A stretch of 48,750 nucleotides of DNA, taken from positions 175,762 through 224,511 of the forward strand of contig NZCT01000024.1 of the NCBI GenBank assembly GCA_002688355.1, in the 5' to 3' direction. This stretch comes from an archaeon (GTDB lineage: Archaea > Nanobdellota > Nanobdellia > SCGC-AAA011-G17 > GW2011-AR20). The translations under genes were made by a program, and so were the position numbers. Shown here in pieces: positions 1-48,750 of the stretch. The notes below the pieces were generated by a model. It saw only the letters and a program-made list of their open reading frames with translations. It did not search any database and was not told the DNA's origin. Position 1 is the stretch's first letter. Each line of letters opens with the position of its first letter.

Positions 1-639
1 GGCATTGTAAAAAAATCTCCAACATTAATTTCTTCCTCAACTCCATCTAATGCAACTTCAGCTAACCTTCCTAAAGGAACATTAAATGTTTCACTAAATC
101 TATTTTCCTTAATAATAGTATTTTCTTTTTTAATCGTAATTGGATAATCTAAATTCACAATAGTATTAGCATCTCCAATACTAACACTAACTGTTAATTC
201 ATCAGAAGCATCAATATTATAACCAAATTCTTTTACTTGTTGAAAATCAATACAAAATCTTAAGTTATTTTCTAAGTAACTTTTAATTTCATTTTCCATA
301 TGACCAATTAAATTAGGTTTTCTGTTAAAACAAGCTGTGAAAGAATCAGTATGACATAAATAAGAAACTTTACTATCAAAATAATATTGATACAATCCAG
401 GGTCTACACTTCCCCCTTGTCTTCCAAGTAAATTAATAACCTCTGTACCGTGAAACTTAATACAAGATTCAACATAATCTTTTAAAGGCTGTAATTTACT
501 ATCATCATATTTAGCATCTTGTCTAATATCTTTAGCACTTTGATTAATCAAAAAATAAGCAACTCCAATTATTGCAACTATTATAATTCCAAGAATAATA
601 AATATAGTAACCTGTCCTCTCTTTTTACTATCAAACATA
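1..639 (-). CDS. Membrane-anchored/secreted protein with pilin-like N-terminus (partial, continues past the left edge)
   Basis: Minus-strand reading frame open from 639 to the window edge; N-terminus MFDSKKRGQVTIFIIIGIIIVAIIGVAYFLI resembles an archaeal class III signal peptide/TM anchor. Confidence 0.7.
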
Positions 640-673
640 ATAGAATAGAAAAATAAAATGAATATTTAAAGCT

Positions 674-690
674 ATTGCTTAATTAGCAAT
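674..690 (-). terminator. Hairpin ATTGCT-AATTA-AGCAAT at the end of the mini-ORF
   Basis: 6-bp perfect inverted repeat with 5-nt loop overlapping the stop codon, followed on the minus strand by T-rich sequence. Confidence 0.4.
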
Positions 691-766
691 ATTTACAAAC
701 ATTACCAGTTTTTTTAACAGGTTTTTTCTTTGCCTTTGGTTTTGCTTTAGGTTTTGCTTTTGCCAT
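683..766 (-). CDS. 27-aa Lys/Pro/Ala-repeat mini-protein MAKAKPKAKPKAKKKPVKKTGNVCKYC
   Basis: ATG preceded by a strong SD-like GAGGTGAG; complete ORF; not in supplied track. Confidence 0.55.
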   Translation of the reverse strand: MAKAKPKAKPKAKKKPVKKTGNVCKYC

Positions 767-846
767 TTTTTACTCACCTCATGAATATTAATTTGTTTTA
801 ATAATTTAATCATAACTTAATTATAAACCTATCGTTTAACATTAAA

Positions 847-1116
847 TCAATTTACATCCCTATGTGTCTTATACATAAATGCAGAATCTTTACTATGTTT
901 CTTTAAAATCTTTATAACTTCTTTAAAAATATTTTCTGATGTAATTTCCTTCTTATTCTTAATCCATTTATTAACTTCTTTACTCACCTTATCGCATATC
1001 TTTTCAGCATCTTTTTTTTCCATATGTGTAGTTAAACAAGCATAATAACAACTCGCGTAAACTTTCTTAACATCAAACTTTTCCTTTTGCCCACCTCTTT
1101 TTACTATATGTTCCAT
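847..1116 (-). CDS. Stand-alone ATP-cone domain protein
   Basis: MEHIVKRGGQKEKFDVKKVYASCYYACL... resembles the ATP-cone domain of NrdR/ribonucleotide reductase; 89 aa, nothing fused. Confidence 0.75.
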   Translation of the reverse strand: MEHIVKRGGQKEKFDVKKVYASCYYACLTTHMEKKDAEKICDKVSKEVNKWIKNKKEITSENIFKEVIKILKKHSKDSAFMYKTHRDVN

Positions 1117-1155
1117 TTAATCCAAAAGTAATTCTTTTCTTATAAACTTATTCAT

Positions 1156-1638
1156 TTAATTACTATTAATAGGACATTTTGTTAATTCACTCAAAGTTTG
1201 TAATTGCAATACTCCAATATGTTCACTTCCATTAATAATCCACGTAGGATAACTTTGAATACCTTTCTCAATACAAATTTGAGTTTGACTTCTATCTTGA
1301 TTAGAACATTCAACATAATTAACATTATCTATAGATTTACCAAATAAACCTTTTTGAGTAACACAATTTGGACACCAAAATGCACCATAGAAAATAGCAT
1401 CACTATCAGTTAAACATTGAGCAAAATCATCGTACTTACCAGGACCAGCAGATCTAGTATAACCAATAACTAAAGTTACAATAATTATAGCAATTAAAAC
1501 AAGATAAACAATATGTTTTCTTTTAATTTTTGATTCTTTCTTAGGTTCTTCTACAACTTTATGTTTTGATCTATTATGTTGTTCTAATGCTTCAATAGAA
1601 TTAAAATCTTTATTACACTCTTCACATTTGTTTTCCAT
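1156..1638 (-). CDS. C2H2 zinc-finger + TM + thioredoxin-like (WCPNC) protein
   Basis: CEECNKDFNSIEALEQHNRSKH zinc finger, one TM segment, GAFWCPNCVTQK thioredoxin-like active site and cis-Pro region SYPTWI. Confidence 0.8.
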   Translation of the reverse strand: MENKCEECNKDFNSIEALEQHNRSKHKVVEEPKKESKIKRKHIVYLVLIAIIIVTLVIGYTRSAGPGKYDDFAQCLTDSDAIFYGAFWCPNCVTQKGLFGKSIDNVNYVECSNQDRSQTQICIEKGIQSYPTWIINGSEHIGVLQLQTLSELTKCPINSN

Positions 1639-1678
1639 GTTTATAATGAAAACAACAATTAGTATTTAAAATTAATCC

Positions 1679-4303
1679 TTAATCAAACTCTTGCGTTACA
1701 TTTTTTATAATATGGTAACCAATTCTACTTAAAGCAAATACAATTACTACACCTATTAAAATTAATCCCCAATCAACTAATTCTAAAGGTATAACTTTCA
1801 AATATTTTCCCAATCCTGTATACAACACAATCACTTGTAATAATAAGGAAAAACCAACAGCTAATAATAAAAATTTATTTGTAAATACATTTTTCTTGTA
1901 AATACTTTCAACCATATAAATTCTAACCATCTCCAAAACAACTAAAGTTGTAAAAACCATTGTCTGAGCTTTTACTAAATCTATTTGTAAATATTTATTA
2001 AATAAAAATAAACTTAATCCAGTCATTAAAATTCCAATTAACAAAATATTATACCACATATTTCTAGAAACAATTCTTTCCTTAGGCTTCCTAGGTGCTT
2101 TTTTCATAACACCTTCATCAGCACTATCTAATCCTAAAGCTAAAGCAGGAAAACCATCTGTAATTAAATTAACCCACAATAAATGTATAGCAATTAATGG
2201 TATAGCAATATTTCCCCCAAACGTAAATCCAATTATTAAAGCAATAAATAAAATTAAAACCTCACCCATATTACTTGATAATAAATAATTAACAAACTTC
2301 TTTACATTATCATAAATACTTCTTCCTTCTTCTATAGCACTTACAATAGTAGCAAAATTATCATCCAATAAAATCATATCAGAGCTCTCTTTAGCAACAT
2401 CAGTTCCACTAACACCCATAGAAACACCTATATCAGCTTTTTTCAATGCAGGAGCATCATTAACCCCATCTCCAGTCATTGCAACAATCTCTCCATTATT
2501 TTGTAAAGCATCAACAATTTTAATCTTATGCTCAGGATTAACTCTTGCATAAATATTATATTTGTTTATTACATCTTTCAAATGTTCTAGCTTATCAATT
2601 TCCTGTCCAGTTAAAACTTTACCCTTTATACCTAACCTAGAACCAATTGCTTTCGCAGTTACAGCATGATCTCCAGTAATCATAATAACTCTAATTCCAG
2701 CTTCTTTACATTTTCTAATTGCAACTTTAGCTTCCTCTCTTTCAGGATCTATCATACCTTGTAATCCAACAAAAATTAATTTATTTTCTTCTAGTTTATC
2801 ACTTTCCTTATAAGCAAATCCTAAAACCCTTAAAGCATTTAATGCTAAATTCTCATTAACTTTCAAAATTTTATTTTTATCTTTCTCAGAAAGCTTTCTC
2901 ACTTTACCATTTTCATAAATTCTATCACAAACACTCAAAATTTTTTCAGGAGCACCTTTAGACATAATCATATTTTTATTCTGCCATTTATGTAAAGTCG
3001 ACATCATTTTTCTTTCAGAAGTGAAAAATTCTTCTTTCAATCTTTTTCTTTTCTTCTCTAAATTCTTTTTATCAATTCCAAATTTTCCAGCACTTACTAA
3101 CAAAGAACCTTCTGTAGGATCTCCAATTAATTCATGATCATCTTGAAACAAAGCATTATTACATAAAACTCCAATCTCTAATAAAAATTCTAATTCTTTA
3201 TCATTAACTTCTTGATCTTTATACAAAAACTTACCTTCTTTATCATAACCAGATCCAGTAACATCAATCACTTTTCCATTAACATAAATTCTTTGTACAG
3301 CCATTTCATTTTTAGTTAAAGTCCCTGTTTTATCCGATCCGATAACAGTTATTGAACCTAAAGTCTCAACAGAAGGTAACTTTCTAATTAACGCATTTTT
3401 CTTAACCATTTTTTTAACACCAACAGCTAAAGAAATAGTAACAACAGCAGGCAATCCTTCAGGAACAGCAGCAACAGCTAAACTAACTCCAACTAATAAC
3501 ATTTCTAAAAAACTTCCGCCTTTTAACGTACCACCAACAAAAACAATTAAAGCAACAACAATTACAATATAACCTAAAGTTTTCCCTAATCTATTTAATT
3601 TAATTTGCAACGGAGTTAAAGTTTGTTCTGTTCCCTCAATTAAAGTAGCAATTTTACCTATTTCTGTTTTCATTCCAGTTCCAGTAACTACAGCTCTACC
3701 TCTGCCATTAACAACAGTAGTTCCAGAAAAAATCATATTATCTTGATCAGCTATTTCACAATTTTCTTTTATTGATTTAACATTTTTAGAAATAGGAATA
3801 CTTTCCCCAGTTAATGAAGCTTCTTGTGTTTGTAAACTATTATTTTCAATTATTCTAGCATCACAAGGAATCTTCTTACCAGTCTCTAAAACAATCACAT
3901 CTCCAGGAACTAAATCTTTAGAATCAATTCTTTTAATCTTACTTTCCCTAACAACTTCAATATGTAAACTACTTAATTTTTTCAAAGCCTGAATACTTTT
4001 CTCTGCCTTATATTCTTGAATAAAACCTAATACTCCATTCAACAACAAAATTGCTCCAATAACTATTGAATCTATAAATTCTTTAAAAAATAGAGAAATT
4101 ACTAAAGCTCCAATTAAAATATACACAACAAAACTCTTAAACTGATTAATAAAAATTTTAAAAGGGGAAATTCTTTTACCCTCTTTTAATTCATTTAAAC
4201 CATATTTTTGCAATCTTAATTTTGATTCCTCTTCACTTAAACCATCTTTAGAAGTTTTTAATTCTCTGAAAACATTATCAACATCTTTTTTATAAAAATC
4301 CAT
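1679..4303 (-). CDS. P-type cation-transporting ATPase (P2/Ca2+-type)
   Basis: SDKTGTLT phosphorylation motif, [27 protein letters not shown]; 874 aa. Confidence 0.95.
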
Positions 4304-4316
4304 AAATTAATATAAA

Positions 4317-4835
4317 TTATTTATTATTTAAATCTACCTTACACCCAACAAATAAATCTTTTGCTGTAAAGTAATAAGACAATCCCAATAAAATCATAAC
4401 ACTAATCCTTATTTCATTAATATATGTTGTAACAAAAGAAAATACACTTACACCTAACCCTCCAAGTAAAGTTATTATTGGAATTAATAAAGCTGAGCAA
4501 GTACATGTTCCCAAAAACAATCCAATAAAAGTTCCAAAAAAACCTCCAGAAGAATTTTTCTGAATTATTGGAGTCTTTAGTTTTACTTTACGATAAATTA
4601 TCATTGTAATTATTACACTTGAAATCAAAGGAACATATATTATATAGATCACATCTAAAAAACTAATAAAATTATTAAAATTAAATACAAACTTAGGAAA
4701 CAGAAATATTATTTGCATTAATATACCTAAAAAAAATAAAAAAATTATAAGAAGGAAAAAAAATAAAAAAAAATAATTTTTATTCTTCAAAACCAAAAGA
4801 CTATTCTTTATTAAATTCCCCATTTTAAAAAACAA
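4317..4835 (-). CDS. Integral membrane protein of unknown function
   Basis: Multiple hydrophobic segments, GTCTCSALLIP motif. Confidence 0.6.
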   Translation of the reverse strand: MFFKMGNLIKNSLLVLKNKNYFFLFFFLLIIFLFFLGILMQIIFLFPKFVFNFNNFISFLDVIYIIYVPLISSVIITMIIYRKVKLKTPIIQKNSSGGFFGTFIGLFLGTCTCSALLIPIITLLGGLGVSVFSFVTTYINEIRISVMILLGLSYYFTAKDLFVGCKVDLNNK

Positions 4836-4849
4836 AAAATTAATAGAAA

Positions 4850-5707
4850 TTAACTTTCTATTAAAGTATCTAAGATTTGTTTAAATGTTGAAAATGGTAA
4901 TGCTCCACTTACTTTAAATCCTAAAGCATTATTCAAATCCCCACAAACAGTACCTTGAGGATCACAAACATTTGCATCATAAGATATAGTATCACCATCT
5001 AACTTACCAATTATAAATCCAGGCGTACCACTTACTCCAGCATTATTCCCATCTTGGAAATCTTGATTTACTTCATCAAGATATTTCTGAGAGTCGTAAC
5101 AATCAGTAAATTGTCCAACATCCAAACCTACATCAGAAGCCCATTGTCTTAAGTTACCTTCACTCAAAGAACCTTGATTTTCAAATATTATGTCATGATA
5201 ATCCCAAAATTTACCTTGTTCATTTGCACACTCAGATGCCAATGCTGCAGGCATAGCTAAAGGATGAAAATCTAATGGAAAGTGTTTGTAAACAAATTTA
5301 ACTTTTCCAGAATTGATATATTCTTCTTTTAACTGCGGTAAAGCATTAGCATAAGCTCTTCCACAAAATGGACATTCAAAATCTGAAAACTCTATAATAG
5401 CAATTTCAGCATCTTCATCACCCAATACAGTTTCACCTGCTGCGCTTGCACTTAATATTAATTCTCCTCCAGACGGAACATTATTTCCTCCATTACCTAC
5501 AATAGCTCCAGATCCTCCATTTCCAGAATTAGAACCTTGAAATCCTCCAGTTAAAATACTTATTAAAAATAAAGCCATGAATATAAAACTCACAAACATC
5601 CACATTGTACTTTTCTTAAACGTTACAGTTTCTTCTTTTTTATTATTTATAACTTCTTTACTAGTTGAAACTTCTTCTTTTGAAACTTCTTTATCATTCT
5701 CTTCCAT
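4850..5707 (-). CDS. DsbA-like thiol:disulfide interchange protein with TM anchor
   Basis: FSDFECPFCGRAYANALPQLKEEY...KFVYKHFPLDFHPLA, GTPGFIIG; SD GGAGGGG upstream. Confidence 0.92.
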   Translation of the reverse strand: MEENDKEVSKEEVSTSKEVINNKKEETVTFKKSTMWMFVSFIFMALFLISILTGGFQGSNSGNGGSGAIVGNGGNNVPSGGELILSASAAGETVLGDEDAEIAIIEFSDFECPFCGRAYANALPQLKEEYINSGKVKFVYKHFPLDFHPLAMPAALASECANEQGKFWDYHDIIFENQGSLSEGNLRQWASDVGLDVGQFTDCYDSQKYLDEVNQDFQDGNNAGVSGTPGFIIGKLDGDTISYDANVCDPQGTVCGDLNNALGFKVSGALPFSTFKQILDTLIES

Positions 5708-5809
5708 TAAAACCCCTCCAGATTTTTTAAAAGTAAAATGTTATTTATATACTTTACCTTTAATTATATTATAATTTTTATAGTAAAGATTAATAAATGT
5801 ATTGTTCAT

Positions 5810-7534
5810 TTATTCCAATAATAAATTACTAACATCACTTTTCTTTTTTAAGAATTTATTAACATCATAAGGAATTTTCTTTAAAGGTTTTGTACTTATT
5901 CTTATTCCATCCTCCTCAACATTACATATAATATTCATTTTCCATTTGTCTAAAGTTTCAGGAAAATCAACTCTATAATGAGCACCTCTACTTTCTTCTC
6001 TAAACAATGCACTTCTAATAATCATCTCACAAGTTGGTAACATATTTCTAATATCTAAAGCAGCTATTAAATTTTCATTCATTATTAAAGAATTATCAAC
6101 TTTAAATTTAAGTTTTTTATATTTATGTAATTTCTTCAAAGCTTTTTTCATATCTCTAGCTTTTCTTACAACACCAACATTTCTCCACATTAAATTTTGA
6201 ATATCCTTCTTAATCTTAATCGGATCTTTACCTCTTTCATTTCCTAATTTATGCATTATCTCCAAAACTTTATCATTAACTAAACTTTCATCTATCTTTG
6301 TAAATCTTATTGATTTTAATTCTTTTAAAATGTTTTTCCCTGTTAATTTTCCAAAAATAATAATCTCGGCCAGACTATTTCCACCTAATCTATTTGCGCC
6401 ATGAACTCCAGCTGTAACTTCCCCAATTGCAAATAAGTTCTTTATACTAGTTTTCCCAGTCTCATGATCAACATAAATTCCACCCATAGAGTAATGTGCC
6501 GTTGGAGCTACTTCCATCTTATCTTTAGAAATATCAACATTAACATAATCCTTAAACTGTTTATACATTCTAGGAATTCTTGATAAAATATATTTTTTAG
6601 GTTTGTAACTAATATCTAAATAAACACCTTTCTTTTTAGTTCCTCTTCCTTCTTTAATTTCATTATAAACAGCTCTAGCCACAACATCCCTAGCACTTAA
6701 CTCCATTTTTTCAGGAGCGTATTTTTCCATAAATCTTTGTCCTCTTTTATTTGTTAATATTCCACCTTCTCCTCTTACAGCTTCAGTAACAAGCAAACCT
6801 TCTGCTTCTTGAGGATAAACCATACCAGTTGGATGAAACTGAAACATCTCCATATCCATAAATTTAGCACCTAACTCATAGCCTAAAAAAATTCCATCTC
6901 CATTATTTTCCCAAAATCTTGAAGAACTTCTTTTATACATTCTAGAATGTCCACCAGTACATAAAACTACAATTTTACTATGGAAAATAATAAACTCACC
7001 ATTTCGAATATCTAATCCAATTGCACCATTAACTCTTCCCTTAGCATATAACAAAGAAACAATATAAATTTCATTTTTAAATCTTACTTCTCTTTTCAAA
7101 GTTTGATCAACTAATGAATCTAATATTGCCTTCCCAGTATAATCTCCAACAAAACAAGCTCTTCTATAAGTAGCAGCTCCAAAAAATCTTTGTGTAATCT
7201 TACCGTTAGTTTCTTTATGAAATTTAACTTTCCACTTTGCTAATTCTTTAACAGCGTCAGTCGCGTTTTTACATAAAACTTTGACAGCCTTTGCATCGTT
7301 AATATAGCCACCTTCTCGTATTGTATCAGCAGCATGTACTTGCCAAGAATCTTTTTTATCTAAGTTACCTAAAGCAGCATTTATACCTCCAGTAGCTAAA
7401 ATAGTATGTGCATCTCTCTTCTCGCATTTACCAACAACTAAAACATCTGCTTTATTGTCATGTAACTCAATAGCAACTCTCAAACCAGCTCCACCTGAAC
7501 CAATTATTAGAACATCAGATTTTTCAATATTTAT
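5810..7534 (-). CDS. Succinate dehydrogenase/fumarate reductase (or NadB)-type flavoprotein; start extended relative to the supplied ORF
   Basis: TGGINAALGN, HPTGM, GGIYVD, NRLGGNSLAE motifs. In-frame upstream sequence encodes SDVLIIGSGGAGL (FAD-binding GxGxxG), open to 7534 (ATA) with ATT at 7526-7528; no in-frame ATG/GTG/TTG upstream of that motif. Confidence 0.85.
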   Translation of the reverse strand: MNIEKSDVLIIGSGGAGLRVAIELHDNKADVLVVGKCEKRDAHTILATGGINAALGNLDKKDSWQVHAADTIREGGYINDAKAVKVLCKNATDAVKELAKWKVKFHKETNGKITQRFFGAATYRRACFVGDYTGKAILDSLVDQTLKREVRFKNEIYIVSLLYAKGRVNGAIGLDIRNGEFIIFHSKIVVLCTGGHSRMYKRSSSRFWENNGDGIFLGYELGAKFMDMEMFQFHPTGMVYPQEAEGLLVTEAVRGEGGILTNKRGQRFMEKYAPEKMELSARDVVARAVYNEIKEGRGTKKKGVYLDISYKPKKYILSRIPRMYKQFKDYVNVDISKDKMEVAPTAHYSMGGIYVDHETGKTSIKNLFAIGEVTAGVHGANRLGGNSLAEIIIFGKLTGKNILKELKSIRFTKIDESLVNDKVLEIMHKLGNERGKDPIKIKKDIQNLMWRNVGVVRKARDMKKALKKLHKYKKLKFKVDNSLIMNENLIAALDIRNMLPTCEMIIRSALFREESRGAHYRVDFPETLDKWKMNIICNVEEDGIRISTKPLKKIPYDVNKFLKKKSDVSNLLLE

Positions 7535-7603
7535 TCAAATCACCTCTCCTATATAATAAAAAATTGAATATTAATAAATTTATGTTTCTTGATTTAATCA
7601 TTA

Positions 7604-8518
7604 TTATATTAATTTAGGAGTCATATTTTCATTCCATTCTAACAAAGGTACCAATTTATATGATATAAAATGTTTAACGTCTATATAAATAAAATTTGGA
7701 ATTATTGGTTTTTTGATCATTATCTCAGCAGGTTGTTCTACATGACTTTGTAATATAAATGTTATAGGCACATAGACATTTCTACAAAAATTTTCTATAT
7801 CTTGTTTAAAATTATCCACTCCGCCATAAGAGCTACCAAGTTTAAGATATACTCTATTTAAGAATTGTTTTAAATAATTATAATAAAAATTCTCAAAACT
7901 ATTAATGTAATCAGGTAAATCAAGATATTCTAAGAACGATGAATCAAGTTTTACTTGCAACAGTATAGCTCTATTCTTTTTTCTTAAAATTTTCCCAAAC
8001 CTAAATGCAACTTTTAAAAAATCTTTTTCTTCCTCTGTCAAGAAATTTTCTTTTTCTCTTAAATGTTCTATATCCCATGTAGCTTGCATATATTCTTCAT
8101 CCAATAATTCATATATGAATGAAGGTAAATCAACTGCAGAACCCACTTTTTTAACATTTTCAGTTGTTGCAAAATACAGTGGTTTTGAACTCATATCTGC
8201 AGTTATATCTTGATGCCAACCTTCAGTAGAAGATCCTCCTTTTGCTAATATCTTAGATATATTTTCTATTGCTCTTTTCATACCTTTTGGTAATCTTGAT
8301 GTGTCTAAACCATATTTTTTTATAAAAGGTAATAATAATATACTTGTACCATGATACAACCATGCTGATTTATCTTTAATATTATCATTCCATAATTTTG
8401 AGATAAAGATATAATGTTCTTCAACAAATTTATCTATGTCTATACTTTCAAGATATTTTCTATCTACATTTTTTATAATTTCACTCTTGAAATCTTCTTT
8501 AATTTTTTCAATAGACAT
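7604..8518 (-). CDS. Putative ADP-ribosyltransferase-fold protein
   Basis: WLYHGTS...YGLDTSRLPKG...LYFATT...VEQPAEIMIKKPIIPNFIYI matches an H-Y-E-like ART layout. Confidence 0.5.
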   Translation of the reverse strand: MSIEKIKEDFKSEIIKNVDRKYLESIDIDKFVEEHYIFISKLWNDNIKDKSAWLYHGTSILLLPFIKKYGLDTSRLPKGMKRAIENISKILAKGGSSTEGWHQDITADMSSKPLYFATTENVKKVGSAVDLPSFIYELLDEEYMQATWDIEHLREKENFLTEEEKDFLKVAFRFGKILRKKNRAILLQVKLDSSFLEYLDLPDYINSFENFYYNYLKQFLNRVYLKLGSSYGGVDNFKQDIENFCRNVYVPITFILQSHVEQPAEIMIKKPIIPNFIYIDVKHFISYKLVPLLEWNENMTPKLI

Positions 8519-8560
8519 TTTAAAACAATAATCATTATTGATTTAATAAATTTATGTTTT

Positions 8561-9313
8561 CTAATTGCTCGAGTTTTCCCACAAAACATTAAAAATCTTG
8601 ATTTGAGTTCTCGCAAAATTTTCATCCTTTATCAATAATGCATAGGGCTTCTCACCTTGACTAAGAAAATAAACATAATCACCTGCAACTCCAAATTCCA
8701 TTTCCACTTGATCATTCGTATATTTAATTTCAATATATTTTAATTTCTCTCTTTCTTTTCCATGTTCTTTAACATTTTTTGGAACGATTAATCGTTGATG
8801 AACCTTTTTTTTAATTCTAGGCCCATGGAAATATTCTAATAGAAATGCATTCCATTTACTATAAGCAATAGGTGCAGAAGATATGTAAACATTAGAATTA
8901 ATATTCCAACTTTCTGTAAACTCATTAAACATAGATTTAACTCCTCTCAATCCTTCAAAATATTTAAAATCATTTTCTTTACTCTCTTTGATTTCAATAG
9001 TCTTTAATTTATCTACAAATTCTTTTAAATCCTCTCTTTCTTTTTCTAATTGTTTTTCTTTTTCTCTTATAATTGTAAACAAATTTTCAGGATTAACAGA
9101 TCTATACACCTTCACATTATTAGTTATTTTAAAACTAATGAGTCCACTATCAAGTAATTTTCCTAGGATATCATATATATGTGAACGAGGGATCTTCTCT
9201 TTAGAACATATAACTCCTGCTTTTGCTTCTTTATGTTGTAATAGAAATAAATATACCTTTGATTGAACTTGTGTAAGTCCGGTATTTTGTAATTTTTCAA
9301 TTATATCTTTCAT
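8561..9313 (-). CDS. TrmB-family transcriptional regulator
   Basis: N-terminal wHTH (LTQVQSKVYLFLLQHKEAKAGVICSKEKIPRSHIYDILGKLLDSGLI), coiled linker, C-terminal effector-like domain. Confidence 0.85.
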   Translation of the reverse strand: MKDIIEKLQNTGLTQVQSKVYLFLLQHKEAKAGVICSKEKIPRSHIYDILGKLLDSGLISFKITNNVKVYRSVNPENLFTIIREKEKQLEKEREDLKEFVDKLKTIEIKESKENDFKYFEGLRGVKSMFNEFTESWNINSNVYISSAPIAYSKWNAFLLEYFHGPRIKKKVHQRLIVPKNVKEHGKEREKLKYIEIKYTNDQVEMEFGVAGDYVYFLSQGEKPYALLIKDENFARTQIKIFNVLWENSSN

Positions 9314-9344
9314 TTTAATATAGCTACACCAATAAGAGGTAGCA

Positions 9345-9358
9345 AGTATTTAAATACT
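9345..9358. promoter_or_regulatory. 14-nt perfect palindrome AGTATTTAAATACT in divergent promoter region
   Basis: Read directly; lies between the divergent starts at 9313 (-) and 9412 (+). Confidence 0.5.
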
Positions 9359-9411
9359 CCTTTTAAGCTTATTACTATAAAGTAAAGACAAACGTTCAAG
9401 GAGGAACAAAA

Positions 9412-9843
9412 ATGACAAACATAAAATATAAAATAGGAAACATTGTTGGAGAATTACCAACAAAAGAAGGTATGGATAGTCACAAATTCGTAGTTATGGC
9501 ACGTGAAGAAGAGAATGATCTTGAGTTAGTCCTTAACTCTGAAATACTTCCAACAGAAGGCAGTGGACCATTCGCAAGGGAAAGTAACCTATTACATGCA
9601 GAAATCGTGGATAAAAATCCAGGTGGAAGATGTGTTGGCGGAGGAAAAATAACATATAGTGAATATGATGATACGTCAATAATCGCGGGAGAATCAACAG
9701 GCTATGGAATAGTTCATTCAAACGTAAGAGAGATTTTCGGAAAATTGTTATCTGAAGAGTATAAACTTAAGGAGTTTGATTCAGGTTATATTGAAAAGGA
9801 AAAAAACGAAGCATGGATTAAAAGACACAATATAAAGCTTTAA
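9412..9843 (+). CDS. Janus/PHPT1-like (14 kDa phosphohistidine phosphatase) family protein
   Basis: HKFVVMAR...LLHAEIVDK...RCVGGGKITY...IAGESTGYGIVHSNVREIF parallels human PHPT1 FKYVLIRV...EYHADIYDK...CLGGGRISH...[20 protein letters not shown]. Confidence 0.75.
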   Translation: MTNIKYKIGNIVGELPTKEGMDSHKFVVMAREEENDLELVLNSEILPTEGSGPFARESNLLHAEIVDKNPGGRCVGGGKITYSEYDDTSIIAGESTGYGIVHSNVREIFGKLLSEEYKLKEFDSGYIEKEKNEAWIKRHNIKL

Positions 9844-9856
9844 TTCAGGAATTTCA

Positions 9857-9874
9857 AGGAGAATAATTTCTCCT
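9857..9874 (+). terminator. Hairpin AGGAGAA-TAAT-TTCTCCT followed by pyrimidine/T-rich tract
   Basis: 7-bp perfect stem, 4-nt loop, 3' CTTCTTATTTT. Confidence 0.55.
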
Positions 9875-10022
9875 CTTCTTATTTTATATAATCAATTATT
9901 TCCAAAAACACTTATTTAAATTCTTTATGTTTCATTTCAACACTCTTGTATTAATAAATTCTCAAATATTACAAATAAACTCTCTAAAAACATTTATATA
10001 ATTCTTCAAACTAAAAATACTA

Positions 10023-11402
10023 ATGAAAAGAGGTTCTCGTACAGAAAAAGATTACTTGGGTTCTAAAAAGATACCATCATCTGCTTACTATGGAGTTCAA
10101 ACTAAAAGAGCATTAGAAAACTTCCCAATTAGTAATTTACATTTACAAAAAGAATTAGTTTACGCAATTACAATAATAAAAAAAGCAGCAGCCATTACAA
10201 ATAAAAAAAATAAAAGATTAGAACCAAAAAAAGCAAACGCTATAGTAAAAGCATGTAATGAAATACTAAAAGGTAAATTTGATTCACAATTCCCAATAGA
10301 TGTTTTCCAAGCAGGAGCAGGAACTTCTGAAAATATGAACATTAACGAAGTTATAGCAAACAGAGCATTACAAATTCTAAAAAAGAAAAAAGGTTCATAT
10401 AACTATCTTCATCCAAATGATCATGTAAACTTAGCACAATCAACAAATGATGTTTTCCATTCAGCAATTTATATTTCAGCATATACAGAAATAAAAAATA
10501 ATTTACTACCTACATTAGAACATCTAGAAAAAGAATTAAATAAAAAACTAAAAGCCTTTAGCAAAATTAAAAAATCAGGAAGGACACACTTAATGGATGC
10601 TGTTCCTATAACTCTAGGTCAAGAATTTTCAGGATACAAAGACACAATTAAACAAAATAAAGTTAAAATTAAAGAAACTTCTAAAGAACTATTAAATCTA
10701 AACATTGGTGGAACTGCAATAGGAACTGGAATTAACACAACACAATTTTATCAAAAAAATATAGTAAAAGAAATAAATAAAATAACAAAAGAAAAATTCA
10801 AAAAAGCAGAAAACTTAATTGAAGCAACTCAAAATATAAATCCTATAACAAATACAGGTTCTTCATTAAAAAATCTAGCATTAAACTTAATAAAAATAGC
10901 CAATGATTTACGTTTATTAAACTCGGGACCTTCTTCTGGTTTAGCTGAAATATCTCTCCCAAGTGTCCAACCAGGTTCATCTATAATGCCCGCTAAAGTT
11001 AACCCAGTAATGGCAGAAATGTTAGATATGGTTTCTTTCCAAGTTTTAGGTAATGATACAACAATAAACCTATGTGCACAAGCAGGACAATTAGAACTAA
11101 ACGTTATGGTACCTCTAGCAGCTTATAATTTATTACATTCAATTGAAATATTAAACAATAGCATTAAAATATTCACAGAAAAATGTGTTAAAGGAATAAC
11201 CGCTAATAAGAAAAAAACCAATTACTACTTAGAAAAAAACCCTATAATAGTTACAGCATTAACCCCACATATTGGTTATGAAAAAGCAGCTCAAATAGCA
11301 AAAGAAGCATACAAAAAAGATAAATCAATTAGAGAGTTAATCATAGAAAAGAATTTAATGGATAAAAAAACATTAAACAAAATACTAAACGCAGAAATAT
11401 AA
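10023..11402 (+). CDS. Aspartase/fumarase superfamily lyase, aspartate ammonia-lyase-like
   Basis: Signature GSSIMPAKVNPV (aspartase-like A, not the G of fumarase GSSIMPGKVNP), GNDTT, AGQLELNVM, EKCVKGITAN. Confidence 0.85.
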   Translation: MKRGSRTEKDYLGSKKIPSSAYYGVQTKRALENFPISNLHLQKELVYAITIIKKAAAITNKKNKRLEPKKANAIVKACNEILKGKFDSQFPIDVFQAGAGTSENMNINEVIANRALQILKKKKGSYNYLHPNDHVNLAQSTNDVFHSAIYISAYTEIKNNLLPTLEHLEKELNKKLKAFSKIKKSGRTHLMDAVPITLGQEFSGYKDTIKQNKVKIKETSKELLNLNIGGTAIGTGINTTQFYQKNIVKEINKITKEKFKKAENLIEATQNINPITNTGSSLKNLALNLIKIANDLRLLNSGPSSGLAEISLPSVQPGSSIMPAKVNPVMAEMLDMVSFQVLGNDTTINLCAQAGQLELNVMVPLAAYNLLHSIEILNNSIKIFTEKCVKGITANKKKTNYYLEKNPIIVTALTPHIGYEKAAQIAKEAYKKDKSIRELIIEKNLMDKKTLNKILNAEI

Positions 11403-11403
11403 A

Positions 11404-12519
11404 ATGGACATAAACAAGGAATCTATAAAAATACATAAAAAATTACAAGGTAAAGTAGAAGTCACACCAAAAGAAAATACAAACAAAGATAATATCAGTT
11501 TACTTTACACTCCTGGAGTAGCTGAAATTTCTAGAATCATCGGCAAAGACGTAAAAAAAGCATATGACTACACAATTAAAAGTAACACGATTGCTATTGT
11601 TTCAGATGGTTCAGCAATTCTAGGTCTTGGAAATCTAGGTCCAGAAGCAGCACTTCCTGTAATGGAAGGTAAAGCAGTATTTTTCAAACAATATGGAGAT
11701 GTAAACGCAGTTCCTCTCTGTATAAAAGATCAAGACGCAGCTGGAATAATAAACTTTGTTGAAAACATAGCTCCAACTTTTGGTGGAATTAACATAGAAG
11801 ATATAGCATCTCCGATCTGTTTTACAGTCGTAGACACATTAACTAAAAATTTAGACATTCCAATATTCCATGATGATCAACATGGCTCTGCTATAGTTAC
11901 ACTTTCCGCGCTAATAAATGCACTAAAAGTTACTAACAAAGATATAAAAGATTCTAAAATAGTTCTTTTAGGTGCGGGTGCCGCAGGTTACGGCGTTGTA
12001 AAAATACTTGATCATGTTGGAGCAAAAAATGTTATAGTTTTAGATAGTAAAGGAATTATTAATAAAAATAGAGAAAATCTAGATGAACATAAGAAAAATA
12101 TTGCTCAAATAACAAATTTAAATTCAGAAGAAGGAGATTTAGAAGATGCAATTAAAGATGCAGATGTCTTCATAGGTTTCTCAGGTCAAAAAAGTATCTT
12201 AACAAAAGATCTAGTTAAAACAATGAAACAAGACCCAATAATATTTGCCCTTTCTAATCCTGATCCAGAGATAATGCCTCAAGACGCAAAAGATGCAGGA
12301 GCAAAAATAATTGCAACAGGAAGAAGCGATTTTCCTAACCAAATTAATAATGTTGTAGCATTTCCATTTGTAATGAGAAAAATCTTAGATGAAAATATTA
12401 AAAAATTAGATCAAGAATTATTTCACAATGCAGCTAAAAAAATTGCTTCAGTCGTTAAAGACCCAACTACCGATCATATTATTCCTTCATTAGATGAAAT
12501 GGAAAATGTCAAATTATAA
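11404..12519 (+). CDS. Malate dehydrogenase (oxaloacetate-decarboxylating), malic enzyme
   Basis: LYTPGVAEISR, SDGSAILGLGNLGPEAALPVMEGKAVFFKQ, FHDDQHGSAIV, GAGAAGYG. Confidence 0.95.
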   Translation: MDINKESIKIHKKLQGKVEVTPKENTNKDNISLLYTPGVAEISRIIGKDVKKAYDYTIKSNTIAIVSDGSAILGLGNLGPEAALPVMEGKAVFFKQYGDVNAVPLCIKDQDAAGIINFVENIAPTFGGINIEDIASPICFTVVDTLTKNLDIPIFHDDQHGSAIVTLSALINALKVTNKDIKDSKIVLLGAGAAGYGVVKILDHVGAKNVIVLDSKGIINKNRENLDEHKKNIAQITNLNSEEGDLEDAIKDADVFIGFSGQKSILTKDLVKTMKQDPIIFALSNPDPEIMPQDAKDAGAKIIATGRSDFPNQINNVVAFPFVMRKILDENIKKLDQELFHNAAKKIASVVKDPTTDHIIPSLDEMENVKL

Positions 12520-13529
12520 TGCAACACAATAAATCTTGCAATCATTGTAATCCTAAAGACAACTCAAAAATAAAAATAAGTAAAAATCTAAAAATAACTG
12601 GAACAATCTTTATTCTAGTTTTCTTAATTTCATTTCTTCCAATTTTTGAAAGTTTAAATGAAAGTTTAATTTCTTTTCTAAAATTAATTTGGTGGGCTAT
12701 ATTGATTGGTTTTTTTATTGGAGGATTAATAGATTATTTTGTTCCAGAAGAATTTATCTTTAAATATCTAGGACAAAAAAATAAAAAATCTATTTTCTAC
12801 GCAGTTATTGGTGGTTTTCTTATGTCTGCATGTTCTCATGGTATTCTTGCAATTTCAATGCAATTATATAAAAAAGGTGCAAGCATTCCTGCAGTAATTA
12901 CCTTCTTATTAGCTTCACCATGGGCAAATCTTCCTATAACAATTTTATTATTTGGTTTCTTTGGTATAAAAGCATTATATTTTATCTTAGCAGCCATGTT
13001 TATTGCAGTAGTTACTGGTTTTATCTATTTATTATTAGAAAAATACAACTTAATTGAGAAATCTAAAAAAATTATCTTATCTGGTGATTATCAATGGGAA
13101 AAAATAAAAAATTTTAATTTTAATGAAAGTGTAAAAGGAACTTTTCATGGTTCTATTAGTCTAGCTAACATGGTTCTATGGTGGATATTAATTGGGTTTT
13201 TAATAGCTGCAATCATTGGAGCTTACGTTCCTTCTCATATTTTTGTACAATACTTTGGACCAACTTTCTTAGGTTTACTATTAACATTAGCTTTTGCAAC
13301 AATTATAGAAGTTTGTTCCGAAGGTTCTTCACCAATAGCATTTGAAATATTCAATAAAGTTGGAGTTTTAGGAAACCCATTTGTTTTTTTAATGGCTGGA
13401 GTAGCAACAGATTATACTGAAATAGGTTTAATATGGTCTAACATAGGAAAAAGAACAGCAATATACTTACCAATTATTACAGTACCTCAAATATTATTAA
13501 TAGGATATTTGTTTAACATATTTTTATAA
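12519..13529 (+). CDS. Permease of the YraQ/ArsP (DUF318) type
   Basis: GGFLMSACSHGIL...GASIPAVITFLLASPWANLP and duplicated second half EVCSEGSSPIAFEI; start overlaps malic enzyme stop (TAATG). Confidence 0.8.
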   Translation: MQHNKSCNHCNPKDNSKIKISKNLKITGTIFILVFLISFLPIFESLNESLISFLKLIWWAILIGFFIGGLIDYFVPEEFIFKYLGQKNKKSIFYAVIGGFLMSACSHGILAISMQLYKKGASIPAVITFLLASPWANLPITILLFGFFGIKALYFILAAMFIAVVTGFIYLLLEKYNLIEKSKKIILSGDYQWEKIKNFNFNESVKGTFHGSISLANMVLWWILIGFLIAAIIGAYVPSHIFVQYFGPTFLGLLLTLAFATIIEVCSEGSSPIAFEIFNKVGVLGNPFVFLMAGVATDYTEIGLIWSNIGKRTAIYLPIITVPQILLIGYLFNIFL

Positions 13530-13568
13530 TTCAATAGTGTTTTAAATCTTATTTTTCTTATTTTCTTT

Positions 13569-14414
13569 ATGTCAAATAACTTTTTATCCTTACCAGAAAA
13601 ATATTCAAATGAAGAAAAGTCTAAGGTTGTAATAGTTCCAGTTCCTTATGATAAAACTTCAACATGGCAAAAAGGTTCTTCAAAAGCACCTAAAGCTATC
13701 ATAGAAGCTTCAAAAAACTTAGAACTTTATGATATTGAAACAGATTCTGAAGTTTATGAACAAGGAATACATACAGCCCCTTCTATAAAAGTAGATGAAG
13801 ATTCACCAGAATCAATGGTTCAAGAAGTTGAATCTACTATAACAAAATGCATCAAAAAAAATAAATTCACAATAGCTATAGGTGGAGAACATTCAGTTTC
13901 CATAGGCTCAATTTACGCTCATTCTAAAAATTATAAAGATTTAACAATATTACAACTAGATGCTCATGCAGATTTAAAATATTCTTACAACAACTCAAAA
14001 TATAACCATGCTTGTGTTATGGCAAGAGCAAAAGAAAACTGTCCAATAGTCCAAGTTGGAATAAGAAGTTTAGACATTTCAGAAAAAGAATCTATTGATG
14101 AAAATAAAATATTCTACGCAAAAGATATTCATAATAATACAGACTGGATTGATAACGTTATAAAACAATTAACAAAAAATGTTTACATAACTATAGATTT
14201 AGATGTTTTTGATCCTTCTTTAATTTCAACAGGAACTCCAGAGCCAGGAGGGTTAACTTGGTATCCAATTTTAGAATTATTAAAAAAAGTTTCTCAAGAA
14301 AAAAATATTGTTGGTTTTGATATTGTAGAGCTTTTACCTGGTAAAAATAAATCTCCAGATTTCTTAGCAGCTAAATTAATATATAAAATCTTAAGTTATA
14401 AATTCAAAATCTAA
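13569..14414 (+). CDS. speB: Agmatinase/arginase (ureohydrolase) family
   Basis: GGEHSVS, DAHADL, TIDLDVFDPS, EPGGLTW. Confidence 0.85.
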   Translation: MSNNFLSLPEKYSNEEKSKVVIVPVPYDKTSTWQKGSSKAPKAIIEASKNLELYDIETDSEVYEQGIHTAPSIKVDEDSPESMVQEVESTITKCIKKNKFTIAIGGEHSVSIGSIYAHSKNYKDLTILQLDAHADLKYSYNNSKYNHACVMARAKENCPIVQVGIRSLDISEKESIDENKIFYAKDIHNNTDWIDNVIKQLTKNVYITIDLDVFDPSLISTGTPEPGGLTWYPILELLKKVSQEKNIVGFDIVELLPGKNKSPDFLAAKLIYKILSYKFKI

Positions 14415-15151
14415 TCATTAGCAACTCTCGGAGCTAAAATAACACTCAAATTTAACTTATCCAAAATCTTATAATCAATCCGTAAAGGATAATCATTACC
14501 AAAATTTAAAGAAACACTATCACTCAAACTACTCCCTTTAATTATCTTACGCAAATACTCTAAAGAATATTTAGATTTTATAACATTCTCCACTTTCAAA
14601 TTAACATTCTCATTTCCAGAATCTATTTGCACAACTGCATTACTTAAAGTTCCATCTGCTTGCACACTAAATTGTTCTTTATCTGCAACTAAAGTAACAG
14701 AATCCGCAACAACACCCATATCTTCAATAGCCTCATCAAATAAACTTGTACCAATATCTATAGATCCAGTAAACTTTAAATCAGGAATTCTTTGTTTTTG
14801 GTTCTCAATATCAATTAAACTTAAATTAAAAGTTCTTTTGTTCTCTCCCTCTAAATCCATCTTTAATTTATTATTTTTTAGTTCTAAAGACAATTTATCA
14901 CTTGGTTTAGCTCTTCTAAGAATTTGTTTTAAATTATCTAGATTAACTCCAACTTCAACATCCTCTTCCAAAGAATACTCAGTAAAAGCACTGCTTAATA
15001 ATTTAAAATTAATCAAAGCAACATTAGCAGGATCCATAGCAATTAATTCCATTTTATCTTTATCAAATTTAAGAACAACCTCATTTACTAATTCTGATAT
15101 TATAGCTATAGGATTCTTCAAATATTTTGGTTCATCTAAAATTAATTTCAT
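14411..15151 (-). CDS. pcn: DNA polymerase sliding clamp PCNA
   Basis: MAMDPANVALINFKL-type motif, C-terminal LNLSVILAPRVAND, 246 aa. Confidence 0.9.
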   Translation of the reverse strand: MKLILDEPKYLKNPIAIISELVNEVVLKFDKDKMELIAMDPANVALINFKLLSSAFTEYSLEEDVEVGVNLDNLKQILRRAKPSDKLSLELKNNKLKMDLEGENKRTFNLSLIDIENQKQRIPDLKFTGSIDIGTSLFDEAIEDMGVVADSVTLVADKEQFSVQADGTLSNAVVQIDSGNENVNLKVENVIKSKYSLEYLRKIIKGSSLSDSVSLNFGNDYPLRIDYKILDKLNLSVILAPRVAND

Positions 15152-15210
15152 CTTCTCTTTTTTTAATTAAGATTTATTTATTAAGTTCATTATGCTAAAA
15201 AATACAAGTT

Positions 15211-15522
15211 CTATACACTATTTATAATAACATCCATAGCTTTCTTATACAATTGCTTGTCTACATTATCCAAATTCTTAACAAAATGACCATGTATCTC
15301 AAACTTTTCCTCGTAAGGCAATAAATTTCCATACAATTTTACAAAACTATTAACCCCAACATTAGCACTTAAAGTAACTAAAATATTCCCACTTCCATCA
15401 TCAATTACTAATTTATCTTCTTCTTTATGTATTATTATCCCAGAAATAGCCACTTTCACATCTTCTTTCTTCAAGTCTTTAATATACTTATCTTTATAAG
15501 GCAAATTATACTCATTAATCAT
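15211..15522 (-). CDS. Small OB-fold nucleic-acid binding protein (RPA-like)
   Basis: VKVAISGIIIHKEEDKLVIDDGSGNILVTL... OB-fold pattern; overlaps TFS ORF. Confidence 0.55.
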   Translation of the reverse strand: MINEYNLPYKDKYIKDLKKEDVKVAISGIIIHKEEDKLVIDDGSGNILVTLSANVGVNSFVKLYGNLLPYEEKFEIHGHFVKNLDNVDKQLYKKAMDVIINSV

Positions 15523-15829
15523 AGCTTCTCCATCGATGTTTACACTTTACACACATAAAAAATTGCGTTTCAGCCTCATCTCCAGATCTTGTTTGATTTA
15601 GCCAATAAAAAGCCTGTTTATTTCCACATTTTGGACATTCTGCCTCAGTTTTAGGTAAAGTCTCAATAGTTTTATCAACTAACTCTATTTTCTTACTATC
15701 TTTAGTTTTCTCTTTTATAACAATACTTTTTTTATCTCTACTTGAATAACCACAATTACTACATTTAATCTTCTTCGGATTATCTTTATCTGGAAATAAT
15801 ATTGATCCACACTTACTGCAAAACATCAT
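15515..15829 (-). CDS. tfs: Transcription factor S (TFIIS-like/RpoM)
   Basis: Two zinc ribbons CxxC...CSNCGY and CPKCGNKQAFYWLNQTRSGDEAETQFFMCVKCKHRWR. Confidence 0.95.
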   Translation of the reverse strand: MMFCSKCGSILFPDKDNPKKIKCSNCGYSSRDKKSIVIKEKTKDSKKIELVDKTIETLPKTEAECPKCGNKQAFYWLNQTRSGDEAETQFFMCVKCKHRWRSYD

Positions 15830-15944
15830 TTTATTCTTATTATTAACAATCTAATATTTAAATTTAATCATTAATACCTATAGTAAAAATCCAAGTTTAA
15901 GTACCAATAAAAACCATTTTAAATCATTCTCTCAAAATAATATT

Positions 15945-16505
15945 ATGCAATACTTAACCAAAGGCCAAAGAGGAGTGGTTTACACAGATCAAAATAAAGA
16001 AATTATTATTAAAATTGGAGAAGAATTTAGAATAAAAAACGAAGCAATATGGTTAGAAAAATTAAACAAATACAATATTGGCCCTAAACTAATAAAACAT
16101 CAAGAAAATTACCTAGTCTTAAAATATATAAAAGGTAAACAAGTATCAGAATATTTCAAAGAAGTAAACAAACAACAAATAATAAACATAATAAAAGAAA
16201 TATTAAAACAATGTAGAACCTTAGATAAATTAAAAGTAAATAAATTAGAAATGAATCATCCATTTAAACACATATTAATTGAAAATAAAAAACCAATAAT
16301 GATAGATTTTGAAAAATGTACATTAACTGAAAATACTAAAAACGTTACCCAATTCTTCCAATATCTTATGTCTAATAACTTAGAACAAATATTTAACAAA
16401 AAAAGCATTTCAATAAACAAAAAAGAATTTATAAAAAAACTAAAAAATTACAAAGATAATAACTCTGATGAAAATTTTTCCAATTTGCTTTCACTAATTA
16501 AGTAA
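15945..16505 (+). CDS. Predicted Ser/Thr kinase-like protein (COG2112-like)
   Basis: KGQRGVVY, KIGEEFRIKNEAIWL, HPFKHILIENKKPIMIDFEKC. Confidence 0.7.
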   Translation: MQYLTKGQRGVVYTDQNKEIIIKIGEEFRIKNEAIWLEKLNKYNIGPKLIKHQENYLVLKYIKGKQVSEYFKEVNKQQIINIIKEILKQCRTLDKLKVNKLEMNHPFKHILIENKKPIMIDFEKCTLTENTKNVTQFFQYLMSNNLEQIFNKKSISINKKEFIKKLKNYKDNNSDENFSNLLSLIK

Positions 16506-16506
16506 A

Positions 16507-17076
16507 TTAATTAGGACAAACATATTTTTTACCTTCAAAGATTTCTGAAAACCAAACTTTCAACCAACCTAAATAAGGAATTCTAAAATAAGCTTTTCCT
16601 AAAATAATATCTTCTGTAATTCTATTCTCTCCTAATGTACTAATTATATCAAGATTATTATCTCCCTTAGTTTGATATACTTCATTATTCTTTGAAACAA
16701 TTCTATGTATTATAGGATTATCACTTCTTCCACTAAAAACAATTATATCTCCTTTCTCTAAATTCCCACCTCGTAAAACAATTATATCCCCTTTACTAAA
16801 ACCATTTCTTAATTTATAATTCTCAAAATCACTTTTCGTAATTCCATGATCCTCATACCATTTTCCATTATCTTCCCACCACTTTTCAAAGTTTCCTCCA
16901 TTATGTTCCATACTACATGAAACAACAGCAACTAAAGGATGGCTAGTATCTAATAAAAAACCTAATCCTGGAAAAATAAGAAATTTGACAATAACAAAAG
17001 CTAATACAACATTTATAATCCAGGAATATATAGAGTTATCATTCCATATAAATTTCCATAATTTTCTTAAATTCAT
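16507..17076 (-). CDS. Signal peptidase I (archaeal type)
   Basis: VVSCSMEHN, GDIIVLRG, KGDIIVFSG, IIHRIV, KGDNN. Confidence 0.88.
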   Translation of the reverse strand: MNLRKLWKFIWNDNSIYSWIINVVLAFVIVKFLIFPGLGFLLDTSHPLVAVVSCSMEHNGGNFEKWWEDNGKWYEDHGITKSDFENYKLRNGFSKGDIIVLRGGNLEKGDIIVFSGRSDNPIIHRIVSKNNEVYQTKGDNNLDIISTLGENRITEDIILGKAYFRIPYLGWLKVWFSEIFEGKKYVCPN

Positions 17077-17108
17077 ATTTTAAAATAGAAAACTGTTATT
17101 TAAAAACT

Positions 17109-17879
17109 TTATTTTTTAGGTAAAACTCTCTTAATTAAATTAATATCCCAACCATTATCTAATAAAGATTTTAATATTTGATCAGTATTCATCCCCATTG
17201 TTTTAGCTTTTCTAATATAAATTCTCAAATTTTCTGCATTAATATCCTCAACAGCTTTACTTATTTGTTGAATAGTCCATCCTTTACTTTGTAAAAAACT
17301 AGTTATTTGATCCTTACCATAATTTTTAGCCATTAGTTTAATAATTATATTTCTTAACTCATTCAAATTAACAAGTGTCTTCTCTTTCTTATTCTCTCCA
17401 GGTTTCTCTAATGATGTGTCTAAACTAAAAGGTTCACTTTTCTGTTTATTTTTTATCGGTTTAACAGGAGGTTCCTTAAATAAACTAGATATTTCCTTCT
17501 CGTTTAAGTTTGTGTCTCCAAAATTTCCACTAGAAGCACTAGGTAAATCTTTTCCAGGAGCACTAGGGGCATTTCCCACAGGAGCATTTGGAACACCAGG
17601 AATATTAGGAACATTTGTCTTGCCAGGCTTAGGTGCCATTGGTATAACTCCTTTCTTTTTTTTGAATTTCTTTAAAATTAAAAATATTGCTCCTAAAACA
17701 GCTAAAACTACAACAATAGCAACAATTATAGTAACTGCATTAATTTCAGTGTCTTCAAGTATAGCCTCTCCAGTAACTCCACTGGTTTCTGTAACATCAG
17801 GCTGTGAATTAATAAAAAAGAAGAATAGCAGTACAAAAATAGCTATAACAATGAAAGATAAACTTTTGTCCTCACCCAT
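17109..17879 (-). CDS. TM protein with Pro/Gly/Asn-rich linker and two UBA-like helical repeats
   Basis: N-terminal TMs, low-complexity NVPNIPGVPNAPVGNAPSAPGK, two repeats (LNELRNIIIKLMAKNYGKDQITSFLQSKGWTIQQISKAVEDI and NLRIYIRKAKTMGMNTDQILKSLLDNGWDINLIKRVL). Confidence 0.7.
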   Translation of the reverse strand: MGEDKSLSFIVIAIFVLLFFFFINSQPDVTETSGVTGEAILEDTEINAVTIIVAIVVVLAVLGAIFLILKKFKKKKGVIPMAPKPGKTNVPNIPGVPNAPVGNAPSAPGKDLPSASSGNFGDTNLNEKEISSLFKEPPVKPIKNKQKSEPFSLDTSLEKPGENKKEKTLVNLNELRNIIIKLMAKNYGKDQITSFLQSKGWTIQQISKAVEDINAENLRIYIRKAKTMGMNTDQILKSLLDNGWDINLIKRVLPKK

Positions 17880-17982
17880 CTAAAAATAAAAAGAAAAGTT
17901 CTTTAAATAGTTTTTGAATTTTTCACTATAAATACAAAAATAACGATATCTTTATATTGCATTTAGTTGTTATTTCTACATT

Positions 17983-18813
17983 ATGGACATAAAAGAGGTT
18001 GTTAAAGAATTCAAGAAGTTTAAACCAAAAGCAATTGCATTATGGGGTTCATATGGCATGGGTTTGAATGACAAATTCACTCATGATATAGATATAGCAA
18101 TCTATGTTAATAAATTACCTACACAAAGTTCTAAAAAACCCATTTTCTCTAAGCTTTCAGATAGTAATCTAAAATTGCCTTGGGAAGGAGATTTTTTTAT
18201 TAAAAATTATGAGATATATGAAATAAAATTTATCCAATGCAATGATATAGAACAAAAAATAAAAGATTTAAAAAAAGGAAAAAATGACTTTGAAAATAAT
18301 ATCGCTGTGTTCATCAGAGATACTAAAATAATATATGATACTAATTGGTTAATAAAATTAAAAAATAAAATTAAAAAATACCCTAACAAACTATTTAAAA
18401 ATAATTTTAATGAAAACCTAACATTAGCTTTTAGAAAAATACATCATTATGATAGGGCGCTAAACAAAAGAGCAAAACCTCTTTGGGCACAATACATAAT
18501 TAATAGAGGAACTAATTATTTAATTAGAACAATTTTCGCTGCAAATAAAACATATTATGGTAAGGACAAATGGCTTGAATATGAAATAAATAAATTCAAA
18601 ATAAAGCCAAAAAATTTTGAAAAAAATCTTATTAAATTATTAAAATCCAGAGACATCAGTTATTATAAAAAACTAGTTTATGAAGTTTACAATACTTATA
18701 AAAAACATTATCCAAAAGAAGTTGCAAGAATTTTAGAGGTAGAAAAAAGTTTACAAAAAATAGATGCACAAATAGAATTATCTAAAGAATCTAATCGGTT
18801 TCTAATTTATTAG
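17983..18813 (+). CDS. Nucleotidyltransferase-domain protein
   Basis: ALWGSYGMGLNDKFTHDIDIAIYV matches GSxxxG...DxD polymerase-beta-type NTase core. Confidence 0.8.
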   Translation: MDIKEVVKEFKKFKPKAIALWGSYGMGLNDKFTHDIDIAIYVNKLPTQSSKKPIFSKLSDSNLKLPWEGDFFIKNYEIYEIKFIQCNDIEQKIKDLKKGKNDFENNIAVFIRDTKIIYDTNWLIKLKNKIKKYPNKLFKNNFNENLTLAFRKIHHYDRALNKRAKPLWAQYIINRGTNYLIRTIFAANKTYYGKDKWLEYEINKFKIKPKNFEKNLIKLLKSRDISYYKKLVYEVYNTYKKHYPKEVARILEVEKSLQKIDAQIELSKESNRFLIY

Positions 18814-19072
18814 GTTTTCTACCATATTTAATCCATCCAATAATAACAATTCCAATATTCAATGCTCCAAATATATTTGTTATAATTATTGGAAAATCAT
18901 TTAATTCAAAACCATAAAATATCCAAACAATTGCACCAAGAAAAAGAAAAGAATATGTAATGATTGAAATATCTCCAGCACTTTTCCTTTTAAAGATTTT
19001 TATCCATTGTGGTACATTTGCTAATCCACTAATAGTTCCAAAAGTAGTCGCCAAGATTGCTAATAATGTCAT
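18791..19072 (-). CDS. SemiSWEET/PQ-loop (MtN3) transporter
   Basis: NVPQWIKIFKRKSAGDISIITYSFLFLGAIVWIFYG; 3 TM, 93 aa. Confidence 0.88.
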   Translation of the reverse strand: MTLLAILATTFGTISGLANVPQWIKIFKRKSAGDISIITYSFLFLGAIVWIFYGFELNDFPIIITNIFGALNIGIVIIGWIKYGRKPNKLETD

Positions 19073-19099
19073 TTGAACCGCCTATATAAATTAAAAAAC

Positions 19100-19375
19100 T
19101 TATTTTATATTCTTATTAAATTGATCTTTAAAATCTTTAATCTTTTTCTTTAAAGAATCGTTAGCTTTTACAACTAAATTAATAGCATCACCTTTACTAG
19201 ATTCAACTAACATAATAGGTTCAGATATCAAAGAATGGTCTATTCTATAAGCACTTACATCTGTTTCATTAAAAGACCATAATTCATTTCTAACAGCATT
19301 ACATAGAGTATGATCTTCTCCAATTACTTCAAATTCTATCTTATTCTTATCTTGTTCTAATATCTTAATTTCCAT
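19100..19375 (-). CDS. rpoL: DNA-directed RNA polymerase subunit L
   Basis: NKIEFEVIGEDHTLCNAVRNEL; 91 aa. Confidence 0.92.
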   Translation of the reverse strand: MEIKILEQDKNKIEFEVIGEDHTLCNAVRNELWSFNETDVSAYRIDHSLISEPIMLVESSKGDAINLVVKANDSLKKKIKDFKDQFNKNIK

Positions 19376-19406
19376 AATCTTAACTAAAAATATACACTTT
19401 TAAACC

Positions 19407-20003
19407 TTATGTTTTCTCTAAAATCCATAATCCAACTTCAACATCCTTTGATTTCTTCTTATGAAATAAATAAGATTTTCTTAAAGGAATATTTAATTTA
19501 ATAACATCTAAAACCTTAAAACCATGATCTTTAGAGAGTTTCTCAATAAATTTAATAGAAGTAATCTTATGTAAAGAATATATTTTTCCTGCAACTTCAA
19601 AAGCTTTTAATAAAAATTCTCTATCTATATGTTTAACCTTAGTTCCAAAAGGAGGATTCATAATCACAACATCAACTCTCTTTTTAAAATCTTTAATATC
19701 ACTTTCTACAAAAACACCCCTTTTATCTTTAACATTTTCCTTAGCAATCACTAAAGCATCTTTATCTGTATCAACAAAGTAAACTTTTTTACTCTCAAAA
19801 AATAAACAACCTTTTCCTAAAATACCATTTCCACAACCAAAATCAGCAATAATTTTACCCTTAATATCATAATTAAAATTTATTCTAAGAATTATCTCCG
19901 AAGCAACTTCACTATCTAAGACATACTGCTCTAATTTAATTTTCAAATTTTCTAAAGGGGTTAATTTAGAAAGTTCAATTGATAATTGTTTCTTATTTAA
20001 CAT
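19407..20003 (-). CDS. METTL5-like RNA/DNA adenine methyltransferase (COG2263)
   Basis: LEQYVLDSEVASEI, DFGCGNGILG, NPPFGTK. Confidence 0.88.
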   Translation of the reverse strand: MLNKKQLSIELSKLTPLENLKIKLEQYVLDSEVASEIILRINFNYDIKGKIIADFGCGNGILGKGCLFFESKKVYFVDTDKDALVIAKENVKDKRGVFVESDIKDFKKRVDVVIMNPPFGTKVKHIDREFLLKAFEVAGKIYSLHKITSIKFIEKLSKDHGFKVLDVIKLNIPLRKSYLFHKKKSKDVEVGLWILEKT

Positions 20004-20009
20004 AAAAAA

Positions 20010-20474
20010 TTATCTTTTATTAACCTTTATTAAGTCACCGATAGTAATTTCAGAATCCTTAAAATCTAAACTTTTTGTAAGTCTTTTACTCTCTAATTTC
20101 TCAACTAAATTTATATTAAAGAATTTCTCTAATTTTCTAGCAACATCCATATTAGGTTCTAATTTTTTACTTTCAATATTTTGAATAACACTTTCTTTTT
20201 CTCCAATATGTTTAGCTAAATCCTCTTGCTTTAATCCTTTATTTTCTCTAGCTTCCTTTACAACTTTATTATAATTTTCTATCATACTTTCAACAGATTC
20301 TTCAACAACGCTCTCAGGTTTTTCCTTAACAACGTGCTTCTCTTCTACTTCTTTCTTCTCATTAACAATATTTCCAAACTGAGAACAATGTTCACAAACA
20401 TCAAGCATAGTTCCTTCTACAACAACTTCAAAGTAATCTCCTAATTTCTTACCACACATCTCACAATTACCCAT
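20010..20474 (-). CDS. Multiprotein bridging factor aMBF1
   Basis: N-terminal CxxC zinc ribbon CEMCGKKL...CEHC plus HTH_XRE REN KGLKQEDLAKHIGEKESVIQNIESKKLEPN. Confidence 0.92.
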   Translation of the reverse strand: MGNCEMCGKKLGDYFEVVVEGTMLDVCEHCSQFGNIVNEKKEVEEKHVVKEKPESVVEESVESMIENYNKVVKEARENKGLKQEDLAKHIGEKESVIQNIESKKLEPNMDVARKLEKFFNINLVEKLESKRLTKSLDFKDSEITIGDLIKVNKR

Positions 20475-20516
20475 ATTAATATAAAGATCTCAAATTTTAT
20501 ATAGATTTTGTTTTAA

Positions 20517-21191
20517 TTATAAGCCAACTAAATCTTTTAACTCTCCAATATTTCTATATTTATCAAACATCTCTTTATCTATAACAGTTAAAGGAGCTTT
20601 AGTAATATCATGAATATTCATAAGAGTCTGAACAGCATCATTTTCTGCATTTATATCAAAAGAAAAGATAACAAACTTATCGGGATTTAATTCATATAAA
20701 TTCGTTAAAATATATCCTTGTTCTTCAGATAAATAAGAGTTTCCTAAAAGATCATTTTCATCATTAGTATAAAAAAACAAAATAATATCTTTCTCAATAT
20801 TACATTTCTCTTTAAATTCTTTTAATAATATTAAAGTTTTAATTTCAATTAATTGATAAAATTCTTTTTGAATAAGAACTTCTCGATTATGTTTTCCTTT
20901 TTTATTTTCTAAAACACTAATCTTATCTCCCAATTCATTCTTATCTTCTAATATTTGATCTAAACTAAATTGACAAATATCTTCAGAACTACTAATTAAT
21001 TTATCTTTTAAATTTAAACTAGTAAGATGTACTTCCAATAAATCTTTATCTTCTTCAAATTTATACTGTACATAATTATTAAAAATAATTCCAACTGATA
21101 GTCCTAATAAAAAAATTGAAACTGCAAAAATTATCGCAATAATATATATTCTACCACTCAATCCTCGTTGAATTTTTCTCATTTCTACCAA
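20517..21191 (-). CDS. Single-TM protein of unknown function, possible thioredoxin-fold C-terminus
   Basis: N-terminal TM (IYIIAIIFAVSIFLLGLSVGIIF); ILFFYTNDENDL...ITKAPLTVI. Confidence 0.5.
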   Translation of the reverse strand: MVEMRKIQRGLSGRIYIIAIIFAVSIFLLGLSVGIIFNNYVQYKFEEDKDLLEVHLTSLNLKDKLISSSEDICQFSLDQILEDKNELGDKISVLENKKGKHNREVLIQKEFYQLIEIKTLILLKEFKEKCNIEKDIILFFYTNDENDLLGNSYLSEEQGYILTNLYELNPDKFVIFSFDINAENDAVQTLMNIHDITKAPLTVIDKEMFDKYRNIGELKDLVGL

Positions 21192-22432
21192 GATGGTTTC
21201 TTCTTAACTAATATATAAAATATTGCTATAAGCCAAACATTAACTAAAATTAAAGAATAAATAAAAGCATATACCAAATAAGTAAGTATTCCTATATTTG
21301 TTCCATTTATTTTTTCTATTTGTTTAGATTGTCTAGTATATTTCCTAGCCAAATACACAATAAATAAAGCTAGAAAGAATATAATAACCCCTAGAAAAAT
21401 CTTAGGATTAGTTAATTCAGCTAAAATTCTATTAAAATCAAAGTTAAAACTAAAATTGAAATTAATTTTATATGCTAGCAAAATTTTCCTAAAAAAACTT
21501 TCAGCTAATCCAAATATACCAGAAAATAATATCGCTAAAGATAATAAAATTGAAATTAATATCATAGGTAAAAATAATAACCCAAAATCACCATACTTCT
21601 TTCCAAAAATAGATTTATATTTTTTCAAATTAAACAAATTACCATAGCACCACCTTAATCTTTGCCTCAATAACTCTTTTAATTTTTTAGGAACATCTGT
21701 ATATGCAACCGCATCCGTCAAGTGAACAAGTTTATGGTTATGAGATTGTATTTTAAGAGCCATCTCAAAATCTTCAGTTATATTATCAACATCAAAACCA
21801 CCATAATCTTCGAATATTTCTCTTCTAAAATATGAACATGCAGGAGCAGCAGATGAACTATTGATAAAACTCAAAATCTTTCTTGTAAACCCAGATAAAG
21901 TATATTCAACAACTTGTATTCTTTCAAGTAAGTTTTTCGGTTTATACGGTTTTAAAGTTGGAATAACAACACCAACAGCATCATCCTTAAAATAAGAAAC
22001 AGCTTTCTTAGTCAATTCTTCAGTCATTAAAGTATCAGCATCTAAGACAACAATAATATCATTCTTAGCTACTTTTATTCCATCATTTAACGCACTAGCT
22101 TTTCCAGCGTTTTCCTTATTTATTAAAGTAACTTCCTTAAACGATTTAGCAACTTCTTTAGTTTTATCTTTACTTCCATCGTTAATTACAATTATTTCAA
22201 TTTTGTCTTTTGGGTAATCTTGATTAAGAATTGATTTTATCGTGTCTGCTAAAATATCTTCCTTATTATAAGCAGGAATTAAAACAGTAACACTTAATGC
22301 ATTCTTTTCATAATCTTTAGGAACTTTCGTAATAAAATCATCTCTATTATACAAAAAAATAGCTATGTAGACCATACTAATAAAAAAGGAGATAAAATAC
22401 GCTATAAAAATTAATACTTCATATGGTTCCAT
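21185..22432 (-). CDS. Membrane glycosyltransferase family 2
   Basis: SVTVLIPAYNKEDILADTIKSILNQDYPKDKIEIIVINDGSKD, VLDADT, ITEDFEMALKI, RLRWCYG. Confidence 0.93.
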   Translation of the reverse strand: MEPYEVLIFIAYFISFFISMVYIAIFLYNRDDFITKVPKDYEKNALSVTVLIPAYNKEDILADTIKSILNQDYPKDKIEIIVINDGSKDKTKEVAKSFKEVTLINKENAGKASALNDGIKVAKNDIIVVLDADTLMTEELTKKAVSYFKDDAVGVVIPTLKPYKPKNLLERIQVVEYTLSGFTRKILSFINSSSAAPACSYFRREIFEDYGGFDVDNITEDFEMALKIQSHNHKLVHLTDAVAYTDVPKKLKELLRQRLRWCYGNLFNLKKYKSIFGKKYGDFGLLFLPMILISILLSLAILFSGIFGLAESFFRKILLAYKINFNFSFNFDFNRILAELTNPKIFLGVIIFFLALFIVYLARKYTRQSKQIEKINGTNIGILTYLVYAFIYSLILVNVWLIAIFYILVKKKPSW

Positions 22433-22446
22433 TTTTCTCTCCTACA

Positions 22447-23886
22447 CTAAGGAAAATATTTCCAAATTTGAACATCATCATTTTCATAAACTTCAATAAA
22501 ATTTTCACTAAATCGAGCAACAAATAATAATCCATCATTATCATCATTCCACACTAAACCATTAGTCATATCTTTTGTAACATAAATGTACCTTATTCCA
22601 TATTTATTAAGTAGTTTCTTTGTCTTCTCTAAATTTCTTGAATGTGAAATATCTTCATTATCCTTTATTCTCTCGTCAATATCTTGAACATATAAAAAAT
22701 TCTTATCAATGAAATTTTCTCTTTGAGCTATTGAATTTATAAAAATACCATTCTTATAATGAGAAAAAACAACATCTTCTTTGTTAGAAGTATCTCTAAT
22801 ATATTCTAAACTTTCTTGAATATTTTTATTAGGTTCCAAAGATTCAAATTTTGTCGTATAACCAAAACCAGAAAATATTATTCCAAATATTAAAATAGCA
22901 ATTGTAATTTTTTTAATACTATTTACTTCCCATCTTGTGTTATATATTTTAATTAATCCTAGAGCTGCTAAATAGCTCAATAAAAATGTTAGATATATAA
23001 TCAACTTAGGTTCAAAGAAAACTAATAATGACAACATAAACAAATACAAATAAATTATATTATACTTATACTTATTCTCCCATAATTTCTTAAGTCCAAT
23101 TAAACCTAAAACTATTACAAATAAACTTACCCCAAAACCATTAAACTCAGTTATAATATTCTGTAAAATATATGCAAATCCTTGAAAAGAATAATCAGGT
23201 AAACCAAATTTCACAATTTGCCAAAGGAAAGCAATTATTGATGTTATAAATACTCCTAAAATATAATAACCAAGTTTTCTATTCTCTTTCTTATATATTA
23301 AATATAAAGAAACCAAAAAAAATGAAGTAATAAAGTTAAAGAAACCAAAAAAAGGCATCAAAGAGAATAAAACCAAAGATAAAACATATTTATTATTCAA
23401 AAACAAATAAAATCCTAATAACATTAAAAACACCGGTATCATAAAAAAATTAACAGTCGTAAAATTATACAAAAACGTATTAGATAAAAGTAAAATAATA
23501 AATGAAACAAGAATAGTAACATTATCTATATTAAATTTCTTTAGTATCTTTACAAACATCCATGAAGATAAAATTCCAAATAATCCTGGTAAAAAAAGAA
23601 AAACTAAATTATTTAATTTACTAAACAAAGAGAAAAATAAAATTGTTCCTAATGGATATACTAAAGGTCTACCAGCAAAACTCAATTGATCACTTAAATT
23701 AAAATTCCAAATTATTGTTTCAGCAATTCTATTAATCAAATAACTATCATCTCCAGGAATTATAAAATTTGATCTAATTAAAAAAGGTAAAACCAAAATT
23801 ATAAGCGAAATAATTAGGAAATATTTGGTCTTAACAACTGATCTTATAGATTGTTTCTCTTTCTTTTGTAAAGCAACGTTCATCAT
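22447..23886 (-). CDS. Polytopic membrane protein, GT-C glycosyltransferase-like
   Basis: Many TMs; acidic motif IIPGDDSYLINRIAE in first loop, soluble C-terminal domain. Confidence 0.55.
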   Translation of the reverse strand: MMNVALQKKEKQSIRSVVKTKYFLIISLIILVLPFLIRSNFIIPGDDSYLINRIAETIIWNFNLSDQLSFAGRPLVYPLGTILFFSLFSKLNNLVFLFLPGLFGILSSWMFVKILKKFNIDNVTILVSFIILLLSNTFLYNFTTVNFFMIPVFLMLLGFYLFLNNKYVLSLVLFSLMPFFGFFNFITSFFLVSLYLIYKKENRKLGYYILGVFITSIIAFLWQIVKFGLPDYSFQGFAYILQNIITEFNGFGVSLFVIVLGLIGLKKLWENKYKYNIIYLYLFMLSLLVFFEPKLIIYLTFLLSYLAALGLIKIYNTRWEVNSIKKITIAILIFGIIFSGFGYTTKFESLEPNKNIQESLEYIRDTSNKEDVVFSHYKNGIFINSIAQRENFIDKNFLYVQDIDERIKDNEDISHSRNLEKTKKLLNKYGIRYIYVTKDMTNGLVWNDDNDGLLFVARFSENFIEVYENDDVQIWKYFP

Positions 23887-25285
23887 TTGTGTATAAAATT
23901 TCTTGAATATTATATTTTTCCTTTACTCTCTGAGTAAAATAAATATAATCAATATTATATCTCCTTATTAAATCTAATGCAACAGCCTCACTCCAAGTAG
24001 TGTAAATTATTTCAACATCATCTATTCTCTGTTCTAAATTAGGCACTAAAAAAACATTAGAATCTAAAATACTTTTTCTTTCTGCTAGTCCAATAACATA
24101 ATTACCCTCTTCCATAATAGATAAAATAACAGATTTCTTATTTGTATTTTCTCTTAGCCATTTTAAATCATCTAATTCATCATTATTAATTTCAAAAGAA
24201 TTAGCCATTAAAAAACTAGGGAAAACTGATAATAAGAAAATCAAACCAACAAATAAAAAAATAAAATAATTTCTAAATCTAGCAGCCTTTGTAATTTTTA
24301 AATAATTCAAGAGTCTAACTATTGCTAATGAAGATGTAACAGTAAATGTTATTGCTAAAATTAATAATATAAGATCAACATTAATTAAATTTAAAATACC
24401 CATCAATAATGTAGTGATAATAAATCCAGATAATAACACAATAATATTATTCTTTTGATTATAATATCCAAAAAATAATCCAACTACACCTAAAATAAAC
24501 ACAATTAATCCTAATCCAAAAAAATCTGTAAAAATATTAAAACTAGCTAAGAAAGCAGAGTTCATACTAGTTATAGAATCTCTAGTAACATAATTAAATC
24601 CATGAAAGATAAATGATTTCCTATAAATTAAAATATTAACAAATGCAATTAAAAAAAATGTAAATATAATTAATTCTTTTCTCCTATTATCTAAAAATGA
24701 ATTATCAATATTCAACAACAGCATATAGAAAACCAAACCTAAAACAAAAATAATTGAGATTGGATGTATTAACCCAATAAAGAATACTAAAAATAAAAAT
24801 AAATTAAAGTATCTTTTATCTTCAATTTTAATTAACAAATAAAACATCAAAAACATTAAAGGTAAAATTAAATGTAAAGGACTAATTTGATTTAAAGTTG
24901 ATTTTAAAACTAATGGTGAAAAAGCAATTAGCAAAGCAGATATAACTGAAGCAGTTTCATTTCTCGTAAGCTCTTTACTTAAGAAATATACAATAATTAC
25001 CAAAGAAGCGATTAACAAAGCAGGAATTATCTTTAAATAAAAAGGTAAAAACAAAAATACAGATATAAAAAAATGAAATAACTGGGGATAGTTAACATCC
25101 CTTCCAGAAAAACTTAGCTCATCATACGTCAATATACTACCATCTTGAACATAATTATTAATTATTCTCAAATGGGAATATGAATCTGAACCAAAAAAAT
25201 GTTCATTACTTAATCCATAAAACAAATTAAAAGAAAGTGATAATAAAAATAATAATATTACAATATGTATTGGTTTAATCTTCAT
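23831..25285 (-). CDS. Polytopic membrane protein, GT-C glycosyltransferase-like (paralogue of the downstream gene)
   Basis: HFFGSDSYSHLRIINNY motif and same layout as neighbouring ORF. Confidence 0.6.
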   Translation of the reverse strand: MKIKPIHIVILLFLLSLSFNLFYGLSNEHFFGSDSYSHLRIINNYVQDGSILTYDELSFSGRDVNYPQLFHFFISVFLFLPFYLKIIPALLIASLVIIVYFLSKELTRNETASVISALLIAFSPLVLKSTLNQISPLHLILPLMFLMFYLLIKIEDKRYFNLFLFLVFFIGLIHPISIIFVLGLVFYMLLLNIDNSFLDNRRKELIIFTFFLIAFVNILIYRKSFIFHGFNYVTRDSITSMNSAFLASFNIFTDFFGLGLIVFILGVVGLFFGYYNQKNNIIVLLSGFIITTLLMGILNLINVDLILLILAITFTVTSSLAIVRLLNYLKITKAARFRNYFIFLFVGLIFLLSVFPSFLMANSFEINNDELDDLKWLRENTNKKSVILSIMEEGNYVIGLAERKSILDSNVFLVPNLEQRIDDVEIIYTTWSEAVALDLIRRYNIDYIYFTQRVKEKYNIQEILYTNDERCFTKERETIYKISC

Positions 25286-25844
25286 TTTTGTCTTCTAAAT
25301 CCTTAGAATCATTAATTTTTAATAAAGACTGATTTTCCTCTACTTTAACATTCTCCTCCATTTTAATTTTAAGCTCATTATCCACAACATCAAAGTAATC
25401 ATAAAATTTACTCGTTAATCTTAAAGTTCTAGTTCTTCCAGTTTTCTCAGCAGTAACAAATTCTAATTCTTTTAATTTCTTAATGTGTTCATAAGCTACA
25501 TTACTTCTCATTTTAATTATATCTGATTGCAATATTGGTTGTTTATACGCAATTAAAGCTAAAGTTTCCTGCGTAGATTTATCCATTTCAGAATCTTCTA
25601 ATAATTGTGTTGTTAAATACAAATAATCTTTAGCAATATTTAATTTGTAAGAATTCTCATTATCTATGATCTCTAAAGAAGTATCTCTAGCATCATATTC
25701 TTCCTTCAATTTCTTAATAGAGTCCTTAACAATACCTACACTACCTAAATTACACATTTTAGCTAATTCATCTATAGTTAGGAACCTTCCTGTAGTAAAT
25801 AAAATAGCTTCAACTCTCTTCTTATAATCGTTTAAATCAGTCAT
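25275..25844 (-). CDS. scpB: Segregation and condensation protein B
   Basis: YKKRVEAILFTTGRFLTIDELAKM...QETLALIAYKQPILQSDIIKMR. Confidence 0.9.
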   Translation of the reverse strand: MTDLNDYKKRVEAILFTTGRFLTIDELAKMCNLGSVGIVKDSIKKLKEEYDARDTSLEIIDNENSYKLNIAKDYLYLTTQLLEDSEMDKSTQETLALIAYKQPILQSDIIKMRSNVAYEHIKKLKELEFVTAEKTGRTRTLRLTSKFYDYFDVVDNELKIKMEENVKVEENQSLLKINDSKDLEDKNED

Positions 25845-25913
25845 TTTCTATAAAGAATTTATAACAATTTTTAAAGTTTTGGTATTTATATCTTAAAAGA
25901 AAATCTAAAAACA

Positions 25914-25931
25914 AACCATTTTGTGATGGTT
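25914..25931 (-). terminator. Hairpin AACCAT-CACAAA-ATGGTT then TGTTTTT (minus strand), downstream of aRF1
   Basis: 6-bp inverted repeat plus T-run. Confidence 0.5.
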
Positions 25932-25959
25932 CCCATTGGAATGTAAAATTTAAAGACGA

Positions 25960-27054
25960 TCAATAAAGTACATATCTCAAAATAGCAGCAATACCACCAA
26001 TTTCTTTAAACTGTTTTCCTTCATTACTTTCTCCGCTGATAAGTTCAACAGTACCACCAAATGCTTCTGTTTTTTTCTCTAATTCTTCAATTACTTTATC
26101 ATCTAACTCTTCATTTAACAATAAAATATCAACAGCACCATATTCAATTGCTTTCTCAACCTTTTCTTTACCTAAAGCAACTTTTTGCTCTTCTTTACCT
26201 AAAGTATCAAAAAACTTTGTTAACAATTTCTTCTCTTTAATGATACTCTCTTGAGCTAACAAATCTTTACTTTTATCAACTAACTCATTTAAACCAAAAT
26301 CTCCAGTATATCCAAGATCTTTAGTTCCCATGATTTTTTTCTTTAATTCATTGTTCAAATAATCTCCATCTCTAAAAGTTTCTTTTGTAGGTCCAGGCCC
26401 ACCAATAATTATTCCACTTAAATTTTTCATCTCTAAAAATGTTTTATTTGAAATTTCAGCAATTCTTTTATAAAATTCATGTGCAGCCTCTTCTCTTAAC
26501 CTAGCAAACCTCACACTCGATTGACCACCAGCTTTAGTCTTTCCAGGAACACCAGATGTCATATGTGCAATTTCAGTAATACTACTTCCTTTTAACAATC
26601 CAACTGTACCTTCACGATTATCTAACACAATTAAACCATAAACATTTTTAGCTTCCATTTGATCTTTTAAAATATCTAACATAAAAGTTTGATCACATCT
26701 ATACAATCTTGTTTGAATTGGATTAGGAGGCTCAATAGAAAATACTTTAATATCTTCAGCATGTTCTTTTTCTGAAACATTACCAGAAAAAACAGCTAAA
26801 CCATTGTCAGGAGTTTTCTTAAACAAACGTAAATGTCTGATCATTCTCTCTAAAGAATCTATAACTCTATTTCTATTATTTTTATCTTTAATATTAGAAG
26901 CAGTTCCTTGCTCTTGTTGTAAATGTTGTATTATCTTAACTAATTCATAACCTTGAGGAATATAAACAGAAACTAATTCAGTATGTCTTCCTCTAACCTT
27001 ATCTAATTCTTTTACAAATTTACTTAGTTTTCTTTCTTCTAGTTTATCTGTCAT
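25960..27054 (-). CDS. prf1: Archaeal peptide chain release factor aRF1
   Basis: GGQ motif KTKAGGQSSVRFARLREEA, TASNIKD codon-recognition loop, YRCDQTF. Confidence 0.95.
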   Translation of the reverse strand: MTDKLEERKLSKFVKELDKVRGRHTELVSVYIPQGYELVKIIQHLQQEQGTASNIKDKNNRNRVIDSLERMIRHLRLFKKTPDNGLAVFSGNVSEKEHAEDIKVFSIEPPNPIQTRLYRCDQTFMLDILKDQMEAKNVYGLIVLDNREGTVGLLKGSSITEIAHMTSGVPGKTKAGGQSSVRFARLREEAAHEFYKRIAEISNKTFLEMKNLSGIIIGGPGPTKETFRDGDYLNNELKKKIMGTKDLGYTGDFGLNELVDKSKDLLAQESIIKEKKLLTKFFDTLGKEEQKVALGKEKVEKAIEYGAVDILLLNEELDDKVIEELEKKTEAFGGTVELISGESNEGKQFKEIGGIAAILRYVLY

Positions 27055-27057
27055 TTT

Positions 27058-29454
27058 CTAATTAAACTTAACATCAAACTTATTTCCAAAATTTATCATA
27101 GAAGCACTAGTAACAGCCTTTAAATCTTTTAGCATGTCTTCATTAAAATCTTTTTCATATTTTTTCTCTAATTCTAAAACAATTTCTTCTTTCATTGATT
27201 TATTTTCCTTAGATTTCTCAGCTCTAACTTTTCTTAAGATATCTACAAAACTATTTCCCATTTTTTCAATTTTTTTATCATTCATCTTTTTATCTTCTGC
27301 TGGCCATTTACTTAAACTAATACTATTAACCTTTTCTTTTTTACTAAAATAATTCAAATAAATTTCCTCAGTTACAAAAGGGATTATAGGAGAAAACATT
27401 TTTAATACACTTAAAAAAGTATTATACAAAGTATATTGTGCACTTCTCTTAGAATCTAAACCTCGTTTATCTTCATTGTACAATCTATCTTTAACAATTT
27501 CTAAATAATAATCACAAAAAACATTCCAAAAGAAATTCTCAACTTCACTTTTAACTCTAGAATATTCATATTTATCAAAATTTTCTGTACATACTTTAAT
27601 CAAATTATTTAATTTTATTAATAACCATCTATCTATATCTTCTAATTCTTTACTCTTTAAATCTCTATGAACATAATCTTTTAAATGCATAGAAACAAAT
27701 CTAAAAGTATTCCATAATTTATTCAAAGTTTTTTGTCCTGTAACAACATCTTTTTCATGATAAGCTAAATCATCTCCCAATTTAGAACTTGCAGCCCAAA
27801 ATCTTAACGAATCTGCAGAGTATTTATCTAAAACTTCTTGTGGTTCAATGATATTGCCTTTACTTTTACTCATTTTCTCTCCTTTCAAAAAAACAAATCC
27901 ACTTATTGTAATATCATCCCAAGGATTTTTGTTAGAATGTAACTGACTTTTAACCATAGTATTAAACAACCAAAAATTTATTATGTCCGCAGACTGTGGT
28001 CGTAAAGACATTGGAAATATTTTATCATATATTTTTTTATCTTTAACAAAAAATTCTCTAACTATCTGTGGTGTTAAAGCAGAAGTTGCCCACGTATCTA
28101 AAACATCTTTCTCTCCTATAAATTTACTAGAACCACATTTACATTTCTTAACAGGAGCTTTATCTTTTAATGGATCAACTGGTAAATCTTTTTCATTAGC
28201 TAAAATAATTTCACTACAATCTTGACAATACCAAACTGGAAACGGAACTCCATAATGCCTTTGTCTAGAAATACACCAATCCCATTGCAAACCTTTAATC
28301 CAATTTTCCAATCTAACTTGCATATGTTTTGGATACCAATTTAATTCCTTACCATTTTTCAAAAATTGTTTCCTTAAATCTAAATATTTTATAAACCATT
28401 GTTCACTTTCTAAAATTTCAATTTCATTACCACATCTTTCATGCACATTTACAGCATGTTTAATATCTTTCTCTCCAACTAACAAATTACTTTCTTTAAG
28501 ATCTTCAATTATTTGTTTTCTTGCTTCTCTAACATTTAGTCCTTCGTACTTTCCAGCTATACTAGTCATCCTACCTTCTCGATCAATTGCCTCCTTCAAA
28601 GGCAAATTATAAGCTAAATACCATTCAGTATCGTTAGAATCTCCAAAAGTACAACACATTACAACACCAGTTCCTTTTTCAATATCTACACGTTTATCTT
28701 CTAAAACTTTAACTTTATGATTAAACAAAGGAACAGTTAATTCCTTACCAACTAAACTTTTATTTTTCTTATCTTCAGGATTAACAAAAACAGCAACACA
28801 AGCACTTAACAATTCAGGTCTAGTCGTACTTATAACAACATCTTTACTTCCTAATTTAAATTTAACATCAACAAACTTACTACTAAACTCTTTATCTTCC
28901 ATTTCAACTTGAGCAATAGCAGTTCTACAAATTGGACAAAAAAACGTTGGGGCTTTTTTTCTATACTCTCTTCCTTTTTTATATAACTCAATAAAAGATT
29001 TTTGACTTATTCTTTGAGAGTGTTCACTTATTGTAGTATAAAACAAATCAAAATCACAACTCATTCCAATATTCTTCCAACCGTCAATAAACTCAGGCCT
29101 TATCTCATTTAAAGTTTTCAAAACTAATTTAATGAAATCTTTCCTTTCCATCTTATTTGACTTTACACCTTTTAGCTTCTCAACTAATCTTTCGGTAGCT
29201 AACCCATTGTCATCAGTTCCAAATGGAAATAAAACATTATATCCTTGCATTCGTTTAAATCGAACAATAAAATCTTCTTGTGCATAAGAAAAAGCATGTC
29301 CCATATGCATTCTCCCAGAAACAGTTGGAGGTGGAGTATCAACAGAGAATATTTTATCTTTATTTTTATTATTAAATTTAAAAATCTTATTTTTATCCCA
29401 ATACTTCTGTATCTTTACTTCAATACTCTTACTTTCATAATTTTTAACTAACAT
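27058..29454 (-). CDS. valS: Valyl-tRNA synthetase
   Basis: PPPTVSGRMHMGHAFSY, GEKMSKSKGNIIEP, WCISRQRHYGVPFPVWYC. Confidence 0.95.
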   Translation of the reverse strand: MLVKNYESKSIEVKIQKYWDKNKIFKFNNKNKDKIFSVDTPPPTVSGRMHMGHAFSYAQEDFIVRFKRMQGYNVLFPFGTDDNGLATERLVEKLKGVKSNKMERKDFIKLVLKTLNEIRPEFIDGWKNIGMSCDFDLFYTTISEHSQRISQKSFIELYKKGREYRKKAPTFFCPICRTAIAQVEMEDKEFSSKFVDVKFKLGSKDVVISTTRPELLSACVAVFVNPEDKKNKSLVGKELTVPLFNHKVKVLEDKRVDIEKGTGVVMCCTFGDSNDTEWYLAYNLPLKEAIDREGRMTSIAGKYEGLNVREARKQIIEDLKESNLLVGEKDIKHAVNVHERCGNEIEILESEQWFIKYLDLRKQFLKNGKELNWYPKHMQVRLENWIKGLQWDWCISRQRHYGVPFPVWYCQDCSEIILANEKDLPVDPLKDKAPVKKCKCGSSKFIGEKDVLDTWATSALTPQIVREFFVKDKKIYDKIFPMSLRPQSADIINFWLFNTMVKSQLHSNKNPWDDITISGFVFLKGEKMSKSKGNIIEPQEVLDKYSADSLRFWAASSKLGDDLAYHEKDVVTGQKTLNKLWNTFRFVSMHLKDYVHRDLKSKELEDIDRWLLIKLNNLIKVCTENFDKYEYSRVKSEVENFFWNVFCDYYLEIVKDRLYNEDKRGLDSKRSAQYTLYNTFLSVLKMFSPIIPFVTEEIYLNYFSKKEKVNSISLSKWPAEDKKMNDKKIEKMGNSFVDILRKVRAEKSKENKSMKEEIVLELEKKYEKDFNEDMLKDLKAVTSASMINFGNKFDVKFN

Positions 29455-29568
29455 AATTTCTTATTTGACGAATTAATTTAAAATACTTATCATTTTATTA
29501 AATTCATATATTTTTCAAGAAAACTCTTAATATAAAGGTTTAAGAAATTTTTCACTCATCATTTATCT

Positions 29569-30816
29569 ATGATAGAATTTGAAGAACAACAATTAGGAAC
29601 TCATAAAGTTACTATAGTAAAAGAATACAAAAATCCAAAACATTTGGAAATAGAGCTAACAAATTGTAATTTTTATAGAAATATAAATCAACAACGTCAA
29701 AAGTGGAGTAGTTCTTATATAAATTTTAGAGATATAATATCCAAAGATAAAGAAAACAACACATTAGCATTCTATGACGCAGGAAAATATTCTATAACAG
29801 ATTTAAATGATTCGGGTTTTGTAAATATAAAAACATTAGAAGAATCAATTATTCAGATAGCTAGGTGCGCTATAGAAGGTCAAAAAGGAATAGAAGAAGG
29901 ATTAATAACACCAGATGGAAGCATAACACAATATTTTCAAGATAATAAAAACCGAGAAGAAATTTACAAAGAAATAGAGGAAAGAATTTTACAACCAATG
30001 GTAGAATATGATAGGAAAGGAAAGGAAATTCACCATACAACAAAAGACGATATAATAAATTTTTTTACAGAATTACGTATAAATCAAATTAAATTAATGC
30101 AACAATACATAAAAAACTATAATAAAGGTCTTGTATATATTTATGATTCACATCCTGATAACATTAGAACATCAGATAAAGAATCAAAACAAGTAGTACT
30201 AGCAGATTTAGACTTAGGTTTTCAAACATTTGAACCTGAAGTTTTTATTAGGTTATTACAACCAGGATTTCAATACAATTTAGATCCTAAAATTTTCCCA
30301 TTAAAAGACGAAGTTAAACGTGTTTCAAAAGCTCTAGATTACGCACAATTACAAACTCTTCGTTCTCGTGCTATTATAGATGATAATGAAGATCTTATAA
30401 TTAAGATAGATAGATTCCTAGAAGACAAAACAGTGTTTAAAAGTCTAAAAGAAAATAATGAATTCTACAACTTTATTTCCAGAGAGGAAAAAAATGAATA
30501 CAAATTTTTATCAAATTTAGAATTAATTAGACATCATTTAAAAGAATACAGTAGGAAAACTAAGTTATTAAACCAAAAAAAAGATAATTATGATGATCAA
30601 AATATTTCATTGACAAGAAAATTAGAGAACATGCGTAATAACCATCTAAAAATGTTTAAAATATGGACAACTGCATTAGTATTGACATCAAAAGGATCTG
30701 AAATAATTGGAAAAAGAGATGGATTCTTTATTACAAAAATATTATCACATATTTTACATAAAGAAGATAATAATTTAAGTTTATCAAAAGAATTATATGA
30801 AAAATATATTAATTAG
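29569..30816 (+). CDS. Uncharacterised protein with kinase-like catalytic motifs
   Basis: YIYDSHPDNIRTSDKESKQVVLADLDLGF resembles an APH/protein-kinase-like HxDN...D-x-D segment. Confidence 0.45.
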   Translation: MIEFEEQQLGTHKVTIVKEYKNPKHLEIELTNCNFYRNINQQRQKWSSSYINFRDIISKDKENNTLAFYDAGKYSITDLNDSGFVNIKTLEESIIQIARCAIEGQKGIEEGLITPDGSITQYFQDNKNREEIYKEIEERILQPMVEYDRKGKEIHHTTKDDIINFFTELRINQIKLMQQYIKNYNKGLVYIYDSHPDNIRTSDKESKQVVLADLDLGFQTFEPEVFIRLLQPGFQYNLDPKIFPLKDEVKRVSKALDYAQLQTLRSRAIIDDNEDLIIKIDRFLEDKTVFKSLKENNEFYNFISREEKNEYKFLSNLELIRHHLKEYSRKTKLLNQKKDNYDDQNISLTRKLENMRNNHLKMFKIWTTALVLTSKGSEIIGKRDGFFITKILSHILHKEDNNLSLSKELYEKYIN

Positions 30817-31738
30817 ACTTAAAATTCAAATTTGTTGATTCATAAATAATATTAGTCATATTCATAACAATATTTCTCAAATAATTCAAAACAATAGAAT
30901 CTGATACACTTTTTTCTCTTGATGAAATAATTCTATCTAAAATATCTTCCATTTTACAAAAGATTTTAGCACTTTTATCTAATTCATAATTATAGAACAA
31001 TCCATATATTTGATTAAAATAATCTCCAACCTCATCATATAAAGAAAGAGCATTTTTAGATATGACTATCTTTGAATCAATAATATAGTATATTAGAAAT
31101 TTATATTCATCGGCAGTTTTTTCAATGGAATTAACAAGATTATAGAAAAATGGTGTTTTATCTTTTAAACTTTTATTTTTCAAGATCATACGTAAAGAAA
31201 AATTTGTTAATCTATTAATTGTAACTTCCAAATCTAAAATAGATTTCAAGCCTTTAATATCATTTTTCTTTAAGTATTTTCCCATAGAATCAATTACATT
31301 TTTTGTAACTAAAAATAATCTACGTAAAGTATTATTAAACTCATCTTCTAATTCAGTTGTAACAATTCTTATAACACAATGAGATTTTCCTTGTTCAATA
31401 ATTTCATATCCAATAGAATCTTTAAGGATTTTCTCAATTAAACGCAAATCACCTATATTTTTATATTTAAAAGTAACATGATCATAGCCAGAAGTATATA
31501 AACAAATTATTAATTTCAAAATAAATCTTCCATATTTTTCAATATCTAAAACTATTGATTTAATTTTCTTCTCTTCTGAAATTTTTATTAAAATATTACC
31601 TTCAAATAATTCCAAAAAAACTTGATCACCTTTATTTATTCCAAAGTCCCGTGTCCATTGTGCAGGTAAAGACACAACTAAAGTTGAATTTGCTAGCTGT
31701 ATAACATTTCTTCTCATAAAGTTAATAAATAAAATCAA
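30809..31738 (-). CDS. AbrB-like DNA-binding domain fused to PhoU domain
   Basis: RRNVIQLANSTLVVSLPAQWTRDFGINKGDQVFLELFEGNILI (SpoVT/AbrB) followed by helical PhoU-like region; true start possibly 31720. Confidence 0.82.
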   Translation of the reverse strand: MILFINFMRRNVIQLANSTLVVSLPAQWTRDFGINKGDQVFLELFEGNILIKISEEKKIKSIVLDIEKYGRFILKLIICLYTSGYDHVTFKYKNIGDLRLIEKILKDSIGYEIIEQGKSHCVIRIVTTELEDEFNNTLRRLFLVTKNVIDSMGKYLKKNDIKGLKSILDLEVTINRLTNFSLRMILKNKSLKDKTPFFYNLVNSIEKTADEYKFLIYYIIDSKIVISKNALSLYDEVGDYFNQIYGLFYNYELDKSAKIFCKMEDILDRIISSREKSVSDSIVLNYLRNIVMNMTNIIYESTNLNFKSN

Positions 31739-31758
31739 TATATAAATTTTTATATAAT

Positions 31759-31793
31759 TATATAACTATAAGGAAATATATAAGTTATAAGGA
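31759..31793. repeat. Two tandem direct repeats TATATAA(C/GT)TATAAGGA, 18-nt period
   Basis: 31759-31774 tatataactataagga and 31777-31793 tatataagttataagga, in the PhoU/AbrB divergent promoter region. Confidence 0.6.
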
Positions 31794-31827
31794 TAAGACA
31801 TATAATTAAAATTCTACATTTATTCTT

Positions 31828-32496
31828 ATGGAAAAACACACTAAAACCGTATTAATAGCCTTAACAATAGTAATTATACTAACATTAACAATATCATTAA
31901 TACTAAGTGATAAGGAAGAAGAAAATAATATTCAGACATTAACTATTGATCCAATAGATGAAGCACAAAAGTTTCACAAGTCAAATACAACGAAAAAACC
32001 TACACTAAAAAAAATAATCATAAATTCAAATTTATCTCTAAAAACACTTGAATTAAATCTTGAAGAAAAAAACATAATAATAAAACCAAAAAACGTACAT
32101 ATTAAAGATAATAACTTAAAACTTAAAATTTCTACAGAAGATCAACTATTAATCAAAGAATTTACAGGCAGAATAATTATTAATGAAACTTTATACTTAT
32201 CTGGAAATTTCTTAGAGTATTCAACTCTTCCAATTAATATTCAACAAGAAACACCAATAGAACTATTCATAGATTATTATGAACTAGAAATTGAAGATGT
32301 TACAATAAAAAATTTAGAAGAAACTCATCAAGGAACAATAAGAATAGATAATTCAGAAATAGATTTAAATGAAGATTTGCTTTATTTAAATGAGTTTATA
32401 GGTTCTCTAATTGTAAAAGATAAAAAAATATTTCTTAATGGAAATACAAAATCAATAGAAATAGAAAAAGAGAAGTACAATTTCAAGATAGATTAA
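31828..32496 (+). CDS. Predicted secreted/TM-anchored protein of unknown function
   Basis: N-terminal TM (TVLIALTIVIILTLTISLIL), beta-rich remainder. Confidence 0.55.
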   Translation: MEKHTKTVLIALTIVIILTLTISLILSDKEEENNIQTLTIDPIDEAQKFHKSNTTKKPTLKKIIINSNLSLKTLELNLEEKNIIIKPKNVHIKDNNLKLKISTEDQLLIKEFTGRIIINETLYLSGNFLEYSTLPINIQQETPIELFIDYYELEIEDVTIKNLEETHQGTIRIDNSEIDLNEDLLYLNEFIGSLIVKDKKIFLNGNTKSIEIEKEKYNFKID

Positions 32497-32500
32497 TATA

Positions 32501-32600
32501 TGGGACGAGTGAGATTTGAACTCACGACCCCATGAGCTTCAGTCATGTCTAAGATCAAGTTTATTCAACTTAACGCTCTCCCAGGCTGAGCTACCGTCCC
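32501..32600 (-). tRNA. tRNA-Phe(GAA) with a 26-nt insertion (candidate intron at about 32548-32573) between D-arm and anticodon stem
   Basis: Minus strand: GGGACGG-TA-GCTC-AGCCTGGGA-GAGC-G-[TTAAGTTGAATAAACTTGATCTTAGA]-CATGA-CTGAAGC-TCATG-GGGTC-GTGAG-TTCAAAT-CTCAC-TCGTCCC-A; all four stems form, 74 nt after removal. Confidence 0.88.
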
Positions 32601-32689
32601 ATATTAAAATATCTACTAAAAGATGCTTATTTAAACATTTCCAATAACAAAAGAAAACATTTATTAATAAGAACATATCAAATATAAAA

Positions 32690-33316
32690 ATGGTAAAAAA
32701 AGGGGTAAAGAGTAAAACTACTAAAAAGAGGGTTAAACGAGCTCCTCCTAAGAAAAGTTTACTTAAAAAAGCTGTATCACAAAAACAAAGTAAAACAAAA
32801 ATAGATGTAAATCTTTTACTAAAAAATCAAAATCATCAAAGTTCTTTAACTAGAAAATTATTAGTTGTAGTAGCAATCTTGGCTGCTTTCATTGCTTTAA
32901 TTTCCTTAGGTAATTATTCTGGTAATGTAACAGCTCCAATCGATAGAACATTATTCTCTATAGAAGGAGATATTGGCACACCATATAAAGTAGTAGATGT
33001 TTCGAAAAGCAAAAATTCTGCAGTACAGATAGCATATACAAGCACAATAAAAACAAATGTATTTGTTGAAACTAACGATTGTGATGCTTGGAAAAAAGGT
33101 AAAGATTCTAACAATCATGTACTATATGCAATATCAAATATTAAAAGTGCAAATTTCAAAGTGGGAGACTCTTTACAAAACACAAGACAACAATTAGATC
33201 TTTATCAAACAGAAAATTTATGTTTAATAGTAATAAACAAAGAAACACCATCTTCAGGAAAATTCACTTTAACAGCAACTGAAACCGATAACAACATTTA
33301 TAATATAATAGAATAA
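32690..33316 (+). CDS. Basic N-terminus TM protein of unknown function
   Basis: K/R-rich N-terminus, single TM LLVVVAILAAFIALISLG, predicted extracellular domain. Confidence 0.55.
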   Translation: MVKKGVKSKTTKKRVKRAPPKKSLLKKAVSQKQSKTKIDVNLLLKNQNHQSSLTRKLLVVVAILAAFIALISLGNYSGNVTAPIDRTLFSIEGDIGTPYKVVDVSKSKNSAVQIAYTSTIKTNVFVETNDCDAWKKGKDSNNHVLYAISNIKSANFKVGDSLQNTRQQLDLYQTENLCLIVINKETPSSGKFTLTATETDNNIYNIIE

Positions 33317-33326
33317 TATCTTAAAG

Positions 33327-33851
33327 ATGAGAAGTAAAAAAGGTGCATTAGAACTTTCTATTAATACTATCATAGTTATTGTAATTGGTGTAACAGTTCT
33401 AAGCTTAGGTTTAATTTTTATAAACAATTTATTCAAAGATATGGGTGGAACTGCGGAAGGAGCTTTTGAAAATGCAAATGCTGCATTAGACAAAATAACA
33501 GGAGATGCAGATGAATATTTATTATTAGCTCCAAATAGCATAACTATTGAACATGGAAAAAACAAAGGTGTTTATGCACTAATAACAAATATTGATTCTG
33601 ATGAAACTTTAACAGGATTAAGTGCAGTATTAAGTGTGCCTGATGAAGATAAAGATGATATAGTTTGTAGATTTTTTACTAATAAAAAAACACAAATACC
33701 AGTAAGAGACATAGAGCCTGGCGATAAAGAAAAAATTGGTGTATTGATAGAAACTGAAAAAAATAAACTAGGACCAAAAATATGTACAATTACAGTTTCA
33801 GGAATACCTAGTGACAGTGAATCAAATATTCTCATAAATGTAGAAAAGTAA
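33327..33851 (+). CDS. Class III signal-peptide/pilin-like extracellular protein
   Basis: [32 protein letters not shown]. Confidence 0.7.
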
Positions 33852-33895
33852 TTCTAAATAAAAACAATTTTAAACATGAACATTTCGATAGTAAA

Positions 33896-35281
33896 ATGCC
33901 TTTAAAATTATACAACACACTAACAAGAAAAAAAGAAATATTCAAACCAATTAAAAAAAATTCTGTTGGCCTTTACACTTGTGGTCCTACTGTTTACAAT
34001 TACGCTCACATTGGAAACCTAAGAACTTACATATTCGAAGATATCTTAAAAAGAGTTTTACTTTACAACAAATACAAAGTCAAACATGTAATGAATATTA
34101 CAGATGTAGGTCATTTAACTTCTGATTCAGATACAGGACAAGATAAAATTGAAAAAGCATCTAAAAAAGAAAATAAAACAGCATGGCAAATTGCTAAGTT
34201 CTACACAAAAGCATTCCTAGAAGATACAAAAAAATTAAACATATTAAAACCAGATATAACTTGTAAAGCAACAGATTACATAAAAGAACAAATAGATTTA
34301 ATAAAAATTTTAGAAGAAAAAGGTTATACTTATGAAATTGAAGATGGAATTTATTTTAACACTTCTAAACTAAAAGATTATGGGAAATTAGCAAAGCTAA
34401 AAATAGAAGAATTAAAAGAAGGTGCTCGTGTTGATGTAGTTAAAGGAAAAAAGCATCATGCAGATTTTGCTTTGTGGAAATTTTCTAAAGAAAGAAGACA
34501 AATGGAATGGCCCTCCAAATATGGCATTGGCTTCCCAGGTTGGCATATAGAATGTTCAGCAATGTCCATGAAATATTTAGGAGAAACTTTTGACATACAT
34601 TGTGGAGGTATAGATCATATTCCAGTTCATCATACAAATGAAATAGCACAAACAGAAGCAGCAACAGGAAAAAAATTCGTAAATTATTGGTTACATGGAA
34701 ATTTCATTGTTCTAAAAGATGATATAAAAATGGCCAAGTCAGGAGAGAACTTCATAACATTAAAAGCATTAGAAGATCAAGGATACACTCCAGAAGATTA
34801 TAGATATTTAACTTTAACTGCAAATTACAGAAAACCAATAATGTTTAGCGAAGAAGCTTTAGAAGGTGCAAAAAATTCTTTAGATAAACTAACAACAAAA
34901 ATATTAGAAATAAAAGCTACAACAAATGAAAGTAATGGAAAAACAGACAAATATGAAAAATTATTTGAAAAAGCAATTAATGATGATCTTAACACACCAA
35001 AAGCATTAGCAATTTTATGGGATTTAATAAAAGATCAAAAAGTAAATAATAAAACAAAATATGATTTAATCTTAAACTTCGATAAAATTTTTGGTTTAAA
35101 TTTAAAAAATATTAAAAAATCTTTAATACCTCAAGAAATAAAAGATTTAGCAGATAAAAGAGAAAAAGCAAGGAAAGAAAACAATTGGGATCTTGCAGAT
35201 ACAATAAGAGACAAAATAACAAAAAAAGGTTATTCAATCGAAGATTCTAATTCAGGATATAAAATAACAAAAAATGTATAA
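33896..35281 (+). CDS. cysS: Cysteinyl-tRNA synthetase
   Basis: [52 protein letters not shown]. Confidence 0.96.
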
Positions 35282-35528
35282 AACAATGTTAAAAGCCAGT
35301 ATAATTGGCTATACTCTTGGCGCAGCAATAACTGCTATCTCTGGAATGTGTTTACTAAAATCAGAAATCTATGAAAGATATGGTCTAGAACATATAGTTA
35401 AAGATTCAAAAGAAGATAAAATAATGTTTAACAGTCTAACAACAGGTCTTGCTATTTATTTAACCTCTTTAATTCCTCACGGAATAGCATATTCAAAGCT
35501 CAATAAAGAAGAAAATCTTGAACAATAG
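35274..35528 (+). CDS. Small TM protein
   Basis: 84 aa, two hydrophobic segments, overlaps cysS stop. Confidence 0.45.
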
Positions 35529-35558
35529 TTTTTTAAAGCTTAATATTTCTATTTTCCT

Positions 35559-35975
35559 ATGGTAACTATATATGATGTAGACACAAATAAGCTAATAGAA
35601 TCAGCTAGTGAAGAAATGAAAAAGCTAGTTAAAGCTCCAGAATGGACAAAATATGTTAAAACAGGTGTTGGAAAAGAAAGAGCACCTATTGACATAGATT
35701 GGTATTACAAAAGAACTGCAGCAATTCTAAGAAAAGTATATATGCGTGGTCCTCTAGGAACAAATAAATTAAGAACATTATTTGGAAATAGAAAAAATAG
35801 AGGCATGCAACCTGAAAGATTTCGTAGAGGTTCTGGTAAAATTATAAGAACTTCACTACAACAACTAGAAGAAGCAAAACTAATCAAAAAAGGCTCAAAG
35901 GGAACTCATAAAGGTCGTTTAATAACAAATGAAGGAGTTAAATTCCTAGATTCAATAGCTAAAAAAGTAAAATGA
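35559..35975 (+). CDS. rps19e: Ribosomal protein eS19
   Basis: PEWTKYVKTGVGKERAPIDIDWYYKRTAAILRKVYMRGPLG. Confidence 0.95.
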   Translation: MVTIYDVDTNKLIESASEEMKKLVKAPEWTKYVKTGVGKERAPIDIDWYYKRTAAILRKVYMRGPLGTNKLRTLFGNRKNRGMQPERFRRGSGKIIRTSLQQLEEAKLIKKGSKGTHKGRLITNEGVKFLDSIAKKVK

Positions 35976-36304
35976 ATGATTTAGATAAATTAAAACAAGA
36001 AAAACTTAAAGAATTACAACAAAATTTAAATCAACAACCACAAGAAAATATACAACAAGAAACACAAATTCAAGATCAAATTAATCAACTAGAAATATTA
36101 ATAAAAAAATACTTAACAAGAGACGCATTATTAAGATATGGAAATATAAAAACAGCAAGTCCAGAAAAAGCAATACAAACATTAACAGTATTAGCACAAT
36201 TAATTCAATTCAAAAAGGAAAACGAAAAAATTTCAGACCAAGAACTTAAAGAAGTATTAATAAAAATACAAGAACCAAAGAAGGAATTTAACATAAGAAA
36301 ATAA
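35972..36304 (+). CDS. PDCD5-family DNA-binding protein
   Basis: LTRDALLRYGNIKTASPEKAIQTLTVLAQLIQ. Confidence 0.9.
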   Translation: MNDLDKLKQEKLKELQQNLNQQPQENIQQETQIQDQINQLEILIKKYLTRDALLRYGNIKTASPEKAIQTLTVLAQLIQFKKENEKISDQELKEVLIKIQEPKKEFNIRK

Positions 36305-36305
36305 A

Positions 36306-36479
36306 ATGGCAAAATTTAAACCACTGGCGAAAAAATTACGTTTAGCAAAGAAGGGTAAACAAACAAAGTGGGCACCATTCTGGACAGTTCAAAAAATTTA
36401 CGGTAGTTCTAGAAGAGTTCATCCAGGAAGACATACTCATGTAAAAAGACATTGGAGAAGATCAAATACTGACGCATAA
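36306..36479 (+). CDS. rpl39e: Ribosomal protein eL39 (57 aa, slightly long)
   Basis: MAKFKPLAKKLRLAKKGKQTKWAPFWTVQKIYGSSRRVHPGRHTHVKRHWRRSNTDA; not in supplied track. Confidence 0.9.
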   Translation: MAKFKPLAKKLRLAKKGKQTKWAPFWTVQKIYGSSRRVHPGRHTHVKRHWRRSNTDA

Positions 36480-36480
36480 A

Positions 36481-37035
36481 ATGGCACCTTTAGAAAGACT
36501 ATACACTGTACCTTTAAGAAAAAGATTTCTAAAAGGACCTAAATATAGAAGAACAAGAAAAGCAGTTATAGCCTTAAGAGAATTTATACAAAAACATATG
36601 AAATCTGAAGATGTTAGAATAGGTTCTCATTTAAATTTGGAAATGTGGAAACATGGTAAACAAAATCCACCATCAAGAATAAAAGTCAAAGCAATTAAAG
36701 ATACTGAAAAAGTAAAAGATAAAGACGTAGAAATAGTAAGAGTTGAATTACCCCATATTAAAATAGAAACTAAAAAGGAAGACAAGAAAGATGATAAAAA
36801 GAAAACAGATAAAAAAGAGGAAAAAGTAGAAACTCCTAAAATAGAAGATAAAAAGGAAGAAACTAAAGAAACAAAACAAGAGAAAGAAAAGAAAGAAGTA
36901 TTAGAACATCCTGATAAAGAAAAACCAACAGTAACAACAGAGAAAAAACAAGCTACAAAAGAACAAGAAACATTACAAAAAACAAAGAAAATAATTTCAG
37001 CAACAGAGAAACCAATTCACGAAAAGAAAAAGTAA
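36481..37035 (+). CDS. rpl31e: Ribosomal protein eL31 with long Lys/Glu-rich C-terminal extension
   Basis: LERLYTVPLRKRFLKGPKYRRTRKAVIALREFIQKHMKSEDVRIGSHLN... then about 90 aa of K/E/T. Confidence 0.9.
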   Translation: MAPLERLYTVPLRKRFLKGPKYRRTRKAVIALREFIQKHMKSEDVRIGSHLNLEMWKHGKQNPPSRIKVKAIKDTEKVKDKDVEIVRVELPHIKIETKKEDKKDDKKKTDKKEEKVETPKIEDKKEETKETKQEKEKKEVLEHPDKEKPTVTTEKKQATKEQETLQKTKKIISATEKPIHEKKK

Positions 37036-37067
37036 ATCTTATATAACCTTATTCTACTAATAATAAC

Positions 37068-37355
37068 ATGATAGAAAAAGAACAAGTTATAGAATATTTG
37101 AAACAAGTCCAAGATCCTGAGTTAAATATAGACGTCTGGACATTAGGTTTAATTTACGATATTAAAATAGCTGAAGATGCTTTAAATATTCAAATGACAT
37201 TTACTACTCCAATGTGTCCCTACGGACCAACATTAGTTGAAAGCATTAAAATGAAACTACTTTCTCTAGAGAAGATTAATCAAGTAGATGTAGAAGTAGT
37301 TTTTGATCCACCTTGGCAACCTAATGACGAATTAAGAGCAATGTTAGGTGTATAA
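37068..37355 (+). CDS. MIP18/DUF59 family Fe-S assembly protein
   Basis: VQDPELNIDVWTLGLIYDI...FTTPMCPYGPTLVESIK...VVFDPPW. Confidence 0.92.
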   Translation: MIEKEQVIEYLKQVQDPELNIDVWTLGLIYDIKIAEDALNIQMTFTTPMCPYGPTLVESIKMKLLSLEKINQVDVEVVFDPPWQPNDELRAMLGV

Positions 37356-37368
37356 AAACAAAATTATT
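37331..37368 (+). repeat. Left copy of direct repeat (3' end of DUF59 gene)
   Basis: attaagagcaatgttaggtgtataaaaacaaaattatt. Confidence 0.9.
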
Positions 37369-38623
37369 CTAAATTTTTTATTATTCTTTTGTAAATTTCA
37401 AATTCTTCCTTAGATAAACACAAATCCTTTGTTGGCCAGAAAGGATCTACATCTTCTCTATTCAGTATGGAAGTTGCTTCAGGAATAATATCTTTTATAG
37501 ATTGAAGTGCCTCTGTGAATATTCCTTTCATAATTAAATCTTCAAAGTTTTCTCCACGACCAGAATCATTAGTTAAAGAATATAAATTTAGACAGCTTGA
37601 ATGCCCATAACCTGCTATGTGATGAGTTAAACTCCAAATATGTTTCTCAGGATATCTTTCACGAACTAAACTATTATTTACTATCCTTGATTGATAATCA
37701 TTATAGATAATTCCAATACAATTTTGTTGAATTTGTAGTTTTTCCTCAAACCCAATTAGCAATCTACTTTGTTCCCATAATTGATAAAGTCCTTTAATAT
37801 CAACCACTTTGGATGCATATTCTATAACATCGTTTCGTATCTGTTCTATCTTTTCTGAATCCATTAACAATATAGAAAACTGTTCCTTTGTTTGAGAGTT
37901 TCCAATTTTATAATTTGAATTCACAGGGATTAGTTTATTCTGGAAATTATAATTCGTTTCATCATGAATAAATACAATAACATCGTTAAGAAATATCCTT
38001 GATGCTTTCTTTTCATTCTTAGAAATTCCAATATCATTATGGTCTGACCAAATAATTAGCGCTCTTGGGTACACAGAAAATAAATAATGTTGCCAAAATC
38101 TCTTTTCATGTTCATCCATATTAGGATTATCATCTAAATTAAGGGATTCAACTACTCTATAAATAGTATCCAACATATTTAGACTATATTCTTCAGAATG
38201 TTCCTTTGATTTCTGAGTTAATTCTTTTTCTATTGAATTAATTACTTTATTTACATTATCCATATCTACAGTAGAGCTTTCAATCTTTTTCTCTAATTCA
38301 TTCATCATTTCAATTAATCCTTCTCTATCATTTTCATTCTCAAAATAAAATATTGATCTATTTTGTAAATCTTTTTTATTCATTAAATCAATTAAGCTTG
38401 CTTTAAATGTTTTGAAATAACTATCTAATTGATTTTTATCATGATCGTCTTTCTGTACATGCTCAACTAAACTAATTAAATTACTTTCTGTATTTTCAAC
38501 ATAATGCAAAAGGTTATCTTTATCCTCTAGATTGTCTCTTTCTATATGATCTTTAATCTGAGCTAAGTGAACATTTATATTTTTAAGGAAATGTAATAGT
38601 TCTTGAATTGCCGTAATCTTCAT
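37364..38623 (-). CDS. 419-aa protein of unknown function, coiled-coil N-terminus; cargo of the repeat-flanked insertion
   Basis: Complete ORF with SD GAGGTG upstream; long acidic/helical N-terminal half; no recognised family. Confidence 0.75.
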   Translation of the reverse strand: MKITAIQELLHFLKNINVHLAQIKDHIERDNLEDKDNLLHYVENTESNLISLVEHVQKDDHDKNQLDSYFKTFKASLIDLMNKKDLQNRSIFYFENENDREGLIEMMNELEKKIESSTVDMDNVNKVINSIEKELTQKSKEHSEEYSLNMLDTIYRVVESLNLDDNPNMDEHEKRFWQHYLFSVYPRALIIWSDHNDIGISKNEKKASRIFLNDVIVFIHDETNYNFQNKLIPVNSNYKIGNSQTKEQFSILLMDSEKIEQIRNDVIEYASKVVDIKGLYQLWEQSRLLIGFEEKLQIQQNCIGIIYNDYQSRIVNNSLVRERYPEKHIWSLTHHIAGYGHSSCLNLYSLTNDSGRGENFEDLIMKGIFTEALQSIKDIIPEATSILNREDVDPFWPTKDLCLSKEEFEIYKRIIKNLE

Positions 38624-38674
38624 TCACCTCTTTAAATTATATAAATTATTGATATAAAAAGTTATCTCAAAAGG

Positions 38675-38713
38675 ATTAAGAGCAATGTTAGGCGTATAAA
38701 AACTAAAATTATT
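38675..38713 (+). repeat. Right copy of direct repeat (displaced DUF59 3' end)
   Basis: attaagagcaatgttaggcgtataaaaactaaaattatt; one substitution and one 1-nt indel vs left copy. Confidence 0.9.
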
Positions 38714-38739
38714 TAAAACATAATAATTATTCTTTTAAT

Positions 38740-39444
38740 ATGTATGAATATTTAATTGGTAATTTAGGTTTAGGATTAATGTGGCTATTTCTATATATTA
38801 AAAATAATAATTTAAGAAAAGAAATGATTTACGGAGGTATTCTATATGTTTCTATAATAGCACCAACAATAATTATAACAAAACTATTATCGTATTTCAC
38901 ACAAATAACTTGGAGATATGTACCAGATTATTTTAACCCACATACATTATTTAATTTAAGTAGGAAAACTGGAATTTTATCAATAGAAGATATATTATTC
39001 ATGTTCTTAGCAGGAGGGATTATTGTTACAATCTATGAAATAATATTTAAAAAAGAAATAATTAAAACACATAAAAAACACCACATCTTAGCATTGATCT
39101 CTTTCTTTTCAAGTTACATAATTATAGCATTAATTTTTAGTTTTAATCCAATATATAATTTAATCATATCAAGTTTTATTGGTTTTTTAGTCATAACATT
39201 TCAAAGATCAGATTTAATCAAACACTCAGTTTACGGAGGAATAGCATTCACAGTTCTTTGGTTTATCTTAGTAATATTATTTAATATAGTATTTCCAAAT
39301 GTACTTCAAGAAGGGTTCTGGAACTTAAACAATATAAGTGGAATCCTAATGTTAAAAGTTCCTATAGAAGAATTATTATATGCATTTACTTTTGGATTGA
39401 TGTTTGCACCAATGTATGAATATATTAAAGGTTATAAGAACTAA
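38740..39444 (+). CDS. Lycopene cyclase-domain-like membrane protein
   Basis: TWRYVPDYFNPHTLFNLSRKTGILSIEDILFMFLAGGI and second-half VPIEELLYAFTFGLMFAPMYEY. Confidence 0.6.
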   Translation: MYEYLIGNLGLGLMWLFLYIKNNNLRKEMIYGGILYVSIIAPTIIITKLLSYFTQITWRYVPDYFNPHTLFNLSRKTGILSIEDILFMFLAGGIIVTIYEIIFKKEIIKTHKKHHILALISFFSSYIIIALIFSFNPIYNLIISSFIGFLVITFQRSDLIKHSVYGGIAFTVLWFILVILFNIVFPNVLQEGFWNLNNISGILMLKVPIEELLYAFTFGLMFAPMYEYIKGYKN

Positions 39445-40283
39445 TTCTCATTAAACTTCTTCTCTAAAAAATAAACCAATACGAATCCAACTAATCCAAA
39501 TAAAATAACTAAAAATAAACTACTATTAGAATTAACAATATTTCTCCAAGGAATTCTCAAAGAACCCAACATTAATCCAATCAAAAAAGATAAAGTCAAA
39601 AACTTAAACCTCCTTAATAAAAGATCTAAAACCCTAGAAAATATTAACAATCCAGAAATAGCACCTAAAAAAAACACAAAAATAACTTTAATTCTAAAAT
39701 CATGTAAAACATCAATTAAATACTGATATTGATTTAACAATAATAAAATAAAAGCTCCTGAAATCCCTGGCAAGATCATAGCACTTATAGCTAACACTCC
39801 AGAAATAAATATCACAAATAAAGAATGATTAACTTGTAAAGCAGAAAATCCAGCAATAAAATAAGCAAAGAAAAACCCAATTATAGAAAATATTAATCTT
39901 TTATAATTTAGTTTATCAACATGTGTATACAAATACAATGAAGAACCTAATATTAATCCAAAGAAAAATCCAAATGTAATTCCAGTATATTTATCGAGTA
40001 AAACATTAATAATTCCAGATATAAAAAAAACAGCTATTGAAATACCCAATCCTAAGGGAATAAACAATCCAAAATCTATTTTTCTAAATTCTTTAATAAG
40101 ATCTTTAAACTTAAACTTTAAAATTAATAAAATAAATTTAACCAAAAAACTAATAGAACCTATCAATCTTTCATATATCCCAGTTATTAATGCAATAGTA
40201 CCTCCAGAAACACCTGGAACAACATCAGCACTTCCCATAAACAAACCTCGTAAAAAAATAAGAAAACTTTCTTTTAATTTCAT
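39441..40283 (-). CDS. DUF368 polytopic membrane protein (polyprenyl-phosphate translocase family)
   Basis: LRGLFMGSADVVPGVSGGTIALITGIYERLI...MILPGISGAFILLLL. Confidence 0.92.
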   Translation of the reverse strand: MKLKESFLIFLRGLFMGSADVVPGVSGGTIALITGIYERLIGSISFLVKFILLILKFKFKDLIKEFRKIDFGLFIPLGLGISIAVFFISGIINVLLDKYTGITFGFFFGLILGSSLYLYTHVDKLNYKRLIFSIIGFFFAYFIAGFSALQVNHSLFVIFISGVLAISAMILPGISGAFILLLLNQYQYLIDVLHDFRIKVIFVFFLGAISGLLIFSRVLDLLLRRFKFLTLSFLIGLMLGSLRIPWRNIVNSNSSLFLVILFGLVGFVLVYFLEKKFNEN

Positions 40284-40333
40284 AAATCTAATGAAATAAC
40301 ATTATTTTTAAACCTTTAGATCTGAAAATCCTT

Positions 40334-41323
40334 ATGGAAAACTTATTACCGTTTGAGAAAATTGAAAGAGAATTATTAGTTAAAGTAGATGCTAAAACAG
40401 ATCCAAATTATGGTCAAGATCCTAATAAAAGACCAATTAAAGAGTTAATTAGCTATGGAATCATAAATCTAAACAAACCAGAAGGTCCAACTTCCCACAT
40501 GGTCTCAGCTTACGTTCAAAATATTCTAGAAATAAATAAATCTGGACACTCAGGTACCTTAGATCCTCTTGTCGTAGGAGTTTTACCAATAGCTCTAGAA
40601 AAAGCAACAAGAATAGTCCAACCCCTACTAAAAACTGGAAAGGAATATGTTTGTTTAATGCAGATACATAAAGATGTAAAAGAAGAAGATATTAAAAAAA
40701 CAATGGAAAAATTCTTAGGAAAAATTAAACAATTACCTCCAGTAAAATCAGCAATTAAAAGACAAGAAAGAACTAGAGAAGTTTATTATTTTGATATCCT
40801 AGAAATAAATAAACAAAATGTTCTATTCAAAGTTGGTACAGAAGCAGGGACTTACATCAGAAAATTAGTTCATGATTTTGGTCAAGAACTAAAAGTTGGT
40901 GCTCACATGAAACAACTAGTAAGAACAAAAGTAGGTTCATTTAATGATGAAACATGGATAACATTACAAGACTTAAAAGACGCTTACGAATTATACAAAA
41001 ACGAAAATAATGAAGAAGAACTAAAAAAATGTATCTTACCAATAGAATCAGCAGTCCAACATCTACCAAAAATTTACGTTCTCGATTCGACAGTTGATTC
41101 AATTTGCAATGGAGCTAATCTTAACATCCCGGGAATCTCTAAATTAGATTCAAATATAAAAGAAAACGATCAAGTAGCAATCTTAACATTAAAAAAAGAA
41201 CTAGTATGTTTAGGTGTAGCAAAAACAACATCTGAAAACATTCTAAAAAACTATCAAGGTCTCTCCGTAGACGTAAAAAAAGTATTCATGTCCTCTGGAA
41301 TATATCCTAGATATAATAAATAA
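40334..41323 (+). CDS. cbf5: tRNA/rRNA pseudouridine synthase Cbf5 (dyskerin homologue)
   Basis: INLNKPEGPTSHMV...KSGHSGTLDPLVVGVLPIALEKATRI, C-terminal PUA region. Confidence 0.95.
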   Translation: MENLLPFEKIERELLVKVDAKTDPNYGQDPNKRPIKELISYGIINLNKPEGPTSHMVSAYVQNILEINKSGHSGTLDPLVVGVLPIALEKATRIVQPLLKTGKEYVCLMQIHKDVKEEDIKKTMEKFLGKIKQLPPVKSAIKRQERTREVYYFDILEINKQNVLFKVGTEAGTYIRKLVHDFGQELKVGAHMKQLVRTKVGSFNDETWITLQDLKDAYELYKNENNEEELKKCILPIESAVQHLPKIYVLDSTVDSICNGANLNIPGISKLDSNIKENDQVAILTLKKELVCLGVAKTTSENILKNYQGLSVDVKKVFMSSGIYPRYNK

Positions 41324-41353
41324 ATTAATAAACACATAAATCTTTATTAAATT

Positions 41354-41728
41354 ATGAGATTCTATAATCTAAAAGTAGAAAATCCTGAATCACATGGTGT
41401 AGCATTAAAAGTAGATAATACTCAAAATATAGAATCAAAGTTAAAAGATATGACAAAATGTTACAAAGTAGAAATTCATTCACATATCCAAGGATTCTCA
41501 ACATATGAAATTAGTAATAATAAAAATACAATAGCTCACTTAAGAATAAATCTAGAGGAAGAATTATACATTAAACAAAATATCATGGGCAAGGAATTAT
41601 TCCTAACAGAAATAACAGAAGAAGGAGCAAATAAACAAGCTGAAGGAGCAGCAAATTGGAGATTACTACAAGGTTATGTTGGACCAGATTTACCAACAAA
41701 ATCAAAATTAGAACCACATTTTTACTAA
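41354..41728 (+). CDS. Hypothetical protein
   Basis: Complete 124-aa ORF; no recognised motif. Confidence 0.45.
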   Translation: MRFYNLKVENPESHGVALKVDNTQNIESKLKDMTKCYKVEIHSHIQGFSTYEISNNKNTIAHLRINLEEELYIKQNIMGKELFLTEITEEGANKQAEGAANWRLLQGYVGPDLPTKSKLEPHFY

Positions 41729-43725
41729 CTAAAAACTTCTAAATAACATTCTTTATTATTTTTAACTTCATAAAAACTTGAAATAAATTTTATAACATCC
41801 AAAGGGTTAATCTTTTTCTCTAATTTATTATCAAATTCAACTCTTAAATATTCTGGTTGCTCATACGAAGAAAAATCATTTAAACTAAAATTAAAACTCT
41901 CATTAACAGAAAACTTATTCCCTTCTCCCTTAACAAAATAACCTTTACTAACTAAAATATTTATAATATCATATATCTCAGAAAAATTAACTTGACTCTT
42001 AGAAAATATATCAGAAGCATTAAACTCTTTCATTTGTAAAGCTAAATTAAAAACTTTCTTCTGTTGTTCACTTAAATTAACCTCAAAAAATAACTTCTTT
42101 CCTTTACCATTTTCTATTTCCTTAATTATCTCTCCATTATTTAAATTAATCAAAACATTAAAATCTTTTAAATTAACAAATAAACAAGGAATTAAACTTG
42201 TCTTAACATCTTTCCTATCTTCCATTAGCATTAAATCTTTCTTACTAACTTTTTGTTTAATCAACAACATTAACTCTCCTTCATTCTTAAATTCTTCAAC
42301 TTTATCAGTAAAATTTTCATTTTCAACATTGCTTTCTTCTATTCTATTCTCAACACTCAAACCAACATCAATAGTTTCTCCGCCATGCTTTGTCCGTCGT
42401 GGTCTAACATTAACAAATAAGGGTAAATCCACAATGCCAGTAACTAACGCAGTTCCAATAGGTAAATTTCTAATCTCTTTTTCAATTTCAGGATTTATTC
42501 CATCAATAGAACTTGAAATACTTTTAACATCATTTGAATTAGTTACACGCAAAACAATACTTGTAGCACATTGACTTAAAACATTTTTCTCAACTCTAGA
42601 AACTCTTTGCGTTATAATCGTTAACCCAATTCCAAACTTCCTTCCTTCAGCTGCTATCTGTCTTAGAATAGGAGAACTTTTAGCCTCCCCCACATTACGT
42701 TCAGGAACAAAATTCTGAGCTTCTTCAATTACACAAAAAAAAGGAGCAACATTATTTTTCTTTCTAGCATCAAACAAATCATTCAATAATTTGTAAACAA
42801 CAACTTCTTGTAATTCTCTATTAACACCTTTTAAATTTATTATACTACATTTCCCAGGACTTATTAATTCCTGTAACGACGTAGGATTATCAGAAAAAAT
42901 TTCTAATTTCTTAATATATTCTAAAATATGAATTAAACTGTACTTAGCATTGTTCTCTTCTAATTCCAATTCTGAAATTAAACTATCAAAATCTACATTA
43001 CCACTTAAATTCTTAACAGCACTATACAACAATCCAACTTGAGTATTAGATAGTTTTGCAGGAAACAATTGTGCTATGTCTGTTGTACTTAAATTATAAT
43101 TACTTAACTTTAGTGGTTGACACTCAGGATTAACTTCAATATCCGGACTATACTCTTTAATTTTATTTCTATAATTTTTCTTATTAACATTAAATTTAAT
43201 CATCCTCTCTTTATCTTTCTCATTATTAAATTTTAAAGTAGAATATTCTCCATGAGGATCAATTATCAACATTGGTATACCACTTTCAATAATATCCTCA
43301 ATTAATACACCACTTGTATAACTCTTTCCAGAACCAGTTTTAGCTAAAATACTTAATTTATTTGTTAATAATTTATTCAAATCTAAATAAACATCAATAT
43401 CATCATATCCATCTAACTTCCCAATAAAAACCCCTTTACTATCTAATCCAATAATTTCTTTAATAAAATCACTATCAGCTTTCAAAACTTCTACACCAGG
43501 TTCTAACGGAGTTAGTAACCTCTTAAATTCTTTATTTTCCCTATAACCAATAATATTACAAAAAGCAATCTCTTCATTACTATCTTTTTCTATTTCTATA
43601 ATTTGTGCAAGAACATAATCTTCTCCATTTAAAACTTGAACATAATCAAATTTCCTAGCTTTTCCTTTAACCATAAAATTAAATTCCTTTGTACTAGTTC
43701 TTCCTGTAATATTTCCTAAGATCAT
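41725..43725 (-). CDS. herA: HerA-like helicase/ATPase
   Basis: Walker A AKTGSGKSYTSGVLIEDI, IDPHGEYS, IEEAQNFVPE, EGRKFGIGLTIITQR. Confidence 0.92.
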   Translation of the reverse strand: MILGNITGRTSTKEFNFMVKGKARKFDYVQVLNGEDYVLAQIIEIEKDSNEEIAFCNIIGYRENKEFKRLLTPLEPGVEVLKADSDFIKEIIGLDSKGVFIGKLDGYDDIDVYLDLNKLLTNKLSILAKTGSGKSYTSGVLIEDIIESGIPMLIIDPHGEYSTLKFNNEKDKERMIKFNVNKKNYRNKIKEYSPDIEVNPECQPLKLSNYNLSTTDIAQLFPAKLSNTQVGLLYSAVKNLSGNVDFDSLISELELEENNAKYSLIHILEYIKKLEIFSDNPTSLQELISPGKCSIINLKGVNRELQEVVVYKLLNDLFDARKKNNVAPFFCVIEEAQNFVPERNVGEAKSSPILRQIAAEGRKFGIGLTIITQRVSRVEKNVLSQCATSIVLRVTNSNDVKSISSSIDGINPEIEKEIRNLPIGTALVTGIVDLPLFVNVRPRRTKHGGETIDVGLSVENRIEESNVENENFTDKVEEFKNEGELMLLIKQKVSKKDLMLMEDRKDVKTSLIPCLFVNLKDFNVLINLNNGEIIKEIENGKGKKLFFEVNLSEQQKKVFNLALQMKEFNASDIFSKSQVNFSEIYDIINILVSKGYFVKGEGNKFSVNESFNFSLNDFSSYEQPEYLRVEFDNKLEKKINPLDVIKFISSFYEVKNNKECYLEVFS

Positions 43726-43727
43726 AA

Positions 43728-44783
43728 ATGAAAGTTTTAGTAAGCTTTATTAAAGTTTTTTATCAAAGTATATACTACAAAATGAGTAATATAGTAAACA
43801 TAACAAAAGAATCTGGAATTCCTTTACTTGGTTTAGGATTCATAGGAATAATCTGTAGAAACAATAATAATATGATACAAATTAGAACCACAACAGTTTG
43901 TAACATGAATTGTACCTTTTGTAGTACTGACGCTGGGCCATTCTCTAAATTCCATAAAACTAACTTCGTAGTTGATTTAGATTATCTATTAGAATATTTA
44001 CAAGAGCTAGCAAATTACTTTAACACAGATTTAAATGTTCATTTAGATTCAGTAGGTGAACCATTAGCATATCCTCAATTAGTAGAGTTAATAAAAGGTA
44101 TTAGAAAAATAAAAAACTACAAAGATATTTCTATAGTTACAAATGGAACTTTACTAAATAAGAAAAAAATACAAGATCTAGATAAAGCAGGATTAACAAG
44201 ACTAAATTTATCTTTCCATTCTATTAACGTTCTAAAATCAAAAGAATTATTTGGTTCAAAACATTACAATATAGATGCAGTAATAGAAAACATAAAAGAA
44301 TTACAAAAAACAAACATTGATTTTTATTTAGCTCCAGTTTTTATTCCCTCTATAAATGACAAGGACATAGAAGAAATAATAGAGTTTGGAAAAGAACAAA
44401 ACTGTAAAGTTCTATTACAAAAATTCGAACATTACAAACACGGTAGAAAAGTAAAAGCAAAAGAACAAAGTTATTCTGATTTCTACAAAACATTAAAAAA
44501 TCTAGAAAAGAAACATAAAACAAAATTAAGATATGATTATTCTAAATTAGAAACTAAAAAAGTAAAACCTTTACCAATTAAATTCAAAAAAAATGATAAA
44601 GTAAGTGTTGAAATAAAATCTCCAGGATGGTTCTCAAATCAATCTATTGGAGTAGCAGGAAATAGGGCCATAACGATTCTTAATCATAAAGCAGATGTAA
44701 AAGGAAATTTGAAAGTTAAAATAATAGAAGCTAAAAGTAATATTTATTTAGCAGAACCAGTAAAAAGAAGAATTAGATTCTAA
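43728..44783 (+). CDS. Radical SAM protein with C-terminal TRAM-like domain
   Basis: RTTTVCNMNCTFCSTDAG (CxxxCxxC), SVTNGT region, C-terminal VSVEIKSPGWFSNQSIGVAGNRAITILNHKADVKGNLKVKIIEAKSNIYLAEPV; start may be 43782. Confidence 0.88.
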   Translation: MKVLVSFIKVFYQSIYYKMSNIVNITKESGIPLLGLGFIGIICRNNNNMIQIRTTTVCNMNCTFCSTDAGPFSKFHKTNFVVDLDYLLEYLQELANYFNTDLNVHLDSVGEPLAYPQLVELIKGIRKIKNYKDISIVTNGTLLNKKKIQDLDKAGLTRLNLSFHSINVLKSKELFGSKHYNIDAVIENIKELQKTNIDFYLAPVFIPSINDKDIEEIIEFGKEQNCKVLLQKFEHYKHGRKVKAKEQSYSDFYKTLKNLEKKHKTKLRYDYSKLETKKVKPLPIKFKKNDKVSVEIKSPGWFSNQSIGVAGNRAITILNHKADVKGNLKVKIIEAKSNIYLAEPVKRRIRF

Positions 44784-45182
44784 CTACTTATATCTTTCAT
44801 AAATGGCATTAAGATAAATTTTTATTTCATCTATCTCTTCACTAGATAAATTTTCAAAAGCATTGGGTAATCTAACATAAGATTCGTACAAGTCAATCAA
44901 TTTATTTTCATATTCATTAGTATTTTTTGGAATACCATTAATGCTAGTTGCTAAATTTTCAAGAGAGGATAAAGGTGTTCTACTATTAAAAAATAATTTC
45001 AAAGATTCTAATTGATCTAAAGGAAAACCTTGACTAGTGGATAATCTTCTAGATAAAGATGCGCTCGAAGTTCCAATATATTCTGCCAGTTCCTTCTGTT
45101 TAACCTTATAAAGATCCAATTGATCTTTTATTTTTCTACTTTCAGATCTTGTCAAAGTATGGTAATCGTTATTTTTGCTCAT
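44784..45182 (-). CDS. XRE-family HTH regulator (start shifted from supplied 45224)
   Basis: VKQKELAEYIGTSSASLSRRLSTSQGFPLDQLESL; ATG at 45180-45182 gives MSKNNDYHTLT. Confidence 0.75.
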   Translation of the reverse strand: MSKNNDYHTLTRSESRKIKDQLDLYKVKQKELAEYIGTSSASLSRRLSTSQGFPLDQLESLKLFFNSRTPLSSLENLATSINGIPKNTNEYENKLIDLYESYVRLPNAFENLSSEEIDEIKIYLNAIYERYK

Positions 45183-45220
45183 GATAAAAAATCCAGATAA
45201 GCAATTTATAAAGATATAAC

Positions 45221-46525
45221 TCACTTAGGAATATCCTTTACAGCATCTTCAAAAAGATCCAAACCATAATCAGCTTGTTTTTTATTAATTATTAATGGTG
45301 GACACATTCTAATAACATTATTTCCACAACCTAATAAAACTAAACCTTTCTCACTAGCTTTACACAATATAGAATGTCTTTCTTTAATCCCATAGTTCTT
45401 ACTTCTTTTATCTTCAACAATCTCTACACCAATCATTAACCCCTTACCTCTAACATCACCAATAACGTCATATTGGTCTTTCATTTCATTTAATCTTTTC
45501 ATCATGTAATTTCCTATTTTTAGTGCGTTATCACCTAATTTATGTTTCCTCATATAATTTAATGTAGCCATTCCAGAAACACAAGCTAATAAATTCCCAC
45601 CAAATGTTGTACTATGCGAACCAGGAATCCAATCCATAGTTTTCTTATTAGCTAATGTTACCCCCAAAGGAATCCCTCCTCCAATAGCTTTACTCAAAGA
45701 AACAATATCAGCTTTAACATTATAATTCTCAATAGCTAAAAATTTACCAGTTCTATAACAACCAGCTTGAATTTCATCTGAAACTAACAAAACATCATAT
45801 TTATCACAAGCTTTTCTTAAACCTTTAACAAAACTTTTTGGAGGAACTACATAACCCCCTTCCCCAGAAATTGGTTCAAGAAATACAGCTGCTAGCTCTT
45901 TTTTTAATTTTTTAATACTCTTTTCCCAAGCATCCAAACAATGATTAGATAGATCTTCCTCATCTTCAAATTTACTCCTATAAAAATAAGGGTAAGGAAC
46001 ATGTTTAACTGGCAAAAAAGGGTTAAATCTTTCTCTTTGAACTTTCTTAGAATTTGTCATAGATAAACTTCCCATTGATCTACCATGAAAACAAATATCA
46101 GAAGCTATTAACCATTTCTTATTAGTATGCCACTTAGCTAATTTTAAAGCACATTCATTACTCTCAGTTCCAGAGTTACTCAAAAAAACATTATTCAAAT
46201 GTTTAGGAACAAATTTTAACAAATTCTCAATAAAATTAACAGGAATTTCAGCATAAAAATCTGGAAAAGCACAATGAAAACCATCTTTCATTTGTTTCTT
46301 AACAGCCTTTATCACTTCACTATTCGCATGACCAACAGAATTAACAGCAACTGAAGCAGCAAAATCTAAATATTTTCTTCCATCAACATCCCATAAGTGC
46401 ATTCCTTTACCTTTCTTAAATACAAAACTATACTCCCTATTGTAACTTGAACTAACTACTTTCCTATCTCGAAAAATTATATCAACACTCTTTTTTCCAG
46501 GTTTTTTACAAATGTACTTTGACAT
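45221..46525 (-). CDS. Class III PLP-dependent aminotransferase (GABA/ornithine type)
   Basis: SNSGTESNECALKLAK, FHGRSMGSLS, SDEIQAGCYRTGKF, SLSKAIGGGIPLG, TTFGGNLLAC. Confidence 0.93.
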   Translation of the reverse strand: MSKYICKKPGKKSVDIIFRDRKVVSSSYNREYSFVFKKGKGMHLWDVDGRKYLDFAASVAVNSVGHANSEVIKAVKKQMKDGFHCAFPDFYAEIPVNFIENLLKFVPKHLNNVFLSNSGTESNECALKLAKWHTNKKWLIASDICFHGRSMGSLSMTNSKKVQRERFNPFLPVKHVPYPYFYRSKFEDEEDLSNHCLDAWEKSIKKLKKELAAVFLEPISGEGGYVVPPKSFVKGLRKACDKYDVLLVSDEIQAGCYRTGKFLAIENYNVKADIVSLSKAIGGGIPLGVTLANKKTMDWIPGSHSTTFGGNLLACVSGMATLNYMRKHKLGDNALKIGNYMMKRLNEMKDQYDVIGDVRGKGLMIGVEIVEDKRSKNYGIKERHSILCKASEKGLVLLGCGNNVIRMCPPLIINKKQADYGLDLFEDAVKDIPK

Positions 46526-46629
46526 TATATCTTCATAGTCCTCTCTTTTCCACCTTTCTTATAAATTCTATATCTTCTCTTAGCTTTCTTATCGCCTTTA
46601 CTTTTTCTTCTTCCATCTGGATCATTCAT
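46525..46629 (-). CDS. 34-aa basic mini-protein MNDPDGRRKSKGDKKAKRRYRIYKKGGKERTMKI
   Basis: ORF sits between ALDH stop and aminotransferase start; TAATG coupling with the downstream gene; not in supplied track. Confidence 0.45.
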   Translation of the reverse strand: MNDPDGRRKSKGDKKAKRRYRIYKKGGKERTMKI

Positions 46630-46630
46630 T

Positions 46631-48091
46631 TTAATCAATCCCCTGCGCTTTTTGCATCTTATCTGAAAAATCAATATAAATAGTTTTCTCTTCAGTAAAT
46701 TCTAAGATTCCACTTGATCCTTCTCTAGTTCCATTACCAGTATCTTTAACACCACCAAAAGGTAAATGAACTTCAGCTCCAATAGTACTACTGTTCACAT
46801 AGATCAATCCACTTTCAATTTTCTCAATAGCTTTAAATGAATTATTTAAATTCTTAGTATAAATACTTGAACTCAATCCATATGAAATAGAATTACAAAC
46901 TTCAATAGCTTCATCTATATCTTCTATAGTTATTAAACAAACAACAGGGCCAAAAATTTCCTCTTGTGCAACTCTCATATTCTTCTTAACATTAGTAAAT
47001 ATAGTTGGTTGAAAAAAATTACCCTCTCTATTTCCTACTTTACCACCAATTAAAAGTTTAGCACCTTCATTTTTACCAACTTCAGTATACATTACACTTT
47101 TCTCAACAGCCTTTTCATTTATCAAAGGACCAACATCAATGTTTTTATCTAATCCATTACCTAGCTTTAATCTTCTAACTTTATTCAATAACAAATTCTC
47201 TAAAGCATTTTTAACTTTCTTATGAACTATAACTCTTGAACTTGCAGTACATCTTTGTCCTGTAGTTCCAAAGCCCCCCCAAATTATACCTTCTACCGCT
47301 AGCTCTAAATTAGCATCATCCATTACAATTATAGCATTTTTACCACCCAACTCTAAACCAACTTTCTTCAATCCCGCGTTACGTAAAATATGTTCCCCTG
47401 TATCCCTACTTCCTGTAAAAGATAAACATCTAACTTTCTTACTTTTAACTAAAGGATCTCCAACATCTTTACCACTTCCAGTAACAAAATTAACTACACC
47501 TTTAGGTACACCACTTTTTTCAATTATTTTTACTAATTCTAGTGCACTTAAAGGAGCATCTGAACTTGGTTTAAACACAACTGTATTTCCACCAACCAAA
47601 GCAGGAGCTAATTTCCAAGAAGGAATAGCAATAGGAAAGTTCCAAGGAGTTATTAAGCCACAAACACCAATTGGAATTCTAGTAGTCATACAAAATTTAT
47701 TCTTTAATTCACTCGGCGTAGTTATACCAAATAACCTTCTACCTTCCCCAGCCATATATTCAAAAATATCAATTGCTTCCTGTATATCTCCACGAGCCTC
47801 TTTATACACTTTACCCATCTCAGAAACCATTATTTTAGTTAGTCTTTCCTGATCATCTCTCAATAAGTTAGCAATTTCATATAAATATTCAGCTCTTTTA
47901 GGTGCAGGAGTTTCCCTCCATTCATTTAAAGAATTTTCCGCACTTTCAATAGCTTCACTAACATCATGTTCATCTGAATCTTGAAATACGCCAATAATTC
48001 TTTTATTAGCAGGATTTAAATTCTTAAACACTTTACCAGAACTACTCTTAACCCATTTACCATTAATATAATTCTTATACTCTTGCACCAA
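46631..48091 (-). CDS. NAD(P)-dependent aldehyde dehydrogenase
   Basis: GVCGLITPWNFPIAIPSWKLAPALVGGNTVVFKPSS, LELGGKNAIIVM, GTTGQRCTASSR, QEEIFGPVV. Confidence 0.95.
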   Translation of the reverse strand: MVQEYKNYINGKWVKSSSGKVFKNLNPANKRIIGVFQDSDEHDVSEAIESAENSLNEWRETPAPKRAEYLYEIANLLRDDQERLTKIMVSEMGKVYKEARGDIQEAIDIFEYMAGEGRRLFGITTPSELKNKFCMTTRIPIGVCGLITPWNFPIAIPSWKLAPALVGGNTVVFKPSSDAPLSALELVKIIEKSGVPKGVVNFVTGSGKDVGDPLVKSKKVRCLSFTGSRDTGEHILRNAGLKKVGLELGGKNAIIVMDDANLELAVEGIIWGGFGTTGQRCTASSRVIVHKKVKNALENLLLNKVRRLKLGNGLDKNIDVGPLINEKAVEKSVMYTEVGKNEGAKLLIGGKVGNREGNFFQPTIFTNVKKNMRVAQEEIFGPVVCLITIEDIDEAIEVCNSISYGLSSSIYTKNLNNSFKAIEKIESGLIYVNSSTIGAEVHLPFGGVKDTGNGTREGSSGILEFTEEKTIYIDFSDKMQKAQGID

Positions 48092-48192
48092 AATATCACC
48101 TTTTTTTACTTATAACTACAAATAGAACTTTTTAAATTTATTCTTTTATTTCATAAATATATATTTTCTAACCTATATTTTCCTTACAAATG

Positions 48193-48204
48193 TTGCATGT
48201 GCAA
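48193..48204. promoter_or_regulatory. Palindrome TTGCA-TG-TGCAA next to GC-rich patch and TATA-like ttataaag
   Basis: Perfect inverted repeat; gacgcccgcgcagagc unusually GC-rich for the window; TATA-like box at 48221. Confidence 0.45.
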
Positions 48205-48262
48205 GACGCCCGCGCAGAGCTTATAAAGAAAACCATATTTACTATAATTGGAGGTAATAAAA

Positions 48263-48379
48263 ATGAAAATAAACTTTAAATCAAATCAAATCTTACATCT
48301 AAAATTAGGAGACATAAAGGTAAAATCTGAAAGTAGTTACTTCAAAGATTATCAACAGTTTCGAGGTATTACAACATGA
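48263..48379 (+). CDS. 38-aa mini-protein MKINFKSNQILHLKLGDIKVKSESSYFKDYQQFRGITT
   Basis: SD GGAGG upstream, complete ORF, not in supplied track. Confidence 0.5.
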   Translation: MKINFKSNQILHLKLGDIKVKSESSYFKDYQQFRGITT

Positions 48380-48504
48380 CTCATATAAAATTAGATCAAT
48401 CTGAATTAAGAGAAAACTTAGGAACTATCTTAAGAAATCTAAAAACAGATGAATTTGAACAAAGAACATTTAATAGTAAAAGATTTTTGATTAAAAATTA
48501 TTAA
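48376..48504 (+). CDS. 42-aa mini-protein MTHIKLDQSELRENLGTILRNLKTDEFEQRTFNSKRFLIKNY
   Basis: ATGA stop/start overlap with preceding ORF. Confidence 0.5.
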   Translation: MTHIKLDQSELRENLGTILRNLKTDEFEQRTFNSKRFLIKNY

Positions 48505-48520
48505 AAAAGGAGGTAAAAAA

Positions 48521-48640
48521 ATGTTTTCAAGAGCCCAACTAAGAAGGTTAATGGAATCTGGTGATATTGATAATGTAGAATATGGACACATGCACCATTA
48601 TTATGATTCTAAAAGAAAAAGAAAAGAAGATTCTTTTTAA
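48521..48640 (+). CDS. 39-aa mini-protein MFSRAQLRRLMESGDIDNVEYGHMHHYYDSKRKRKEDSF
   Basis: Strong SD AAAGGAGGT upstream, complete ORF, followed by T-rich sequence. Confidence 0.5.
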   Translation: MFSRAQLRRLMESGDIDNVEYGHMHHYYDSKRKRKEDSF

Positions 48641-48750
48641 TTTTTTATTTTATTTTTTGCAAAGCATTTATACACATATCTCCTCAAATGGCTTTGCCTG
48701 ATAAGTAAACGAAAAGTAAGCTCTACCCGATAAGTCTTAATTCTGCCTGA

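Follow-up and report, generated by a model that had tools for sequence, protein, structure and literature searches.

The window (the whole 48,750-nt stretch of DNA analysed here) lies in the 962-kb genome G000, a fragmented assembly of 32 contigs. Within the window, an intact gene on the forward strand (37068-37355) encodes a 95-aa DUF59/MIP18 protein (Pfam FeS_assembly_P, PF01883, E 1.9e-15). Its last 8 codons together with the 3' flank (37331-37373) form the left copy of a direct repeat, while the right copy (38675-38717, forward strand) is a detached DUF59 3' end that, as the preliminary description of this DNA had noticed, still reads LRAMLGV-stop with no gene attached. Between the copies, a gene for a 419-aa orphan protein is found on the reverse strand (37364-38623), convergent with the DUF59 gene, with its stop codon (37364-37366) inside the left copy. 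The region between the start codon of the orphan and the right copy (38624-38674, reverse strand) contains, judging from its sequence, an A+T-rich stretch and a ribosome-binding-like site, AGAGGTG. Downstream, a forward-strand gene (38740-39444) encodes a lycopene-cyclase-like membrane protein (PF18916, E 6.4e-17), separated from the right copy by a short gap of about 40 nt.

We found that the two copies are 86% identical over 43 nt in an ungapped comparison, with a spacing of 1344, and that they form the longest direct repeat of the 3-kb region. Repeat search and gapped alignment bore out the differences reported earlier, a single GGT/GGC substitution together with a 1-nt indel within the first approximately 39 nt, as well as a weaker similarity that extends to 37390 and 38736 (85% over 62 columns, 65 bits). 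Should the repeat reach 37390, the last eight codons of the orphan would also be derived from the target. The repeated sequence occurs in two copies only in the whole of G000, and the repeat is not a matter of chance, given that no inverted repeat of at least 55 bits was found at comparable spacing in approximately 954 kb of this genome. Assembly duplication was rejected since the left and right copies differ. The list of open reading frames agrees with the earlier account of a 1344-bp unit that carries the orphan alone (the sole open reading frame of at least 80 aa) and no integrase; the 419-aa protein itself lacks an integrase domain.

The preliminary description had proposed an insertion, for which a relative with an empty site would be expected, and such a site is found in G027, a genome of the same order. 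There, 31 nt separate the DUF59 gene from the next gene, a homologue of the one at 38740, and no insert lies between them. Although the lycopene-cyclase-like gene turned up in just 3 of the 18 genomes examined for it, it adjoins DUF59 in G027, and in the window it is the right copy, not the left, that keeps the short distance to this gene. Furthermore, the orphan is missing from most other relatives: a cousin of the 419-aa protein was found in one of 40 relatives, G006, the nearest of them. In this 365-aa cousin, identity to the window orphan is 48% across approximately 110 N-terminal residues, and the C-terminus is unrelated. It does lie between duplicated gene ends, as had been anticipated, but the gene concerned is not DUF59. 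The cousin precedes an aminotransferase gene, next to its 5' end, and a 37-nt segment, made up of the first 35 nt of the aminotransferase gene and the 2 nt ahead of them, recurs beyond the orphan at 97% identity. An IS200-like element with a single transposase (L023 3300-3910) sits between the G006 orphan and the intact aminotransferase gene and may be a separate insertion. No orphan was found beside the aminotransferase gene of the window or beside the DUF59 gene of G006. Together, the comparisons of G006 and the window place two members of the orphan family at different gene ends, each flanked by a copy of that end. Our data indicate that the orphan family inserted twice, independently, beside different gene ends, and the reading of the DUF59 locus as an insertion that regenerated a gene end is well supported.

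We questioned what the orphan encodes. A profile search across the class (378 genomes) gave strong matches in G000 and G006 only. A weak third relative in G202 (L047 3495-4568, reverse strand; hhalign probability 77%) has 357 aa, N-terminal similarity and a HELIH metalloprotease-like motif, and no flanking repeat was found around it. Viral contigs contained no relative of the orphan, and a scan of genome contigs returned one contig only, from a Woesearchaeota metagenome-assembled genome, in which the match is placed nearly as in G006. The 419-aa protein had no Pfam match above the cut-off, no match in PADLOC and none among solved structures. Single-sequence structure prediction was of poor quality, with a mean pLDDT of 41 and moderate confidence for the N-terminal helices alone; an N-terminal helical domain of approximately 115 aa is common to the orphan and its G006 cousin, while the C-terminal part is without relatives. 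As a single open reading frame of no known family, the window cargo is not a recognizable type II toxin-antitoxin (TA) module. Given the N-terminal domain with its exchangeable C-terminus, and given that comparable insertions hold toxin-antitoxin pairs, we infer that the protein is most likely an effector or addiction-type protein with a conserved N-terminal helical domain and an exchangeable C-terminus. Elsewhere in the window, a second orphan of 415 aa (29569-30816, forward strand) contains a stretch that by eye is kinase-like (YDSHPDNIR...LADLDLG); it had no Pfam match above the cut-off and no flanking repeat.

To place the locus in its genomic context, direct repeats spaced 250-4000 bp were surveyed in 954 kb of G000 and in the initial 800 kb of G002, a genome of the same family that is assembled as one contig. 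At a threshold of at least 40 bits, direct repeats outnumbered inverted repeats by 48 to 1 in G000 and by 24 to 1 in G002, counts that include repeats inside genes (domain repeats) and paralogues. Since many direct repeats are of these kinds, the cassette cases were picked by reading the loci by hand. The arrangement of a gene end, a small cassette and a detached gene end was found about ten times in G000 and about nine times in G002, a list that outside the window was read by hand and in which several repeats are very A+T-rich; some further repeats are weak or A+T-rich. An automatic test agrees in direction: the last 80 nt recur downstream in 8 of 1615 genes, while mid-gene segments do so in none of 1615. 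In 400 kb of the genome of another family, no more than one such case was present, and six TA loci of E. coli K-12 were without gene-end duplication. Overall, our data indicate that the DUF59 insert belongs to a larger group of similar insertions within this Woesearchaeota lineage.

The cassettes measure 0.4-1.8 kb, with duplications of 25-95 nt, and their cargo consists mostly of toxin-antitoxin pairs (VapBC, ParE, HEPN-MNT, Fic) or orphans; domains identified in the other G000 and G002 cassettes include VAPB_antitox with PIN, ParE_toxin, NTP_transf_2 with HEPN, and Fic. In G000, VapBC adjoins a ferredoxin gene with a duplication of 42 nt (100%), a pair of the ParE family is placed next to a VIT-like membrane gene (30 nt, 100%), and a 145-aa gene neighbours a NUDIX gene (51 nt, 96%). 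In G002, MNT-HEPN pairs are found beside RNase Z (56 nt, 96%) and beside a methyltransferase (70 nt, 81%), and a Fic gene beside Dph2 (28 nt, 96%). A DUF4258-like and MazE-like pair in G027 lies between two genes whose shared 25-nt junction is duplicated exactly. Synteny revealed empty sites for several further cassettes, among them two in G000: Zpr1 and Dph2 are adjacent where G002 has the Fic cassette, and two genes lie 2 bp apart where G002 has a RelBE-like cassette.

The duplicated sequences differ at every locus, and among 16 target sequences no word rose above the shuffled control, which leaves neither a common motif nor a common attachment core. Except for the IS200-like gene in G006, no integrase or transposase was found near the cassettes. 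Cargo genes frequently run convergently to the target gene, and their open reading frames sometimes end in a stop codon derived from the target (the window orphan, a VapC in C9 of G000, an MNT in G002). For about half of the loci, the end of the duplication coincides with the stop codon of the host gene or lies at most 3 nt from it. The suggestion of a cargo-swap hotspot was not borne out at the DUF59 locus, while serial arrays were found at two other loci. In G000 (C24 29831-32243; L085 11831-14243), the 3' end of a single gene is present four times, interleaved with three different cassettes that carry a 168-aa open reading frame, a YoeB-like pair and a DUF2283 pair. In G002 (C1 386527-389140; L132 6527-9140), a gene end present in three copies is accompanied by two cassettes, a HEPN-MNT-like pair and a 213-aa protein that by eye resembles a caspase/CHAT protease. 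Apart from the cassettes, L057 6-2403 (C5 of G000) contains a row of open reading frames of approximately 70-85 aa with a conserved 3' end of approximately 40 nt (AYMRKH-stop), which resembles a tandemly arranged small-protein family.

Within the array of G002, identity is 99% among the fragments and 93% between fragments and gene, so that the copy attached to the gene is the outlier, and most differences between the gene and the first fragment lie on one side of an identical 47-nt block. Across ten loci picked by hand, the 23 differences between gene copy and fragment comprised 16 synonymous and 7 nonsynonymous changes, a synonymous excess over the expectation for a decaying duplicate (p 0.002-0.02, assuming selection on the gene copy and a kappa of 2-6). 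The synonymous excess and the one-sided differences suggest that the gene copy and the fragment may derive from different alleles, a reading that we hold as suggestive only since the sample is small.

We compared this footprint with known systems. Like the islands of tyrosine integrases, the DUF59 insertion lies at a gene 3' end, regenerates that end and leaves a detached fragment on the far side, and it has the direct repeats, similar to attL and attR, that such islands show. Unlike them, the insertions described here are small, with targets specific to each locus and no conserved core, and the window unit is without an integrase. The preliminary description had read the locus as a footprint of site-specific integration; of this, the insertion with a regenerated gene end stands, while classical site-specific integration is not supported by these differing, motif-less targets of variable length. 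Insertion sequences and casposons share with the present loci a direct target duplication, but here the duplications are far longer and variable, rather than of the fixed short length left by DDE transposons, and no inverted ends were noticed. The window unit contains no transposase, and no Cas1 homologue was found in G000, G002, G006 or G027, while control genomes matched. As regards integron cassettes, for which attC sites and IntI would be expected, the repeats at the present loci are ends of host genes. The variable targets without a motif, the lack of Cas1 and the lack of a recombinase in the unit argue against a classical integrase, a transposon and a casposon alike. In their cargo, the cassettes resemble mobile type II TA modules and TA islands, being patchy, recent and sometimes clustered with unrelated TA pairs, but the window cargo is a single orphan rather than a recognized TA pair. 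The mobility of TA modules and TA islands of mixed type were described by Makarova et al. 2009 (PMC2701414). The words 'direct repeat' do not occur in the text of that paper or of a later review (PMC7167474), and within the part of the literature covered we found no publication that describes this gene-end footprint. The footprint is akin to known insertions that regenerate gene ends, and there is a real chance that it represents a new class.

Insertion-duplication of the Campbell type through short homology is known from laboratory plasmids. It predicts a gene end, a cassette and a gene-end fragment, with a repeat as long as the shared homology; it differs in that natural circles of this kind are, for the loci described here, a proposal. 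We favour, as rather probable, a model in which a small circle integrates through a single crossover within short gene-end homology. On this model, a small cassette of approximately 1.3 kb, with a promoter and the 419-aa gene, would have inserted at the DUF59 3' end, leaving the full gene on one side and a copy of its end of approximately 40-60 nt on the other. The cassette would travel as a circle, or an equivalent fragment, together with a short segment of the target gene acquired in a donor strain, and would enter through the crossover described. Recombination between the copies could then excise it cleanly, so that mainly addictive cargo would be expected to persist. The short-homology step is suggested by the variable lengths, the absent motif, the synonymous excess and the pattern of the G002 array. 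Speaking against the model are the duplication ends close to stop codons, which no model considered here predicts, the small hand-picked sample behind the synonymous excess, the cargo AKR in C16, which does not belong to the addiction genes, the near absence of the pattern from the genome of another family, and the weakness or A+T-richness of some further repeats.

A staggered break, the main rival of this model, could give a similar outcome. Two distant nicks on opposite strands would leave an overhang of 25-95 nt, a foreign fragment would be captured, and gap filling would duplicate the target. This requires neither a dedicated enzyme nor homology, and it fits the variable duplications without conserved ends or motif, the cargo frames that borrow a target stop as if the fragment ends were arbitrary, and the several copy pairs that are 97-100% identical. 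The bias of copy differences to synonymous sites, the array copies that agree with each other and not with the gene, and the compact, non-random cargo all count against it, and we regard it as somewhat unlikely. Mobilization in trans, with a tyrosine recombinase acting on a non-autonomous cassette whose repeats serve as attL and attR, would account for the regenerated gene end between direct repeats, and tyrosine recombinase matches were found in four of four genomes tested (four in G000, all outside the unit). However, repeats that are unrelated between loci, variable in length and without a motif above the shuffled level, the lack of a recombinase within the unit, and an orphan family that occupies the 3' end of a gene in one genome but a 5' end in the other speak against it. 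We consider such mobilization, which a very relaxed enzyme might perform, improbable.

Two readings would dispense with a small mobile cassette altogether. A tandem duplication of the gene end and the orphan, with later loss of the second orphan and no insertion, would yield the observed order of gene end, gene and detached gene end. It was rejected, and we give it very little probability, because the right copy keeps the ancestral short distance to its neighbour (about 40 nt, compared with 31 nt in G027) and no remnant of a second orphan is seen there, the orphan is missing from nearly all relatives and the same footprint recurs with unrelated cargo. A larger integrated element, virus or plasmid, that decayed until one gene survived was among the earlier suggestions, and archaeal proviruses are indeed flanked by long direct repeats (PMC4158269). 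The unit, however, is without any viral or plasmid gene and no relative was found in viral contigs, and decay is unneeded since many compact, intact-looking cassettes, including gene pairs at other loci, share the footprint. We consider this origin highly improbable.

Circle integration, the reading that we prefer, leads to a broader proposal, which we offer as tentative: a new minimal class of mobile elements might exist, consisting of TA or effector cassettes of 0.4-1.8 kb that bear a short segment from the end of a host gene, lack a recombinase, pass between strains as circles, enter through short homology and build arrays at a gene end. Chromosomal TA genes turn over fast, and the mechanism of their chromosomal integration, outside classical mobile elements, was called unelucidated in the review of Fraikin et al. 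2020 (PMC7167474). The footprint is possibly a trace of how TA genes and single genes enter chromosomes. As a readable mark of 25-95 nt, it makes insertions countable in strain collections as dated, reversible events, and it offers a route to effector families that, like the 419-aa orphan, have no homology to guide their discovery. If true, the class of minimal cassettes would be a general entry route for TA genes into the chromosomes of this archaeal lineage.
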